This document shows, piece after piece, positions 1 to 64,000 of a DNA stretch of 64,000 bases. The notes under the pieces were generated by a model. The model searched no databases. It saw only the letters and a program-made list of their open reading frames with translations, and was not told the DNA's origin. The DNA comes from Pyrococcus yayanosii CH1. GTDB taxonomy: Archaea; Methanobacteriota_B; Thermococci; Thermococcales; Thermococcaceae. The position numbers were made by a program, and so were the translations under genes. Positions within the stretch are counted from its first letter, which is position 1, and the number at the start of each line of letters is the position of its first letter. Location of the stretch: assembly GCF_000215995.1 (NCBI RefSeq), contig NC_015680.1, positions 62,001-126,000 of the forward strand, in the 5' to 3' direction.

Positions 1-170
1 TTTTCGAGCTTCTTGAGATGAAGATAGAGGAGCTGTCGCGATATTCCAAGTTCTTTGGCGAGTTCGTAAACATACCACTCCTTTTCGCAGAGCATCTTGA
101 GTATCCTAACCCTCACGGGATTGCCGAGGGCCTCGCCCACCCTCACGAGCTCCTCGATCGTCTGTACCAT
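1..170 (-). CDS. ArsR-type winged-helix transcriptional regulator (3' end off the window)
   Basis: The reverse strand reads from ATG at 170 as MVQTIEELVRVGEALGNPVR followed by VRILKMLCEKEWYVYEL and AKELGISRQLLYLHLKKLE. This is the start of an ArsR/HTH_20 winged helix: a helix ending in the GNPVRVRILKML pattern, then the recognition helix ISRQLLYLHLKKL. Only about 56 residues are present, so the effector domain is unknown. A tandem 15-bp repeat lies just upstream of its start and may be its own operator. It is transcribed away from the DUF2202 gene region. The family is clear; the ligand and targets are not. Confidence 0.7.
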   Translation of the reverse strand, partial: MVQTIEELVRVGEALGNPVRVRILKMLCEKEWYVYELAKELGISRQLLYLHLKKLE

Positions 171-177
171 GGCTATC

Positions 178-207
178 ACTCTTGACCCTGTGACTCTTGA
201 CTTTGTG
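178..207. repeat. Tandem 15-bp direct repeat upstream of the ArsR-like gene
   Basis: ACTCTTGACCCTGTG (178-192) is followed immediately by ACTCTTGACTTTGTG (193-207), 13 of 15 bases identical. On the regulator's strand a TATA-like CTTTTATTCG lies at about 222-232, so the repeats cover the expected transcription start. That position suits an autoregulatory operator. This role is inferred. Confidence 0.5.
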
Positions 208-262
208 TAATTGAAACACCGAATAAAAGATGAAAAGGACAAGGATAAAAAGGTTTCCTGCC

Positions 263-600
263 TCAGCGGTCCACTACCTTGAATGGGGTTACGTTGTATC
301 TGTTCTCCAGTAGCCTTGTGAAGGCCCTGAGATGGTTCTCTGAAGCCTTTCATTAGGCTCTCGAAGACCGCCTTGAGGGCGAGAGGACTATGTCCATGTG
401 GGTCTGTTCGCTCCTCGTGCATGCAGAGGGCGTCAATTTCGTCCTGACTCAGGTCTTGGTAGTATGGTTGAGACGTCTGGAATACGTTGCAGTTCCCGTT
501 GCTGAGTCACTGGTTATGGAGACTGATGCCGCCTACGTAGTTGCCGTACTCGTCGAGCGAGAACTCACCATCTCCAACGGTTCGCCTCCCGGAAAGAAAG
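263..600 (-). pseudogene. Decayed second copy of a DUF2202 ferritin-like gene
   Basis: The reverse strand carries pieces of the neighbouring DUF2202 protein in different frames: YYQDLSQDEIDAL (intact gene: YYSDLSQEEIDSL), then SEQTHMDIVL in another frame (intact gene: SEQRHMDAVL), then ASENHLRAF and TRLLENRYNVTPFKVVDR ending in TGA at 263-265 (intact gene: GSENHLRAF). Between them there is at least one internal deletion and two frame changes. No single frame spans the region, and the upstream boundary near 600 is approximate. It is best read as a tandem duplicate or paralogue that has been lost. A plus-strand open frame over it is a shadow. Confidence 0.75.
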
Positions 601-617
601 TTAGAAAGGGAAACACA

Positions 618-1448
618 TCAAAGGGGCATTCCAATCCTCTTGGCAAAGCCCCTTATCCAGCCCCAGGCGTGTCTGAACATGTTGGCGATTCCATCGACGA
701 TTCCGCTCTGGATTCTAGCCTCGCAGTGGCAGGTACCCATCATACCTACGGCGGCCCCCTTCATTCCAGCCCCGTGGTCAGGAACTGATGTAAGTATCTC
801 ATCCACTTGCTCCCCGGGTAGCACTTGGGCGGTGTAGCTCACTTCAAGCCCCTCAAGCTGGCCGGCGAAGGCCCTTAGGTGGTTCTCTGAGCCCTTCATG
901 ATGTTCTCGTAAACCTGCTTGATGTCCTCGTTGTCGGTCTGAGCTATCCAGCCCTCTAGGTCCTTTATTTCGGTCTCCTCTATCAGCGCGCCAACCTTGA
1001 GGGCATCAACGACGCTCTGGCTCCCCCTCTCAACAAGCTGGTCGTAGAGGGCCTGAAGCTCCTCGTTCTGGAAGACTCCAACCTGGTCGAGAGTTTCCGG
1101 AGCGGTTAGATTGTATTTCTCTATCAGCGAAAGAACCGCGTCCATGTGCCTCTGTTCGCTGTTGGCTATGTTCTGGAACACCGGAAGCCCCCACTTCTCG
1201 TAGAGTTTGATGTAAACGTCCCTCTCTAGTTTCTCCTTCTCCACCATGTACAGTAGGCTGTCTATCTCCTCCTGGCTGAGGTCGGAGTAGTAGCTCGTAA
1301 GCGTTCTGTTAAGCATTGGGGCCGTCTGAACGGCGCCATGTGAGGTGTATGGGTTTGGCCCTGGCTGACCGCGCCACGCTGAGACCGCTCCCAAGGACAT
1401 TCCTATCAACAGGGCAATTAGCCCAATTCCAAACCATATCTTTCTCAT
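618..1448 (-). CDS. Exported ferritin-like DUF2202 domain protein
   Basis: A 276-aa protein. The start at 1448 (MRKIWFGIG) is preferred because GGAGG lies upstream at a suitable distance; a longer in-frame start at 1478 has no such site. Residues 4-25 form a hydrophobic signal or anchor helix. The rest has helical pairs with the ferritin-like pattern of Glu and His: EKEKLERDVY, NSEQRHMDAV, LIEETEIKDL and GSENHLRAF. This matches the DUF2202 family, which is predicted to bind a metal pair. The C-terminus has a CHC motif and an amphipathic helix. Function is unknown; an extracytoplasmic metal or redox role is inferred. A decayed copy lies immediately downstream. Confidence 0.8.
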   Translation of the reverse strand: MRKIWFGIGLIALLIGMSLGAVSAWRGQPGPNPYTSHGAVQTAPMLNRTLTSYYSDLSQEEIDSLLYMVEKEKLERDVYIKLYEKWGLPVFQNIANSEQRHMDAVLSLIEKYNLTAPETLDQVGVFQNEELQALYDQLVERGSQSVVDALKVGALIEETEIKDLEGWIAQTDNEDIKQVYENIMKGSENHLRAFAGQLEGLEVSYTAQVLPGEQVDEILTSVPDHGAGMKGAAVGMMGTCHCEARIQSGIVDGIANMFRHAWGWIRGFAKRIGMPL

Positions 1449-1467
1449 GTTTTCAACCTCCTCCATG

Positions 1468-1507
1468 TGTAACTTCAATGTTACATATGCGGGCAGGATT
1501 TATAAAG
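1468..1507 (-). promoter_or_regulatory. Promoter of the DUF2202 gene with an inverted repeat
   Basis: On the reverse strand the TATA box CTTTATAAAT (1498-1507) is preceded by a BRE-like CCGAAAA. Between TATA and start codon lies the inverted repeat TGTAAC-N6-GTTACA at 1468-1485, where a repressor could block the initiating polymerase. The binding protein is unknown; the ArsR-like gene at the left edge is one candidate. Confidence 0.6.
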
Positions 1508-1550
1508 TTTTCGGTCTAGAACTCTTTTAGGCTAAAAGCCCACTATACGC

Positions 1551-1736
1551 ATGATGGATGTAATGATCTCCCGGGGAGAAATCGCTTCATATCTAGCGAT
1601 TGCCATGGGGATCGTTTACCTGATTGTTGATCTCGGGAGCAAAAGGCTGGCACTGGCTGACAGGATTTTCATGACCCTTCTCTCGATGTCCCTCTGCCTC
1701 GAGGTGAAAAAAAGAAACGAAGAGCGACCAACCTAA
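1551..1736 (+). CDS. Small hypothetical membrane protein
   Basis: A 61-aa open frame with one or two hydrophobic stretches (SYLAIAMGIVYLIVDL and RIFMTLLSMSLCLEV) and a charged tail KKRNEERPT. Starts at 1551, 1554 or 1563 are possible, and none has a strong ribosome binding site. It overlaps the end of apgM by 4 nt in convergent orientation. No family is recognised. It could be a spurious frame, but it fills the whole gap between two divergent promoters and convergent apgM. Confidence 0.4.
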   Translation: MMDVMISRGEIASYLAIAMGIVYLIVDLGSKRLALADRIFMTLLSMSLCLEVKKRNEERPT

Positions 1737-2965
1737 GCCCCAAACTTCTCGCTCCTGTTCATTAGATCCATCATTATTGGAACTATGTCGTGGCCCTTTA
1801 TTCTGCCAAGGCCACCTCTCATTGCCTCCCTTTCTCCGAAGCTCTGAGCGTGGTCCGTTCTAACACCCCCTCCGGCAATCAGGAGCGGAACCGGGTCGCC
1901 GCTGTGATTCTTGACCTCGCACGGCGTCGAGTGATCGCCAGTTATCGCTATGACGACCTCATCGAGGTTAACGTGCTCGACTATGTAGCCTATCATCCTG
2001 TCGGCCTTCTCTATCATCTCGACCTTAAGCCTCGGGTTATTGTCATGGCCTGCCGCATCGATAGGCTTGAAGTGCAGGAACACGAAGTCGTAGTCTTTGA
2101 GCAGCTCGATGACCTTCTTGGCTTTGGCTATCGCATCGGTGTTGTATTCCCCGGTGGCTCCCTCTGGAGTGTAGACGTCGAATCCTATAGCCTTCGCGAC
2201 GCCCTTGACAAGGGCAACCGCAACAACGGCTCCAGCCTTAACTTTCCACTGCTCTGTGAACTTCATCGGGATGTTCGGGTAGGTGCCGGCACCCCTGATG
2301 AGCAGGTAATTAGCTACCGGCTTGCCCTCCTTCCTGCGCTTCTCGTTTATTGAGTGCTTCTCAAGAACCTTGTGAGACTGCCTCACGAACTCCTCAAGTA
2401 TTTCTGCCACCCTCCTGCTCTCTTCGTCCTTCCACGAGAAGGTGTGAGGAGGCTTTCCTTCGATGTGCGGATCGTTCTCCCCTACGCGATATCCCTTGGC
2501 CATTCCTTTGAGCACTAAAACGGCCCTGTGCCCTGTGGCCCCCTTAAATACGAACTCCACGGGCAGTTTAACGTTCTCCTGTATTGCCTTGGCAAGCTCG
2601 TGAGCTTCCTCAGTACTTATCCTTCCCGCCCTGCGGTCAACGATTATCCCGTTTTCGATGGTCGCGAAGTTGACGCGAAAGGCGAGGTCGTCCTCGTCAA
2701 GGTCAAGGCCAACTCCCAGGGCTTCGAAGTACCCTCTCCCCCTGTAGGTCTCGTATGGATTGTGGCCGAAGATGCTGAGGTGAGCCGTGTCGCTCCCGGC
2801 GGGCTGACCGGGCCTAATAGGATCCTGCTGTCCCAGAATTCCAATTCGGGCAAGCTCATCCATGTTGGGAGTGTTCGCGTATTCGAGAGGCGTCTTCCCG
2901 CCGAACTCCTTTATCGGCCTGTCGCCTAGTCCGTCAAGAATTATTAGTATCCCCTTCCTTTTCAT
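1733..2965 (-). CDS. apgM: 2,3-bisphosphoglycerate-independent phosphoglycerate mutase, archaeal type
   Basis: A 410-aa enzyme of the alkaline phosphatase superfamily that interconverts 3- and 2-phosphoglycerate in glycolysis and gluconeogenesis. Visible signatures are the N-terminal metal-binding ILDGLGDRP, the catalytic Ser region GQPAGSDTAHLSIFG, FLHFKPIDAAGHDN and the late metal site TGDHSTPCE with NHSGDPVP. The start at 2965 (MKRKGILIILDGLGD) follows GGTGG; an 18-residue upstream extension lacks support. A TATA box GCTTAAAAAG lies near 2997-3006. The promoter faces the H/ACA RNA that begins about 50 nt further upstream on the other strand. Confidence 0.95.
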   Translation of the reverse strand: MKRKGILIILDGLGDRPIKEFGGKTPLEYANTPNMDELARIGILGQQDPIRPGQPAGSDTAHLSIFGHNPYETYRGRGYFEALGVGLDLDEDDLAFRVNFATIENGIIVDRRAGRISTEEAHELAKAIQENVKLPVEFVFKGATGHRAVLVLKGMAKGYRVGENDPHIEGKPPHTFSWKDEESRRVAEILEEFVRQSHKVLEKHSINEKRRKEGKPVANYLLIRGAGTYPNIPMKFTEQWKVKAGAVVAVALVKGVAKAIGFDVYTPEGATGEYNTDAIAKAKKVIELLKDYDFVFLHFKPIDAAGHDNNPRLKVEMIEKADRMIGYIVEHVNLDEVVIAITGDHSTPCEVKNHSGDPVPLLIAGGGVRTDHAQSFGEREAMRGGLGRIKGHDIVPIMMDLMNRSEKFGA

Positions 2966-3051
2966 AAAAACCACCGGAGGTGAATAATCTGGGGAACTTT
3001 TTAAGCTTCCGGCCCTCAAAAGGTTTTTCAGGCGCTGGGCCTAACAATGCA

Positions 3052-3180
3052 GTGGCCCGACTCCCGCCCTCTCCGCGGAATCGTGAAGCGGGGGTTCCGG
3101 TCGGGCCGACAGGGGATGACGAGCTTTTGCTTTGCCGATGGGTGATGAACACGCCCTTCGCCGACCCGTCATTTTGACAA
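3052..3180 (+). ncRNA. H/ACA guide sRNA with two hairpins
   Basis: A GC-rich intergenic stretch folds into two H/ACA units. Hairpin 1: lower stem GGCCCGAC (3054-3061) pairs with GTCGGGCC (3100-3107), an upper stem TCTCCGC/GCGGGGG closes a K-loop containing GTGA, and ACA sits at 3109-3111. Hairpin 2: lower stem GATGACG (3115-3121) pairs around CGTCAT (3167-3172) and extends by G-U pairs, the upper stem CGATGGG/CCCTTCG closes a loop with TGATGA, and ACA sits at 3177-3179. In both, ACA lies 15-17 nt after the upper stem, as the family requires. The opposite strand has no ACA after either stem. Such RNAs direct Cbf5-Nop10-Gar1-L7Ae pseudouridylation. The TATA element is weak (AT-rich 3018-3030), and targets were not identified. 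Confidence 0.75.
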
Positions 3181-3295
3181 TTTATAATATGTTAAACTGA
3201 ATTAAGTTCAAGGGAGGTCAGGGGCTCACCGAAGAACTTATATATCTAGAGCGGAAACGTCGGGCGATGAGAGTCACTTCTCATGGTGATGGGTC

Positions 3296-4600
3296 ATGAT
3301 AGAGAAGGTCTACTGCGCTGAGGTTAAGCCCGATATGGATGGAAAGAAAGTCAGGCTGGCCGGATGGGTTTACACAAACATGAGGGTCGGCAAGAAGGTC
3401 TTCCTGTGGATAAGGGACTCCACAGGAATAGTGCAGACAGTTGTTGCGAGGGGCGTCGTAGATGAGGAGACCTTTAACACGGCGAAGAAGCTTGGCAGGG
3501 AGTCCAGCGTCATAGTTGAAGGGATAGTGAAGGCCGACGAGAGGGCCCCAGGTGGGGCTGAGGTCCACGTGGAGAGGCTCCAGATAATTCAAGCCGTCAG
3601 CGAGTTTCCGATTCCAGAGAACCCTGAGCAGGCGAGCCCCGAACTTCTCCTGGACCTTAGGCACCTCCACCTCCGCTCCCCTAAGGTTGCGGCGATAATG
3701 AAGGTCAAGGCAACGCTGATGCAAGCAGCCAGAGAGTGGCTCCTCCAGGACGGCTGGTATGAGGTCTTTCCGCCGATACTCGTTACTGGAGCGGTTGAGG
3801 GTGGGGCAACACTCTTCAAGCTCAAATACTTCGATCGCTATGCCTACCTAAGCCAGTCCGCTCAGCTCTACTTGGAGGCCGCTATATTCGGCCTCGAAAA
3901 GGTCTGGTCGCTAACGCCGAGCTTTAGGGCAGAGAAGAGTAGGACGAGAAGGCATTTAACGGAGTTCTGGCACCTCGAGCTTGAGGCGGCGTGGATGGAC
4001 CTTTGGGACATAATGAAGGTTGAAGAGGAACTCGTCAGCTACATGGTGCAGCGGACTTTGGAGCTGAGGAGGAAGGAGATAGAGACCTTCAGGGACGATC
4101 TCACCACCCTTAAGAACACTGAGCCACCCTTCCCACGCATAAGCTACGACGAGGCGATAGAGATACTCCAGTCAAAGGGCGTGAACATTGAATGGGGCGA
4201 CGACATGGGTGCCGACGAGGAGCGCATTTTGACCCAGGAGTTCGACAGGCCCTTCTTCGTCTACGGTTACCCCAAGCACATAAAGGCATTCTACATGAAG
4301 GAGGATCCCGAGGATCCAAGGAAGGTCTTGGCGGCGGACATGCTAGCTCCAGAGGGATACGGCGAGATAATAGGGGGCTCGCAGAGGGAAGAGGACTGGG
4401 AGAAGCTGAGGCAGAGAATAATCGAGGAGGGCATGGATCCAAAGGACTACGAATGGTACTTAGATCTCAGGAAGTATGGCTCCGTTCCACACAGCGGCTT
4501 TGGCCTCGGTCTCGAGAGGCTCGTGGCTTGGATCCTCAAGCTCGACCACATCCGCTGGGCTACCCTCTTCCCGAGGACGCCGAACAGGATTTATCCATAA
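3296..4600 (+). CDS. asnS: Asparaginyl-tRNA synthetase (class II)
   Basis: A 434-aa class IIb synthetase. An N-terminal OB-fold anticodon-binding domain (about residues 15-95, RLAGWVYTNMRVGKK) is followed by the catalytic domain with motif 2 (LTPSFRAEKSRTRRHLTEF) and motif 3 (SGFGLGLERLVAWIL). It resembles the archaeal AsnRS rather than the non-discriminating AspRS group, as in Pyrococcus. It starts after GGTGAT. A strong promoter ACTTATATATC is at 3236-3246, giving a leader of about 30 nt. The gene is monocistronic and convergent with purF. Confidence 0.92.
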   Translation: MIEKVYCAEVKPDMDGKKVRLAGWVYTNMRVGKKVFLWIRDSTGIVQTVVARGVVDEETFNTAKKLGRESSVIVEGIVKADERAPGGAEVHVERLQIIQAVSEFPIPENPEQASPELLLDLRHLHLRSPKVAAIMKVKATLMQAAREWLLQDGWYEVFPPILVTGAVEGGATLFKLKYFDRYAYLSQSAQLYLEAAIFGLEKVWSLTPSFRAEKSRTRRHLTEFWHLELEAAWMDLWDIMKVEEELVSYMVQRTLELRRKEIETFRDDLTTLKNTEPPFPRISYDEAIEILQSKGVNIEWGDDMGADEERILTQEFDRPFFVYGYPKHIKAFYMKEDPEDPRKVLAADMLAPEGYGEIIGGSQREEDWEKLRQRIIEEGMDPKDYEWYLDLRKYGSVPHSGFGLGLERLVAWILKLDHIRWATLFPRTPNRIYP

Positions 4601-4607
4601 CCTTAGC

Positions 4608-5942
4608 TCAAAACTTAAAGGCCCACTCCGGATACTCTCCCGTCAGACAGGCCATGCAGAGCTTTTCCGTTCCCACGGCCTTTTTCAATCCTTCTATGCT
4701 CAGGTAGGCCAAGCTGTCTGCTCCAATTTCCTTCCTAATATCCTCAAGGCTTCTCCAGGCAGCTATCAGCTCGTGCCTCGTTGGAATGTCTATCCCCATG
4801 TAGCACGGATACCTTATCGGAGGAGAGGCTATTCTAACGTGAACCTCCCTGGCCCCAGCCCTCCGGAGCATGGCGATTATTTGTCTCATCGTCGTCCCCC
4901 TGACTATCGAATCATCCACGAGTATTACTCTTTTACCCTCGAGCACCTCTCTGACCGGGCTGAGCTTGAGCTTGACCTTGAGCTCCCTGTAGGCTTGGCT
5001 GGGCATTATGAAGGTCCTCCCGACGTAGCGGTTCTTTATAAGGCCCTCCATGTAGGGTATGCCACTCTCGTGGGCGAAGCCGAGGGCAGCCGTCCTCCCG
5101 GAATCGGGAACCGCTATGACAACGTCTCCTTTCGCTGGACTTTCCTTGGCGAGCTCGCGCCCCATCCTGTAGCGGGCTAGGTAGACGCTTACCCCATCGA
5201 GGGTGCTGTCAGGCCTCGCGAAGTATATGTACTCGAAGACGCAGTGCCTATGCTCTTCTTTAACGAGTATCCTACTCTCAACGCCACCCTCTGAGACGAG
5301 GAAGACTTCTCCTGGCCTTATGTCCCTTGTTTCAAGGCCAAACATCTTGAGTGCGGAATCCTCCGAGGCGAAGTAGTGGCCGCCCCCCCATCCGTAGGCC
5401 AGAGGTCTGAAGCCCACGGGATCCCTTGCGACGATTAGCTCCCCTTCGAGGAGTATCACGATGGAGTAGGCCCCTTTAACTTCCTCGAAGACTCTCCTCA
5501 TGGCTTCGAACTCATCTCCCTCTTCCTTAAGGTGCCAGAGAAAGGATACACCGAGAAGCTCGGAGTCCAGGGAATGTCTGAACTTAACACCCATTCCCTC
5601 GTATTTCCTCCGCAGGGGAAGGAAGTTAGTGAGAGTGCCGTTGTGGGCGAGGGCAAGGGTTCGACCGCAACACTCAATTTCAAGAGGCTGAACTTCGCTG
5701 AGGGAGCCGGAAGTGGAATAGCGGACGTGCCCTATGGCAGCCTGAGCGTCCAGGCCATCTAGGGAATCCTCACGGAATACTTCCGGGACGAGTCCGTGAC
5801 CTTTCACCGTCCTAAGGCTCCCATTCCAGAAGCTTATCCCAGCTCCCTCCTGACCCCTGTGCTGGAGGGCTAAGAGAGCGTAGTACGCCTTTTTGGGTGC
5901 TTCGTCCGTGAGGGCCGCGAATATTCCGCACTTCTCCCTCAT
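4608..5942 (-). CDS. purF: Amidophosphoribosyltransferase (first step of purine synthesis)
   Basis: A 444-aa enzyme converting PRPP and glutamine to 5-phosphoribosylamine. The N-terminal Ntn glutaminase domain starts MREKCGIF; removal of the first four residues exposes catalytic Cys5. The C-terminal phosphoribosyltransferase domain carries the PRPP loop [13 protein letters not shown]. The C-terminal [10 protein letters not shown], with other cysteines, resembles the [4Fe-4S] type of PurF. A TATA element AGCTTTTAAGCC lies near 5990-6001. It is divergent from purC, the other purine gene here, with about 136 bp between them. Confidence 0.95.
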
Positions 5943-6078
5943 TCTGCCGACCCTCTGTCCCCTTTGACGCCTTTGGTTGGTTGACCTGGCTTAAAAGCTT
6001 TGTCCTACTTTTGCCATTTTCATGTCTAAAAACACTTAAAAACGTTGGGATTTTTACATAAATATGGTGAATACAATG

Positions 6079-6780
6079 GAGGTTTATGAAGGCAAGGCCA
6101 AGAAGGTCATCCCAATTGATGATGATAAGGCCATTATGGAATTTAAGGACGATGCTACGGCCTTTGATGGCGTTAAGAAAGCCCAGTTCAGAGGCAAGGG
6201 TTGGCTGAATGCCCAGATAAGTGCGAAGCTCTTCAAGCTTCTAGAGGAGCACGGCATAAAGACTCACTTCATAGGAGTGGCTGGGGATAACAAGCTAATC
6301 GTCGAGAGGCTCCAGATGTATCCCCTCGAAGTTGTCGTGAGGAACGTGGTTGCCGGTAGCCTCAGGAAGAGGCTTCCACTTCCAGAGGGCTATGAGCTCC
6401 CAGAGCCCATAGTTGAGCTCTACTACAAGAGCGATGAGCTTCATGACCCCATGATAAATCACTACCACGCAAAGGTCCTCGGGCTGAGCGAAGAGGAGCT
6501 GAAGGAGATGGAGCGCATAGCTCTCAGGGTGAACGAGATTCTCAGGAAGTTCTTCGCGGAGAGGGGCATAATCCTTGTGGATTTCAAGCTCGAGTTTGGA
6601 AAGAACAAGAAGGGTGAGATAGTTCTCGCGGATGAGATAAGCCCGGACACCTGTCGCTTTTGGGACGCGGAAACGAAGAGGAGCCTCGACAAGGATGTCT
6701 TCCGTTTTGACAAGGGCGATCTTATAGAGGCCTACAGGGAACTCTACGAGAGGCTCACGGGGGAGAAAGTGCAGGCCTAA
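6079..6780 (+). CDS. purC: SAICAR synthase
   Basis: A 233-aa phosphoribosylaminoimidazole-succinocarboxamide synthase. It begins EVYEGKAKKVIP and has the family motifs VERLQMYPLEVVVRNVVAGS and LVDFKLEFGKN, with DEISPDTCRFWD. The start at 6079 is preferred: GGTGA lies 5 nt before it, and the TATA box CTTAAAAACG (6034-6043) predicts initiation at about 6063. An upstream ATG at 6064 would then sit on the transcription start. It ligates aspartate to CAIR using ATP. Confidence 0.95.
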   Translation, partial: EVYEGKAKKVIPIDDDKAIMEFKDDATAFDGVKKAQFRGKGWLNAQISAKLFKLLEEHGIKTHFIGVAGDNKLIVERLQMYPLEVVVRNVVAGSLRKRLPLPEGYELPEPIVELYYKSDELHDPMINHYHAKVLGLSEEELKEMERIALRVNEILRKFFAERGIILVDFKLEFGKNKKGEIVLADEISPDTCRFWDAETKRSLDKDVFRFDKGDLIEAYRELYERLTGEKVQA

Positions 6781-6841
6781 TTTTCCCTTCCCATCAAAAC
6801 GTTTTTAAACTTTGAGGATTGTAATTTTTTGGTGGTTCTTA

Positions 6842-7507
6842 ATGAAGTATAGGATAGAGCACAGGCCCAGTTTCTCCTTTCTCGAGGTTGAGCTGCAGCC
6901 AGGAGAAGCAGTTCAGGCCGAAGCTGGGGCGATGGTCTATATGAGTCCTACTGTGAGGGTGGAGACCAAGGCGAGGGGAGGGCTCCTCGGGGCCCTCAAG
7001 AGGAGTGTCCTCGGAGGAGAGAGCTTCTTCATCAATGTCTTCAGGGCAGAAGACGGTCCGGGCGTCGTCGGTTTTGCCCCTGGATATCCTGGGGATATAG
7101 AGGCCCTTGAGATTAATGGGACCATCTATGCTCAGTCTGGAGCCTTCCTCGCGGGCTCCGAGGACATACAGATAGACATCAAGTTCGGCGGCGCAAAAAC
7201 GTTCCTTGGAAGAGAGAGCCTTTTTCTCCTCGAGCTCAGTGGGAGAGGGATTGTATTCTTGGCTAGCTATGGTGCCATAAGGCCGGTGCACCTGAAGGGT
7301 GAGAGGTTCGTCGTGGACACGGGCCACATGGTGGCTTTTACAGAGGGCCTTGACTTCACCGTAAAAAGTATTGGTGGACTGAAGAGCGTGCTCTTCAGTG
7401 GTGAGGGCCTCGTCATGGAGTTCCGCGGTACTGGGACCGTTTATATCCAAACTAGGAGCCTGGACGGGTTCCTGAGCTGGCTCCTGCCCCATCTTCCGAA
7501 GTCTTAA
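6842..7507 (+). CDS. AIM24 / TIGR00266 family protein
   Basis: A 221-aa protein of the AIM24 family of single-stranded beta-helix proteins, with a typical start MKYRIEHRPSFSFLEVEL and the repeated glycine-rich strands AEAGAMVYMSPTVRVETKA and VDTGHMVAFTEGLDF. The start at 6842 follows GGTGG; the 10-residue upstream extension overlaps the leader. A TATA element GTTTTTAAAC is at 6801-6810. The molecular role of archaeal members is not established. It meets the next minus-strand gene with a 4-nt tail overlap. Confidence 0.82.
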   Translation: MKYRIEHRPSFSFLEVELQPGEAVQAEAGAMVYMSPTVRVETKARGGLLGALKRSVLGGESFFINVFRAEDGPGVVGFAPGYPGDIEALEINGTIYAQSGAFLAGSEDIQIDIKFGGAKTFLGRESLFLLELSGRGIVFLASYGAIRPVHLKGERFVVDTGHMVAFTEGLDFTVKSIGGLKSVLFSGEGLVMEFRGTGTVYIQTRSLDGFLSWLLPHLPKS

Positions 7508-8301
7508 TAGGGCCACACCCTGTTCCCCTTCACCTTTAGGTATCCGAGGGTCTGGAGTTCTTTCAGCAGGTCTTCAATGGCATCCTCCTCGTAGTACACG
7601 GCCAGCTCGACATCCTTGCCCCTCAGGATTATGGGTTCTTGCTCCATCATAATCTCTATGAGCTCGTCCTTTCTCCTAATATCTTCCACGAGCTCGAGCA
7701 TCCTCTTGGCAAGGGCGGACTTAGCGAGGCCCGAGAACATGGCCTCTACTAGGGACTCTTCCGTTGCATATTCCCCAGCGATTTCTATAGCCTTGGCAAT
7801 GGCCTCCTCCTCTATCTCCATGACCTCCACGTAGTACCTCTTAATGAGAGCTATTTCCGTGACAAGCTTTGCCCCGTGCTTTTCAAGATCCTCTACGTAC
7901 TCTATGACATCTTCCATGGGGAACCTGAGCTCGATCTTTAACTCTTCTAGAGCGGGCTCCTTCTTCAGCTTTACACATTCTCCTATATCAAGGAAGCCTG
8001 CCTCCACAAGCGCCGAGAAGACTTCGACCTTAGCATCATTCGTGTCGTCGAGTAGTTCTTCGATTTCCTTCCCTTCTTTTATCTCTTTAATCAGGCTCCT
8101 GAAGGTAGCTTCAATTTCTCCAAGCCTTTGCCTGACGGGTTCAATGTCTATCTTCCTTAACTCACCGAACTTGCCTCTGATGACAACCGTATGGGAGAGC
8201 TCCCACCCGAGCTCTTCCCTAGTCCTGTTCATTATTCCTGCCTTGCTAAGGAGCCTTGAGAGTTCATTCATGTCATCCTTAGTCAGCACCTCGAACCTCA
8301 T
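7504..8301 (-). CDS. Conserved hypothetical protein, mostly helical, acidic
   Basis: A 265-aa soluble protein rich in Glu and Lys with several predicted helices. The C-terminal part (about residues 225-265, EDAIEDLLKELQTLGYLKV) looks like a winged-helix tail. No family was recognised. Its ATG overlaps the stop of the upstream gene by 4 nt, so the two are translationally coupled. The upstream partner is a membrane-anchored helical protein, suggesting a joint function that the sequence does not reveal. Confidence 0.7.
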   Translation of the reverse strand: MRFEVLTKDDMNELSRLLSKAGIMNRTREELGWELSHTVVIRGKFGELRKIDIEPVRQRLGEIEATFRSLIKEIKEGKEIEELLDDTNDAKVEVFSALVEAGFLDIGECVKLKKEPALEELKIELRFPMEDVIEYVEDLEKHGAKLVTEIALIKRYYVEVMEIEEEAIAKAIEIAGEYATEESLVEAMFSGLAKSALAKRMLELVEDIRRKDELIEIMMEQEPIILRGKDVELAVYYEEDAIEDLLKELQTLGYLKVKGNRVWPY

Positions 8302-8948
8302 ATTCTCCCATCCCCCTCTCGTTCTTTCCGGGCTTTTTCAAGGAGCATTGCCAAAGGCCCTCTGCCAAGGAGGATAATAGCTTTCTGGAGCTCCTCCTCC
8401 GAAACAGCCTTCCTGTTGAGGTAGAGGTAGAGGGCGTAGGCCATTAGCTTTGCATCGCCCTCGTGGACAGCCTCTATGGCTTGAGCCAAGGTAGGATCAT
8501 CGAGGAGCCTGTCGGCCAGTCCCCTGAGCACCTCCTCGTTCCCCTCCTCGAGACCCTTCTTTAAAGGATTGTAGAAATCCCTGATAACCTTCCGGGCGTT
8601 CCTGGCTTTCCCCTCAAGCTCCGCTACAGGATCCTCTCCTTCTCTCTCAAGGAGGGCCGCGAGGAGGGGCAGGAGGGAGACCATGGCCACGAGCACGAGG
8701 TAGGGGGTTAAGTTAATCCTTCCGAGCACCTCGGGATACCTCCAGCGGAGGATGAAGAGCATCATAAGGCCTGCAATAGTCCATAAGGGCATAAAGAATG
8801 TGTAGAGACTCATGCCCTTCCTTTTTAGAATCCTATATTTGCGGAGGATTCCGCTCTCCTCCATCCTGTAGAGAAGCTCCTCGGCTATCTCAGCCTGAGC
8901 CTCGAGTCTCCTAATCCTCTTCTCTACCTCCTCAATGACTTCCCTCAA
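8298..8948 (-). CDS. Conserved hypothetical membrane protein with two TM helices
   Basis: A 216-aa protein with an N-terminal coiled coil (residues 1-40, VEKRIRRLEAQAEIAEELL), two membrane segments at about 48-68 (FFMPLWTIAGLMMLFIL) and 82-100 (LVLVAMVSLLPLLAALL), and a long helical cytoplasmic tail. It is the first gene of a two-gene operon with the helical protein downstream, with a 4-nt overlap. No function can be assigned. Confidence 0.7.
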   Translation of the reverse strand: MREVIEEVEKRIRRLEAQAEIAEELLYRMEESGILRKYRILKRKGMSLYTFFMPLWTIAGLMMLFILRWRYPEVLGRINLTPYLVLVAMVSLLPLLAALLEREGEDPVAELEGKARNARKVIRDFYNPLKKGLEEGNEEVLRGLADRLLDDPTLAQAIEAVHEGDAKLMAYALYLYLNRKAVSEEELQKAIILLGRGPLAMLLEKARKEREGDGRI

Positions 8949-9000
8949 TCATCACCGCCTCCCCACTATAACCCGCAGGCAAACGTCGAAGAGTGTGAGT

Positions 9001-9882
9001 CTAAGTTTCACCAAATATCCCAAGACTCAGCCTCTCAGCGATCCTCTTGACATCTTCGAGTGGTATTACAGCACTCCTAGCTCCCACCTTCTGAACGGTT
9101 AGGTATGCCAAGAGCATTCCTAGCTTTGTAGCATTCTCAAGCGACCAGCCCTTAACGATGCCGTAAACGAGGCCCGCGTCGAAGGCATCCCCTGCACCAG
9201 TAGAGTCGACGACCCTGGCAGAGAGCCCCTTAACCTCGAATACTCTACCGGCAGAGTCCCTAACGAGAGCCCCTCCGCCGTTCAGCGTCACCACGACGTT
9301 CTTCGCCTTCACGTCTTTCACGGCTCCAAGTCCTCCATACTTCCTCCTGAACTCGTCCTCGTTCATTATCAGGTAGTCCAGCTTGGCTTCCACATCTTCT
9401 GGCACCTCCATCTCGCCCGGATCGAAGGAAACGGTCAATCCGTGTCTCTTGGCTATGGCAACTGCCCTTCTCACGAGCTCTACTGGGTTTGAGGACAGGT
9501 GAAGGTGCCTCGCCTGGGCTATATATGCCTCATCGAGCTCTTTGAAGACGTTGGCACCAGGGAACTTCACTATCCTTTTGTCCTCACCGTGTATCAGCAT
9601 CACGGCTATCCCGGTAGGCACCTCTACGACCCTTACCCTGGAGGTGTCCACGCCAATGCGCCTAAAGAACTCGATGTGAAGCCTGCCAAAGTCATCGTTT
9701 CCCACGGCTCCGATGAAGCCGACCCTTAATCCTAGGTGGGCGAGCCACGTGGCCGTGTTCCCGGCCGAGCCTCCTAGCCCAAAGTAAGCACTTCTAGCAT
9801 TTACCTTCTCGTGGAACTCGGGGAAGCGGTCGAGGATGAAGGTGATGTCGTAGTTGAGATTGCCCATGCAGACGACATCCAT
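9001..9882 (-). CDS. PfkB-family sugar or nucleoside kinase
   Basis: A 293-aa ribokinase-fold kinase. The N-terminal substrate region [20 protein letters not shown] and the C-terminal PfkB signature [16 protein letters not shown] (Asp is the catalytic base in GAGD) are both intact. The start at 9882 ([12 protein letters not shown]) has GGGTGG upstream; a GTG at 9891 is the alternative. A TATA element near 9911-9925 predicts a very short leader. Thermococcales have several such kinases acting on ribose-1-phosphate, nucleosides or sugars, and the substrate here cannot be read from sequence alone. Confidence 0.85.
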
Positions 9883-9931
9883 GGAGCCCACCCTTACGAG
9901 TTGGTCCTTGAACTTAAAAATTCTTGGAGAG

Positions 9932-9983
9932 GCGAAAAGTTTATAAAGAAGTAAGGTTTTAATAACTACTGGTAACCAAAACC
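9932..9983 (+). promoter_or_regulatory. Heat-shock promoter of hsp20 with Phr-type operator
   Basis: The BRE/TATA GCGAAAAGTTTATAAAG (9932-9948) is followed at 9955-9983 by an imperfect palindrome beginning GGTTTT and ending AAAACC, with TGGTAAC near the centre. It spans the predicted transcription start. In Pyrococcus furiosus the repressor Phr binds such sites at hsp20 and at the neighbouring AAA+ ATPase gene. The same arrangement here supports heat-shock control. Confidence 0.8.
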
Positions 9984-10007
9984 AGGAGCGAGAGGGGGTG
10001 AGGGAGC

Positions 10008-10511
10008 ATGACGATAAGGAGGAGGAGATGGAATATCTGGGATCCGTTTGACATAATGAGAGAGATACAGGAAGAGATAGACAGCATATTCGAGGAGATA
10101 TTCAGGGGGCCAAGATTCTGGACTTACAGGCGCTGGGGCGAGCCCGAGGCCTACGAGACCAGGATTGAAGAAGTGTGGAGAGAGCCCTTCGTTGACATCT
10201 TCGACAACGGTAACGAGTTCGTCATAACAGTGGAGCTTCCGGGCGTGAGGAAGGAGGACATCAAGGTTAGGGTCACTGAGAACACCGTTTACATCGAGGC
10301 TCAGGTTAGGAGAGAGAAGGAGCTCGAACGCGAAGGCGCCATAAGAGTCGAGCGCTACTACAGTGGCTACAGGAGGGTAATAAGGCTTCCAGAGGAGGTC
10401 ATCCCAGAGAAGGCAAGAGCGAAGTATAACAACGGTGTCCTCGAGATAAGGATACCGAAGAAGCACCCGACCAAGAGGGAGGAAGAGGGCTTCGAAGTTA
10501 AGGTCGAGTGA
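10008..10511 (+). CDS. hsp20: Small heat-shock protein Hsp20
   Basis: A 167-aa alpha-crystallin-type chaperone that holds unfolding proteins in large oligomers. The N-terminal arm is hydrophobic and aromatic ([10 protein letters not shown]). The alpha-crystallin domain covers about residues 58-150 ([31 protein letters not shown]). The C-terminal IxI anchor is not obvious in the tail after [17 protein letters not shown]. It starts after GGGGGTGAGGGAGC. It has its own Phr-type heat-shock promoter and lies 67 bp before the CDC48-like gene, which has another. Confidence 0.95.
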
Positions 10512-10513
10512 AC

Positions 10514-10562
10514 CGAAAGTTTATAAACCCTTTTCTTTTTAGTTACCATTAGTAACTAAAAC
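10514..10562 (+). promoter_or_regulatory. Heat-shock promoter of the CDC48-like ATPase with a perfect Phr-type palindrome
   Basis: TATA GAAAGTTTATAAAC (10514-10527) is followed by a perfect inverted repeat: TTTTAGTTAC (10537-10546), spacer CATTA, GTAACTAAAA (10552-10561). It covers the expected transcription start. It is the tightest regulatory palindrome in the window and resembles the Phr operator of the P. furiosus aaa+ATPase gene. Confidence 0.85.
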
Positions 10563-10578
10563 TTGGAGGTGGGAAAAG

Positions 10579-12969
10579 ATGGCCGATAAGAAGGAAATTA
10601 AGCTGAAAGTTGCTTCCGCTTATCAGAGGGATGTTGGCAGGGGGATAGTCAGGATAGACAGGAAGTCGATGCGAGAGATAGGCGTTGAGCCTGGCGACAT
10701 CGTCGAGATAATTGGAACCAAGAACACCGCCGCCATCGTTTGGCCGGCCTATCCGGAGGACGAAGGCCTTGGCATAATTAGGATGGACGGAACCATACGA
10801 AAGAACGCCGGCGTTGGTCTGGGCGATGAGGTTACGGTCAGGAAGGCAGAGGTCAGGGAGGCCAAGAAGGTCGTTCTCGCGCCCACGGAGCCTATTCGCT
10901 TTGGTCCAGACTTCGTTGAGTGGCTCCACGAGAGGCTAATAGGTAGGCCAGTCGTCAGGGGCGACTACATCAAAATAGGAGTTCTTGGGCAAGAGTTAAC
11001 CTTTATCGTCACAGCCACACAGCCCAGTGGAGTAGTACAGATAGCGGAGTACACTGATTTCTCCATAAGCGAGAAGCCTGTTAAGGAAGTTGCCAAGGCA
11101 ATGACCACGGGGGTGACCTACGAGGACATCGGTGGACTGAAGGACGTCATACAGAAGATCAGGGAAATGATAGAGCTCCCGCTTAAGCATCCTGAGCTCT
11201 TCGAGAAGCTTGGTATTGAGCCTCCTAAGGGTGTTCTTCTTTATGGGCCGCCTGGGACGGGTAAAACTTTGCTCGCTAAGGCTGTGGCGAACGAGGCTAA
11301 TGCACACTTTATTGCCATTAATGGGCCGGAAATCATGAGCAAGTACTATGGTGAAAGCGAGGAAAGACTTAGGCAAGTGTTCAAAGAGGCTGAAGAAAAC
11401 GCTCCAGCGATAATCTTCATTGATGAGATCGACGCCATTGCTCCTAAGCGCGAGGAGACGCACGGGGAAGTCGAGAAGAGAGTGGTCTCGCAGCTCTTAA
11501 CCCTTATGGATGGTCTTAAGAGTAGGGGTAAGGTTATTGTTATTGCTGCTACTAATAGGCCTGATGCTATTGATCCTGCCTTGAGGAGGCCGGGGAGGTT
11601 TGACAGGGAAATCGAAGTTGGAGTACCAGACAAACAAGGCAGAAAAGAAATACTCCAAATCCACACCAGAGGAATGCCCATAGAACCCGACTTCAGGAAA
11701 GGCGAGGTATTTGAGATTCTTGAAGAGCTCAGGAAAGAGGAGAAGTTCAGGGGCATCGTAGAGAAAGCCATTGGGAAGGTTATTGGTGCTAGGGACGAGG
11801 AGGAAGTCAAGAAGGTCCTTAAGGAGGTCAGTACAGAGCTCTACGATGAGGTTAAGGCCCGCCTAATTGACAGGTTGCTCGACGAGCTTGCCGAAGTGAC
11901 CCACGGCTTCGTCGGGGCTGATTTAGCCGCCCTCGCGAGAGAAGCAGCTATGGCCGCTCTCAGGAGGCTCATAAAAGAGGGCAAGATTGACTTTGAGGCC
12001 GAGACTATTCCGAGGGAGGTTCTTGAGGAGTTGAAGGTGACAAGGAAGGATTTCTATGAGGCGTTGAAGATGGTTGAGCCGAGTGCGCTGAGGGAAGTGC
12101 TCATTGAAGTCCCAAACGTCCGCTGGGACGACATAGGCGGCCTAGAGGAAGTCAAACAAGAGCTAAGGGAAGCAGTAGAGTGGCCGCTTAAGCATTCAGA
12201 AGCGTTTCGGGCTTTTGGCATTACTCCGCCGAAGGGCATTCTCCTTTATGGCCCGCCGGGAACTGGTAAGACGCTCCTAGCCAAAGCCGTCGCAACAGAA
12301 AGCCAAGCAAACTTCATAGCCGTCAGGGGTCCTGAGATACTTAGCAAGTGGGTCGGTGAGAGCGAGAAGAACATCAGGGAGATCTTCAGGAAGGCTAGAC
12401 AGGCAGCACCGACGGTGATATTCATAGATGAAATCGATGCAATAGCCCCGAGAAGAGGAACAGATGTGAACAGGGTAACAGATAGAATAATCAACCAGCT
12501 GCTGACGGAGATGGACGGAATAGTGGAGAACAGTGGTGTAGTAGTTATAGCCGCAACCAACAGGCCGGACATAATAGACCCTGCTTTGTTGAGGCCTGGT
12601 AGGTTCGACAGGCTGATACTTGTGCCCGCGCCTGATGAGAGGGCTAGGCTGGAGATATTCAGGGTTCACACGAGGAACATGCCACTAGCCAAAGACGTCA
12701 ACCTCGAAGAGCTGGCCAAGAGGACAGAGGGCTACACAGGAGCCGACATAGCTGCGGTCTGTAGAGAAGCGGCAATGATAGCAATGAGGAAGGCCTTGGA
12801 GAAGGGAATCATCAAGGAGGGCATGAAGGCGGAGGAGATAAGGAAGGTTGCGAAGGTCACGATGAAGGACTTCGAGGAGGCCCTAAAGAAGATTGGACCC
12901 AGTGTGAGCAAGGAGACCATGGAGTACTACAAGCGCATACAGGAGCAGTTCAAGCAGGCTAGGGGCTGA
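10579..12969 (+). CDS. CDC48/VCP-type AAA+ ATPase
   Basis: A 796-aa protein with a double-psi beta-barrel N domain (about 1-180) and two AAA modules. D1 has Walker A GPPGTGKT near residue 220 and Walker [12 protein letters not shown]2 has a second GPPGTGKT near residue 560 and [10 protein letters not shown]. Arginine-finger RPGRFDR motifs follow both. A charged insertion of roughly 60 residues after the first RPGRFDRE separates D1 from its lid. No intein is present. CDC48 homologues unfold proteins, with the 20S proteasome in archaea. The Phr-type operator indicates heat induction together with hsp20. Confidence 0.95.
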
Positions 12970-13077
12970 CCCTCTTAATCCTTTCTCTTGTTCCTCACTA
13001 GACCAATCGAAACCGAAAAGTATTTAACTTGAACACGACGAGGAACGGGATGACAAAAGTCCAGGAGGTGGCAAGAG

Positions 13078-13353
13078 ATGGCTGAGGAGCACGTCGTTTA
13101 CATCGGAAAGAAGCCCGTTATGAACTACGTGCTGGCCGTTATAACCCAGTTCAACGAGGGTGCTAAGGAGGTCGTTATAAAGGCTCGTGGGAGGGCCATC
13201 AGCAGGGCTGTTGACGTTGCCGAGATCGTCAGGAACAGGTTCCTCCCGGAGGTCAGCGTCAAGGACATCAAGATCGGCACCGAGGAGCTCCCGACCGCTG
13301 ACGGTAGGACAACCAACACCTCGACCATCGAGATCGTTCTCGAGAAGCCTTGA
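13078..13353 (+). CDS. albA: Chromatin protein Alba
   Basis: A 91-aa DNA/RNA-binding protein. The Alba signature is complete: [15 protein letters not shown] (the Lys in GKKPVMNY is the acetylation and DNA-contact region), [17 protein letters not shown], then the mobile hairpin loop [20 protein letters not shown]. It starts after GGAGGTGGCAAGAG. A TATA element AAAGTATTTAACTT is near 13015-13030. Alba coats DNA and structured RNA in hyperthermophilic archaea. It stands alone and is convergent with the HARP gene. Confidence 0.95.
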
Positions 13354-13379
13354 AGCCCTCTCCTTTTCATCTTGAAATT

Positions 13380-13970
13380 TCATTTCTCGAATTTCTCCAC
13401 GAGTTCTTCTAAAAGCTCCCTGAACTTTCCAGCGTCAACCCACTTTATGCCCATCTTCTCGGCCCAGGTCAGGACGCCCACGTCCGCGGACACGAGAATT
13501 GCGTCGAGCTCCTTTGCCAGAAGTATCAGTTCGAAGTCTTCCTTGCTGTCTACTATGCCCTCCCTTAGGGCTTTTCTGTAGTTCCTCCTCAGTTTCTGGA
13601 TTATCTTGTCAACGTTTTCCGTGTCGATGACGCTCTCTCTAACGGCCTTTTCCGCCACCCGCAGGCCCTTATCGACCCTCCTCCTTATGTCCTCTATGAG
13701 CTCGTAGACGACGAAGGCGGGGATCTTGATGTCGTGGACATTGGGCGGCTTCTTTATTATATAGAGCTCGACGTCCGGCGAGACTTCTTGCTCATCAACG
13801 AAGTTCATGATTTCCCTGTATATGCCGGGAGGCATGTAGAACTCCACCTTTCCGAAGAGCTTCTCCGCGTACCTCAGAAACGTCTTCATAGCCTCCGTTG
13901 GCGTGGCTCCAAATTTACTCCTTACATCTGGGTTAACGAAGATGCTCGTGTCGAGGACGAAGCGTATCAT
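13380..13970 (-). CDS. RNA-free ribonuclease P (HARP), PIN domain protein
   Basis: A 196-aa protein of the UPF0278/TIGR03875 family, now known as homologues of Aquifex RNase P. The PIN nuclease acids are visible at the N-terminus (RFVLDTSIFVNPDVR), in DSKEDFELILLAKELDA, and in LVSADVGVLTWAEKMGIKWVDA. A helical protruding domain lies in between (about 80-130). HARPs cleave tRNA 5' leaders in vitro and coexist with the ribonucleoprotein RNase P. The start MIRFVL at 13970 is chosen; ATG at 13976 is possible. A TATA-like CCTAAAAACTC is near 13995-14005. Its promoter region adjoins the 3' end of an H/ACA RNA. Confidence 0.88.
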   Translation of the reverse strand: MIRFVLDTSIFVNPDVRSKFGATPTEAMKTFLRYAEKLFGKVEFYMPPGIYREIMNFVDEQEVSPDVELYIIKKPPNVHDIKIPAFVVYELIEDIRRRVDKGLRVAEKAVRESVIDTENVDKIIQKLRRNYRKALREGIVDSKEDFELILLAKELDAILVSADVGVLTWAEKMGIKWVDAGKFRELLEELVEKFEK

Positions 13971-14009
13971 TCCCATCCCAGAAGGAGTCACCAGAAGAGT
14001 TTTTAGGCT

Positions 14010-14224
14010 TTCTGTGGCCCGCCCGTAACACCCGCCCCCATCAACGCCCTCGGCTTCTTTGGGCGGGCTAACCCAGACGGGCCTGTGCCCGACCAGGGTT
14101 ACCCCCGGTCATCGTGCTCCGTGACGCGGAAGGCCCTCCCAGGGGGACCTCGCTTAGGCCGGGCTGTTGCCCCCGCGTCGCACCTGACCTCACAGCTCAG
14201 CCAGGCCCTCGCGTACGGGGGCAA
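14010..14224 (-). ncRNA. H/ACA guide sRNA with three hairpins; hairpin 3 predicted to target 23S rRNA helix 69
   Basis: A 215-nt, very GC-rich segment. Hairpin 1: GCCCCCG pairs with CGGGGGC, then ACA (complement of 14165-14167). Hairpin 2: GCCCGGCC pairs with GGTCGGGC, then ACA (14084-14086). Hairpin 3: GGCCCGTCT pairs with GGGCGGGCC, then ACA (14013-14015); its upper stem CCCGCCC/GGGCGGG carries a K-turn (AAAGAA opposite GTTGATG) capped by GCC-GAG-GGC. In hairpin 3 ACA is exactly 14 nt after the upper stem. Its pocket, left GGGTTA and right GTTAC, complements GUAAC-UN-UAACCC, the conserved loop of 23S helix 69 (E. coli U1915 equivalent). The promoter TATA is 25 nt upstream of the predicted 5' end. 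Three-unit H/ACA RNAs are known in Pyrococcus. Confidence 0.85.
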
Positions 14225-14242
14225 TAAGAAAATGGTGGCTTA

Positions 14243-14253
14243 GGTTTATAACC
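14243..14253 (-). promoter_or_regulatory. TATA box of the three-hairpin H/ACA RNA
   Basis: GGTTATAAACC on the reverse strand. Its centre is about 25 nt before the first base of hairpin 1, the spacing archaeal TBP/TFB promoters use. This fixes the 5' end of the RNA near 14224. Confidence 0.75.
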
Positions 14254-14452
14254 ATGACTGCTATTATTACCACGCTTATATTTAAGCTTATCCTCTATGG
14301 AAAGTTGGATTGGTAAATTGAAAAGAGTTAATTAAGAGCAATAGTAATCAAGATCCTGAAAAATTACAAACTAAATTCTGCTAGAGAAAAATTTATAAGT
14401 ATGTTATATGTTAGTAGCAATTAATACTGCAACTAGTATGGGGGATGCCAAA

Positions 14453-14992
14453 ATGGAAAAGAAAAAAATAGGGAGTGCCCTAATTGGATTGCTCTTGGTA
14501 GTAATGACAGCAACTAATGTTAGTGCAATAACAGTAGAAAAGAACATTGTTTTGCCTGAAAGGATAACCCCTGGAGTGAAGACTGAATACTGGACAATAG
14601 AGAGGATTACATTGTACACTATCAACTATGGCCCATGGCAAATCGCCGCCATAAATCATTGCAAAAGCCAAGATGCCACATGCAGTGTTTCAAAGACGGT
14701 TGAACATTGCATGTCTGTTTCAGTGTCTGGCAGTGTTAAGGTAGGAATTGAGTTAATAGAAGCGGAACTAGGAGCGACAATTGGAGCAACGTATTGTGAA
14801 AGCACGACATGCAGTGTTACATGCCATGGTAAAGATGCCGTTCTTGAATGGAGGTATGTAGAGCCTATAAAGGAAATAGTCCAGAGAAAACACATAGTGT
14901 ATCCTGATGGACATGAGGAATTGGGTGAAACAGCATCTGCATATGTAAAAATGAATGCTGCCCCTGAATGTCGTTCGTACTGCATCCCTTGA
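14453..14992 (+). CDS. Secreted cysteine-rich protein of unknown function
   Basis: A 179-aa protein. The start at 14453 (MEKKKIGSALIG) follows GGGGGATG; ATG at 14438 is the alternative. A signal peptide with core IGLLLVVMTATNVSA ends near residue 24. The mature part has cysteines in three clusters (HCKSQDATC, CESTTCSVTC, ECRSYC), fitting disulfides outside the cell. A central Ser/Val/Gly strand region (SVSVSGSVKVGIELIEAEL) resembles beta-rich secreted proteins. TATA AATTTATAAG is at 14390-14399. It is markedly AT-richer than its surroundings. No family is recognised. It is followed 19 nt later by another exported protein, so the two are probably one operon. Confidence 0.7.
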   Translation: MEKKKIGSALIGLLLVVMTATNVSAITVEKNIVLPERITPGVKTEYWTIERITLYTINYGPWQIAAINHCKSQDATCSVSKTVEHCMSVSVSGSVKVGIELIEAELGATIGATYCESTTCSVTCHGKDAVLEWRYVEPIKEIVQRKHIVYPDGHEELGETASAYVKMNAAPECRSYCIP

Positions 14993-15011
14993 CCTAAAGG
15001 AGGTGATATTG

Positions 15012-15986
15012 ATGAAAAAATTTATTATAGGAGGGATTTTCATTTTCATGCTTTCCTTTTTTATCTTGTCACTATTAATAAATGGGAATTCTGGTAATGT
15101 TGTTCTCCAATTTGAGAACAATACTCCACCTCAGCAGCTTATCAAGACCAGCAATAATGCTTATCGGGCTTCAGAAACGAAAAGTGAGGTTACACCACCA
15201 AGTCCAAGTGATTTTATACTGCCATATGTTGGCTATATATATGGAACTCCGAATGATACAGTAGCCCAAGTGATGCTGTACTGGTGTTATCCAAAAAGCG
15301 TCGTGAATCAGTCGGTAGCCATCTCTGTAACCATGAATTTTGGCGGTTCCTTTCTGTCGGTGTCGTATAATGGCGAGGACATTCCCGTGTTTTACCATGG
15401 ATATCTCGGAATTATCCTGCCAATAAATTTTTCACAGCTAAACCTTTCAGCTCCTGGAAATTACAAATACTTAGATGTAAGCGGGGACTTATACTGGATA
15501 CAAAATGGTCGCAAACAAAGGATACGGTTGAATCTTGGGAACTGGACATTTGAAACTGTAAATGAGGAGCAGAAACTCAAGCCAAATATAACAGCGTTCT
15601 CGTTAGAAAGTATAGAATTCAAAGAGGGGACGAGAGAAGTAAAATATAGTTTTGGATTATATAATCCATTTAATGTTACGATGAGGCTTATCAATGTAAG
15701 CTTTGGCATACCTTCTAAGTTAGTCAAAATAGTCAACATAGAAGTCTATAATACTTCAACTCCCTACGAAATAGCTAAGTCAAAATTAATGTCAAGCAAA
15801 CTAATACCTCCCGAAGAGTCAAGATATTTTGTCATAACTCTCGAGATAAATGGCAAAGTTAGGAGTCTATTTATTCAGCCAAAACTTGTATATTCCATTG
15901 GGGATGAAGTTTACACAATGGCAGGACCGCCTTTCCAGGATACGGTACTACCTGTTACATGCACGTACAACATGAAAGCCTCTTGA
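15012..15986 (+). CDS. Membrane-anchored extracytoplasmic protein of unknown function
   Basis: A 324-aa protein starting at 15012 after a near-perfect GGAGGTGAT. Residues 4-22 (FIIGGIFIFMLSFFILSLL) form one membrane anchor or signal. The remainder is beta-rich and exceptionally dense in N-glycosylation sequons: NNT, NDT, NQS, NFS, NLS, NWT, NIT, NVT, NVS and NTS are all visible. The C-terminal third (KYSFGLYNPFNVTMRLINVSF) looks like an immunoglobulin-like or LEA14-like strand domain, but this is only a resemblance. It sits with the upstream cysteine-rich protein in an AT-rich island, suggesting acquired DNA and surface function. Confidence 0.7.
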   Translation: MKKFIIGGIFIFMLSFFILSLLINGNSGNVVLQFENNTPPQQLIKTSNNAYRASETKSEVTPPSPSDFILPYVGYIYGTPNDTVAQVMLYWCYPKSVVNQSVAISVTMNFGGSFLSVSYNGEDIPVFYHGYLGIILPINFSQLNLSAPGNYKYLDVSGDLYWIQNGRKQRIRLNLGNWTFETVNEEQKLKPNITAFSLESIEFKEGTREVKYSFGLYNPFNVTMRLINVSFGIPSKLVKIVNIEVYNTSTPYEIAKSKLMSSKLIPPEESRYFVITLEINGKVRSLFIQPKLVYSIGDEVYTMAGPPFQDTVLPVTCTYNMKAS

Positions 15987-16065
15987 GAAACTTGGACTGA
16001 GTTGTGTTTGTGCCTCGTGGGAACCAACCGCGCCAGAGGATATAGATAAAGTGAAAGAGAAAGCA

Positions 16066-17082
16066 TCACTTTGGGAACTTTGACGTCTCTTCGTTGGCTT
16101 TCATTATCTTTTCCCTGTATTCCTCGTACTTCTTCCTTGCATCCTCCGCCTTCTCCTTTTCGCCGAGGTATTCGTAAGCTTCGGCAACGTGCTTCCACCA
16201 CATCGGATCTTCCTCAACCTCTTTGAGGCAGTACTCTAGGAATTTCTGATAAGCCTCCCTGGCGAGCTCCTCTCTACCAAGTTTGCGCGCTATATTGCCT
16301 ACATCCTCCCAGAAGACTCCTTCTTCCTTGGCTTCCTTCATGTAGTATTCAAGAGCCTTCTCCCAGGCTCCCCTGGCTCTCTCCTCGTTGCCGAGTTCTT
16401 CATAAAGCTTAGCTACGTCCTCCCAGAACCATGGTTCTTCCTCGGCGTAGCGTTCTAATGCTTTGGCGGCCCTCTCCATGTTCCCGGCCTTCTTCCAGTA
16501 CTCGTGGGCCTCCTTGAGGTAGTAGGTGTCCTTCTCCTTCTCGTAGAGCTGCTCGTAGAGCTCAGCCGCCTTGGCATACTGACCAGCCTTCTCGTAGGCC
16601 CAGGCTGCGCTCTCTAGCCATCCCAGCTTGAGATACATCTCTGCCGCCTTTAGATAATTCCCAGCCTTCTCGTACTTCCTTGCCGCCTGCTTGTAGCGTC
16701 CCATCCTCTCCAGCTTCTCGGCAGAGCGGAAGCGGTCTGCTATGCTTAGGTCGGGCTCGCTGATGTACCATATGCCGAAAGCTACCGCGGCTACGAAGAA
16801 GGCTATAACGGCCCCCACTATCTTGAGTCTCTGCCAAGTTATGGAGAGATATGTGGCATAAGCGGACACTGCGGTTATGGGCAATAGCATGGCGGCGTAC
16901 TTCCAGCTCTCTGCGTAGAGAGTTAGGGCTAGGAAGAAGGCGAGCATCAGCGTGAGGAAAAGGAAGCCGAGCCCAAGGATTATTCTCACGAGCATCCAGA
17001 AGCCCCACTTCCACACTATCAGGCCTGCTATTCCCAAAATGATGGCGATGAATGCTGCGATGTATATTTTCAGCCTATCCAT
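16066..17082 (-). CDS. Membrane-anchored TPR-repeat protein
   Basis: A 338-aa protein. Residues 5-110 hold four hydrophobic segments, including FIAIILGIAGLIVWKWGF and IVGAVIAFFVAAVAFGIWY. From about 120 onward there are tetratricopeptide-like helix pairs (AEKLERMGRYKQAARKYEKA, LGWLESAAWAYEKAGQYAKA, LYEELGNEERARGAWEKALE). TPR arrays bind other proteins, so a scaffold role at the membrane is inferred. The start follows GAGGTGGAAGG and overlaps the end of ogt by 13 nt, making it the third gene of thiL-ogt-TPR. The partner is unknown. Confidence 0.8.
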   Translation of the reverse strand: MDRLKIYIAAFIAIILGIAGLIVWKWGFWMLVRIILGLGFLFLTLMLAFFLALTLYAESWKYAAMLLPITAVSAYATYLSITWQRLKIVGAVIAFFVAAVAFGIWYISEPDLSIADRFRSAEKLERMGRYKQAARKYEKAGNYLKAAEMYLKLGWLESAAWAYEKAGQYAKAAELYEQLYEKEKDTYYLKEAHEYWKKAGNMERAAKALERYAEEEPWFWEDVAKLYEELGNEERARGAWEKALEYYMKEAKEEGVFWEDVGNIARKLGREELAREAYQKFLEYCLKEVEEDPMWWKHVAEAYEYLGEKEKAEDARKKYEEYREKIMKANEETSKFPK

Positions 17083-17588
17083 CCTTCCACCTCCAGCAAA
17101 AACCTTTTATACTCGGGCTTTGGCGTGTAGTGGCCGAGATCCTCCTTGGCAACCACCCTGTGGCAGGGAATGACTATCGGGTAAGGGTTGCGTCTCATGG
17201 CCCCTCCGATGGCCCTTGCTGAGGTGCGAAGGGCCCTCGCAACCTCGCCGTAGGTTATGATGTTTCCCCTTTTAACGTTTTTCGCAAGCCAGATGTAAAC
17301 GCGCCTCTCAAAGGGTGTTGATGTTGCGAAACTCAGCTCTTTGAGAGCTTCCCTGTTTTCTACCTCGCCGACGAGAATCTTGAAAACGAGTTCAGGGTAA
17401 TTGGAGGTTTCTAGTCTAAGGGATATTGAAGCGCCCCTCCTAAGGAGGAATTCACGAAGCCTTGTAATCCTTTCTTTGAGGAATTCCTTTCCATCGAGGG
17501 AAAAAGTTATTCCCTCGATCTTTTCCTCCCAGAGAACGGCTATTAGGATTTTCCTATTCGCAAGGCTAAAGGCCTCAATGCTAATCAC
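17070..17588 (-). CDS. ogt: Methylated-DNA-protein-cysteine methyltransferase
   Basis: A 172-aa DNA repair protein that transfers the alkyl group from O6-alkylguanine to its own cysteine. The active-site motif NPYPIVIPCHRVV is intact, as are the helix-turn-helix Arg-finger region TSARAIGGAMRRNPYP and the C-terminal KRFLLEVEGW. The start is a GTG at 17588 (VISIEAFSLANR) whose bases overlap the TGA of thiL. This gives the family length and leaves GAGGG upstream; a longer frame would run into thiL. It is translationally coupled to thiL and to the TPR gene downstream. Confidence 0.93.
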   Translation of the reverse strand: MISIEAFSLANRKILIAVLWEEKIEGITFSLDGKEFLKERITRLREFLLRRGASISLRLETSNYPELVFKILVGEVENREALKELSFATSTPFERRVYIWLAKNVKRGNIITYGEVARALRTSARAIGGAMRRNPYPIVIPCHRVVAKEDLGHYTPKPEYKRFLLEVEGWIG

Positions 17589-18529
17589 AGCAGTCCCTCC
17601 GCGAAGTGCTCCCATCCAAAGAGCGGCATCCTCTCCTTTCTCCCTCCACGCTCTATGTAAACACCCTTTCCCGCATCCACCCTTCCAATGATTGAGAAGT
17701 CGAAGCTAAGTTCATAGACCCTTTCTGGACTTACCGTGAATACGAGCTCGAACTCCTCTCCACTCGTGAGGGCCAACTCAATGGGGTCAAAGCCGAGCAA
17801 CTCCGCAACCTCTTGTACGCCCTCCCCTATAGGTATGCGGTCCTCCTCCACAACTATCCTAACGCCGCTCATCTCGGCAAGGATGTGGAGCTCCTTGCTT
17901 AGACCGTCGCTGACATCTATGGCCGCATTTGCCACCTTCCCCAGCTCGATTCCCTCCTCCACCCTGGCCGTTGGTTCAAGTAGCTTCTCGTAGAGGGATC
18001 TCCTGATTGAGGGAGATATATTGAGTCCTTTTTTCCACGTTAGCAAACCCGCAAGGGCCCTTCCTAAATCCCCCGTAACGCACACGAGGTCGCCGGGTCG
18101 TGCCCCACTCCTCAAAAGGGGCCGTTCTGTCAGACCGAGGGCTCCTCCGTCTATTACTAGCTCTCTTCCCTCATTAGTGTCCCCACTCAGGACAGGAACT
18201 CTGTAGAGGTTAGCCGCCCTTCCAATACCCTTTGCTATTCCCCTTAGAACGTCTTCCCCAATATCACGTGGAATGCCCAGTGAGAAGAAGAAGCCCAGGG
18301 GCTTTGCCCCCATTGCAGCGACGTCGCTCAGGTTCATGATGACGACCTTCATTCCGGCTTGCTCCGGGGTCATTATAGGAGGAACGTCCGTGCCCCACAC
18401 GAGCATATCGCTTGTAACGACTATCCAAGCATTTCCGAGCTTTATTGCTCCTGCATCGTCCCCTAGCGGCAGGTCGCCTTGGAGCTCCACCTCCTTCAGG
18501 AAGAGCTCAATGATTTCGCGCTCCCTCAT
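17585..18529 (-). CDS. thiL: Thiamine-monophosphate kinase
   Basis: A 314-aa AIR-synthase-fold kinase that makes thiamine diphosphate from thiamine monophosphate. Signatures are GDDAGAIKLGNAWIVVTSDM, NLSDVAAMGAKPLGFFFSLG, VLSGDTNEG, the Asp-rich metal sites, and AAIDVSDGLSKELHILAE. The start at 18529 (MREREIIE) follows GGTGAGGATT; 19 further upstream codons overlap the divergent ECF gene's promoter. It leads the thiL-ogt-TPR operon. Confidence 0.93.
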   Translation of the reverse strand: MREREIIELFLKEVELQGDLPLGDDAGAIKLGNAWIVVTSDMLVWGTDVPPIMTPEQAGMKVVIMNLSDVAAMGAKPLGFFFSLGIPRDIGEDVLRGIAKGIGRAANLYRVPVLSGDTNEGRELVIDGGALGLTERPLLRSGARPGDLVCVTGDLGRALAGLLTWKKGLNISPSIRRSLYEKLLEPTARVEEGIELGKVANAAIDVSDGLSKELHILAEMSGVRIVVEEDRIPIGEGVQEVAELLGFDPIELALTSGEEFELVFTVSPERVYELSFDFSIIGRVDAGKGVYIERGGRKERMPLFGWEHFAEGLL

Positions 18530-18584
18530 AATCCTCACCGAGAGTTTTATTAAAGGTAGACCATACCAGGGAATGGTGGTGGGC

Positions 18585-19178
18585 ATGAAGGAGGAGACGT
18601 TGATAGCGTACGCGAACTACTTTAAAGCGATCGTGGGGATAATAGTTGTGGTTTACGTAACTTACATCCTCTTCAACAAGGAGAAGTTCAAGACGCCATT
18701 TGTCCTCGCAATCTCGGGTGTCATGACGGCCCTCGTGGCCGTCGTTACGATGTTCATCCAGATAAACATACCAGCCTCGCAGGGATACCTCAATTTCGGC
18801 GACACGATGGTTATGCTTGCCGCCATTTTGTTCGGCCCCCTAGTTGGTGCCTTCGCCGGCGGCGTGGGTTCTGCCCTCGCGGACATCTTCAGTGGCTACG
18901 CCCACTGGTCCATCTTCACCCTAATGATAAAGGGAGTCGAGGGTCTGGTTGTCGGGTACCTGGCAAAGGGCGAGGCTAACTATTCGAGGATACTGGTGGC
19001 GACTATTGCTGGTAGTTCCGTCATGGTCATAGGTTATGTCGGTGTCGCTTACCTGCTTTATGGGGTAGCTGGTGCTACGATCGAGCTGTATAACGACATA
19101 GTCCAGGCAACGACTGGTATAATAGTGGGCGGGGGCTTGGGGTATGCCCTCAAAAGAAGGCTTGCTGGCATAATGTAA
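18585..19178 (+). CDS. ECF transporter substrate-binding (S) component
   Basis: A 197-aa integral membrane protein with six hydrophobic segments. It shows the S-component pattern of an Ala-rich first helix region (FVLAISGVMTALVAVVTMF), then GYLNFGDTMVMLAAILFGPLVGAFAGGVGSALADI, typical of ECF-type vitamin carriers. The start at 18585 (MKEETLIAY) follows GGTGGTG. It diverges from thiL with about 55 bp between starts, so thiamine or a precursor is a tempting substrate, but that is inference. No EcfT is adjacent; an EcfA-type ATPase lies at 34.4-35.3 kb. Confidence 0.82.
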   Translation: MKEETLIAYANYFKAIVGIIVVVYVTYILFNKEKFKTPFVLAISGVMTALVAVVTMFIQINIPASQGYLNFGDTMVMLAAILFGPLVGAFAGGVGSALADIFSGYAHWSIFTLMIKGVEGLVVGYLAKGEANYSRILVATIAGSSVMVIGYVGVAYLLYGVAGATIELYNDIVQATTGIIVGGGLGYALKRRLAGIM

Positions 19179-19183
19179 GTGAG

Positions 19184-19498
19184 TTAATCTTCAATCTCGG
19201 GCAGGTTCTTCAGGATTTCTTCCCACTCTTCTTCTTGAAGTAAGGGTTCTATTGATATCCTCCTTGAGGCCTTTTTGAGCTGCCCGATGTACTTTGAATC
19301 CGCAATGATGGCATCGTTTCCCAGCTCCTTTATCTCGTAAACGGAGAGACTCAGTCCCTCAATAATATCCAGGGAATATTTGAGAAACTCGCTCCCGGCC
19401 AGCAATATGTCTGGGCTAAGTCCCTCCTCTTCAAGCTCCCTTATGGCGGTATTGATAAGCTCGATGAGCTGATCTAGGAATTCCTCCTTTTTTCCCAT
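19184..19498 (-). CDS. Probable HK97-fold A-domain protein (DUF1884, family 4 encapsulin type)
   Basis: A 104-aa protein starting after GGGAGGACGAG. It has an N-terminal helix ([19 protein letters not shown]), then [18 protein letters not shown], then [19 protein letters not shown] and [11 protein letters not shown]. Length and pattern (a PDI strand plus LG-x-DA-x-x-x-DS near the end) fit the PF0899/DUF1884 group, which keeps only the A domain of the HK97 capsid fold and has been called family 4 encapsulin. Known members sit beside GAPDH, DeoC or ferredoxin-oxidoreductase genes. Here gap lies 1.6 kb upstream on the same strand, separated by a permease and a transposon relic. The assignment rests on recalled patterns. 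Confidence 0.5.
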
Positions 19499-19559
19499 CT
19501 CGTCCTCCCTCTCCCTGGATATTCTCCCAATAAAATATTTAGGCCTTTTGGTGAAGCTA

Positions 19560-19860
19560 TTGATGTTGTGAGGGTTCACTTAATATGCCGCCTCCCGAAC
19601 AGGATTCTTGAGCGTGATGATAAGGTAGTCACTGATTTAGGCGATGTCGTGGTTGCAAAATCCGCTTTGAGGGTATGCTAGCCCCGCTTAGGGTGAACGG
19701 CGCCGAGCTGACCTCCTCCCCGTCCTAAAGGGCGAGGCTTGAAAAAGAAAAATGTCCCAAAGCGAGGGAGGACTATCACAAGCTCTCCATCAGGCTTCTC
19801 ATCTGGCTCTACGTTAAAACGGGATCTCAAAAAACTTGGACCTTAATGTTCACTTAAGTC
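19560..19860 (+). mobile_element. Gene debris and IS200/IS605-type right-end relic
   Basis: No intact gene lies between 19500 and 19945. The block CCTCCTCCCCGTCCTAAAGG followed by GCGAGGCTTG (19712-19741) has the subterminal hairpin typical of the end of IS200/IS605-family TnpB elements in Thermococcales. The preceding frame RVNGAELTSSPS-stop looks like a TnpB C-terminus. On either side are short open fragments (RILERDDKVVTDLGDVVVAK before it and CPKAREDYHKLSIRLLIWLY after it) that read like two halves of one interrupted, now lost, gene. The transposase body is absent. Boundaries are approximate. Confidence 0.5.
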
Positions 19861-19949
19861 CTTGCCGCTTTTTTCGATATCACCGCTGGACATCTTTTCT
19901 GGAGCAACCCTTAAATTCATGAAGGATTCTTCACGCTCTGGTGGTGGCC

Positions 19950-21044
19950 ATGAAGAGGTTGACCCTGGCAGAGGCGAGTGCCATACTAATCGGAACCCAG
20001 ATAGGGGCTGGTGTACTTGGTCTTCCTTACGCTCTCAAGGATACTGGCTTCGCGGGAATAATGGTTGTCATCGCCGTCGGTATACTCACGCTCATCACGG
20101 CCCTTTTCGTCCTTGAGCTGGCCGTTCAGAGAGGCGGGACGCTTACATCCCTCGCTCGCGAGACGCTTGGAAGGGCGGGCGGCTGGCTTATGCTCGCCAG
20201 CATCTCCGTGTTGAGCTACGGTGCCCTCATAGCTTACGTCGCTGGGAGTGGTGATATTTTATCCTCTCTTCTTGGCCTTGACAAAGCGATCTGTGCAACT
20301 ATCTTCTGGCTTGCCATGAGCTGGATAGTGCTTATGGGTCTTAAAGCTTCGGGAGAGGCCGAATTAGCGCTAAATTTTCTCCTGCTTGGTGCCCTGGCTG
20401 TAGCAGTCGTCCTGATGCTTCCAAGGGTTAACGTCGATAATTTGGGCATTGGCTCACCATCCGCAGTCATCTCGGGGGTGGGAGTCGCTATCTTCGCCTA
20501 TGTTAGCCACATGGTAGTTCCTGAGATGTACAGGGGGCTTGGAGATTCTGAGGAGACGAAGAAGGCCGTTCTAATTGGCTATCTCGTGCCCATGGTCTTC
20601 TATGCACTCTTCGTCCTCGCATTCGTCGGTGCCCTTGGCGGTAAGACACCTGAACTGGCAACTTCTGCCCTTGAAGAATACTACGGAAGCCTTGGCAGAT
20701 TCGTTGGCTTAATTCTCCCGCTTGCAGCGATAAGCACAAGCTACATCGGGATAGCCCTTGCTCAAATGGACAACCTCCGCGAGGCCTTCAAGCTCGACAA
20801 GAGAACCGCCTGGCTCCTTACGGTGGTTCCGCCCTTACTGGTATACTTTGCGGGTTTGAAGAGCTTTGTCAGGGCTCTATGGCTCGCCGGGACCTTCGGT
20901 GGTCTCCTCTACGCCGGGATTCTGCCTGTGGCAATGTACCTCAGGGTAAAGAGTGAATGCGTGAGGGTTCCCCATGGCGTCGCTTACTTCGCCGGTGCGA
21001 TCTTCCTGCTGGTTCTCCTGTACTCAGTTGCCTCCCTCGTTTAA
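19950..21044 (+). CDS. Aromatic/hydroxy amino-acid permease family transporter
   Basis: A 364-aa transporter with about 11 membrane helices. The N-terminus EASAILIGTQIGAGVLGLPYA is the unwound TM1 substrate site of the AAAP/HAAP families (Trp_Tyr_perm type). The start at 19950 (MKRLTLAE) follows GGTGGTGGCC; GTG at 19941 is the alternative. The substrate is probably an amino acid taken up with Na+ or H+, exact specificity unknown. It separates the probable encapsulin gene from gap and is transcribed oppositely to both. Confidence 0.85.
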   Translation: MKRLTLAEASAILIGTQIGAGVLGLPYALKDTGFAGIMVVIAVGILTLITALFVLELAVQRGGTLTSLARETLGRAGGWLMLASISVLSYGALIAYVAGSGDILSSLLGLDKAICATIFWLAMSWIVLMGLKASGEAELALNFLLLGALAVAVVLMLPRVNVDNLGIGSPSAVISGVGVAIFAYVSHMVVPEMYRGLGDSEETKKAVLIGYLVPMVFYALFVLAFVGALGGKTPELATSALEEYYGSLGRFVGLILPLAAISTSYIGIALAQMDNLREAFKLDKRTAWLLTVVPPLLVYFAGLKSFVRALWLAGTFGGLLYAGILPVAMYLRVKSECVRVPHGVAYFAGAIFLLVLLYSVASLV

Positions 21045-21067
21045 AGCAAAGAAGGAAAGAAGGAGTC

Positions 21068-22072
21068 TCACTTCAAAATTCCAAGGCTCTCGTTCGTCTT
21101 TTTTATGCTCTCCCATTTATCCGCCATCTCGAACATGGCCCTTATCGCATCGATGTTCTCAGGCACTACATCACTCTCCTGGTGGACAGCCTGGATGTAA
21201 AAGAGTCTGTTTCCTCTCACGCTTATGCTCTCCTTCCAGACGGCTATCTCGTAGAGGTTGTTCCACTCCCTGTGCAGGTCGCGGGCGAACTCTATGAGCT
21301 GGGCCGTGCTCTCGAAGCCCTTCTCCTTCTCGAAGAGGATAACCCTTGTAGTGTTCTCGAAAATCTCAATTACATCCTTGGCCTCAAGGGGCTTCTTGAG
21401 CTCGACCATGACGCTGTGTACATGCATTATCGTGGTCGGCACGACGAAGGCACTCGTTTCAATGTTTATCGGGATAACCGTTTGGACATCTGGCCCATGG
21501 TGCGATGGCACGGTAACGCTTGGCTTTATGGCGTTTATCGGCCCCCTCTTTATGTCGTTCGGGTCTGCTGCACGGCGAATCATCACGGCATAAACGTAAT
21601 CTATGTAGTCTTGTATAGCACTGAGGGTTCTAACGAGACCCGTCGTGTTGCACGAAACCACGCGGACATAGTCCTTGCCGAGAGCCTTCTCGTAGTTGGC
21701 CTGGGCAACGAAGGAGACCTGGGCGACGTCCGCCTTCTCACCGCCCTGGAAAATCGCTTTGACGCCAGCCTTTTCGTAGATGGGCTTGTTCTTGGCCCCC
21801 ATTCCGCCGGGAGTGGCATCGATTATGACGTCTACCTTCTCTAGGAGGTCGTTCAGCGTTCCTGCTACCTCGAAGCCAGCCTTTTCAAAGCGCGGGAGGA
21901 ACTCCTCGCTCGCCGCATAGACCGGGATGCCGAGCTCCTCTGCCCTGTAGGCCTCGAAATCGGGCTTCGTCTTGGTTACTCCGATGAGCTCCATATCATC
22001 CTGCCTTGTGACGGCGTAAGCGACGCGCTTTCCTATCGTTCCGTAGCCGTTTATCCCAACCTTGACCTTCAT
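21068..22072 (-). CDS. gap: Glyceraldehyde-3-phosphate dehydrogenase, archaeal type
   Basis: A 334-aa archaeal (type II) phosphorylating GAPDH. The nucleotide fold starts [14 protein letters not shown], and the catalytic cysteine is in [12 protein letters not shown], a motif differing from bacterial SCTTN. Archaeal-specific HHGPDVQTV and [10 protein letters not shown] are present. In Thermococcales the glycolytic direction uses GAPOR, and this enzyme serves gluconeogenesis. The start follows TTGGAGGTAGGGCC. It is divergent from the L35Ae gene and convergent with the amino-acid permease. Confidence 0.95.
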
Positions 22073-22186
22073 GGCCCTACCTCCAACTGTTTCTTGGGCT
22101 TCGGGCTCTTAAGCGTTGTTTTCACTGGCGGTGGTCATGGATAATCTTTAAAAGCTGGCCGAAGAAGTGAGGCCCGGTGAGGGAGG

Positions 22187-22450
22187 ATGAGGATGAAGGC
22201 TGTCGTGCTCAGCTACAGGAGGAGCAAGGAGAATCAGCACAACTACCACATGATAATCAAGCCCCTTGACATCAACAGCAGGGAGGAGGCGGCCAAGCTC
22301 ATTGGAAGGCTCGTGATATGGAAGAGCCCGAGCGGAAAGATCCTGAAGGGCAAGATAACGAGGGTTCACGGAACGAAGGGGGCCGTTAGGGTCAGGTTCG
22401 AGAAGGGACTCCCTGGCCAGGCCCTCGGTGACTACGTCGAGATTCTTTGA
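22187..22450 (+). CDS. rpl35ae: Large-subunit ribosomal protein L35Ae (eL33)
   Basis: An 87-aa basic ribosomal protein. The family core is [22 protein letters not shown] followed by [22 protein letters not shown]. It begins [16 protein letters not shown] at 22187 has GGTGA 6 nt upstream and ATG at 22193 has GGAGG 6 nt upstream, so the start is ambiguous by two codons. TATA ATCTTTAAAAGC lies near 22143-22154. It is followed 23 nt later by trm1 in the same direction. Confidence 0.93.
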
Positions 22451-22473
22451 TCCCTTTCTTTTCTGGTGGGAGC

Positions 22474-23607
22474 ATGGAGCTAGTAGAGGTTAAGGAGGGT
22501 AAGGCAAGGGTTCTCGTTCCGAAGGCGGAAAGCATATACAATGCTCCAGTCTTCTACAACCCTCGGATGGCCCTCAACAGGGACGTGGCAGTTCTCCTGC
22601 TCAACCTCCTCAAGCCGGGAAAGGTTCTCGATGCTCTTGCCGCCACTGGCATAAGAGGCCTCCGCTTCGCCCTTGAGACTCCCGCAAAGGAGGTCTGGCT
22701 CAATGACATAAGCGAGGAGGCCTACGCACTTATGAGAAGGAATGTGGCCCTCAACTTCGGCGAGGAGCCCATCGTCAAGGGAGAGAGGGCCTATCTTCAA
22801 GCCGATAAGCTAATCGTTGTGAACAGGGGCGACGCTAACAGGCTGATGGCAGAGAAACACCGCTACTTCCACTTCATAGACCTCGACCCCTTCGGCTCTC
22901 CCATGGAGTTCCTTGACACTGCCCTGAGGGCCGTCAAGCGTAAGGGCATCCTTGGGGTTACGGCAACCGATGCTGCTCCACTCTGCGGGGCCCATCCGAA
23001 GGCCTGCATTAGGAAGTACCTTGCCGTCCCCCTCAGGGGAGAGCTCTGCCATGAGGTAGGCACGAGGATACTCGTTGGCGTGATAGCGAGGTATGCCGCC
23101 AAGTATGATCTCGGGATAGAGGTGCTCTTGGCTTATTACAAAGACCACTACTTCAGGGCCTTTATCAGGCTCAGAGATGGTGCCAAGAAAGGTGATGAGA
23201 GCCTTGAGCAGCTCGGCTATGTTTACTTCGACGAGAGGACGGGTAGGTTTGATGTTGAGAGGGGCTTCCTCCCGACGAAGCCGAGCGCTTACGGTCCGGT
23301 CTGGCTCGGTCCTCTGAAGAGCGAGGAGCTTGTGGAGGAGATGATGAAGCTTGCGGAGGGAATGGAACTAGCCGAGAAGAAGAGGGCCCTCAAGCTCCTG
23401 GCCATCCTTAGGGAAGAACTCGACGTTCCCCTCTTCTACGACACCCATGCCCTCGGGAGGAGGCTCGGCATCCAGCCGAGGAAGGTGGGGGAGATCATAG
23501 AGAGGCTCAGGGAGTTGGGTTACAATGCTTCAAGGACTCACTTCTCCCCGACGGCCGTCAAGACGGATGCTCCTTTCGAGGAGGTCGTTCGTGCCATGGC
23601 TCGTTAG
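22474..23607 (+). CDS. trm1: tRNA (guanine-26-N2/N2) dimethyltransferase
   Basis: A 377-aa SAM-dependent methyltransferase that dimethylates G26 of tRNA. Visible motifs are the target-gating [12 protein letters not shown] motif [16 protein letters not shown], motif [13 protein letters not shown], the catalytic [13 protein letters not shown], and the C-terminal winged-helix region [19 protein letters not shown]. The start at 22474 ([11 protein letters not shown]) follows GGTGGGAGC. It is probably co-transcribed with the L35Ae gene and overlaps the small membrane gene behind it by 4 nt, convergently. Confidence 0.95.
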
Positions 23608-23819
23608 CTTCTCCGCCTGGCCCACTCAAATACCACTGTGGCGAAGAATCCGAGCCCAAAGGCCACGGGCCACGGAAATCTCTCGAAGAGTGCGAAGGCG
23701 AGGGCGGAACCACCGGCAATCCCGGCTGTGAGGATGGCCTCTTTCCTCATACCCCTGAAGCTAAGGTAGGCTGAAATGAATACGAAGGCCAGGGTGAGCC
23801 AGAAGAATACGTCCTTCAC
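23604..23819 (-). CDS. Small hypothetical membrane protein
   Basis: A 71-aa protein with three hydrophobic stretches ([51 protein letters not shown]) and a basic end RRRS. The start is a GTG at 23819, directly after the stop of pantoate kinase, with GGGGGTGAG just before it. It is the last gene of the Toprim-xerA-pantoate kinase operon. No family is recognised. Confidence 0.65.
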
Positions 23820-24725
23820 TTACTCACCCCCAATCCACCTTCCTACCACGGGTCTTCCCCAGTATATTCCGCAGAGCTCGTAGGGAAGGTTGAGGTCCAT
23901 CATGAGGGCTTTAACATTCTTCACCTCGTTTTCCCTAACTAGGGCGAAGAGGCTCTTCCCCAGCATCACCATGGAGCTCGGAAGGCTAAGAACCCGGTCT
24001 ATCTCGCGGGCGACCTCCAGAAGCTCACCCTCAAGCAGGCCCGTTCCTTCGGCGAACTCCCTGGCAAGCCTCATCATGTTCTCCGCCGTCGGCTCTCTCA
24101 GGAGCTTCTCCAAAGCTTCTTCACCGGCCCGCCTTATGGCCTCGATAACGTCTCCTTCAAGCACTTCCTTTGTGCCCATTCTGCCAAGGGGGATCGCGAG
24201 TACCCTGTATCCCTCGACCAGTATGTTATCCACAACCGCCACCCCCGGCCCTCCAGCTTTCACCCTCATCTCGATGCCGCCGTGTAGCTGTGCCACGACG
24301 TCGCCAAGACCTCCCCCGTGCCTCACCTCAGCTTCGTGAGCCGTCCTCGCGGCCTGAAGGAGGGTTCGGCCGAAGCGGTACGCAAGGGTTAGGGCCGTCC
24401 CGAGGGCTCCGCCGGCGCTGTTAGCAAAGCCGTGGCCGTTAGGGAAGTCAAAATACTGCCATATCTCAATCTCGCCGATAAAGTCTTGGGGCAGAAGCCG
24501 CTCCGCCACCCAGTAGGTTATTACGGCCTCTTCCCTTTTCACGGGCTCACCGTTGAAGGTCACGTGAATGTTACCCTCATGGCCCTCCTCTACACTCAGG
24601 AATACGTTCGTTCCCTTGTCGAGGTTTATTCCCGCTCCGAGGGAGCCGCTCTTCAGAGGGTCCTCCTCTATGACGGGCACGAAGAAAGCGGTTATGTGAG
24701 CCGGAACGAAGGCCCTTATCAGCAT
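23820..24725 (-). CDS. Pantoate kinase (archaeal CoA biosynthesis)
   Basis: A 301-aa GHMP-family kinase matching archaeal pantoate kinase, which phosphorylates pantoate before phosphopantothenate synthetase acts. Markers are the N-terminal VPAHITAFFVPVIEEDP, the ATP loop FPNGHGFANSAGGALGTAL (the GHMP PxxxGLxSSxA equivalent), and HEAEVRHGGGLGDVVAQLHGG. The start ATG at 24725 shares a base with the xerA stop (TGATG), so translation is coupled. Note that mfnA, which in Thermococcus supplies beta-alanine for the same pathway, is broken at 38.6-39.6 kb. Confidence 0.9.
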   Translation of the reverse strand: MLIRAFVPAHITAFFVPVIEEDPLKSGSLGAGINLDKGTNVFLSVEEGHEGNIHVTFNGEPVKREEAVITYWVAERLLPQDFIGEIEIWQYFDFPNGHGFANSAGGALGTALTLAYRFGRTLLQAARTAHEAEVRHGGGLGDVVAQLHGGIEMRVKAGGPGVAVVDNILVEGYRVLAIPLGRMGTKEVLEGDVIEAIRRAGEEALEKLLREPTAENMMRLAREFAEGTGLLEGELLEVAREIDRVLSLPSSMVMLGKSLFALVRENEVKNVKALMMDLNLPYELCGIYWGRPVVGRWIGGE

Positions 24726-25558
24726 CAACCTACCCCCAGCTCCTCTATGAGCCTAGCCCTCTCCTGAGCCTCTCTTAGATGCCTGACGGTGACCTTCGTG
24801 TATATCTGTGTCGTCGCGAGGTTTGAGTGGCCGAGCAGCTCCTGAATCACCCTTATGTCGACACCCCGCTCGAGCATGTGTGTCGCGAAGCTGTGCCTAA
24901 GCCTGTGTGGCGTGACCTCAACGCCGGCCCTCTCCCCGTACTTCTTCAGCAGGTACCAGACTGTCTTCGGCGACAGCCTGTCCTTTCTCTTCCTCCTCTC
25001 CTCCACGAGCAGATATTCGCTGTCATCGTTCCTCGATTCGAGGTAGGCCCTTATCCCCTCTAGGAGGACCTTTGATATTGGAACCACCCTGTCCTTTCCG
25101 CCCTTGCCGCCTCGGACGATGATGAGGGAGCGCTCGAAGTCGATGTCGGATTTCTTCAGGTTGCAGAGCTCACTTACTCGCAGACCTGCACCGTACAGGA
25201 GGAGAACTATCAGCCTGTCTCTTCGCTTTGTGGGAGGAATTACGGAAAGAAGGCGCCTGACCTCCTCGACGGTAAGGCTCTTCGGCAGGGTCCTTGGAAC
25301 CTTGGGACTCTTCAGTTTCTCAGCCTCCTCCTCCAGCCCCTCGAACCGAAAGTAGGCCTTCAGGGCTTGAACGACTAAGTTTATACTCCTCATGGAGTAG
25401 CCCTTCTTCCTGAGCTTGGCGAGAAATCGCAATGCCGAGCGGGAGCTCAGCTCACCCTCCTCCTCGAGGAACCTTGCCACGTAGTAGGTGTACATGCGGA
25501 CAGTGTGTTCACTCTTGCCCTCCAGCTCGAGGAAGGTAGAGAACTCCTCGAGGCTCAC
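24725..25558 (-). CDS. xerA: Tyrosine recombinase XerA (chromosome dimer resolution)
   Basis: A 277-aa integrase-family recombinase. The N-terminal SAM-like core-binding domain covers 1-85. The catalytic domain shows the full set: Arg in [13 protein letters not shown], Lys in [23 protein letters not shown], His in [11 protein letters not shown], and the nucleophile Tyr in IYTKV. It matches the archaeal XerA that acts at the chromosomal dif site. It overlaps the upstream Toprim gene by 4 nt and the downstream pantoate kinase by 1 nt. No dif-like sequence was found nearby. Confidence 0.93.
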
Positions 25559-26382
25559 TCGACAACCTCCTCTTCAACCTCGGGCCTCTCCTCTTCCTCT
25601 TGCTCCTCCTTGGCCTTGGTCTTCGCTATAATCATACTTAGGTAAACCGTCCTGAGGAGCTCCTCAACGAGACCCTCATCCTCTGAGTAAATGTATCCTT
25701 GGCCCGCTATCACTTTCCCAGCAAATCCAAGCTTCTTGACGGCCTCCGCTATGATTGATTCATCAGGTAGCTCAGCCTCGGGGAAGAGCTCCTTCCATTT
25801 CTCTTCGAGCTTGAATATGTTCACCTTCCTCTTTATTATCTGGTTTAGGTTCTCATTCTCCTCCCTCAGCCTCGCGTATTCAGCCTGAAGCTCCTCGTAC
25901 TTCTTCTTCAGGTCCTCGAGCTCCTTCTCCAAGTTTTCCTTCTCCTTCTGGAGCTCCTCGTACTTGCCCTTAAGGTCGAGGAAGTCCCTCCTAAGGGCCA
26001 TGTAGTCAGGAAGGAGCTGGAGCGCCTTCAGGCCGGCCCTGACGAGGGCATTCTTGAGCTCCTTTCTGACGAGCTCGACGTCCACATGTTCAAGGTCGTG
26101 GCCGAGGGGGAGCTTCATCCTCTCTATGTGGCCGACCATATCGCTGAGCTCTTGGAAGAGCCTCTCGGCGAGCTCCCTCCCAACCCTGTCGGCATCAGTT
26201 GCTATTATCAGCAGGTCAGCCCCTGCGGCCGCGCTCTTTGCTATATCGACGTTGGTCGTTGGAATTATGGAGGATATCGTTATGTTGTACTCGCTACCCA
26301 AGGCCAATCCTTGGAGGGCCTTACTGATGACCTCAACGTCGCTTGCCCCCTCCACGAGTATCCGGACGTCCACTATCGTCAT
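25555..26382 (-). CDS. Toprim-domain protein with coiled coil
   Basis: A 275-aa protein. Residues 5-100 form a Toprim fold: the Glu motif [16 protein letters not shown] and the DxD motif [16 protein letters not shown] are intact. A long coiled coil follows (about 128-190), then a globular part, then a very acidic tail ([14 protein letters not shown]). Toprim domains act in primases, topoisomerases and OLD nucleases, but here no other catalytic domain is visible. It starts after GAGGGGATAGAA and is translationally coupled to xerA, so a role with the recombinase is plausible. TATA CATTATTAAG is near 26413-26424. Confidence 0.8.
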
Positions 26383-26530
26383 TTCTATCCCCTCGGATTA
26401 TCTCCTCGCTCGGCTTAATAATGGTTGTGGGAGATAACCACAAGTTATAAGAGTGTCCCCGTTTATATGCCGAAAAATATATAAGATGGGCACCTAAGTG
26501 CACCGTGCAAATCATAAGGAGGTGATGCTC

Positions 26531-29170
<2,640 letters not shown>

Positions 29171-29273
29171 AGTCAATCCCCCCGAGTTTTAGGGTCCGCC
29201 GGTTTTTATACTTTTGTCCCTGAGATAGATTTAAAGGGAGCGTGCCGAAAGATGTGCGGCGGAGGTGGTTCCC

Positions 29274-30311
29274 ATGGTGGACTGGGCCCTTATGCAACGG
29301 GTTATAGAGGCTCCTGGAGTTTCAGGCTACGAGCACCTCGGCATAAGGGACCTGGTGGTTGACATCCTCAAGGAGGTTGCGGACGAGGTCAAGGTGGACA
29401 AGCTAGGTAACGTAATCGCAAGGTTCAAGGGATCTTCTCCAAAGGTCATGGTTTCCGCGCATATGGACAAGATAGGCGTCATGGTGAACCACATAGACAA
29501 AGACGGCTACCTCCACATCGTCCCGGTAGGCGGCGTCCTCCCTCAGACGCTAGTCGCCCAGCGCATACGCTTCTTCACAGAAAAGGGAGAGCGCTACGGA
29601 GTCGTTGGTGTTGTGCCACCTCACCTCAGAAAGCCCGAGGAGAGGAACAAGTCTGTTGACTGGGACGCGATAGTGGTGGATATTGGCGCTGGGAGCAAGG
29701 AAGAGGCTGAAGAGATGGGCTTCCGCATTGGAACCGTTGGTGAGTTTGCCCCCGCTTTCACACGGCTGAGCGAGCACCGCTTTGCTACGCCCTATCTCGA
29801 CGACCGCATCTGCCTCTACGCCATGATTGAGACCGCTAGGAGCCTCGGGGAGCACGAGGCTGACATATATTTTGTGGCGAGCGTTCAGGAGGAGGTTGGG
29901 CTGAGGGGAGCCCGCGTGGCCTCCTATGCTATCAACCCGGAGATAGGCATAGCTATGGACGTCACCTTCGCGAAGCAGCCGGGCGATAAGGGGAAGATAG
30001 TACCGGAGCTGGGTAAGGGACCCGTCATGGACGTGGGCCCGAACATAAACCCGAAGCTTAGGGCCTTCGCTGATGAAGTTGCCAAGAAGCACGACATACC
30101 TCTTCAGGTGGAGCCTAGCCCAAGGCCCACCGGCACGGATGCCAACGTCATGCAGATAAACAGGGAGGGTGTTGCCATCGCCGTGCTCAGCATACCCATC
30201 CGCTACATGCACTCCCAGGTCGAGCTGGCCGACGCGAGGGACGTCGATAACACGATAAAGCTCGCGAAGGCTCTCCTCGAGGAGCTCAGGCCCATGGACC
30301 TGACGCCGTGA
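29274..30311 (+). CDS. M42 family metallo-aminopeptidase, TET3 type
   Basis: A 345-aa peptidase of the tetrahedral TET family. Metal ligands and catalytic acids are recognisable: His63 in [16 protein letters not shown], Asp in [14 protein letters not shown], Glu-Glu in [14 protein letters not shown], Asp in [10 protein letters not shown], and the late His in [11 protein letters not shown]. It reads very like P. horikoshii TET3, which trims basic N-termini of peptides. The start at 29274 follows GGAGGTGGTTCCC. TATA-like sequences lie at 29200-29235. Its stop overlaps the archaemetzincin start. Confidence 0.93.
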
Positions 30312-30865
30312 TGGTTATGATACTCGTCGTCCCAATTGGAGGGACGCGGGCCGTCGCCAAAGAGATCGCGGCCCGTGTCTCCTCCTTCTACTCCCCTTTT
30401 GGCATCAAGGTCGAGGTTCACCCGGGAATTCCTGTGGACACATTCCTCCGCTTCTACGACCCCTTCCGGGGTCAGTTCCTCGGGAGGGGCTTCCTGCCCG
30501 AGCTGTCTCGGCTCTGCTCCTACTGCTCGGCCATCCTTGGCGTGGTCGACCTCGACCTCTATGAGCCAGGGCTCAACTTCATCTTCGGTCTCGCCAATTC
30601 ATCTTTAAGGGCCGCCGTCATTGCCCTTCCACGCCTTCGGCCCGAATTCTACGGCCTTGCTCCCGACGAAAAGCTCTTCATCGAGAGGGCCGTTAAGGAG
30701 GCAATGCATGAGCTGGGTCACGTCTTCGACCTCGGCCATTGTCCGAATCCGAGATGCGTCATGCACTTCTCGAACTCCATACTGGACACGGACGCCAAGG
30801 GCTGGCTCTACTGCGAAAGGTGTTTAAGCCTTCTGAAGAAAAGGCTCTCGATGGGCCATGTTTGA
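30311..30865 (+). CDS. amzA: Archaemetzincin metalloprotease (first of two)
   Basis: A 184-aa zincin. HELGHVFDLGHCPNPRCVMHF (about 133-153) is the archaemetzincin signature HExxHxxxGxxHC-x4-CxM. Two further Cys (CERC) complete the structural zinc site of the family. Substrates of archaemetzincins are unknown. It starts at 30311 ([11 protein letters not shown]), overlapping the TGA of the M42 peptidase, so the two proteolysis genes are coupled. ATG at 30317 is the alternative. It overlaps the CYTH gene by 8 nt. Confidence 0.9.
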   Translation: MVMILVVPIGGTRAVAKEIAARVSSFYSPFGIKVEVHPGIPVDTFLRFYDPFRGQFLGRGFLPELSRLCSYCSAILGVVDLDLYEPGLNFIFGLANSSLRAAVIALPRLRPEFYGLAPDEKLFIERAVKEAMHELGHVFDLGHCPNPRCVMHFSNSILDTDAKGWLYCERCLSLLKKRLSMGHV

Positions 30866-31409
30866 GGTCGAGCTTAAGGGTTACGCCGACGATGAAATAT
30901 TCGAGCGGGTGAGGGAGAGGTTCGAATTTATGCGTCGAGAAGTCCACGAGGACATCTACTATCAGCACCCCTGCAAGGACTTCTCCAAGACTGACGAGGC
31001 CCTGAGGATAAGGATAAAGCGGTTCAATGGACACTTTGAGGCCTTTCTAACCTACAAGGGTCCAAAGATAGAACTCACCTCCAAGACCAGGCTTGAAATT
31101 GAGGTTCAGATAGACGATGTGGACAAGTATTCGCAACTCCTTGAAGCCCTGGGCTTCCGCGAGGTGCTGACGGTCGTGAAGACGAGAGAAAAGTACTACG
31201 TGGAGAAGGGGATAACGATAACACTCGACGAGGTCGAGGGCCTTGGGAAGTTCGTGGAGATAGAGACACTCGTTAAGAGCCAGGAGGAAATAGGGGATGC
31301 CGTGAAGAAGTTGAGGAAAATATTGGAGGAGCTCGGCGTCACAAAACTGGAGAGACGCTCCTACCTTGAGCTCCTCCTAGAAACTTCTCAAAAAGTTCCA
31401 CGTACTTGA
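30858..31409 (+). CDS. CYTH domain protein (CyaB-like triphosphate tunnel enzyme)
   Basis: A 183-aa protein of the CYTH superfamily. It starts MFEVELKGYA, the ExExK equivalent being EVELK, and has LRIRIKRFNG, FLTYKGPKI, RLEIEVQIDD and KKREKYY-like RTREKYYVEKG strands lining the tunnel, with ITLDEVEGLGKFVEIE. Family members are class IV adenylate cyclases or triphosphatases; activity here is unknown. It is the third gene of a tight operon with the M42 peptidase and archaemetzincin. Its 3' end overlaps the convergent cysteine-synthase-like gene by 71 bp. Confidence 0.87.
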   Translation: MFEVELKGYADDEIFERVRERFEFMRREVHEDIYYQHPCKDFSKTDEALRIRIKRFNGHFEAFLTYKGPKIELTSKTRLEIEVQIDDVDKYSQLLEALGFREVLTVVKTREKYYVEKGITITLDEVEGLGKFVEIETLVKSQEEIGDAVKKLRKILEELGVTKLERRSYLELLLETSQKVPRT

Positions 31410-32242
31410 AGCCGTCGTCCGGGAATATCAGGACCACCGTTCCCTCCGGCCTCGTCATCTCGTAGGCCTTCACAACTGCCCCAGAGCTCATCCCTATGAG
31501 CAGGCCGTCTCCCCTAGCCACTTTTACGACGCCCTCAAAGGCCTCCTTGGCAGTAACCTCGACGACCTCGTCAATCTCAACCTCCGATATCCACTTGGGG
31601 CCCGTTTCGAGCCTCTTTATTCCCGGTATACTCTCTCCCTCTGCCGGGACAACGCCGATAATCCTCGTCCCGTAGCGCTCCCTGAAGTACTTGGAGAGGG
31701 CCGCTATATGTCCGGACGTCCCTATGCCAGCTACTATGGCGTCGGCCTCTTTCCCTATGCTTTTCAACTGCTCCTCGAGCTCCTTTGCAGTTCCGTAATA
31801 GTGAGCCTCGAAGTTCGCGTCGTTCTCAAATTGGTTTAGATTTACTGCACCTTCCCTCGCCGCCTCCTCCTTTACGAACTCGACGAAGGCCCTGTCTATG
31901 GTCTCGAAGTCCGTCCTGACTATTTCGGCGCCAAAGATCCTTATGAGGACCTCCGTGGCCTTCGGTGTCGGCTTCGGTAGGTAGGCTTTAAACCTGTGGC
32001 CAAGAACCGCCGAAAGGGCTGCCATCGCGATTCCAACATTGCCAGAGCTGGCCTCATAGAGCCTCGTTCTCTTTCTGATATCCTTCATCATGTTGAAAAC
32101 TGGCCTGTCTTTTATGCTCCTGCTGAAGGGATTGAAGAACTCAAGCTTCGCAAAATACATCCCCCCTCAGAGCTCTCAGCTTAACGAGGGGCGTTGGTTT
32201 ATACTTTTCGAATAATTCTAGGGTGTTTGAAAACACATTCAT
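31339..32242 (-). pseudogene. Cysteine-synthase-like PLP enzyme with an apparent frameshift
   Basis: The N-terminal piece starts at ATG 32242 after GGTGA (MNVFSNTLELFEKYKPTPLV, then KLRALRG) and then leaves frame. The main piece continues as YFAKLEFFNPFSRSIKDRPV. The break falls exactly at a run of six G (complement of 32161-32166); with five G the two halves join without loss. The body has the PLP lysine (SRSIKDRP), the SSGNVGIA substrate loop, and GIGTSGHIAAL for the phosphate. Family members make cysteine from O-acetyl- or O-phosphoserine. The break may be a real mutation, a slippery site, or a sequencing error. Confidence 0.8.
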
Positions 32243-32286
32243 AGTTCTTTCACCGACTAATTCAGTGTGGAGAAGCTTTAACTTCT

Positions 32287-33474
32287 TTATGATTCCGGCA
32301 AATTCTCCGAAAGAAGCGCGAGTCCTAGGCTTAGTAGTCCCATCGCGATGACGGGGGCGAGTATCCACCACCAGTTACTTCCGTACAGCACGCCTTCCCT
32401 CATAACTTCTATCAAATAGCTACCCCAGTTCACTCCGGGTGAAAGACCAAAGAATCCCAAAATTGAAATCTGGGATATAGTTCTTGCTATAATAAAAGTT
32501 ACATGCCTCGCCGAAAATTCAAGAACAGGTTTGATGATGTACTTTCTAATGATCCAGGCTTCACTTGCCCCTAAAGCTAAGCCAGCCCTTGTGTACTCCA
32601 TCGCCTTTTCCTTAAGGGTGATCATTTTTATTGACTTTGCAAACCTTCCAAACGTTAGTATTGTGAAAATTAAGACAAAATCCAAAGTTGAAACGTTGAC
32701 GTTGTATCCGATCCCCTGTGTCGAGACTAGCCAAACAAGGACTACAAAGAAGGGTGGCATTGGAATCGCGGCTAGAACTTCAAGAATTAAGTCCATCCCC
32801 CTAATGTAAGCTGATATAATGCCTAGTGTTATTCCGAAAATTAACGTTAGTCCGCTTATAAGGAGGGAGAGAATTATCGTGTTGTTCATCCCAGCAACGA
32901 AGCCTACCCACATATCCCTCCCATATCTGTCAGTGCCAAGGAGCCCGTAACAATTCCCTTTAATCTCTAACCTTATATGTTGGTCGACCTCAATTCTGAA
33001 TATGTATTCGCCCTTCAAGACATCAAAATCTTCGGTAGAGAAGAGCAAGAAAGTTGCCGTTTTTAGAACTGCTTTTTCAGGTGGAATATCAAGCTGGGAA
33101 ACTATTGCATGCTTTGCATAAATGTTCAATGAGAGTCTTTCTTTCTTAGATGGAACTTTGAAAGTTACTTTTTTCCCATCTGGCCTTATTATGGTTATCA
33201 AGCTGCCCTTTGGAACGTCATAAAAAACAACGTCGTTAGGCCAGTCGGTGTATTTATGCACGTATCTAACTTCTCTAATTCCTTCCAACTTTAGGTCTCT
33301 TGTTTTGTCATAAAGGTAACATAGCCAGTTGGGATACGCGGATTTTGGATTGTCAACTCAGTAATTTCCGTTATTCCAGTTTCTGATGTCTTCACTCTTG
33401 ACTGATAGATTAGAAAACACGACGAATATCGTGAAGAGTGCTAAGATACCAAGGCCTAACCTTCTACTGCCCAT
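32287..33474 (-). pseudogene. Oligopeptide/dipeptide ABC permease (OppC/DppC type) with an internal TGA
   Basis: The frame starts at ATG 33474 (MGSRRLGLGILALFTIFVVF), 1 nt after the upstream permease stop, and stays open except for one TGA at 33358-33360: NWNNGNY-stop-VDNPKSAYPNW. The position is where Trp is expected, so a single TGG-to-TGA change explains it. After the stop come a periplasmic-like domain, then LLGTDRYGRDMWVGFV and the permease core with the EAA-like loop EYTRAGLALGASEAWIIRKY. Without readthrough the product is 38 residues. AT-rich like its partner. Confidence 0.8.
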
Positions 33475-33475
33475 T

Positions 33476-34465
33476 TTAACTCACCCTGGGATCTAGGATG
33501 CCTCTTATCGTCTCCAGCAGTATGGAAATTAAGAATAGAATTGTCATTATAGTTAACGTAACGACGAAAAACAAGTGATAATTAAACCGAACTATTACTC
33601 CATAGGGGGGCACTATTTCCCTAACAAAACTCTGCTTTAGAAGCGATCCAAGTCCTCCAAGTCCAAAAAGCACGTCAATTGCCACAAAATCTGTAAACAG
33701 CTCTCCAAACTTTTGGAAGCTGAAGGAACTAAGTGTTATTGCAATGTTTCTCAATACGTGCTTCCGCACTATTCTTTCTGGTAATCCTTTGGCTCTATCC
33801 GCTAGCGTGTAAGGCATAGTCAATTCCTTTGGAGCTTCGTATGAAACGAAGTTGGCTATCTCCCATACGTAAATGAGGACTAGCGTTGTCACAGGCAGAA
33901 CATATCTTGTTAATGAAGGTGCACTTATCGCAATATCAGAGATTGAGAGGATCTTAAGTTTTGTCACAAAAATGAGTATTAGTACAACCCCCACCCACCA
34001 TGAGGGTACTCCGGTAAAGAATCTAGCCATGACACCTATAGCTTTGCTCCTAAGGAATTTAAGACCTAGGAAAGTTCCTATTAGCAATGCAATGCAAAAA
34101 GATCCTGCCATTATGCCCAAGCTTACTAGAATAGCCCTACTTAGATCTAAATTTGGTGTGTTCTTAAGGTACAACTTGGATCTCCTTAGCATTCCGAGGC
34201 CAACTAAGATTATGTTATTGCTTTTGCTAACCCTTGATAGCAGGAGCCTATAGTAATACTCTTCTGGAGATATGTTCTCTTTGCTTGCGTTCTCAACTAA
34301 TTCCCGATAGAAATTTTGATTCGTGACTTTTATATAATCAACAGCCTCATTTGCGTATATTCTACTGATTTTCATTCCCACAGCTCCGGCGATTATTATC
34401 ATTAGGAGGAATAGCGTGAGGTATATCCCACTTATCTTTAGGATTTTCTCCGCTGATATGCCCAT
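33476..34465 (-). CDS. Oligopeptide/dipeptide ABC permease (OppB/DppB type)
   Basis: A 329-aa membrane protein with an N-terminal helix (ISGIYLTLFLLMIIIAGAV), an external loop of about 80 residues, then five membrane helices. The ABC permease EAA loop is MPYTLADRAKGLPERIVRKHVLRN, and the family's end ILLETIRGILDPRVS is present. It follows an EcfA-like ATPase whose last 28 nt it overlaps, and precedes the broken OppC-like gene. No Opp ATPases or binding protein are adjacent. The gene is clearly AT-richer than the EcfA gene, suggesting the permease pair arrived separately. Confidence 0.85.
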   Translation of the reverse strand: MGISAEKILKISGIYLTLFLLMIIIAGAVGMKISRIYANEAVDYIKVTNQNFYRELVENASKENISPEEYYYRLLLSRVSKSNNIILVGLGMLRRSKLYLKNTPNLDLSRAILVSLGIMAGSFCIALLIGTFLGLKFLRSKAIGVMARFFTGVPSWWVGVVLILIFVTKLKILSISDIAISAPSLTRYVLPVTTLVLIYVWEIANFVSYEAPKELTMPYTLADRAKGLPERIVRKHVLRNIAITLSSFSFQKFGELFTDFVAIDVLFGLGGLGSLLKQSFVREIVPPYGVIVRFNYHLFFVVTLTIMTILFLISILLETIRGILDPRVS

Positions 34466-35289
34466 CTCAACACCTCCACAATTCTCTCTCTATCGAAGAT
34501 AATTTTATCTGTTAGCCCCATCCTCTTAAGCTCATAACTAATTTTAATCCTTGCCGGTATCCTCACTCCAATATTTTCCAGTACTTCAACATTTTCGAAG
34601 ACCTCTTCTGGCTTACCCTCCATAAGAATCCTCCCATTATCGAAGACAATTATTCTGTCGGCGTACTCGAGAAGGTATTCCGTGTTGTGTTCCACGAGGA
34701 TGACCGTAATCTTCTCCTCCCTATTGAGTAAGGCAATAAGACTGAGGACTTCCTTCCTCCCAAGAGGGTCAAGCTGGGCCGTTGGCTCATCGAGGACGAG
34801 AACCTTCGGCTTCATAACAAGCACGCTGGCGATGGCGAGCCTCTGCTTCTCCCCCCCACTGAGGTTCGGTGGAAATTCGTGCCTTTTGGCCCAGAGTCCC
34901 ACGAGCTTGAGAGTCCATCTTATCCTCCTCTCCATTTCCTCCCTTTCAATCCCGAGATTCTCGAGGGCAAAAGCAACCTCATCCTCCACCGTCATGTTGA
35001 AAAGCTGGGCGTCGGGGTTCTGGAGAACGAGGCCGACTCTCGTCGATAAGGTGGCGACGCTGTGCTCTCGAGTATTGAGGCCGTCCACGTAGACGTTCCC
35101 CCTGAACTCTCCCTTAATCGAGTGGGGGATTATCCCGTTGAGAGTCAGGCAGAAGGTTGACTTTCCGCTCCCACTCGGTCCCACTATCCCGACGAACTCC
35201 CCCTTTCTCACGGCCATACTGATGCCCCGAAGGGAGGGCTCGGGGCTGTGGGCATAGCGGAAGCTCACGTTTTCGACCTCGATTATCAT
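34438..35289 (-). CDS. ecfA: Energy-coupling factor ATPase (EcfA type)
   Basis: A 283-aa ABC ATPase of the ECF/CbiO group. Walker A is VGPSGSGKSTFCLTLNG, the Q-loop LVLQNPDAQLF is diagnostic of ECF ATPases, the signature is NLSGGEKQRLAIASVL, Walker B is VLVLDEPTAQLDP, and the H-loop is VILVEHN. ECF modules need EcfT and an S component. Neither adjoins it; an S component is at 18.6 kb. It begins with a 4-nt overlap on the stop of trkH and runs into OppB-like permease by 28 nt. Confidence 0.9.
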   Translation of the reverse strand: MIIEVENVSFRYAHSPEPSLRGISMAVRKGEFVGIVGPSGSGKSTFCLTLNGIIPHSIKGEFRGNVYVDGLNTREHSVATLSTRVGLVLQNPDAQLFNMTVEDEVAFALENLGIEREEMERRIRWTLKLVGLWAKRHEFPPNLSGGEKQRLAIASVLVMKPKVLVLDEPTAQLDPLGRKEVLSLIALLNREEKITVILVEHNTEYLLEYADRIIVFDNGRILMEGKPEEVFENVEVLENIGVRIPARIKISYELKRMGLTDKIIFDRERIVEVLRWAYQRRKS

Positions 35290-36773
35290 CTCTTGAACAC
35301 CCTTGGCAGGATCATGGCTAGGCCCACCACGAACACGAGCGTCGAGAATATCTCAAGTCTACCAATCCACATGAGAACTATAAGGAGGATCTTGACATCC
35401 ACGGGAAGTGCGGGGGAGGTTATTCCCACGCTGAGACCGACGTTGCCTATAGCCGAGGCAGTTTCAAAGAAGGAGTTGGCAAATCCTTCTCCCAACCTGA
35501 GCATTATATAAAGGGTTCCGAGGACGAGGAAAGCGAAGTATGTCATGGTGAAGCTGAGCACCTCCTGAACTTCCTCCTCCGAGAATTCGTAGTCGGCAAC
35601 TCTCCTCTTTATTACGGCCCCCTTTGGCAGTATTGCCTGCTGTATCGTCCATTTGAGGCTCTGAAAAGTTATGACGATCCTGATAAGCTTTATCCCACCC
35701 GCCGTGCTTCCTGCACCTCCGCCTATCACCATCAGCAGGCCGATGAGAACCTTTGCAACCTCAGGATAGGAGGAAAGGTCATCTATGCTAAAGCCTGTGC
35801 ACGTGATAGCTGAGACGGCGTGAAATATGGCTTCCCTCAGGGCGGTTATGGGATTTAGATTTCCAAACCGATAAAGGGAGTAAACCATGGCCGGTATTAT
35901 CATGCCGAGGAAGTAGAACATGTACTTGACCTGGATGTCCTTGAAGAACTCCTTGAGGGAGCGGTTCTTGAAAACCCTATAGTGGACGGTGAAGTTAGTT
36001 GCGCCAAGTATCATCAGGAATATTGTGATCGTCTCTATGGCGAGAGAATTGAAGTAGCCTATGCTGAGATCGTGGGTGCTCATACCACCCGTTCCAAGGC
36101 CCGTCATGGAGTGCAGGAGCGCGTCAAAGGGGGACATTCCGTTCAGGTAGTAGAGGTAAGCGCCGACGAGCGTCAGGACGGCGTATATCTTAACGATTAT
36201 CTTCGCGGTATTGGCAAGGTTGGGAAGTATGCGCTCGCTCCTAGCCTCGGCCCTGTAGAGGCGGGCGGCGGCCACACCCGGCCGGATGAGTATCGTGAGG
36301 GCCACGAGTATTATGCCTATGCCGCCGAGCCACTGCATCCAGGCCCTCCAGAAGAGGAGAATGTGAGGTTTGCTCTCAAGGTTGCTCATCATGGTAAGGC
36401 CCGTGCCCGTCCATGCGCTCATCGTCTCGAAGTAGGAGTCCACGAAGCTCATCTTAGCTATCTTCATGAAGGGTAGGACGCTGACGAAGGAAGCGAAGAG
36501 CCAGACGAAAGCTGATGCAATCATGGCCTGCCTCAGGTTCACGTCCTCGACCTTCTCGATGTGCCAGGAAAGGAGGCTTCCAAGAAGTATGCTACCAACG
36601 CCGGGCCCGATATAATAGGGGGCGAAGTCTATCTCCTCCGGATAGAACCATAATATGAGCACAGGGACGAGGTAGGCTACCCCAATGCCCTGCAGAAGGG
36701 CCCCTATCAGGTTCCTTATGACGAAGATGTCATCGGAGACGTTTATAAAGCGGCCGAGTCTGAGCTTGGCCAT
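35286..36773 (-). CDS. trkH: TrkH/KtrB-type potassium transporter subunit
   Basis: A 495-aa membrane protein with the four membrane-pore-membrane repeats of K+ uptake subunits. Filter-like loops are visible at SAWTGTGLTMM, TGLGTGGMSTHD, SAITCTGFSIDDL and ASAIGNVGLSVG. Gly in each repeat is the selectivity residue. It needs a TrkA-type RCK regulator, which is not adjacent. It is first in the operon trkH-ecfA-oppB-oppC. The start MAKLRLGRF follows a region with TATA-like TTTTTATTGG near 36800. Confidence 0.92.
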   Translation of the reverse strand: MAKLRLGRFINVSDDIFVIRNLIGALLQGIGVAYLVPVLILWFYPEEIDFAPYYIGPGVGSILLGSLLSWHIEKVEDVNLRQAMIASAFVWLFASFVSVLPFMKIAKMSFVDSYFETMSAWTGTGLTMMSNLESKPHILLFWRAWMQWLGGIGIILVALTILIRPGVAAARLYRAEARSERILPNLANTAKIIVKIYAVLTLVGAYLYYLNGMSPFDALLHSMTGLGTGGMSTHDLSIGYFNSLAIETITIFLMILGATNFTVHYRVFKNRSLKEFFKDIQVKYMFYFLGMIIPAMVYSLYRFGNLNPITALREAIFHAVSAITCTGFSIDDLSSYPEVAKVLIGLLMVIGGGAGSTAGGIKLIRIVITFQSLKWTIQQAILPKGAVIKRRVADYEFSEEEVQEVLSFTMTYFAFLVLGTLYIMLRLGEGFANSFFETASAIGNVGLSVGITSPALPVDVKILLIVLMWIGRLEIFSTLVFVVGLAMILPRVFKR

Positions 36774-36819
36774 GGCTCCCGGCCGTTATATTCTGGCCCC
36801 CAATAAAAAGGTTTTTCCC

Positions 36820-38127
36820 TTAGCGAGAGGAAGGGACCGTTTTATGCATCCCTATCAGTGCCTCAAGAATCTTATCCTCCCCTCCGGGCAGGACGAGGGG
36901 CCTTGATATATGCTTCCTTGCGTCGGGCGGAACTTCGTAGATTTTCTTTTCCAAATCACGTGGCATCTCAACTGGTATGAGCTTCTTGGGCATCCTATGG
37001 CCACACTTCTTGCACTTTAGGTAATCTCCCTTGCTCTTCATTGTGCCTCCGCAACTGGGGCATTTTGGCTTCCTGTACTCGATTTTGGGTGCGAGCTTAA
37101 CAGGATAAAACTTCTCGAGGTTGAGCGTCAGAACGCCGTCGTGCTCTTTCACTCCACCGGCGGCGATTATCTCGTCCCCCGGTAGAAGCTTCCGCACGAA
37201 GTTCCTGAACTTCTTCGTGGGCTCGAAGGCCGCCACCCTTATCCTGCCGGTCTCGTCCTCCAGCTCGAAGAATACGTGGCGGCCCTTCTCCCAGTAGGGC
37301 TTGACAACTATCCCTCTGACGACGGCGCTGTCGTAGGGTTTCAGCTCGCCGATTTTTTTGAAGGTTAGGTGGTCGTCCGTACCCTGATTTGTCCTGTAGA
37401 GCTGGTAAAGCGCTACGGGCTCCTCGAAGCGGACTATCTCAAAGGCCTGAAGGACCTTGCCAGCATCGATGCCCCTGATGCCGACTAGAACGGGATCCTT
37501 GCCGTGCGGCGCTATGAGGACACTCCGCTTGTAGGGATCAACGTTGTCGTAGGTGAAGGGGTAGAAGAGACGATCCATCTCGAAGACGCTCTCTCTGTCA
37601 ACCTTCCTCGGCGTCCCCCAGTTCTCAGGCTTCCTGTACGCGAGAAGCTCGTAGGTAAAGTGCTTGAAGGGGTATGCGATGGCGGCGAGGGCCCCTACGA
37701 TGCCGCGGCCGAGCTTGAACTTGAAGTATTCAGCTCCTGCCCTTCTCGCGGCTTCCTCCGCTTCCTCAACCGTCACGTGCTCCCTAAGGGCCCTAAGGGA
37801 GAACTCCCTCAGCTCCTCTGGAATTTCACCCTCGAGGAAGACCACGCCGGGGTTCGTGTTCTCATCTTCTAAATCCGCGAGTTGATTCACGTAGAAGAGC
37901 ACGATGTCCTTGATCTCTGGGATTAATTCCTCTTCGACCTCGAAGGTCATAGCAACCGCGCCGTTGCCGCGCGTCTTGTAGGGAACGTTTGGGTTTAGCC
38001 GGATTAGGCGGGGCAGGTCTAGGGGCTCCCCTAACCGGGACAGCTCCCGGTAGAGTAGCGCGCCGATGTAGGTGGTGCACATCCCCTTTGGCGAGTCCGT
38101 ATCATCGATGCCTATGTGGAGCTTCAT
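36820..38127 (-). CDS. tiaS: tRNA(Ile2) 2-agmatinylcytidine synthetase
   Basis: A 435-aa enzyme that modifies the wobble C34 of tRNA-Ile with agmatine so that it reads AUA. The kinase-like N-terminus is [20 protein letters not shown] central domain has [16 protein letters not shown]. An OB-fold ([20 protein letters not shown]) follows, and a C-terminal zinc ribbon [20 protein letters not shown] binds the acceptor stem. All parts are present. TATA GGCTTTTAAACC lies near 38163-38174. Confidence 0.95.
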
Positions 38128-38129
38128 TT

Positions 38130-38640
38130 CTCTCCCTCTAGGAGCTTTATTTCCTACATCAGGGGTTTAAAAGCCTTCTTAATGTTCTCAAGCCTTACGA
38201 CATCAATTCAGCTTCCCGAAGGATATCGGGCCGGCGGGCGTTTTATGCCTCGAAACTCGTGGATTCCCATGAGTGCTTTAATAGGCATAATCTTCACTTC
38301 CAGAGATTTGGAGGGGAGGCTATGATAAGGCTCCGTCCCCATAATTTTCGGAACCAGTGCTAGGGCCGCAGGAATCGCCACGGTGCTGGTAAGCAGGAGG
38401 GGATGGATTCCCCTCGTGACCGCAAAGAGCATGAGCCGCCGGAACAGCCTGGTGTTCTGGCTGAGTTCGGGCTCATAATGATGATGCTTTATTACCCTCA
38501 AGATATTCGCCTTCATCTGCCTCTCCGCTCCTCGTCTCGGAGTTCGCCTTCAAGAGATCCCGGTGGTTAGACCAGGCCCTCTTTGCCAGCGTCATAACGG
38601 TTTCAATGCTGACGGCTCTGACAACACCGCCGTTCTTTAA
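38130..38640 (+). other. About 500 bp without a supportable gene; decayed sequence
   Basis: Apart from the tiaS promoter at 38163-38174, nothing here forms a convincing gene. The reverse strand has a 102-codon open frame (38208-38516) with a hydrophobic stretch LMLFAVTRGIHPLLLTSTVA, and a second partly open piece (38473-38640) reading HVLKNGGVVRAVSIETVMTL. Neither has a ribosome binding site or known family, and both may be remnants of one lost membrane protein. The region abuts the truncated 5' end of mfnA. Confidence 0.4.
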
Positions 38641-38643
38641 GAC

Positions 38644-39560
38644 GTGCATCAAAAGGGCTACGGACACATCGTTTCGGGTGGAACCGGGGCCTATATTCTG
38701 GCGGTGAGGACCTTCCGGAACATCGCAGAGGTCGAAAGGCCAGAGCTCATCCTCCCTGAAAGCGCCCACTTCTCCTTCCTGAAGGCGAGCGAGATGCTGA
38801 AGGTTAAACTCGTCTGGGCAAAGCTGAAGAAGGATTACTCGGTCGACGTTAAGGACGTCGAGGCTAAAATCACGGACAACACCATAGGAATAGTCGGCAT
38901 CGCCGGAACCACCGGGCTGGGTGTGGTGGACGACATTCCAGCTTTAAGCGACCTTGCCCTTGACTATGGCCTTCCTCTCCACGTTGATGCGGCCTTCGGC
39001 GGCTTCGTGATACCCTTCGCAAAGGAGCTCGGCTACCTCCTCCCTTCTTCGACTTCCGGCTGAAGGGTGTCAAAAGTATAACCATAGACCCCCACAAGAT
39101 GGGCATGGCCCCCATTCCTGCCGGGGGAATAATCTTCAGGGAAAAGAGATTCCTTGAGGCGATAAGCGTCCCCGCACCATATTTGGCTGGGGGCAAAGTC
39201 TGGCAGGCCGGAACCCGGCCTGGAGCGAGCTCTTTAGCCGTCTGGGCGATGATAAAGCACCTCGGCTTCGAAGGCTACAAGAAGGTCGTGAGGAAGGCGA
39301 TGGAGCTGAGCAGGTGGTTCGCGGGGGAACTGAAAAAAATCCCCGGAGTTTACCTCATCCGCGAGCCTCTCCTCAACATTGTGTCGTTTGGAACGGAGAA
39401 CCTTGAGGAGGTCGAGGAAGAACTAAAGAAACGGGGCTGGGGCATAAGCGCTCACCGCGGCTACATCAGAATCGTCATGATGCCCCACGTTAAGAAAGAG
39501 CATCTGGAGGAGTTTTTGGAGGATTTGCGGGAGGTAACGGTTCATTCTATCAGGTCATGA
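38644..39560 (+). pseudogene. mfnA: L-tyrosine/L-aspartate decarboxylase (MfnA) remnant
   Basis: A PLP-dependent group II decarboxylase in pieces. Homology starts abruptly at HQKGYGHIVSGGT, so about 85 N-terminal residues are missing. The first frame runs to LGYLLPSSTSG-stop near 39060; adding one base restores FFDFRLKGVKSITIDPHKMG, with the PLP lysine. Then VWQAGTRPGAS lacks three residues expected between QA and GTRPG. The tail is intact to 39560. MfnA homologues make tyramine for methanofuran or beta-alanine for CoA; Thermococcales use the latter. With truncation, frameshift and deletion, this copy is almost surely inactive. Confidence 0.88.
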
Positions 39561-39732
39561 TTAGTGGAAACATTAATCTTGGACACAAAGATACAAGTAG
39601 ACCACAAGAGGGTTGATGTTGTAGTGGAAGTACTAAAATCGGAAGTTATTGTTTTCGGATTAGGCCTGCCTCTTTTTATATTATCAAAGAGTTTTTAAGA
39701 AAGATTCCGAATCGTAATATCGAGGTGATGCC

Positions 39733-41310
39733 ATGAAAAAAACTATTATAGTACTGATAGTAGTTTTATTCTTGGGGAGCATAGCTTCAGGAGCTGCAGT
39801 GTATAACATCCCAATAGACTCCAGGGAGTACCTTGGAGCAAAGGTTGAATACAAGAGGAGCCTCCTGCATCCCAGCCTTGAGATTGAGCTTCCGGAGAAG
39901 GGATACGGAATAGTTACGGCATCAATCCTTCTTCCAAACGGTTCTCTGATGGAACTTGGAACCTTCTCGGGACGGGATAAAATAAAAATAAGCTATAGCC
40001 AGCTCATTAAAGTAATGAAACTCTGGGGCTCTTACTTGAAAAGTGCCAAGCTCGATTCCAGAGCGGTGTCGGCATCACTTCTGCTCTTGGGAACCCTCCG
40101 AGATGAAAACAACAACGTGCAGTACTTCATAAAAGCCGTGCCGATTAATGTAGGAGAAGTGCTCGACAAGAGGAGCATTGGGGTGAAGCTACCCAGAGGG
40201 GGCTCTAAAATTCTCTACACCAAAAAGCAGATAGAGAAGATGCTCAAATCAATAGAACCCCAAAAGATTAAGGGCAACAGTATTTCAGCGACTACAGAAA
40301 ACTGGCCGCCAGGCTTTGACTATGATCAGTGCTACCCGAAATGCGATCCGTGGACTGGGTCATGCTACCAAGTTTGCCTTGTATGGAAACTGGAGCAGGT
40401 CATAGCCTCAAAATCTAACACCATTATACCCCTCGCCACGTTCCAAGTTACCGGCGACACAGGCAAGATAAACGGGATTACCATAACTACAATGTACCGG
40501 CAGAGGACCACCCAGAGTCTGGAACTAATCTTCTCTGCAGCCGCGGCCGTACAAAGAGGAGGTAGCAGCTCTTCCACTGAAGCTGAGATAATAGGAACTT
40601 CTTATAGTATCAACACAGAAGACCTTACGATTCCGGAATCTCACATTACAATTTGGGGCTCTGAACTCTCCAATCCTTCTGTAATAGGGGCCGGCATCAA
40701 GGGTACCGTCGTGCTGGCAAAATACAGGCTTTACTGGTGGGACGGTCTCGTTTATCAAAAACTCGACGACGTTGCCTACATAATCCTTGGGAAGCCCGAT
40801 GAAGAGGACATGAGCCTGCAGAAGTTCGTGGAGCACGGGTGGCCAAGCCAATATGGAGGTATTGGAAGGAGGACAATGTGGTTCGTCCACAGCTACTGGG
40901 AGCCAACAAGCTATGAAAGCCAACAGGGGGGATTGACAAAACTCGACGTGGATTTCTTATCATCTACCGACACGATTCCCCTCTTTTCAGCATCAATGGT
41001 TGCACTTGGGACTCTCAACTACAACAACCTTGAAATCGCACCTTTTGTGATGGCAATAGGAGTTGGGTTCAACACGGACAGCGCGGAGTTCTCGCTGATT
41101 CATCTTAACCTGCAGCTAAAAGAGGAGTACAAAAACCACTACGTGGACGGAACTTTCTATTCAAGTAAAGTCAAGTTCCAATATAAGGACAGCCAGTACA
41201 GTCTGGCTGGTATGTACGGAGATATTTATGTCTATAGCAGTGGAAGCCTTCCACCATGCGATCCAAGAACGGGGATATGCCCCACTTCAGACGATTTGAG
41301 GGGACAATAA
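39733..41310 (+). CDS. Large secreted protein of unknown function
   Basis: A 525-aa protein with a clear signal peptide (MKKTIIVLIVVLFLGSIASG). It starts after GAGGTGATGCC; TATA GTTTTTAAG is at 39691-39699. The mature chain is beta-rich. A Cys cluster CYPKCDPWTGSCYQVC (about 198-214) is followed by Ser/Thr-rich strands (TTMYRQRTTQSLELIFSAAA). A second Cys pair, CDPRTGIC, lies near the C-terminus and echoes CDPWTGSC, a possible internal repeat. No family is recognised. The leader after 39561 is AT-rich. It could be a surface or secreted effector protein; the sequence does not decide. Confidence 0.8.
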   Translation: MKKTIIVLIVVLFLGSIASGAAVYNIPIDSREYLGAKVEYKRSLLHPSLEIELPEKGYGIVTASILLPNGSLMELGTFSGRDKIKISYSQLIKVMKLWGSYLKSAKLDSRAVSASLLLLGTLRDENNNVQYFIKAVPINVGEVLDKRSIGVKLPRGGSKILYTKKQIEKMLKSIEPQKIKGNSISATTENWPPGFDYDQCYPKCDPWTGSCYQVCLVWKLEQVIASKSNTIIPLATFQVTGDTGKINGITITTMYRQRTTQSLELIFSAAAAVQRGGSSSSTEAEIIGTSYSINTEDLTIPESHITIWGSELSNPSVIGAGIKGTVVLAKYRLYWWDGLVYQKLDDVAYIILGKPDEEDMSLQKFVEHGWPSQYGGIGRRTMWFVHSYWEPTSYESQQGGLTKLDVDFLSSTDTIPLFSASMVALGTLNYNNLEIAPFVMAIGVGFNTDSAEFSLIHLNLQLKEEYKNHYVDGTFYSSKVKFQYKDSQYSLAGMYGDIYVYSSGSLPPCDPRTGICPTSDDLRGQ

Positions 41311-41343
41311 TCCACTAATCCTTTTCTCTTTCTTATTTGTCAG

Positions 41344-42208
41344 CTACTTCGTAACCCCCTTTATGTCCACGTGGACAAAGGCGACCTCCACCTCGGGGAT
41401 TTGCCCTATTCTCTTCTTAACCTCCTCACTGATATCGTGGGCCTCTTTAAGGCTCAGCTCCGGGGGCACCTCAACGTGGAGCTCGACATGGAGCTTGTTA
41501 CCCACGTAGTGGGCCCTCAGGTCGTGGACGCCGAGGACGTTGGGAACGTTTAAGGCTATCTTCTTTATTCTCTCACAGACCTCGAAGGGTGGCGCCTGGC
41601 CTGGAAGATAGCGAACGTTTTCACGGATTATCTCCAGAGAGACCTTAACAAGGAATACCGCGACTACGAGGCCCGCAATGGCATCCCCGTACTGGAAACC
41701 CAATTTCTGAGCACCGAGACCAACGAGAACGGCCACGCTGCTCAGCGCGTCGCTCCTGTGGTGGTAGGCATCGGCTATAAGTATCTGGCTGTTGAGTTTC
41801 CTGCCAACGTAAACCGAATAGCGGAACATGGCCTCCTTGGAGAGGATGGACAGAACCGTGACGCCGAGCATTATGGAGTTGACCTCTATTGTTCCACCCT
41901 CAATAATCCTGTAAACGGCATCGCGACCTATCTCATAGGCCGCTATGAGGAGCGCCTCACCGATTAAGAACGCCACCAGGGATTCGAAGCGAGAGTGGCC
42001 AAAAGGGTGGCTCCTGTCGGGGGGGTCTGGAGGATATCTTTATCCCAGCGTAGCCTATGACGCTTGTGATGACATCGCTCAGGGAGTGGACTCCGTCCGA
42101 GATGAGGGCTATGCTCGAATATATGAGTCCCACGTTCCCTGCTATGCTGACCCATATCGGCCTATATATTTCCTCCCCGGCATCACCACTTTTTGTGCAT
42201 ATGCACAA
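41344..42208 (-). pseudogene. Cation diffusion facilitator (CDF) metal exporter, frameshifted
   Basis: Two overlapping frames encode one CDF protein. The N-terminal piece (YRPIWVSIAGNVGLIYSSIA, then LISDGVHSLSDVITS with the metal ligands) ends in SSRPP and then reads nonsense. The next frame gives PPDRSHPFGHSRFESLVAFLIG and continues through YHHRSDALSSVAVL (second metal site) to the C-terminal CTD domain. The break lies in a run of seven C on the coding strand; six restore the frame. TM1 also appears about 8-10 residues too short between GNV and GLIYSS, and no standard start codon precedes EEIYRP. Together these favour a real pseudogene. Confidence 0.83.
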
Positions 42209-42210
42209 AA
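42191..42210. promoter_or_regulatory. Perfect 20-bp palindrome at the start of the CDF gene
   Basis: TTTTGTGCATATGCACAAAA is its own reverse complement over all 20 bases. It lies across the start of the CDF metal-exporter pseudogene and about 95 bp upstream of divergent moaC. A dimeric repressor, possibly metal-sensing, is the likely reader. This is inferred from position only. Confidence 0.6.
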
Positions 42211-42305
42211 ACGAGTTGGACTGGGTTATGTTTCCTATACCTAAGGCCGTTATGGCAGCTTATTAAGCTTTAAGCTTGTAGCTTAGATAATATCTGGGTG
42301 ATACT

Positions 42306-42770
42306 ATGAAGCTGACCCATGTCGATGAGCGGGGCGTCAAGATGGTCGAGGTCGGTCACAAGCCCGATGTCATAAGGAAGGCTATCGCCAAGGGCCGGAT
42401 AAGGCTGAGGGCCGAGACTGTAAGGCTAATAAGGGAGGGGAAGGTGGAGAAGGGCAACGTCCTCGCTGCGGCCCAGATAGCGGCCATCCTAGCTGTAAAG
42501 AAGACGCCCGAGCTGATTCCACTCTGTCACCCAATACCGCTGACTGGTATCGACGTGACATTTGAATTCGGTGAGGACTACATCGAGGTCACGTGCGAGG
42601 TCCGCGCTCATTACAAGACGGGCGTCGAGATGGAGGCCTTAACGGGCGTAACTGTAGCCCTGCTCACGATTTGGGACATGGTGAAGGCTGTAGAGAAGGA
42701 TGAGCACGGCCAGTACCCGTTCACGAGAATAGAAAATATCAGGGTGGTGGAGAAGATGAAGGGTGAGTGA
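42306..42770 (+). CDS. moaC: Cyclic pyranopterin monophosphate synthase
   Basis: A 154-aa molybdenum/tungsten cofactor enzyme acting after MoaA. The conserved [41 protein letters not shown] and KDEHGQYP motifs of the active site are intact. Thermococcales need tungstopterin for aldehyde oxidoreductases such as GAPOR. It starts at 42306 after GGGTGATACT. TATA CTTATTAAGC lies near 42259-42270. The following small membrane gene overlaps its stop region. Confidence 0.95.
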
Positions 42771-42772
42771 GA

Positions 42773-43093
42773 ATGCTTGACGCCCTTTGCGGTTTTCTCG
42801 TCGGAGCGGTTTATGTTTATGCTCTCTCCGTGCTCTTCAGGGCTAGGAGTCTTGGGTGGGGCGTTGCAGGGACTGTTGTAGCTTTTGGAGCATACGTCTT
42901 CGGGTTCATCGCCGTGAGGAGCGTGGGCTCAGTAGCTAAGTTCCTCGCTGGGATGACCACCGGAGGGCTGCTCGCCTTTCTCTTCCTCTGGAGGCTTGGA
43001 AGGCTTACGAAATCCTCTAAAGGCTCTGCGGTGGCGGTTCTCCTTTTTGTCCTCTTTCTTGTTCTTGCGCCGGCGCTTCTTGGGCTTCTCTGA
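42773..43093 (+). CDS. Hypothetical membrane protein
   Basis: A 106-aa protein with about four hydrophobic helices (ALCGFLVGAVYVYALSVLF, GWGVAGTVVAFGAYVFGFIA, FLAGMTTGGLLAFLFLW, AVAVLLFVLFLVLAPALLGLL). ATG at 42773 has GGTGAG 6-8 nt upstream, within the end of moaC; GTG at 42767 is the alternative. Its last 165 bp lie antisense to the end of the next minus-strand gene, so one of the two 3' ends may be misjudged. No family is recognised. Confidence 0.6.
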   Translation: MLDALCGFLVGAVYVYALSVLFRARSLGWGVAGTVVAFGAYVFGFIAVRSVGSVAKFLAGMTTGGLLAFLFLWRLGRLTKSSKGSAVAVLLFVLFLVLAPALLGLL

Positions 43094-43588
43094 TTTTTCC
43101 TTTTCGCGATAACCTAGCAGGAGGTATTCGAGAGCCTTCATCAGCTCGCTTCCAGCTATGGCTGTCCCCCCTATCCAAATCCAGGAAAAGTCCTCTCCAC
43201 TGTTCAGGAGAAGTCCTACCACGGCTGCCAGGCCTATGAGCACGGCGGTTCTAAGGGCTTTTTTGTTCCTCGACTCCTTCATCAAGATGAGGTTCACGAG
43301 GGCCTTCTCGCTCCTTACTATATACTCCTTTTCTATCTTAAGACTCCTAACGCCGGCCTCGCTACCTCTGGCAAGAACTTTTCCATCTCTGGCCTTTATC
43401 AGGTAGACGAACTTTCCGCTCGTCATCTCTATGAAGGACTCGACAAGGGACTCAAGCTCGTAGCCTTCTCCGAAGAGCTCGGCAATGTGAAAGCCCTTCC
43501 GCCTGAGCTCTTTCTCAATTTCTCTCCTCTCCATTTCTGTTTCAGCCTCGATGAGCACGAAAGCTGGTTTGATTAGCCTCTCAATCAC
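42929..43588 (-). CDS. Hypothetical protein with TM helix and basic tail
   Basis: A 219-aa protein. The N-terminal alpha/beta part (residues 1-100, FVLIEAETEMERREIEKELR; KFVYLIKARDGKVLARGSEA) is followed by one or two membrane segments (LRTAVLIGLAAVVGLLL and WIWIGGTAIAGSELM), and then a low-complexity Lys/Arg/Glu/Pro tail from about 160. The tail is what overlaps the opposite-strand membrane gene. No family is recognised. Confidence 0.65.
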   Translation of the reverse strand: MIERLIKPAFVLIEAETEMERREIEKELRRKGFHIAELFGEGYELESLVESFIEMTSGKFVYLIKARDGKVLARGSEAGVRSLKIEKEYIVRSEKALVNLILMKESRNKKALRTAVLIGLAAVVGLLLNSGEDFSWIWIGGTAIAGSELMKALEYLLLGYREKEKSEKPKKRRRKNKKEDKKENRHRRAFRGFRKPSKPPEEEKGEQPSGGHPSEELSY

Positions 43589-43599
43589 TTTCAGACCCC

Positions 43600-44406
43600 C
43601 TAAAGGTTCACAGCTCTAGTCATGGCGCCGTCAATGAGGATTGTCGAACCGAGGAGGTACTCAGCCTCGCCGCTCAAGAGGAAGGCCACAAGGGAACCGA
43701 GCTCCTCCCACCTTCCGGTTCTGTGAAGGGGCGTTCTACCAAGGACTTCTCTTTCCCAGACGGCTTCAAAGGGTTCTTCTCTTTCCTCGGCTATCGCCCT
43801 CAAGTTCTCCCGGGCACCCGGCGTGTCGAAGCTCCCCAGCAGAACCGTGTAGGCCCTTATACCCTTCCTGCCATAAACCCTCGAAACTCCCTTGGCGAGC
43901 TGGACGAGGCCGGCCCTCGTTGCGTCGGCAAGGAGAAGAGGAGGCATTGGTTCTAGGACAGAGGATGAGCTCAGGTACACGAGAACTCCCTTCCTCTTCC
44001 GTTCAAGCCACGTCTGGACGAGGAGCGTCGTTAGGTAGCCGGGGGCGACGAGATGGAGGAGGGCCGCCTCTAACCAGTCCATGTATGTCGCCTCGTGGGG
44101 AAGGCAGGGCTCGCACCGGACGTTTCCCGCGTTCCATACGAGGGCGTCCACGCCATCAAGGAGCTCCCAGGCCTCCTTGACGAGCTTCTCTAGGTCTCCT
44201 TTCTCTTTAAGGTCTGCCCTTACATAGTGGACCTCGCCGTATGAGGACAGCTCCTCGGCGGCTCTCTTAAGGTTTTCCTCACTCCTGGAACTAATCACGA
44301 CCCTTGCGTTCCGCTTTAGAAGTTCCCGAGCTACATTTAGTCCTATTCCCTGGGAGGATGCCGTGACAAGGACCCCCATGCCACCGAGGTCTATCTTGAC
44401 GTCCAT
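43600..44406 (-). CDS. Short-chain dehydrogenase/reductase family protein with altered active site
   Basis: A 268-aa SDR. The Rossmann motif is VLVTASSQGIGLNVARELL, and VWNAGN matches the NNAG position. The catalytic Ser is in YLSSSSVLEP. Where the family has YxxxK this protein reads LADATRAGL, so the Tyr is absent and Lys is replaced by Arg. The C-terminal LLGSTILIDGAMTR is standard. Some archaeal SDRs share this variant, so it may be a real subfamily with different chemistry. The start at 44406 lies about 30 nt after TATA ATTTAATAC, fitting a near-leaderless mRNA. Confidence 0.85.
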   Translation of the reverse strand: MDVKIDLGGMGVLVTASSQGIGLNVARELLKRNARVVISSRSEENLKRAAEELSSYGEVHYVRADLKEKGDLEKLVKEAWELLDGVDALVWNAGNVRCEPCLPHEATYMDWLEAALLHLVAPGYLTTLLVQTWLERKRKGVLVYLSSSSVLEPMPPLLLADATRAGLVQLAKGVSRVYGRKGIRAYTVLLGSFDTPGARENLRAIAEEREEPFEAVWEREVLGRTPLHRTGRWEELGSLVAFLLSGEAEYLLGSTILIDGAMTRAVNL

Positions 44407-44431
44407 GTTTAAGATGTCTTCATCGGCTGTA

Positions 44432-44968
44432 TTAAATGTTTCTGAATCTCTCGTAGAAGAGTACGTCAACGAAGCCGTGGCCGGGGACGTAGACGTGCTC
44501 CCTCAGCCTGCCAACTAGAATGAAGCCATTCTTTTCGAGCACTCGGATGGATGCCTTGTTTGGAGCGTAAACACGAGCGATGACTTTCCTGAGGTTTATC
44601 CACTCGAAGGCGTACGTAAGGGCTAGGGAAACGGCCTCCGTAGCGTATCCTTTTCCCCAGAATTCCTTCGCTAGAAAGTATCCCAGCTCGGCGTAACCGT
44701 TCTTGAAGTCGATTCCATGGAGTCCCAGTATTCCAACAAGGCCGTCGCTCCGGTTTTCTAATATTCCGAACACTCTATGTCGCTCCTTTTCTCGCCTGAC
44801 CCTTTCATACCACTCCATCTCATCCTCGAAGTAGAAGAGGGCGTCTGGGGACGAGAGAAATCTTCTAATGTCCCTATCATTGTACCAGAGCCATACCTTG
44901 GGAATGTCCTCTTTGAGAAGGATGCCTAGGGAAACCTTCTTTCCACGAAGCACTATCTGCCTTATCAT
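44432..44968 (-). CDS. GNAT N-acetyltransferase, RimJ/RimL-like
   Basis: A 178-aa acetyltransferase. The RimJ/RimL pattern is clear: VWLWYNDRDIRRFLSSPDAL, then AELGYFLAKEFWGKGYATEAV (the acetyl-CoA pyrophosphate loop) and KVIARVYAPNKASIRVLEKNGF. The substrate could be a protein N-terminus or a small amine. The start at 44968 lies about 24 nt from a TATA box shared with the divergent HTH gene, implying a leaderless or near-leaderless mRNA; ATG at 44974 is the alternative. Confidence 0.88.
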   Translation of the reverse strand: MIRQIVLRGKKVSLGILLKEDIPKVWLWYNDRDIRRFLSSPDALFYFEDEMEWYERVRREKERHRVFGILENRSDGLVGILGLHGIDFKNGYAELGYFLAKEFWGKGYATEAVSLALTYAFEWINLRKVIARVYAPNKASIRVLEKNGFILVGRLREHVYVPGHGFVDVLFYERFRNI

Positions 44969-44985
44969 AGTCATCCCTTTCGGAA

Positions 44986-44997
44986 GTTTTTATAAGC
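44986..44997. promoter_or_regulatory. Shared TATA box for two divergent genes
   Basis: GTTTTTATAAGC reads as a TATA box in both directions (GCTTATAAAAAC on the reverse strand). The likely starts of the GNAT gene (44968) and the HTH gene (45017) are each about 24 nt from its centre. Two almost leaderless mRNAs could therefore arise from one TBP site. Confidence 0.6.
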
Positions 44998-45016
44998 TGG
45001 AATGTCGGAATTTGAA

Positions 45017-45976
45017 ATGATGGAGAAAGAGAAGCTAATAAACATTGTGGAGGGCGTGCTGAGGAGGACAGGTTTCAGGACCGCGAGGTTCAACTTCCGG
45101 GGCGGATGCTTCGACTTAGTGGCCAGTAGATACCTCCTGCTCTTATTCATAAAAACCCTCGTCAACATAGATGCCTTCACTGAAGAGCAGGCCGAGGATC
45201 TCAAGAAGCTGGCTAAGCTCTTCAAGGCTTCTCCCCTTCTAGTGGGCCTCAGAACGAAGAACGTTGAACTGGAGGAGGGCGTCGTCTACGAGAGGTTTGG
45301 AGTATACGCCGTGAGCCCCGAGACCTTATACTCACTCTTCGTGGAGAACGAGCCTCCGCTGATAATGGCTGAGAGAGGCGGGTTCTACGTGAGGATTGAC
45401 GGCGAGAGACTGAGGCGCCTCAGGGAGGAGCATGGATACACCCTTGGGGAGTTAGCCAACCTCGTCGGGATATCGAGGAAGAGCCTTCAGAAGTATGAGA
45501 GGGGAGAGGGCTCCGTCAGTCTTGAGGTGGCTATTAGGCTCGAGGAGGTATTCGACGAGCCCATAGCGAAGCCCATAGATATCTTGGCCGCTAGGCTGGA
45601 GGACGTAGAGCTGGAGGCGCGGCCCGAGACGAAGCTTGAGCAAGAGATCTTCGAGAGGTTGAGAAGGATAGGAATGGGTGTCGTGAAAATAAAGAGGGCT
45701 CCCTTCAACGCCGTTTCTAAAGAGGAGGAAGAGGACATAAGGCTCCTCACGGGGATAGACGAGAGGAAAACGGGCTCGACGGTTAGGAGGGCAAGGCTCG
45801 TCGGCGAGATAACGAAGGTAGTTGGAAGCGAGGGTCTCTTCATTCTGAAGGACGTCAAGGCCGAGGTCGTGAGCGAGGTTCCTCTCCTTCCGAAGAGGGT
45901 ACTCGAAGAGGTAAGGGACGTAGATGAGCTCATAGAAGTTATTGAAGAGCTGAGAAGGAGCCGGCTTAAATTTTGA
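45017..45976 (+). CDS. Archaeal HTH-type transcriptional regulator (Cro/C1-type HTH)
   Basis: A 319-aa protein of the conserved archaeal family annotated as putative HTH-type regulatory protein. The N-terminal domain (to about 115) has FRTARFNFRGGCFDLVASR, resembling a restriction-endonuclease-like fold. A Cro/C1 helix-turn-helix follows: LRRLREEHGYTLGELANLVG, with ISRKSLQKYERGEGSVSLE. The C-terminal part has KIKRAPFNAVSK. Start chosen from the TATA spacing (45017 or 45020); ATG at 45002 would begin before the expected transcript. The ligand is unknown. Its end overlaps the MATE gene by 11 bp. Confidence 0.85.
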   Translation: MMEKEKLINIVEGVLRRTGFRTARFNFRGGCFDLVASRYLLLLFIKTLVNIDAFTEEQAEDLKKLAKLFKASPLLVGLRTKNVELEEGVVYERFGVYAVSPETLYSLFVENEPPLIMAERGGFYVRIDGERLRRLREEHGYTLGELANLVGISRKSLQKYERGEGSVSLEVAIRLEEVFDEPIAKPIDILAARLEDVELEARPETKLEQEIFERLRRIGMGVVKIKRAPFNAVSKEEEEDIRLLTGIDERKTGSTVRRARLVGEITKVVGSEGLFILKDVKAEVVSEVPLLPKRVLEEVRDVDELIEVIEELRRSRLKF

Positions 45977-47327
45977 TTGTCTTCCATCTGCCCTTCCTGA
46001 ATACCCACCAGAAGAGTAGGGCCGTTGTGAAGGTCTCAAGGGTCATGGCGAGCCAGGCCGCTATGACGCCGAGCCCCTCGAAAGTGAATCCCATAAAGGC
46101 GAACCCAAAGCCAAGGAGGTAGGAGGGTACTATTCTGAAGAGGAGCTTGCTCACCGCCGTTACGTACATGGGGCTCTTGGTGTCGCCCGCACCCCTCAGG
46201 GCGCCGCTGAAGACAAAGGTCCAGCCGAGAGGGATTTCACTGATTCCGACGATTATAAGGTATATGCTGGCCAGCCTGAGCACATCGGAGTAGTGGGGGT
46301 CAGAGGGGTTGAGGAAGGGACGGACGAGGTAATGGGGGAAGGCTATGAGCACGATAGCCATAACGCTCATGAAGAGCGTCACCATCTTGAGGGCCTCCCT
46401 CACAACTGCCTCTGCCTGTTCGGGCTTCTTGGCTCCAAGGCTCTGACCGACCAGCGAGGAAGTGGCTATGCTAAAGCCGAAAGCTGGCATGTAAGCTATG
46501 CTCTCGACGCGGAGACCAATCTGGTGGGCTGCGAGAGCTATGTTTCCGAAGCGAGTAACTATGCTCATGTAGAGAAAGTTGTAGAAGCTGAAGAGGCCCC
46601 TCTCGACCATCGTGGGGATGCCAATGTGGAGCACCTTCCCGATTATATCCAACCTCAGCCTTAGGTCAAGGACTGGCTTGAGGATTAGCTTCTTCCTGAG
46701 GAACAGGAACATCCCAACGATGAAGGCGCTCGTTATCCCAACACCCGACGCCCACGCAGCTCCAACCGGTCCTAGCCTAGGAAATCCAAGCTTGCCGAAT
46801 ACGAGAAGGTAGTCGAGGACTGCGTTTACGAGGTTCATCAGGATGTTCAGCTTCATAGGAGTCTTTGTGTCTCCGGCCCCCCTCAAGGCGGAGAAGAAGG
46901 CGAACCCCATGAACCTTATCGGATAGAAAGCGAAGAGAACCTTCAGATAGGCGTATCCGAGCTCAAGAACCTCTCCCTTGGCCCCCATAATCCTGAGGAC
47001 GTCGTCTCCTAGGAACCAGCCGAAGAGCATGATGGGTATGCCGAGTAGGAATGCAAGGCACATGCTCTGCTCGGCGACATGAGATGCCTCACCCATGTTG
47101 CCCTCTCCGACTCTCCTAGCCACGAGTGCAAGCGTTCCCGTTGAAACGGCTATCATGACTGGGAACATGAACCAGCTGACCTGCCCCCCTAGTCCGACAG
47201 CACCAACAGCCACGGCGCTGACGTGGCCCACAATCATTGTATCAACTAGGTTGAGGAGCGTCTGACTTATGTTCCCCATTATCGCCGGCCATGCCAGCTG
47301 CCATAGCTTCTTCCTTATGTCGGTCAT
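45966..47327 (-). CDS. MATE family multidrug/toxin efflux transporter
   Basis: A 453-aa membrane protein with 12 helices in two homologous halves. Typical features are WPAIMGNISQTLLNLVDTMIVGHVS at the start, FFSALRGAGDTKTPM in the first half, and its echo VFSGALRGAGDTKSPM in the second. It exports drugs or metabolites with H+ or Na+. ATG at 47327 has GGAGGT unusually close (2 nt); GTG at 47336 is possible. TATA GTTTTTAAATT is near 47375-47386. Confidence 0.92.
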   Translation of the reverse strand: MTDIRKKLWQLAWPAIMGNISQTLLNLVDTMIVGHVSAVAVGAVGLGGQVSWFMFPVMIAVSTGTLALVARRVGEGNMGEASHVAEQSMCLAFLLGIPIMLFGWFLGDDVLRIMGAKGEVLELGYAYLKVLFAFYPIRFMGFAFFSALRGAGDTKTPMKLNILMNLVNAVLDYLLVFGKLGFPRLGPVGAAWASGVGITSAFIVGMFLFLRKKLILKPVLDLRLRLDIIGKVLHIGIPTMVERGLFSFYNFLYMSIVTRFGNIALAAHQIGLRVESIAYMPAFGFSIATSSLVGQSLGAKKPEQAEAVVREALKMVTLFMSVMAIVLIAFPHYLVRPFLNPSDPHYSDVLRLASIYLIIVGISEIPLGWTFVFSGALRGAGDTKSPMYVTAVSKLLFRIVPSYLLGFGFAFMGFTFEGLGVIAAWLAMTLETFTTALLFWWVFRKGRWKTIKI

Positions 47328-47473
47328 AACCTCCACGTTAGATGGCTGTCTAAACGGTGAAAGACCAATGTTAATTTAAAAACCTTTAGGTATGACAAAA
47401 ACCTTATATCCCTAACTGAACAAAAGTGAAAAATGGCCGTTTAAGGACGGGCAAAGGGCAGGGGCGTGCAAAT

Positions 47474-48226
47474 ATGGCAGTTGTTGTGGTTACAGGAAGG
47501 GGGGGTGCTGGAAAGACAACGACAACAGCAAACATAAGCACGTACTTTGCTCAAGAAGATTACAGGGTCCTTGCCATAGATGGAGACCTATACCTTCCTA
47601 ACCTTGGCCTTCACTTCGCCCTTGACAATGTCAAATACACCGTTCACAGCGTCCTCAAGGACCCGAACATGGATCCTGAGTGGGCCATCTACAGGCACAA
47701 GGAGACGGGCGTCTACGTTATGCCCGGCAGTTCGAGACTGGAAGACGTACTTGGCATCTCGGGACAGAGGCTCAGGGATCTTGTCGATAACCTCCGATAC
47801 AAGTATCCCCTAATATTCGTTGATTCACCTACCGGCGTCCCATTTGACACCCTACCTACTTTCGAGGCTGCCAACTACCAGATAATCGTTGTCGAAATAG
47901 AGCGATCCCCTATTTATTCGTTTGAGACGATGGTTGAGAACGAGGTTCTCAAGCTAAAGGCCCTCGGAGACCGCTACGGGCTTAAGGTGGGTGTCGTGAT
48001 AAACAAGGTCAGGGAGGCCGCTGACGTTATAGACAAGATAGTCGAGGTCATAGAGGAGGAGATAGGTGTTCCCGTCCTTGGTGTTATACCCTTCGATGAC
48101 AGCGTTCCCGAATCCATAAACGCCGGTATCCCTGTTCTCGTTTACAAGCCCCATAGCGATGCTTCTCTGGCCTTCAAGGAGGCAGGTCAGATTACAGAGG
48201 AGTGGATTTTCGGCTCGAAGGGGTGA
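47474..48226 (+). CDS. MinD/ParA-type P-loop ATPase
   Basis: A 250-aa deviant-Walker ATPase. The loop is VTGRGGAGKTTTTANISTYF, DGDLYLPNLGLHFAL follows, and Walker B is PLIFVDSPTGVPFDT. The C-terminus lacks an obvious amphipathic membrane-targeting helix. Archaea carry many MinD paralogues whose partners are mostly unknown. TATA ACCTTATATC is at 47401-47410. It is followed 4 nt later by hmgA, so the two are probably co-transcribed, though no functional link is evident. Confidence 0.88.
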   Translation: MAVVVVTGRGGAGKTTTTANISTYFAQEDYRVLAIDGDLYLPNLGLHFALDNVKYTVHSVLKDPNMDPEWAIYRHKETGVYVMPGSSRLEDVLGISGQRLRDLVDNLRYKYPLIFVDSPTGVPFDTLPTFEAANYQIIVVEIERSPIYSFETMVENEVLKLKALGDRYGLKVGVVINKVREAADVIDKIVEVIEEEIGVPVLGVIPFDDSVPESINAGIPVLVYKPHSDASLAFKEAGQITEEWIFGSKG

Positions 48227-48230
48227 TTCT

Positions 48231-49457
48231 ATGGACATCGAAGAGCTTATAGAGAAGGTCGCCCGGGGGGAGATAAAGCTCCATCAGGTGGAGAAATACA
48301 CGGAGGGTGACAGGAGGCTCGCGACTGAGATAAGGAGGAAGGCCCTTGAGAGGAAGCTTGGCGTTAAGCTGGAGCATATAGGTCACTACTCCATAGACCC
48401 CAATGAGCTCATCGGCAGGAACATAGAGAACATGATAGGCGTCGTCCAGATTCCGATGGGCGTAGCTGGGCCTCTCAGGATAAACGGGGAATATGCGAGG
48501 GGCGACTTCTACATACCACTTGCAACAACCGAGGGAGCACTCGTGGCTTCGGTTAACAGGGGTTGTTCCGCCCTGACGGAGGCAGGGGGCGTTGTGACGA
48601 CGCTCCTCGACGACAAGATGACTAGGGCACCGCTCATCAAGTGTCCTAATGCCAGGAAGGCTAGGGAGGTCGCGGAGTGGGTTAAGGCTAACATAGAGTA
48701 CCTCCAAGAGAAGGCCGTTTCGAAGGTCACACGGCATGGCAAGCTCCGCGATGTTAAACCCTTCATAGTGGGCAAGAACCTCTACATGCGCTTCGAGTTC
48801 GAAACGGGCGATGCCATGGGCATGAACATGGTCACGATAGCGAGCGAGGAGATAATGAAGGTCATCGAGGAACACTTCCCAGACGTTAGGTATCTCGCCC
48901 TCTCCGGAAACCTCTGTGTCGATAAGAAGCCTAACGCCGTCAACTTCATCCTCGGGCGCGGAAAGACGGTCATAGCGGAGGCCGTTGTGCCGAGGGGGAT
49001 AGTTGAGAGGAAGCTAAAGACGACGCCCGAGCTGATAGCGGAGGTTAACTACCTCAAGAACCTCGTGGGCTCGGCCCAGGCCGGGGCCTATGGCTTCAAC
49101 GCTCATTTCGCCAACATAGTCGGAGCTATATTCCTCGCCACAGGGCAGGACGAGGCCCAGATAACGGAGGGGGCTCATGGGATAACGCTCGCCGAAGTTA
49201 CGCCGGAGGGCGACCTCTACATAAGCGTCACGATGCCGAGCCTCGAAATCGGGACGGTTGGTGGCGGGACGAGGGTGCCTACGCAGAGGGAAGCCCTGAG
49301 TATCATGGGTGTGGCTGGCGGCGGGGATCCGCCCGGCGTCAACGCCAAGAAGTTCGCCGAGATAGTCGCGGGGGCCGTTTTAGCAGGGGAGCTCTCACTC
49401 TTGGCTGCTATCGCAGCTAAGCATCTGGCCAGGGCTCACAAGATGCTGGGGCGCTAA
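48231..49457 (+). CDS. hmgA: HMG-CoA reductase (class I)
   Basis: A 408-aa enzyme that makes mevalonate for archaeal isoprenoid lipids. Class I signatures are ENMIGVVQIPMGVAGPL, GALVASVNRGC, GDAMGMNMVT (NADPH site), SGNLCVDKKPNAVNF with the catalytic Lys, GTVGGGTRVPTQ and the C-terminal catalytic His region ELSLLAAIAAKHLARAH. The start at 48231 follows GGGGTGATTCT; longer frames enter the MinD-like gene. Confidence 0.95.
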   Translation: MDIEELIEKVARGEIKLHQVEKYTEGDRRLATEIRRKALERKLGVKLEHIGHYSIDPNELIGRNIENMIGVVQIPMGVAGPLRINGEYARGDFYIPLATTEGALVASVNRGCSALTEAGGVVTTLLDDKMTRAPLIKCPNARKAREVAEWVKANIEYLQEKAVSKVTRHGKLRDVKPFIVGKNLYMRFEFETGDAMGMNMVTIASEEIMKVIEEHFPDVRYLALSGNLCVDKKPNAVNFILGRGKTVIAEAVVPRGIVERKLKTTPELIAEVNYLKNLVGSAQAGAYGFNAHFANIVGAIFLATGQDEAQITEGAHGITLAEVTPEGDLYISVTMPSLEIGTVGGGTRVPTQREALSIMGVAGGGDPPGVNAKKFAEIVAGAVLAGELSLLAAIAAKHLARAHKMLGR

Positions 49458-49612
49458 AGCTCGATTTCCCTAAACTTTGAATGCTCCTTTTTGACGGCAC
49501 TTTCAACATCTCTTCCAAGCCTCGTAGAGTTCTCCAAAGATAGGCCTTCCGTTACATTTTTAAGGCCCCCATTTTAATAACCAGACGGTAAAAAAGTGTC
49601 GGAGGGAGGAGG

Positions 49613-50938
49613 ATGGCCGTCATAGAGGAGCTTCCGACAGTCAAGTTCGAGCGCGTCGGGAGCCACTCTCACATAAAAGGCCTCGGCCTCGACGAAAACG
49701 GAAGGGCGAGGTTCATAGGGGACGGAATGGTTGGTCAAATAAGGGCAAGGGAGGCCGCCGGGATAGCCGTGAAGCTCATAAAGCAGGGGAAGCTGGCCGG
49801 TAAGGGAATACTCCTCGTTGGACCTACAGGGAGCGGTAAGACCGCGATAGCCATGGGCATAGCGAAGGAGCTTGGAGAGGACGTTCCCTTCGTCCAGATA
49901 AGCGGGAGTGAAATTTACTCCGCGGAGGTCAAGAAGACGGAGTTCTTGAAGCAATCCCTGAGGAGGGCGATAGGCGTTAGGATAAGTGAGGAGAAGAAGG
50001 TTTACGAGGGTGCCGTCGAGAAGATAGAGCTGAGGAAGACGAGGCACCCCTTCAACCCCTACGTTGAGATACCGGAGAGCGTTATAATAACGCTCAGAAC
50101 GAAGGACGATAGGAAGACGATAAGAGCTGGCCGTGAAATCGCCTATCAGCTCCTTGAGCTGAGTGTCGAGGAAGGCGACGTTATCCAGATAGACGCCGAA
50201 ACGGGCAGGGTGTCCAAGGTTGGAACCACGAAGGAGGAGGAAGGTCTCTTCTTCAGGAGGAAGGTGGAGCTCCCGAGCGGCCCCGTGCTCAAGATAAAGG
50301 AGTTCACTTACACGGTTACGCTCCATGACCTCGACATCGTGAACGCGAGGGCTGGAGGGATATTCAGCCTGCTCTTCGGTGGCGGCCTTGAGATAAACGA
50401 CGAGATAAGGGAAAGGGTCGATCAGATGGTTAAGCAGTGGGTTGAGGAGGGCAAGGCCACGCTCGTTCCAGGTGTCCTCTTCATAGACGAGTGCCACATG
50501 CTGGACATAGAGGCCTTCTCCTTCCTCGCGAGGGCGATGGAAGGCGAGCTAGCTCCGATACTTATCCTCGCGACGAACAGAGGCGTGGCGAAAATAAGAG
50601 GCACGGACATTGAAGCGCCGCACGGCATACCGCTCGACATGCTCGACAGACTGCTGATAATAAACACTGAACCTTACAAGAAGGAGGAGATCAGGGAGAT
50701 AGTCAAGATAAGGGCCAGGGAAGAGGGTGTGGAGCTCAGCGAGGATGCCCTCGAGTATCTAGCGGAGCTCGGCGAGAAGACAAGTCTTCGCTATGCAGTC
50801 CAGCTTCTTGCACCGGCCAGCATAATTGCCGGCGGCAAGCGCGTGGAGAAGAAGCATGTTGAGAAAGCCAGGGAATACTTCGCCGACGTTAAGAGGAGCA
50901 TAGGCCTAGTTGAGAAGCTTGAGGGGATGCTGAAGTGA
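49613..50938 (+). CDS. TIP49/RuvB-like AAA+ ATPase
   Basis: A 441-aa homologue of eukaryotic RuvBL1/RuvBL2 (TIP49). It starts with the family's SHSHIKGLGLDENGRA, has Walker A LVGPTGSGKTAIAMGIAKEL, and an insertion domain with an OB fold between about 120 and 290. Walker B is GVLFIDECHMLDIEAFSFL, sensor 1 LILATNRG and sensor 2 TSLRYAVQLLAPAS. In eukaryotes these act in chromatin remodelling and snoRNP assembly, including H/ACA particles; the archaeal role is unsettled. It starts after GGAGGGAGG. Confidence 0.92.
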   Translation: MAVIEELPTVKFERVGSHSHIKGLGLDENGRARFIGDGMVGQIRAREAAGIAVKLIKQGKLAGKGILLVGPTGSGKTAIAMGIAKELGEDVPFVQISGSEIYSAEVKKTEFLKQSLRRAIGVRISEEKKVYEGAVEKIELRKTRHPFNPYVEIPESVIITLRTKDDRKTIRAGREIAYQLLELSVEEGDVIQIDAETGRVSKVGTTKEEEGLFFRRKVELPSGPVLKIKEFTYTVTLHDLDIVNARAGGIFSLLFGGGLEINDEIRERVDQMVKQWVEEGKATLVPGVLFIDECHMLDIEAFSFLARAMEGELAPILILATNRGVAKIRGTDIEAPHGIPLDMLDRLLIINTEPYKKEEIREIVKIRAREEGVELSEDALEYLAELGEKTSLRYAVQLLAPASIIAGGKRVEKKHVEKAREYFADVKRSIGLVEKLEGMLK

Positions 50939-51143
50939 TATCCTAATCTCCCTTTTCATCTTGTTGTCAAGTGGGGGCTATAGATTACAACGCCAGCCGG
51001 TTCTCGGGTGACTATATCAATGCCTACCTTGTCCTGAAATTTTTTCTACCGCTCTGGGCCATCCAATAGTTTTCCAGCCGTTAGTGAATAGTCCCACAAG
51101 TTATATATACCTCGGCTCCCCGCCCCGAGGATAGGGGTGCCCC

Positions 51144-54100
51144 ATGCCTTATATAGAGAAGCTTGAACTCAAGGGCTTCAAATCATATGGGAACAGGAAG
51201 GTCGTGATTCCCTTCTCAAAGGGCTTTACGGCGATAGTGGGGGCGAACGGCTCCGGAAAGAGCAACATCGGCGATGCAATTCTCTTCGTTCTCGGCGGCC
51301 TCTCTGCTAAGGCCATGAGGGCTACAAGGATAAGCGACCTAATCTTTGCGGGCAGCAAAGGGGAGCCACCTGCCAAATACGCCGAGGTTGCGATATATTT
51401 CAATAACGAGGACAGGGGCTTCCCAATAGATGAGGATGAGGTGGTGATTAAGAGGCGTGTTTACCCGGACGGCAGGAGCGCCTACTGGCTAAACGGCAGG
51501 AGGGCAACGAGGAGTGAAATACTCGACCTTCTCAGCGCCGCCATGATTTCTCCTGAGGGCTACAACCTCGTGCTCCAGGGGGATATAACTAAGTTCATCA
51601 AGATGAGCCCCCTTGAAAGGCGTCAGCTGATAGATGAGATTTCCGGCATAGCCGAGTACGACGCCAAGAAGGAGAAGGCCCTCGAAGAGCTGAAGCAGGC
51701 CGAGGAGAACCTAGCTCGTGTCGACTTACTCATAAAGGAGGTTAAAAAGCAACTGGACAAGCTTGAGAAGGAGAGGAACGACGCCCTTCGCTACCTTGAC
51801 CTGAAGGAGAGGCTCGAGAGGGCGAGGGTGGCGCTTCTTCTCGGCGAGATAAAGCGCCTTGAATCCATGATAGATGAGGGAGAGCGGAAGAGGGCCGAGA
51901 TAGAGGAGGAAGCTCGGAAAATTGAGGTCAGGCTTGAAGAGCTTGCGAGGGCAATCGTTGAGAAGGAGAAGGAGCTGAGAAAGCTTGAGGAGGAGCTGGA
52001 GAGAGAAGGAGGGGAGGGTGTCATCGAGGTAACGAGGAGGATTGGGGACGTAAGGTCGAAGATGGAGCTCGCAAAGAGGAACGTGGAGCTCGCGAAGAGG
52101 GAAATAGAGGATAGCCAGATGAGGCTCATAAGGGCTAAGGACGAGCTCAGGAAGACGCTCGAGGAGATAGAAAAGACTAAGGGAGCTATAGTTAGGTGGG
52201 GCAAGAGGAAAGAGAAGCTCATCGAGGAGATAAGGGCTAGGGAGGAGGAGAGAAACGCCCTCGTGGTGAGGCTTGGCGAGATAGACAGGACGTTCGCGGT
52301 CGCCAGGGAGGAGTTCGACACCGTCGTAAAGGAGCTTGAGGAAGCTCGCAAGTCTCTATACGAAGGAGAGGCAAGGATAAAGAGGGCCGAGGAGGAGAAG
52401 GAGAGGCTGAAAGCGGAAATCCTCACGGGAGAGGCGAGGCTTCCTGGCCTGAGGGAGAGGGCCGAGAATCTCAGGCGGCTAGTCGAAGAGAAGAGGGCCG
52501 AGATTAGCGAGCTTGAACGTCGGCTCTCCTCGATAACCTCCAAGAGGATTAGGGCGGAGGGTGAGCTAGAGAAGGCCGTTAAAGAGCTCGAAAAGGTAAA
52601 GGAGGAACTTGAGAAGGCTGAGAAAGAGCTCATAAGGGCCGAGGCTCAAAGCGAGGTGAGGGGAAATCGGGCCGTCGAGGCGCTGAAGAGTGCTGGCATT
52701 CCTGGAATCCACGGGGCCCTTGCCGAGCTCATAAAGGTGAAGGACGAGAGACACGCCGTTGCCATAGAGGTCGCCCTTGGAAATCGGGCCGATCACGTGG
52801 TTGTGGACGACGAGAAGGTCGCGGAAGAGGCGATAAAGTTCCTAAAGGCAAACAGGCTGGGCCGTCTGACATTCTTACCCCTAAACAAGATTAGGCCGAG
52901 GAGCGTGGAGGCAGAGGTGGGCGTGAGGGCAGCTGATCTCGTCGAGTACGACCCCCGCTTCGAGCCCGCCGTCAAGTTTGCCCTCGGAGACACCGTCGTC
53001 GTGGAGAATATGGAGGAGGCAAGGCCGTACATAGGAAAGGTCAGGATGGTCACGCTGGAAGGTGAGCTTTTCGAAAAGAGCGGTGCAATAACGGGAGGCT
53101 ATTACAGGCCGAGGGGACTTAGGGTTGACACGAAGGAGCTTAAAGCGAAGGTTGATGCCCTAAAGGCGAGAAGGGAGGCCCTTGAGGGGAGGGTGAACGC
53201 CCTGAGGGTCGAGCTGAGGGCCCTTGAGAGCCAGAGCTTCGAGCTTAGGATAAAGCTTTCTGACCTTGAGAAGGAGCTGGAGTTGGCGAGGAAGGACCTC
53301 GAGAAGGTTTTAGCCGAGGAAAGAGCCGTTAGGGAGGAAATCGAGGTAGCTAAGAGAAGAATAAACGAACTCGACACCCTGATAGAGAGGGAGAGAGGTG
53401 AGCTGGCGAAGCTCCGCGGCAGAATCGAGAGGCTAGAGAGGAAGAGGGACAAGCTGAAGAAAGCCTTGGAGAATCCCGAGGCGAGAGAGCTCACCGAAAA
53501 AATCAGGGCTGTTGAAAAGGAAATAGCGGCCCTAAGGGAGGAGCTCAGCAGGGTCGAGGGCAAGCTTGAGGGCCTTGAATCCAAGCTCGATGAGGAGCTC
53601 CTGCCGAGAAAGGCAGCCCTCGAGGAGGAAATAGAGGGGCTCGTCAACAGGATAAATGCCCTGAAGGAGAACATCAGGGAAAACGAGGAAGCCCTCAAGA
53701 GGCTTGAGGAGGAGCTAAGGGAGCTTGAGATTGAAGAGGAAAAGATGAAGGGTAAGATTAAGGAGCTGAGAGCTAGGAGGAGGACCCTTGAGGAAGAGAT
53801 AACTGCCCTAAGGAAGGAGAAGGAGGAGCTCAGGAACAGGCTCCAGACCCTCCAGATAGAGGAGAACACAATCAAAGTCAAGAGCGCCCAGCTGAGGATC
53901 CAGCTTGAGGAGAAGAGGAGAGAGCTGAAGCACTTCGACGCGGCCCTCATAAGGTCGGTGAAGGAAGTGTCCCTAGACTTGGAGGTCCTGAGAAAGGAGA
54001 TAGAAGACATGGAGGCTGAAATAAAGGCCCTTGAGCCGGTAAACATGAAGGCGATAGAGGACTTCGAGGTCGTCGAGAGGCGTTACCTGGAACTCAAGAG

Positions 54101-54677
54101 TAAAAGGGAGAAGCTTGAGGCAGAGAAGGAGAGCATCATCGAGTTCATAAACGAGATTGAGAAGGAGAAGAAGAACGTTTTCATGAGGACGCTGGAGGCC
54201 ATAGCGAAGAACTTTTCGGAGCTCTTTGCCAAACTCTCGCCAGGAGGGAGCGCCCGCCTAATCCTCGAAAACCCGGAAGATCCCTTCTCTGGCGGCCTTG
54301 AAATCGAGGCTAAGCCGGCCGGAAAGGACGTCAAGAGGATTGAGGCCATGAGCGGTGGCGAGAAGGCCTTAACGGCCCTGGCCTTCATCTTTGCAATCCA
54401 AAGGTTCAAGCCTGCCCCCTTCTACCTCTTCGACGAGATAGACGCCCACCTCGATGACGCGAACGTGAAGAGGGTTGCTGACCTCATAAAGGAGTCTTCC
54501 AGGGAGAGCCAGTTCATAGTCATAACGCTCCGCGATGTCATGATGGCCAACGCGGACAAGATAATAGGCGTATCTATGAGGGACGGCGTTTCAAGGGTCG
54601 TCTCGCTGAGCCTTGAGAAGGCCATGAAGATACTTGAGGAGGCCAAGAAGAGAAATGAGGCAACGATTGGCGGGTGA
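51144..54677 (+). CDS. smc: Chromosome segregation ATPase SMC
   Basis: An 1177-aa SMC protein. The N-terminal head has Walker A VGANGSGKSNIGDAI. Two long coiled coils (about 170-495 and 680-1010) flank the hinge at about 515-660 (GIPGIHGALAELI, AITGGYYRPRG). The C-terminal head has the signature AMSGGEKALTALAFIFAIQ and Walker B PFYLFDEIDAHLDDANV. It organises chromosomes with ScpA, whose gene follows 5 nt later. TATA AAGTTATATATAC lies near 51098-51110. Confidence 0.97.
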   Translation: MPYIEKLELKGFKSYGNRKVVIPFSKGFTAIVGANGSGKSNIGDAILFVLGGLSAKAMRATRISDLIFAGSKGEPPAKYAEVAIYFNNEDRGFPIDEDEVVIKRRVYPDGRSAYWLNGRRATRSEILDLLSAAMISPEGYNLVLQGDITKFIKMSPLERRQLIDEISGIAEYDAKKEKALEELKQAEENLARVDLLIKEVKKQLDKLEKERNDALRYLDLKERLERARVALLLGEIKRLESMIDEGERKRAEIEEEARKIEVRLEELARAIVEKEKELRKLEEELEREGGEGVIEVTRRIGDVRSKMELAKRNVELAKREIEDSQMRLIRAKDELRKTLEEIEKTKGAIVRWGKRKEKLIEEIRAREEERNALVVRLGEIDRTFAVAREEFDTVVKELEEARKSLYEGEARIKRAEEEKERLKAEILTGEARLPGLRERAENLRRLVEEKRAEISELERRLSSITSKRIRAEGELEKAVKELEKVKEELEKAEKELIRAEAQSEVRGNRAVEALKSAGIPGIHGALAELIKVKDERHAVAIEVALGNRADHVVVDDEKVAEEAIKFLKANRLGRLTFLPLNKIRPRSVEAEVGVRAADLVEYDPRFEPAVKFALGDTVVVENMEEARPYIGKVRMVTLEGELFEKSGAITGGYYRPRGLRVDTKELKAKVDALKARREALEGRVNALRVELRALESQSFELRIKLSDLEKELELARKDLEKVLAEERAVREEIEVAKRRINELDTLIERERGELAKLRGRIERLERKRDKLKKALENPEARELTEKIRAVEKEIAALREELSRVEGKLEGLESKLDEELLPRKAALEEEIEGLVNRINALKENIRENEEALKRLEEELRELEIEEEKMKGKIKELRARRRTLEEEITALRKEKEELRNRLQTLQIEENTIKVKSAQLRIQLEEKRRELKHFDAALIRSVKEVSLDLEVLRKEIEDMEAEIKALEPVNMKAIEDFEVVERRYLELKSKREKLEAEKESIIEFINEIEKEKKNVFMRTLEAIAKNFSELFAKLSPGGSARLILENPEDPFSGGLEIEAKPAGKDVKRIEAMSGGEKALTALAFIFAIQRFKPAPFYLFDEIDAHLDDANVKRVADLIKESSRESQFIVITLRDVMMANADKIIGVSMRDGVSRVVSLSLEKAMKILEEAKKRNEATIGG

Positions 54678-54682
54678 TTTGA

Positions 54683-57417
<2,735 letters not shown>

Positions 57418-57536
57418 TTAAAACCTTATTGTCGATGCAACCATTTCACCCCCATAAAACTTTTATACAGCTCTCCCCATTTTAACTTGACAGAAATTTC
57501 ACGAAAGGGCCCAATTTTGGATGAAGGTGATGCTCC

Positions 57537-58958
57537 ATGGAGAACGATCGCATAGTTCAGGAGTTGAAGCCCTTTTTTGAGCCGAGGGCCGTCGCAATCA
57601 TTGGGGCGACCAACAAGAAGGGTAAAGTCGGTAACGTCATCTTTGAGAACTTCAAGCGGAACAAGGAGCGCGGGATATTCAAGGGCAACATATACCCGGT
57701 GAACCCGAAGCTCGATGAAATCGATGGATACAAGGTATATCACAGCGTGGAGGAGTTGCCGGATGATACTGACCTTGCCGTAATAGCGATACCCGCCCCT
57801 TTCGTCCCCGACACCATGAGGGAGATAGCGAAGAAGGGCATAAAGGCCGTGATAATCATCACTGGCGGCTTTGGAGAGCTTGGCGAAGAGGGCAAGAGGA
57901 TGGAGCGTGAGATACTGGAGATAGCGAAGGCCAATGGCATTAGGGTAATTGGCCCCAACTGCGTCGGTGTTTACGCTCCAGATACTGGCGTCGATACCGT
58001 CTTCCTGCCCGAGGAGAAGATGGACAGACCAAAAAGTGGGCCGATAGCCTTCATCAGTCAGAGCGGTGCATTTGCGGCTGCAATGCTTGACTGGGCGGCA
58101 ATGGCCGGGATAGGCATTGGCAAGATGGTCAGCTACGGTAACAAGCTCGACGTTGATGACGCCGACATTATGGAGTACTTCATGCACGATGATCAGATAA
58201 AGGTCATGACCTTCTACATTGAGGGTGTGAAGGACGGCAGGAAGTTCATGGAGGCCGCCAAGAAGGTCACCAAGGTTAAGCCGGTCATAGCTCTCAAGAG
58301 CGGCCGCACGGAGTACGGTGCTAAAGCTGCCTCGTCGCATACTGGCTCTCTCGCTGGGCAGGATGTTATCTATGATGCGGTCTTCAAGCAAACCGGAATA
58401 ATCAGGGCTGAAGACTTCGAGCACATGTTTGACCTAGCCAAGGCCTTCGCCAAGTGCAAGCTTCCCAAGGGGGACAGGATAGGCATAATAACGGATGGCG
58501 GTGGTGCTGGGGTTATGGCAAGTGACGCCGTCGCCAAGTTCGGCCTTAGGCTAGCGGAGCTTAGCGAAGAGACGCTCAAGTTCCTCAAGGAGAAGTTCCC
58601 GCCGCACGCCGTCGTCGGAAATCCGACAGATGTCGTCGGGGATACGGACGCGGGGCGTTACAGGCTGGCCCTCGAGGCCTTCGTCAAGGATCCGAACGTT
58701 GACGCAATACTCGTCATAGTCCTCTTCCAGGTCCCGCTCCTGAACGAGGAGGAAGTCATAGAGATAATAGCGGACTACGCTAGAAAGAGCGACAAGCCCA
58801 TAGTTGCCGTAGCCATGGGCGGTAAGAAGACGGATCGCTACGCCAGGATGCTCGAAGAGAAGGGTGTTCCCGTTTATCCGACGCCTGAAAGGGGTGTTAG
58901 GGCCCTTGCGGCCCTCGTTCAATACGCGAAGTATCTTGAGAGGGGGAATGCCGAATGA
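57537..58958 (+). CDS. acdA: Acyl-CoA synthetase (ADP-forming), alpha subunit
   Basis: A 473-aa subunit. The CoA-binding Rossmann domain is FFEPRAVAIIGATNKKGKVGN. The ligase domains contain GPNCVGVYAPDTG and the phosphohistidine site ASSHTGSLAG. With the beta subunit it converts acyl-CoA plus ADP and phosphate to acid, CoA and ATP, the energy-conserving last step of peptide and sugar fermentation in Thermococcales. Which isozyme (acetyl, aryl or other) cannot be told. TATA AAACTTTTATAC is near 57457-57469. It overlaps acdB by 4 nt. Confidence 0.93.
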   Translation: MENDRIVQELKPFFEPRAVAIIGATNKKGKVGNVIFENFKRNKERGIFKGNIYPVNPKLDEIDGYKVYHSVEELPDDTDLAVIAIPAPFVPDTMREIAKKGIKAVIIITGGFGELGEEGKRMEREILEIAKANGIRVIGPNCVGVYAPDTGVDTVFLPEEKMDRPKSGPIAFISQSGAFAAAMLDWAAMAGIGIGKMVSYGNKLDVDDADIMEYFMHDDQIKVMTFYIEGVKDGRKFMEAAKKVTKVKPVIALKSGRTEYGAKAASSHTGSLAGQDVIYDAVFKQTGIIRAEDFEHMFDLAKAFAKCKLPKGDRIGIITDGGGAGVMASDAVAKFGLRLAELSEETLKFLKEKFPPHAVVGNPTDVVGDTDAGRYRLALEAFVKDPNVDAILVIVLFQVPLLNEEEVIEIIADYARKSDKPIVAVAMGGKKTDRYARMLEEKGVPVYPTPERGVRALAALVQYAKYLERGNAE

Positions 58959-59671
58959 GGGAGGAGGCCCTTGGGGTTATTGAGGAGGTTTTAAAGTCCG
59001 GGAGGACCGCCATGGTTGAGTACGAGGCCAAGCAGGTGCTCAAGGCCTATGGTCTTCCAGTTCCCGAGGAGAAGCTCGCCAAGACCCTCGACGAGGCCCT
59101 CAAGTACGCTGAGGAAATAGGCTATCCCGTTGTCATGAAGCTCATGTCCCCCCAGATACTCCACAAGAGCGACGCGAAGGTTGTCATGCTCAACGTAAAG
59201 AGTCCTGAGGAGCTCAAGGAGAAGTGGGCTCTCATCCATGAGAACGCGAGGAAGTATAGGCCAGATGCTGAGATACTTGGCGTTCTTATAGCCCCTATGC
59301 TCAGGCCAGGCAGGGAAATAATCATCGGCGTCACCGAGGATCCGCAGTTCGGCCACGCGATAATGTTCGGTCTTGGTGGCATTTTCGTTGAAATACTCAA
59401 GGACGTGACCTTCAGGCTCGTGCCCATAACCGAAAAGGACGCCAGGAAGATGATCAGCGAAATAAAGGGTTATCCAATTCTTGCAGGAGCTCGTGGTGAG
59501 GAGCCCGCCGACATAGAGGCTATAGTTGACATGCTCCTTAAGGTCAGCCAGCTCGTGGACGAGCTGAAGGACTACATTAAGGAAATGGACCTCAACCCCG
59601 TCTTTGTTTATGAGAAGGGGAAAGGTGCCGTCATCGTGGATGCTAGGATAATACTGAAGGAACGGGCCTGA
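58955..59671 (+). CDS. acdB: Acyl-CoA synthetase (ADP-forming), beta subunit
   Basis: A 238-aa ATP-grasp subunit. VVMKLMSPQILHKSDAKVV carries the nucleotide and His region, and MLRPGREIIIGVTEDPQFGHAIMFGLGG the grasp fold. The C-terminal MDLNPVFVYEKGKGAVIVDARI coordinates Mg. It accepts the phosphoryl group from the alpha-subunit histidine to make ATP. The alpha and beta genes form one translationally coupled pair here. Confidence 0.93.
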   Translation: MREEALGVIEEVLKSGRTAMVEYEAKQVLKAYGLPVPEEKLAKTLDEALKYAEEIGYPVVMKLMSPQILHKSDAKVVMLNVKSPEELKEKWALIHENARKYRPDAEILGVLIAPMLRPGREIIIGVTEDPQFGHAIMFGLGGIFVEILKDVTFRLVPITEKDARKMISEIKGYPILAGARGEEPADIEAIVDMLLKVSQLVDELKDYIKEMDLNPVFVYEKGKGAVIVDARIILKERA

Positions 59672-59694
59672 CTCCTTTTCTATTCATTTTTGCT

Positions 59695-60009
59695 TCACGC
59701 CCTGCAGTTTTGCTCCCGTTTCTCGATGTATCCGATGATGTCGTGAATTATGAGGAGGCTTATTCCGGCATCAATCGCCGACAGCACATTGCCCGCCATA
59801 AGGAAGAGCAAAGCGAAAAAGAACTCGGAAGCGGCGTAAATGAGAGCTACCTTCACGGCTTTTCTGCTCTCCCAGAGCAAACCCAAGGCCAAGCCTATGC
59901 TGAAAAGGCTAAAAGCCAAATACGCTCTTGAACCAAGGGAGTGGGCATAGTAAAGGAGCAATAATCCGTTGAGAAAGAGGAGAGAGGTAGCCAGCTTTAA
60001 GGGCTTCAT
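59695..60009 (-). CDS. Hypothetical membrane protein
   Basis: A 104-aa protein with four hydrophobic segments (LATSLLFLNGLLLLYYA, YLAFSLFSIGLALGLLW, VALIYAASEFFFALLFLMAG, AIDAGISLLIIHDIIGYI) and a short basic tail ending KREQNCRA. It overlaps the stop of the PP-loop gene by 4 nt, so it is the last gene of a three-gene operon (membrane protein, PP-loop enzyme, this). No family is recognised. Confidence 0.7.
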   Translation of the reverse strand: MKPLKLATSLLFLNGLLLLYYAHSLGSRAYLAFSLFSIGLALGLLWESRKAVKVALIYAASEFFFALLFLMAGNVLSAIDAGISLLIIHDIIGYIEKREQNCRA

Positions 60010-60611
60010 GGATAGCCCCTCGGCAGTTTGTCCTTAACTTCCTCAAGGATTTTCTTAAACTGGCTGGGGCTTGCCCTAACCACTGGGAACTTGGGAACGA
60101 AGGGGCATCCGGGCTCCTCCTCGGTGCTTATGTCAAACGTCCCAATTTCCTTAGCTATTTGGACTATCTCTTCCTTGTCAAGCCCTATAAGGGGTCGGAT
60201 GACGGGAAGGGATGTCGCCGAGCTTATAACCATCAGGTTATCGAGAGTCTGGCTGGCAACTTGTCCCAGGGAGTCGCCCGTTACTATAGCCTTTGCCCCT
60301 ATTCTTCTTGCATAACCTTCCGCAATGATGTACATGATGTACTTGCAGAAGACGCACGTCCACTTTTCCTTTCCAATCTCCCTTAGTCTGTCAAAGACAG
60401 GCTCCTGAACCTCGAAGGCGTCCACGATTTTCGGTTCCTTGACGAGCTCTCCGTGGATTTCTCTGAGTCTTCCCACCAGCCTCCTAACCTTACTCTCTTT
60501 GATTTCATCTTGTCTGAAGTGGAGCGGGAAAACCTCCGCACCCCTGCTGGCCATGAGGTGAATGGCGACAGGTGAGTCTATGCCCGAGCTGAGGAGAGCT
60601 ACAACTCTCAT
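60006..60611 (-). CDS. Stand-alone ThiI-like PP-loop sulfurtransferase domain
   Basis: A 201-aa protein equal to the C-terminal AANH domain of ThiI. The PP-loop is ALLSSGIDSPVAIHLM, followed by WTCVFCKYIMYIIAEGYARR with a Cys pair, ATGDSLGQVASQTLDN-like VTGDSLGQVASQTLDN, and GCPFVPKFPVV with a third Cys. Full ThiI has N-terminal NFLD and THUMP domains, which are absent, so tRNA binding must come from elsewhere or the substrate differs. It overlaps both neighbours by 4 nt in a compact operon. Confidence 0.88.
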   Translation of the reverse strand: MRVVALLSSGIDSPVAIHLMASRGAEVFPLHFRQDEIKESKVRRLVGRLREIHGELVKEPKIVDAFEVQEPVFDRLREIGKEKWTCVFCKYIMYIIAEGYARRIGAKAIVTGDSLGQVASQTLDNLMVISSATSLPVIRPLIGLDKEEIVQIAKEIGTFDISTEEEPGCPFVPKFPVVRASPSQFKKILEEVKDKLPRGYP

Positions 60612-61081
60612 TTTCTCATCCCCAGCCAGAGAATATAAGAGAGTATCGAGCTTGCTCCGAGGAGCTCTGGGATTGCGAGCCCATCAAAGACCCTCATGAG
60701 GACGAGCATTCCCAATAGTGTGGCCACTGAAATAATCCTCCAGATTCCACCGTAAAGCCCCATATCCGTTAAGGCTAGTAGGTAGAACAGAACAGCCACT
60801 GGGCCATGAGGTTCTGTCTCCTCGGGGAATACTCCTACGAGAAACAGGAAGGCCATTGAAAGGGCCAACAGTTTTCTTTCGAGGGCGAGGGCAGTAATAA
60901 TTCCCAGTACTCCCAGCCCCATTACAAAGCCGTTGAACATCCAGCCGACTGGATTTTTGACCGATCCCATGTCACTTAGAGCATTCTCGGTGAAGGAGAA
61001 CCAAGGGTTTTGCCTAAGGACAATGGCAAGCCCCACTACAAAGTACATGAGGAAAAGTATTGCAAGAACCTTTGGCTTCAC
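60608..61081 (-). CDS. DUF998-like membrane protein
   Basis: A 157-aa protein with about five membrane helices. The pattern FSFTENALSDMGSVKNPVGWMFNG matches the DUF998 family (conserved NALSDLG near the first loop). The start is a GTG at 61081 with GGTGGGGGTGATCAC before it; the longer frame upstream overlaps the divergent archaemetzincin gene and is not used. It is first in the operon with the PP-loop gene. Function unknown. Confidence 0.78.
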   Translation of the reverse strand: MKPKVLAILFLMYFVVGLAIVLRQNPWFSFTENALSDMGSVKNPVGWMFNGFVMGLGVLGIITALALERKLLALSMAFLFLVGVFPEETEPHGPVAVLFYLLALTDMGLYGGIWRIISVATLLGMLVLMRVFDGLAIPELLGASSILSYILWLGMRK

Positions 61082-61147
61082 GTGATCACCCCCACCTTTT
61101 CTCCGAAAAGAAAATTTATATACTTGATCCCCTCTTTCAAGGGCCGT

Positions 61148-61768
61148 ATGGATAGAATAGCCTTCGCCTACATGGGGGGTGAGGAGTTCTCTGACGTATT
61201 TTTTGAAGTCTACGATAGAGTGAGAAGGTACTTCAGGGACGTTGGACTCGCTATTGTCCCTATTTATGTTGGTCGAATACCCCTTCCCCCTGGTACTCTG
61301 GCGAGGGTAGAGACCTCGGAAGGGTATGTTAAGATGTACTCCTTTGAGGCCGTGGTGGAGGCCCTCTACGGCAAGCTTGTGGAGATGAAAGAGAGTGTTC
61401 ACGATGAGAGCCTTACGAAGATATTCGGCTTAACAACTTATCCCGTCGGCTCCCGCGACCCTCATCTTGATTTCTACAAGAAGTACCTCGGCCTCCAGGT
61501 GACTGTGGCCAACTACCACGTCATGGTACTCTCCATGAAGCCCTTCCAGTCTGAAAACAGGTTCCTCTTCGTGGAGCGTGTCTTCAAGGGGGTTCTCCAT
61601 GAAATAGGCCATCTCTACGGTCTAGATCACTGCAGAAACAGATGTGTCATGAACCCTCCCTCCGACGTTCAGGAGTGGGATTCAAGGCCGCCCACCTACT
61701 GCAACTCCTGTCTGAAAAAGCTGAGGGACAGGGAAGAACTCAAACCAATGCCCAGGTTTCCGCTATAA
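61148..61768 (+). CDS. amzA: Archaemetzincin metalloprotease (second of two)
   Basis: A 206-aa zincin. [20 protein letters not shown] (about 151-170) is the archaemetzincin signature, with the later CNSC completing the zinc knuckle. The N-terminal half differs from the first copy at 30.3 kb, so the two are diverged paralogues. TATA AAATTTATATACTTG at 61110-61124 gives a very short leader. It diverges from the DUF998-like gene and overlaps mptA by 29 bp at the 3' end. Confidence 0.88.
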
Positions 61769-62549
61769 CGTCGTGTTTATGTATGCTCTCGTGGCTTGTC
61801 ACCTTGACGTGAATCTTTCCCCTGAAGCGTTCCTTGGCCTTTGCTAGAATCTCCCTGGCAACATCCTCCACGAACTTAGGATTCTCATACATCTTCTGAA
61901 CCACAGCGTTCTCGTCCATCGTCTTGAGTAGTGTGTAGGTGGGGGAGCTAAATGAGCTCTCGACGACCTCTATCATGTCTTCCAAGGTGATGTCTTCCCC
62001 AAAGTCCGTTCTAACTTCGAGAGTAGCAACGGCCCTCTGAATGTGGGTTCTCCCATCGTTGTTGGCCATTGCGTGGGGGCAGACAGTATTTCCGATAACT
62101 GTCACCCTAAGGACCTTCTCGAGCTTTTCATACTCCTTGATTACGCCGACTTCGACATCATAGGGTTCAAGGCTCGTCCGCCCGCTTGCAGGCGTCGTCT
62201 TCTCCAGTATCAGGTGTGTCCTTATCCAGACCTCCGCTCTTCTGTGCCTGTGCTTTTTCTCAATCCGCCTTATCACGGCGAGAGCGAGCTCCTCGAGGGA
62301 GGTGTGAGAGAGCATGACCTCTTCCTCGACGGCTTCGCTCATGGCCTCGGTTATGCTCTCGACGAGGCGGCTCATATGAATGCCCTTTTTGTCCTCAGGA
62401 ACGTCTATTGTAACTTCAAAGGTCGGAATGAACGTGTAGACCCTCCCCTTCCAATTTATTTTTGCCACGGTCCTGAGATTGGTAATTCCAACGCGGTGAA
62501 GCCTTTCTTTAATGTCTGGAGGCTCCTCTTGGGTTTCATAAAACCTCAT
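61740..62549 (-). CDS. mptA: GTP cyclohydrolase MptA (FolE2 type)
   Basis: A 269-aa Fe(II)-dependent enzyme that opens GTP to 7,8-dihydroneopterin 2',3'-cyclic phosphate for archaeal pterins. The metal site is in [38 protein letters not shown] and [17 protein letters not shown] are family motifs, and the end [14 protein letters not shown] carries the late His residues. The start ([11 protein letters not shown]) lies next to a GGTGAGGGT ribosome site. Confidence 0.95.
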
Positions 62550-62623
62550 ACCCTCACCTAGAAACCCTTTGGTGGGAAGTTTTTAAGGTTTGGCGAGAAA
62601 AGTTACACAAAAGAAAAGGGACA

Positions 62624-62827
62624 TCAGGCCTTTATGGCAAGCTTGATGTCCTCTGCCTTGACGGTCTTCCTGCCGGCGTGCCTGGCAAACTCGACGGCCT
62701 TCTTGGAGATCTCAATAGCGTACTCCTCGAGGTACTCGGCTAGGATCTTGGCAGCCTCCTCGCTAACCCTCTCAGCACCGGCCTTCCTTATAAGCCTGTC
62801 AACTGGGGCAATTGGAAGCTCGGCCAT
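62624..62827 (-). CDS. Archaeal histone
   Basis: A 67-aa histone-fold protein: [20 protein letters not shown], then [20 protein letters not shown] and [17 protein letters not shown]. Length and sequence match Pyrococcus/Thermococcus histones that wrap DNA as extended polymers. The start follows GGAGGTGATAAAG. A strong promoter GTTTATATATCCCC lies near 62888-62903. Confidence 0.97.
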
Positions 62828-63039
62828 CTTTATCACCTCCAAATCCCCTATTTGTAGGGGTTTTGCATTCTATTTTTTGAAAGAGGGGATATATAAACTT
62901 TTCGGAATTGGGGCGTTTTGGCGATAGTTTTGGCGCATCTGCTAAGCTATCTTAACATTCTCGCCGAGAGGAGTTGACTTCTCTCGGGACTTCCGGTTAT
63001 AGAGGCTTGGATAATTTCCAATACTAAAAAATTTTTTAC

Positions 63040-63453
63040 TTATCTCTTTCGAACGTAACGCTTCCTATCAACGATCTTGCCATTTTCAAACTTGTAGACT
63101 GTTAGAAGTTCAAATCCGACTGTTTCTCTTTTGTATGCAAGTAAATAGTCGAGAAACTTTGAGATTCCGTGCCTAAGAACTGAGTCAAGATAATAGGCTC
63201 GTTCATAGAGCACAACAATGGCCATATCTCTAACGGCGTTTATCCATTCGTATATACCTTTCCTTTCCATCTTGCCCTTTTTCAGAACGTCAACGAGCAG
63301 GTAGCCGCCGAAACCTTCGGATGGTCTCCCTATGTAGACCATCTCGGGAATCTCAGGGGTGAAGGGGAGCTCCTCGGCCAGGAACACTATTCCCCTTCCT
63401 GTCCAGTTGTCAACGAGAATCTTGGTTATTCTTTTGGCGTCCCCGGTAATCAT
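63040..63453 (-). CDS. Hypothetical protein
   Basis: A 137-aa alpha/beta protein (MITGDAKRITKILVDNWTGR, MVYIGRPSEGFGGYLLVDVL, YVRKR at the end). The start at 63453 is chosen because GAGGGGTG lies 5 nt upstream and the TATA at 63508-63517 predicts a 30-nt leader. GTG 63492 and ATG 63471 are in-frame alternatives. The ITGDAKRITKIL and LVDVL strands hint at a degenerate RecA-like or Rossmann layout, but no family is recognised. Between it and the histone (62828-63039) is only the histone promoter and AT-rich sequence. Confidence 0.65.
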   Translation of the reverse strand: MITGDAKRITKILVDNWTGRGIVFLAEELPFTPEIPEMVYIGRPSEGFGGYLLVDVLKKGKMERKGIYEWINAVRDMAIVVLYERAYYLDSVLRHGISKFLDYLLAYKRETVGFELLTVYKFENGKIVDRKRYVRKR

Positions 63454-63507
63454 TATGACACCCCTCTCCATTCTGAGGATATCCCTGAGCACATCGATCC
63501 CTCCAAA

Positions 63508-63517
63508 CCTTATTAAG
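63508..63517. promoter_or_regulatory. Possible bidirectional TATA between the hypothetical gene and the HD hydrolase
   Basis: CTTATTAAG reads as CTTAATAAG on the other strand, so it can serve both directions. It lies about 25 nt before the GTG start of the HD gene (63540) and about 25 nt before the expected transcript of the minus-strand gene. Confidence 0.45.
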
Positions 63518-63539
63518 TCGGGTGTAGGAATACCTTCGG

Positions 63540-64000
63540 GTGTCTCCGTTGTCGGACGGAAAGATTATCCATGACGCCGTTCACGGGAGCATGAAAATTC
63601 CCGAGGTATTTATGAGATTCGTCGAGACGCCGGAATTTCAGAGGTTGAGGTACATAAGACAGCTGGGTCTTGCTTACCTAGTCTATCCTGGGGCAAACCA
63701 TACGAGGTTTGAACACTCCCTTGGCACGTGGCACCTCGCGAGGAAACTGGCGGTTGAGCTAGAACTCCCTCAAGAAGAGGCCCTCCTAGTTCAGCTAGCC
63801 GCCCTTCTCCATGACGTTGGTCACGGACCCTTCAGCCATACCTTCGAGTCCATATACAGGGAGTATGCAAAGGGACACGACCATATGTCCTTGACCAGAG
63901 CGATAGTTGAGGGGAAAGTCGAGATAGTAGAAGGGGGGGAGATTCCAGACCTCATAAAAGGGCTCGGCTTCGAACCCCGGGAGATTGGAGAATTAATCTT
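63540..64000 (+). CDS. HD-domain phosphohydrolase (3' end off the window)
   Basis: The first 153 codons of an HD-superfamily hydrolase of the dGTPase/SAMHD1-like type. Visible: DGKIIHDAVHGSMKIPEVF, RLRYIRQLGLAYLVYPGANH, TRFEHSLGTWHLARKL with the first metal His, and LAALLHDVGHGPFSHTFES with the HD pair. GTG at 63540 fits TATA spacing; TTG at 63549 is the alternative. The reading frame is open to the edge. The substrate, probably a nucleotide, cannot be told from this part. Confidence 0.88.
   Translation, partial: MSPLSDGKIIHDAVHGSMKIPEVFMRFVETPEFQRLRYIRQLGLAYLVYPGANHTRFEHSLGTWHLARKLAVELELPQEEALLVQLAALLHDVGHGPFSHTFESIYREYAKGHDHMSLTRAIVEGKVEIVEGGEIPDLIKGLGFEPREIGELI

Follow-up and report, generated by a model that had tools for sequence, protein, structure and literature searches.

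Eukaryotic box H/ACA RNAs have a two-hairpin architecture. Archaeal guides of the HgcG/Pab40/Pf7/Tko1 type, described from Pyrococcus and Thermococcus, carry three H/ACA hairpins, and in Pf7 each hairpin is able to guide one modification (PMC2584109). Both transcription and in-vitro modification have been demonstrated for the Pyrococcus abyssi member, Pab40 (PMC4652768, PMC6138745, PMC2584109). Its first hairpin, Pab40.1, targets position 2588 (PMC6138745, PMC4652768), and P. yayanosii has been included among the Pa40.1 relatives (PMC4652768). Pab40 has been linked with U2588, and Tko1, the homolog in T. kodakarensis, with U2592, a modification that requires Cbf5, Nop10 and Gar1 in vivo (PMC6138745). 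For the second hairpin, Pa40.2–L1932 is among the modelled P. abyssi guide–target pairs, drawn with a 10/6/8 fold (PMC4652768), and the third, Pa40.3, targets L2016 (PMC4652768). In earlier experiments cited by PMC2584109, Pab40 made pseudouridine 2016 in vitro (Haloarcula 1956, E. coli 1915) and not the equivalent of 1917.

Among other archaea, the third motif of Afu4 from Archaeoglobus fulgidus is related and guides the same helix 69 uridine (L1970), whereas its neighbouring motifs and their targets differ (PMC4652768); this likeness is drawn from the published description. Of the Haloferax volcanii hairpins HP1/HP2 (Hvo1/Hvo2), HP2 is the stem III homolog addressing helix 69 and HP1 is the stem II homolog targeting L2621 (E. 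coli 2586), but stem I is absent and a long spacer separates the hairpins (PMC2584109). In eukaryotes, U19/snR191 are H/ACA guides as well and act on the equivalent uridines of helix 69, differing in that one RNA serves the equivalents of both 1915 and 1917 (PMC2584109).

The locus described here lies on the minus strand of the window (the whole 64,000-nucleotide stretch of P. yayanosii DNA that was analysed) and is like the HgcG/Pab40/Pf7/Tko1 RNAs in its three H/ACA hairpins, their order, the pockets of hairpins 1 and 3 and the target in helix 69, an element of universal importance. The guide RNA is already catalogued (RF00064; HgcG = Pab40 = Pf7 = Tko1) and is not new; since the three hairpins, their targets and the in-vitro helix 69 modification have been published (PMC2584109, PMC4652768, PMC6138745), the finding as such is known. 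Nevertheless, this copy is the lowest-scoring of the eight found in Pyrococcus (228 versus 276–312 bits), carries UGG in place of the kink-turn UGA that most homologs have in hairpin 3, and differs from published Pab40 in that its middle stem of the published type, GUCACGG, is broken by two mismatches, while the comparison supports a middle fold other than that of Rfam.

Identity, conservation and first hairpin of the guide RNA

The covariance-model search proposed in the earlier note, which had read the region as a three-unit H/ACA guide RNA, returned a match to RF00064 (HgcG/Pab40/Pf7) at window 14008–14279 (minus strand), covering the full model (1–276) with 227.9 bits and an E-value of 3.2e-65; the gathering score, which is the curated cut-off, is 77 bits. 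The mature part occupies 14011–14223 (minus strand), begins at the position corresponding to the 5′ start that RNA-seq gave for Pab40 in P. abyssi (PMC4652768), and folds somewhat better than shuffled sequences (z = −2.7). Three hairpins follow one another on the minus strand at 14223–14168, 14164–14087 and 14083–14016, with lower stems of 9, 8 and 9 bp (G–U pairs counted) and an ACA directly after each, starting at 14167, 14086 and 14015, so that both the three units and the placement of the boxes after lower stems of 7–9 bp had been read correctly. The expectation of a blank region holds for protein-only annotation but not otherwise, as Rfam detects the RNA at once. The value of the guide RNA here is that an unaided reading of the sequence recovered a real RNA gene together with the right rRNA target.

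The RF00064 search found a single copy in the P. yayanosii genome and matched 88 of the 94 Thermococcales genomes searched, including 74/74 of those of good quality; one of the matches reproduces the published P. abyssi Pab40 coordinates exactly (382,332-604; PMC4652768). Weak second matches in about 15 Thermococcales genomes were considered as a possible HgcG paralog and rejected, all five that were examined being the known HgcE/Pab105. An alignment was made of 50 homologs (49 distinct) belonging to six genera. In this alignment the guide strands are fixed while the stems vary with compensation, and the arrangement UG(A/G) – 8 nt – 3′ guide strand – 14 nt – ANA recurs in all three hairpins of all 50 homologs. 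The kink-turn UGA is kept in 50/50 homologs in hairpin 1, 45/50 in hairpin 2 and 44/50 in hairpin 3.

Hairpin 1 (14168–14223, minus strand) has the lower stem UGCCCCCGU/GCGGGGGCA and the guide strands ACGCGAGG (14214–14207) and GCGAC (14181–14177). Its ACA box (14165–14167, minus strand) stands directly after the lower stem; all 50 homologs keep an ANA there, with unchanged spacing. All pockets were scored against the 633 scorable uridines of the organism's own 16S and 23S rRNA; 300 dinucleotide-shuffled rRNA sets served for comparison. The best site of hairpin 1, ranking first among the 633 uridines, was 23S U2601; 10/300 shuffles contained a site as good. Alignment to P. abyssi 23S equates U2601 with 2588 and U2029, discussed below, with 2016; the scan thus independently ranked first the published target of Pab40.1. 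All target sites discussed here are identical in 19 Thermococcales 23S genes.

The RNA is almost certainly the Pyrococcus HgcG/Pab40/Pf7 box H/ACA guide, with its own TATA promoter and three hairpins that direct Cbf5. For the P. yayanosii strain itself, we infer expression and rRNA modification from the sequence, the conservation of structure, the complementarity to rRNA and the presence of the partner proteins, its genome encoding Cbf5-type DKCLD, Nop10 and Gar1 domains. HgcG would be transcribed from its own TATA promoter, and each hairpin is predicted to bind L7Ae, Cbf5, Nop10 and Gar1. The pocket would grip rRNA by two short duplexes and present the uridine about 14 nt from the ACA to Cbf5, which would convert it to pseudouridine. 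Hairpin 3 would thereby act on helix 69 at U2029 (E. coli 1915) and hairpin 1 on U2601 (P. abyssi 2588); hairpin 2 would act on the published P. abyssi 1932 site or, in the fold favoured by the comparison, would present U2691 (E. coli 2586).

Fold and target of the middle hairpin

The middle hairpin (14087–14164, minus strand) has the lower stem GCCCGGCC/GGUCGGGC, and its ACA box (14084–14086, minus strand), conserved as ANA in 50/50 homologs, abuts hairpin 3. The assignment of its pocket, which the earlier note did not make, varies with the fold used, and the hairpin fits two sites. Covariation, RNAalifold, the target scan and the spacing seen in 50/50 homologs all bear on the choice. An alternative stem that Rfam does not draw, of the form CCCNCGG/CCGNGGG, shows pairing in 98.8% of alignment cells, with two-sided changes at 4 of its 7 pairs; sliding the partner strand lowered pairing to 37–48%, and 0/300 shuffles reached the observed level, figures to be read with the relatedness of the homologs in mind, which are not independent and whose relatedness the shuffles leave in. 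The two small stems that Rfam draws in hairpin 2 show pairing in 82% and 74% of cells and no two-sided change. The covariation is clearest in L059 and L066, two homologous loci in which 2 or 3 stem pairs have changed each with the stem left intact. Applied to the 37 distinct sequences, RNAalifold predicted the alternative stem unprompted, and the alternative fold was more stable in 33 of them; the four exceptions, by about 2–5 kcal/mol, are distinct Pyrococcus sequences that include the one studied here. Furthermore, the alternative fold places the conserved UGA directly above the stem, as in hairpins 1 and 3, whereas the Rfam fold buries it inside a helix. With the middle stem refolded, the spacing of hairpin 2 is the same as that of hairpins 1 and 3.

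In the window, the proposed GA stem would be formed by CCCCUGG (14145–14139) and CCGGGGG (14108–14102) on the minus strand, leaving a candidate pocket of ...GAGGUC (14151–14146) and AACCC(U) (14100–14095), the strands GAGGUC and AACCC being present in 50/50 homologs. The best site for hairpin 2 in the organism's own rRNA is U2691 (GGGUU-U-A-GACC), which, judged from the surrounding sequence, corresponds to P. abyssi 2678 and E. coli 2586, the position of pseudouridine 2621 in Haloarcula. Comparison across the 50 Thermococcales loci favours the alternative fold, whose predicted pocket matches U2691; the middle hairpin thus probably has another fold, and perhaps another target, than published. 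Going further, we tentatively suggest that in most Thermococcales the middle hairpin has the conventional layout of an H/ACA unit, that Rfam has missed its covarying GA stem, and that its conserved target is the E. coli 2586 equivalent, the 1932 site being a peculiarity of P. abyssi or of Pyrococcus.

It is possible, if somewhat doubtful, that the main target throughout the Thermococcales is instead the equivalent of P. abyssi U1932, here U1945, served by the large 5′ pocket of the fold given in Rfam and the literature. Pab40.2–L1932 is listed with the 10/6/8 fold (PMC4652768), P. abyssi pairs with UACUGGGG, the 3′ half of the 1932 site, over 8 positions with no mismatch, and the published type of fold is the more stable one, by the 2–5 kcal/mol given above, in the four distinct Pyrococcus middle hairpins. 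Yet this pairing is free of mismatches only in P. abyssi and is mismatched or lost in the other 36 distinct homologs. The stem it requires is the one with pairing in 74% of cells and no two-sided change, the figures for the alternative being 98.8% and 4 of 7 pairs, and the conserved UGA would lie within a helix instead of a kink-turn. In the scan, U1945 came only fourth for hairpin 2, and 240/300 shuffles did as well, so that by this score the site does not exceed chance. The target may have changed in the Pyrococcus lineage, or the RNA may use both folds.

The alternative middle fold was mentioned in 2008, and as an idea it is not new; what is added here is order-wide comparative support, for which we found no precedent in the openly readable literature. 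If the fold and target of the middle hairpin do differ from those published, the Rfam structure needs redrawing, and most Thermococcales should then carry the peptidyl-transferase pseudouridine of Haloarcula.

Two other proposals for the middle hairpin were set aside. Its invariant strand AGCGAGGU complements ACCUCGCU near P. abyssi pseudouridine 2585, with 8 pairs counted by eye, and no guide is known for that modification (PMC6138745). We dropped the idea that the middle hairpin guides this orphan site, as several bases stay unpaired in this register and the second strand fails to match. A second, literature-like stem of Thermococcus (UUCCGC/GCGGGAA with GUUA/UGAC) was also rejected, its first half being paired in 63% of cells and showing no covariation.

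Third hairpin and helix 69

Hairpin 3 (14016–14083, minus strand) has the lower stem GGCCCGUCU/GGGCGGGCC, followed by an ACA box (14013–14015, minus strand) that is conserved as ANA in 50/50 homologs. Its guide strands, GGGUUA (14074–14069) and GUUAC (14029–14025), are those first proposed from the sequence (GGGTTA/GTTAC), and each is retained in 49/50 homologs, while 7 of the 8 pairs of the upper stem show two-sided, compensating changes among the homologs. The best site, ranking first among the 633 uridines, is 23S U2029 in helix 69 (E. coli 1915), which pairs with the pocket through 5 + 6 Watson–Crick pairs and scores 27, against 16 for the runner-up; 0/300 shuffles reached this score. The earlier note had predicted complementarity to GUAAC-UN-UAACCC, and the motif GUAAC-U-A-UAACCC (GUAACUAUAACCC) indeed occurs once in the organism's own 23S gene, in helix 69 and at U2029 when numbered along the match to the 23S model. 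We also looked at the possibility that this 23S sequence does not pair with the pocket and found 11 Watson–Crick pairs. The predicted pseudouridine at the E. coli 1915 equivalent is thus supported by the scan and by the in-vitro product of the P. abyssi homolog.

It is highly improbable that the third pocket also serves E. coli 1917, the neighbouring uridine in helix 69. A Haloferax homolog has been proposed to serve both uridines through alternative folds (PMC2584109, PMC4652768); against this, the 1917 equivalent was not among the products of Pab40 in vitro (PMC2584109), and the 11-pair register found here is fixed on 1915.

In the kink-turn of this hairpin (14037–14042, minus strand), UGG stands where 44/50 homologs have UGA; UGG recurs in 5 other homologs of the 50. 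With UGG replacing UGA, binding of L7Ae to this hairpin is not certain.

Promoter and surroundings of the RNA gene

A TATA box (TTATAAA, 14251–14245, minus strand) begins 28 nt upstream of the RNA, in agreement with the promoter noticed at first reading. A TATA-like hexamer is present at about −25 to −30 in 47/50 of the homologous upstream regions, whose surroundings are otherwise divergent. Upstream, on the opposite strand, lies an ORF of 194 aa (window 14408–14992, plus strand) that has no Pfam or NCBIfam match.

Downstream and outside the RNA, a PIN-domain gene annotated as 'RNA ligase partner protein' (PF08745, TIGR03875; 13380–13973, minus strand) starts about 40 nt past the end of HgcG on the same strand. 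The gene is found downstream of HgcG in 8/8 Pyrococcus loci and was not recognised within 0.2–0.7 kb in the 42 other loci. As the adjacency is limited to the eight Pyrococcus loci, we rejected a functional link and conclude that the gene is no part of the function of the RNA. By our count, the published end of the P. abyssi transcript (382,622) falls approximately at the start codon of the PIN gene, so HgcG may be cut from a shared transcript. Although the RNA ends just ahead of the start codon of this gene, which follows it in all eight Pyrococcus loci, there is practically no chance that the region is merely a structured G+C-rich stretch or a leader of the PIN-domain gene with no guide function, a reading already refuted by comparative data, as the RNA occurs in other genera without an adjoining PIN gene and has in nearly all cases a TATA box of its own, its conservation falls on guide strands and ACA boxes, and the Rfam match is full-length.

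Outside the order, three genomes of sister families in the same class (L067, L068 and L069) gave weak RF00064 matches (E-values 7e-17 to 4e-8). The pocket motif of hairpin 3 is absent from these three, which have one hairpin with GCGAGG and a last hairpin with GUUAG; they are possibly diverged HgcG-like guides with another target. A scan of genome contigs for the hairpin 3 pattern was uninformative, with 2 of 8 matches in Thermococcus and the rest in unrelated bacteria.

The window holds another RNA gene, an Rfam match to snoR9 (RF00065) at 3053–3178 (plus strand) with 128.3 bits. In P. abyssi the 5′ end of the snoR9 transcript is formed by the H/ACA guide Pab21, and a C/D box RNA follows (PMC4652768). 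The sequence in the window is the same composite, with an H/ACA hairpin ending ...GGGCCGACA and then a C/D-like part.

What the first reader, a model, noticed from the sequence alone, without database searches (positions are those of the whole stretch)
14390..15986. AT-rich island coding a cysteine-rich secreted protein and a sequon-rich anchored protein
Two adjacent genes with strong ribosome sites, one promoter, low GC and no recognisable family. The first has three Cys clusters; the second carries about ten N-glycosylation sequons. The pair could be a secreted factor with its surface partner or immunity protein. This is one of the better candidates for an undescribed system.
Basis: partly seen in the sequence, partly recalled or inferred. 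Interest (0 to 1): 0.6.

Follow-up and report, generated by a model that had tools for sequence, protein, structure and literature searches.

The report
Likely pore-forming toxin with immunity partner
Two neighbouring genes in a heat-loving archaeon probably make a small secreted protein that punches holes in the membranes of competing cells and a surface-anchored partner that protects the producer; the pair is shared by relatives, and the protector is repeatedly kept where the hole-maker has been lost.

Summary
In detail: a 1.6-kb AT-rich island (GC 0.389 against 0.525) carries a secreted 179-aa protein (P1) and an N-terminally anchored 324-aa protein (P2; 10 sequons, 3.65 expected). The pair is not private. 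In 115 genomes of the phylum the P1 mature-domain profile finds 23 places (19 genomes); all 23 are followed directly by P2 on the same strand. In nine places P1 is frameshifted, truncated or deleted beside an open P2; beside the 16 fully intact P1 genes P2 is never broken. P1 and P2 trees agree (r 0.71; 0 of 10000 permutations). The P1 model (pLDDT 85) resembles aerolysin-type pore-forming proteins at moderate strength (parasporin-2, Foldseek E 4e-5; best Z 6.5). P2 ends in an Ig-like domain. P1 relatives also sit on bacterial plasmids, several beside small two-TM ORFs. Best reading: a secreted aerolysin-like toxin with a membrane-anchored immunity protein, an archaeocin-like weapon. Conservation, pairing and one-sided loss are shown; pore formation, killing and protection are inferred. 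Cysteine richness marks some subfamilies only (0-9 Cys).

The parts
14389..14399 (+). TATA-like promoter element (AAATTTATAAG) preceded by an A-rich stretch; a similar element lies before P1 in G007
   Evidence: read directly; alignment of upstream regions A10; the archaeal promoter consensus is recalled
14453..14992 (+). P1: 179-aa protein with an N-terminal signal peptide (cleavage about after residue 25), aerolysin-like beta fold, 8 Cys; probable toxin
   Evidence: family; signal peptide judged by eye
14711..14797 (+). P1 mature residues 62-90: alternating hydrophobic/polar stretch, candidate membrane-inserting hairpin
   Evidence: family hydrophobicity profile, 3 of 5000 shuffles as regular; modelled as strand 51-68, helix 74-81, strand 88-100
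14999..15007 (+). Ribosome-binding site of P2 (GGAGGTGAT)
   Evidence: read directly
15012..15986 (+). P2: 324-aa N-terminally anchored (helix 2-25), sequon-rich protein with a C-terminal Ig-like beta-sandwich (189-313); probable immunity protein
   Evidence: family
14008..14279 (-). HgcG RNA gene (RF00064) bordering the insertion site; not part of the pair
   Evidence: same neighbour in G006, G007, G011

Best explanation
P1 and P2 form a toxin-immunity operon. P1 is exported by its signal peptide, folds as a small aerolysin-type beta protein (probably disulfide-stapled in the Cys-rich subfamilies), and is predicted to oligomerise on the membrane of susceptible related cells and insert an amphipathic hairpin to make a pore. 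P2 stays in the producer's membrane by its N-terminal anchor, exposes a probably glycosylated beta ectodomain, and is predicted to bind its cognate P1 and stop pore assembly. P2 without P1 would be orphan immunity that protects non-producers. Shown here: conservation, strict adjacency, matching subfamilies, loss of P1 with P2 retained, fold resemblance. Inferred: pore formation, target, protection, glycosylation.
For: (1) 23 of 23 P1 places found by the mature-domain profile in 115 genomes are followed directly by P2 on the same strand; P1 is in 19 genomes, all among the 30 genomes with a P2 match better than E 1e-20. (2) One-sided loss: at 9 places P1 is frameshifted, truncated or deleted while P2 is open (L083, L086, L088, L090, L099, L115, L116, L174, L181), all in assemblies of one or two contigs; at the 16 places with a fully intact P1, P2 is open in all 16. 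Two more P1 genes (G001, G035) have a frame break in the signal peptide beside an open P2 but lie in draft assemblies and are not counted. Nine to none has a probability of 1/512 if either gene were equally likely to break first. (3) P2 is under purifying selection between genomes of which one has lost P1 (dN/dS 0.11 for G013-G033, 0.21 for G080-G090). (4) P1 and P2 trees match: r 0.71 over 17 pairs, 0 of 10000 permutations. (5) P1 model pLDDT 85.4; Foldseek best hits parasporin-2 (E 4.1e-5) and 3kog, a putative Bacteroides pore-forming toxin (E 9.8e-5), then at E 2e-3 and worse LSL lectin, epsilon toxin, lamprey immune protein, Dln1, aerolysin; weak Pfam ETX_MTX2 (E 0.015). (6) Alternating candidate hairpin. 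(7) P1 relatives on plasmids of Bacillus, Vagococcus, Exiguobacterium, Vibrio and Secundilactobacillus; 5 of the 7 plasmid genes examined have a 2-TM ORF of 50-95 aa within 600 nt. (8) At the HgcG site PIN, TPR and CDC48 proteins are 84-91% identical between Pyrococcus species but P1 69-76% and P2 46-70%.
Against: No activity is known for any member. VIA Z-scores stay below 8 (best 6.5, rmsd 9.8), a range that can reflect a common arrangement; Pfam ETX_MTX2 is below its cut-off (15.6 against 22 bits). The model puts a short helix, not a hairpin, at 74-81, and only three sequences fed it. Sixteen P2 places show no trace of P1 at all, more than the nine with a broken one, so P2 may have a role of its own. 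P2 itself is decayed in three P1-less places (L175, L184, L185). Two very close P2 pairs give dN/dS 0.36 (G007-G010) and 0.63 (G020-G063) on few changes, and selection after the loss of P1 cannot be separated from selection before it. In G011 the deletion removed P1 and also the start of P2. Of the 7 plasmid genes two (Vibrio, Secundilactobacillus) have no 2-TM neighbour, one (second Bacillus pumilus gene) is only a marginal relative (E 0.32) and the Vagococcus gene is split over two ORFs.
Confidence: 0.62

Rival explanations
1. P1 and P2 are a cell-surface pair without toxic action: P1 is a secreted structural or adhesive beta protein held at the cell surface by P2, whose C-terminal domain resembles adhesin Ig-like domains.
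For: P2 C-terminal domain aligns best to SPD-2, SdrD, ClfA and other Ig-like or adhesin domains (Z 6-7.5); strict pairing fits any complex; a shared fold shows no function.
Against: Does not predict repeated loss of P1 with P2 kept (9 to 0); the best P1 fold hits are pore-forming proteins; P2 has no match on the plasmids that carry P1 relatives.
Confidence: 0.17
2. P1 is a pore-forming or lytic protein but P2 is its receptor, chaperone or surface activator, not immunity; P1 may act on other targets such as vesicles, viruses or eukaryotic grazers.
For: Aerolysin-like toxins are reported to bind receptors through glycans (PMC9558359, passages) and P2 is sequon-rich.
Against: A receptor in the producer would be harmful; P2 is kept when P1 is lost.
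Confidence: 0.1
3. The island is a selfish addiction-like module that persists by killing cells that lose it, with no role in competition.
For: Found at several sites (HgcG-TPR, kbl-endA and others), with empty HgcG sites in G005 and G009; low GC; up to four P2 per genome.
Against: No mobility gene was recognised with the pair in the window; P1 is lost often without loss of P2.
Confidence: 0.06
4. AT-rich remnant under no selection, the pair being chance ORFs.
For: Patchy presence (P1 in 19 of 115 genomes); decayed copies.
Against: Conserved over six genera, with dN/dS 0.06-0.21 in the six comparisons with usable dS, signal peptides, RBS and invariant residues.
Confidence: 0.02

Closest known systems
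Aerolysin / ETX-MTX2 pore-forming superfamily
   Same: Predicted fold, small secreted single-lobe form, alternating candidate insertion segment. PMC3110756 (two passages seen) lists members in Halogeometricum borinquense and Methanococcus maripaludis and mentions Methanosarcinaceae.
   Different: Below the Pfam cut-off; no receptor domain; 154 residues; the two passages name no Thermococcales member and no partner gene.
Bacteroidales CDCL toxins with the BcdI surface lipoprotein (PMC11169675, passages seen)
   Same: Secreted beta pore-former acting on relatives; neighbouring gene for a surface-anchored protein that blocks pore formation.
   Different: CDC-like fold, two toxin components, lipoprotein immunity, bacteria; sequence relation not tested here.
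VARTIG loci of Thermococcales (PMC8416519: outline, parts 1-3 of 7 and passages)
   Same: Same archaea, variable islands, secreted/membrane and Ig-like proteins, toxin-immunity hypothesis.
   Different: VARTIG starts with a large (mostly >500 aa) multi-Ig arCOG07710 protein; the pair here starts with P1 and lies beside HgcG. A search of the main text finds no 'aerolysin' and no 'pore-forming'.
Known archaeocins (halocins, sulfolobicins)
   Same: Proposed role: secreted antimicrobial of an archaeon.
   Different: Sequence relation not tested here; recalled only.
DUF6426 (PF19990)
   Same: Two of 15 P1 members (best E 0.024) and the Secundilactobacillus relative (E 0.061) match weakly.
   Different: Not a confident match at those E-values (the plasmid one scores 13.3 against a cut-off of 25); no paper in the library holds the name.

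Membership tests
Aerolysin superfamily (by fold) | Aerolysin-type twisted beta-sheet lobe | tested here: met
   Foldseek E <= 1e-3 to 3 chains, parasporin-2 (2) and the putative pore-forming toxin 3kog; VIA 42 of 984 chains at Z >= 5, the 50 listed rows mostly beta pore-formers and botulinum HA70, none at Z >= 8, so moderate strength
Aerolysin superfamily (by fold) | Amphipathic pre-stem segment that becomes the pore hairpin | tested here: inconclusive
   Alternation at residues 62-90 beats shuffles (3 of 5000), but the model has a short helix there
Aerolysin superfamily (by fold) | Oligomeric pore in a membrane | not testable with these tools
   needs liposome or electrophysiology assay
Pfam PF03318 ETX_MTX2 | Score above the gathering cut-off | tested here: not met
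   15.6 bits against 22; 1 of 15 members matches at E <= 1
Pfam PF19990 DUF6426 | Score above the gathering cut-off | tested here: not met
   P1 of the window has no match at E <= 1; 2 of 15 members match, best E 0.024
Secreted toxin with dedicated immunity protein (functional class) | Toxin gene always linked to the immunity gene | tested here: met
   23 of 23 P1 places
Secreted toxin with dedicated immunity protein (functional class) | Immunity gene retained when the toxin is lost | tested here: met
   9 places with broken P1 and open P2; P2 broken at 0 of 16 places with intact P1
Secreted toxin with dedicated immunity protein (functional class) | Toxicity and specific neutralisation | not testable with these tools
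   bench assay
VARTIG | Large multi-Ig arCOG07710 protein as first gene of the array | tested here: not met
   in the window the first gene is P1; upstream are HgcG RNA and a PIN-domain gene on the other strand
Polymorphic toxin system | Long delivery protein with exchangeable C-terminal toxin | tested here: not met
   P1 is 179 aa with no delivery domain found

The most novel reading that the evidence does not exclude
P1 founds a family of aerolysin-type antimicrobial pore-formers that spans hyperthermophilic archaea and small bacterial plasmids, each lineage with its own unrelated membrane immunity protein (a glycosylated Ig-like blocker in Thermococcales, a two-TM peptide in Bacillota), making it the first pore-forming archaeocin with a known immunity gene in hyperthermophiles.
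Probability: 0.42. Interest if true: 0.8.

Novelty: new variant of a known kind. Interest (0 to 1): 0.62.

Why it matters
Weapons of hyperthermophilic archaea against one another are little known. A two-gene pair that can be cloned, with a named toxin candidate, a named protector and natural strains that keep only the protector, makes archaeal antagonism directly testable. It would also extend aerolysin-type proteins, studied mainly as toxins acting on eukaryotic cells (recalled), to probable warfare between prokaryotes, and could offer thermostable pore proteins.

Tried and rejected
Led nowhere: P1 against plasmids and phages by tblastn (no match), P2 against plasmids (no match), the P1 of G042 against phages (no match), viral contigs with P1 and P2 queries (no relatives), P1 alone in genome contigs (none; the alignment A2 found two), P1 and P2 profiles against PDB sequences (nothing better than E 0.16), NCBIfam and PHROGs (nothing better than E 0.02). 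The full-length P1 profile gave many hits of E about 1e-7 and worse confined to the signal peptide (53 genomes); I rejected these and used the mature-domain profile (19 genomes). The Tatumella plasmid hit (E 0.7) does not match the profile and was dropped. Of the 9 plasmid records I examined 7; the second Vagococcus and the B. safensis record were left out as near repeats of others. The P2 G000-G006 row was read out of frame and is not used; dS was saturated in six rows of that call. The promoter alignment is clear only for G000 and G007. Left out of the broken/intact count: L106 and L118 (contig ends, probably two halves of one gene), L093 (contig start), L092 (start of P2 lost too). Sulfolobicin and halocin sequences were not compared.

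Novelty searches: in a library of open-licence papers only; no title shown in their lists describes such a pair in Thermococcales. Papers: PMC8416519 outline, parts 1-3 of 7 and passages; PMC3110756, PMC11169675 and PMC9558359 passages only; the others search listings only.

Full report
What is there. Between an HgcG RNA gene (14008-14279, minus strand) and a TPR gene (its 3' end at 16066) sits an AT-rich island with two co-directed genes. P1 (14453-14992) is a 179-aa protein with a typical signal peptide and 8 Cys; P2 (15012-15986) is a 324-aa protein with an N-terminal hydrophobic helix, 10 sequons and two Cys. GC is 0.389 against 0.525; 4 of 1249 windows of that length are as low, all overlapping the island. 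A TATA-like element lies at 14389-14399 and the genes are 19 nt apart, so one transcript is likely.

The pair is widespread and inseparable from P1's side. In the 94 genomes of the family P1 alone as query finds 15 genomes and P2 25. Profiles of the mature P1 domain (A7, 17 rows) and of P2 (A8, 31 rows) searched over 115 genomes of the phylum give P1 in 19 genomes at E <= 0.001 and P2 in 30 at E better than 1e-20 (35 at 0.001); the 19 are all of the window's family. I fetched the surroundings of every P1 place and of the 48 P2 stretches better than 1e-20. All 23 P1 places, plus one with little more than a P1 signal peptide left (L099), are followed directly by P2 on the same strand.

Loss is one-sided. 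Of the 24, 16 have a P1 open from signal peptide to end, and each has an open P2. Two (G001, G035) have an open mature P1 but a frame break in the signal peptide; both are drafts, so this may be error. Six are damaged: frameshifts in G006 (L083) and G007 (L086), remnants in G008 (L088), G009 (L090) and G080 (L099), and a C-terminal frameshift in G050 (L106), where P2 is cut by the contig end. Among P2 places without a P1 match, traces of P1 lie just upstream in G013 (L115), G004 (L174) and G012 (L181), and G020 (L116) lacks the middle of P1 by DNA alignment to its sister locus. A uniform tblastn of mature P1 proteins over 940 nt upstream of 27 P2 genes finds traces at E <= 1e-4 in 8 (the five damaged ones above except L106, plus L115, L174, L181; not L116, whose remnant is too short), and the same search downstream finds none better than 0.17. 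So nine places have P1 broken and P2 open, and none the reverse; an intact P1 with a broken P2 would have been found by the P1 search. G011 (L092) lost all of P1 and the start of P2 and is not counted. Sixteen P2 places have no P1 trace at E <= 0.01; P2 is itself decayed in L175 and in two places of the window's own genome (L184, L185). In comparisons with usable dS, dN/dS is 0.06-0.21 (six comparisons, two of them P2 pairs in which one side lost P1: 0.11, 0.21); two very close P2 pairs give 0.36 and 0.63. Retention of protector without weapon is what toxin-immunity pairs show.

The two proteins evolve together and fast. Trees of 17 pairs fall, by eye, into the same six subfamilies (r 0.71 between distances; best of 10000 permutations 0.46); neighbours would in part be expected to agree. 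P1 is more conserved than P2 in 115 of 136 comparisons. At the HgcG site PIN, TPR and CDC48 proteins are 84-91% identical between species, a methyltransferase-like gene only 53-61%, P1 69-76% and P2 46-70%. Cys number in the mature domain ranges from 0 to 9; the six invariant columns are W, G, V, G, Q, G.

Structure. The P1 mature model (three-sequence alignment) has mean pLDDT 85.4. Foldseek against PDB gives parasporin-2 (4.1e-5, 1.3e-4) and 3kog, a putative pore-forming toxin (9.8e-5), then, at 2e-3 and worse, mostly aerolysin-type and other beta pore-forming proteins with a few others. The second aligner gives Z up to 6.5 with large rmsd; 42 of 984 chains reach 5 and none 8, so the resemblance is moderate though its targets are consistent. 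Residues 62-90 alternate hydrophobic and polar across the family (3 of 5000 shuffles), as expected of a membrane hairpin; the model shows a short helix there, and of the six stretches tested some (50-70, 100-125) do not alternate. The P2 model is poor overall (66.2) but good for 189-313, an Ig-like sandwich; Ig-like matches are common and carry little functional weight.

Beyond archaea. The Cys-poor P1 of G038 finds hypothetical proteins on plasmids of Bacillus, Vagococcus and Exiguobacterium at E 1e-6 to 8e-4, and weaker ones in Vibrio (0.01) and Secundilactobacillus (0.1); the window's own P1 finds none directly. The Thermococcales-only profile A7 confirms six of the seven plasmid stretches tested (E 4.5e-18 to 6.8e-11 among 658 ORFs) and not the Tatumella one. 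P2 has no match on plasmids. Instead, of 8 ORFs of 50-95 aa with two predicted TM segments in the six stretches, 7 lie within 600 nt of a P1-like gene, serving 5 of the 7 genes counted; one of the five, the second B. pumilus gene, is only a marginal relative (E 0.32), and the Vagococcus gene is split over two ORFs. These ORFs are mechanical, several are unannotated, and the hydropathy rule is crude, so this is a lead.

Site. HgcG was found in 8 of 9 genomes of the genus. HgcG-TPR is a hot spot: P1-P2 in G000 and G006, damaged P1 with P2 in G007, P2 without its start in G011, nothing in G005 and G009, and a different 494-aa low-GC secreted protein in G004 and G008. The kbl-endA site is another.

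Mechanism and verdict. The most likely mechanism is a secreted aerolysin-like pore-former with a membrane-anchored blocker, working like the Bacteroidales CDCL-BcdI pair (PMC11169675, passages) though of another fold. Confidence 0.62; a non-toxic surface pair is the main rival. It is a new variant of a known kind: aerolysin-like proteins, also in archaea (PMC3110756, passages), and toxin-immunity pairs are known; this combination in hyperthermophilic archaea was not found in the searches listed under Tried and rejected.

Noticed in passing
L195:1845-3326 (+) and L196:2362-3843 (+): In G004 and G008 the HgcG-TPR site holds a different gene, a 494-aa secreted low-GC protein with no Pfam family above cut-off; the site looks like an integration hot spot.
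   Followed up: partly
L184:4068-4720 (window's own genome, C1 about 34.1-34.7 kb): A decayed P2 copy lies directly after repeats that look like a CRISPR array (judged by eye).
   Followed up: no
L185:3562-4446 (window's own genome, C1 about 754.6-755.4 kb): The first part of a P2 gene runs into a serine recombinase that looks like IS607 OrfA (recalled), as if the element had interrupted it.
   Followed up: no
L200:2751-2966 and 4633-4836; L199:2741-2923 and 3412-3615; L201:2370-2597; L202:1166-1444 and 1595-1825: Small two-TM ORFs beside P1-like genes on Bacillota plasmids; possible immunity peptides of unrecognised bacteriocins.
   Followed up: partly
L113:6020-6973 (-): This P2 homologue has a lipobox-like LGC in its N-terminal segment, so some P2 proteins may be lipid-anchored rather than TM-anchored (its sequence is printed as L034).
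   Followed up: no
window 32001-35000: A second low-GC stretch (0.40-0.44) carrying two ABC permease-like genes and an ATPase on the minus strand (judged by eye); looks like an ordinary transporter.
   Followed up: partly
L083, L091, L102, L104-L106, L110-L112, L114, L116-L118: The junction of kbl-, endA- and rimI-like genes (names recalled from sequence) holds P1-P2 or P2 alone in several genera, a second hot spot.
   Followed up: partly
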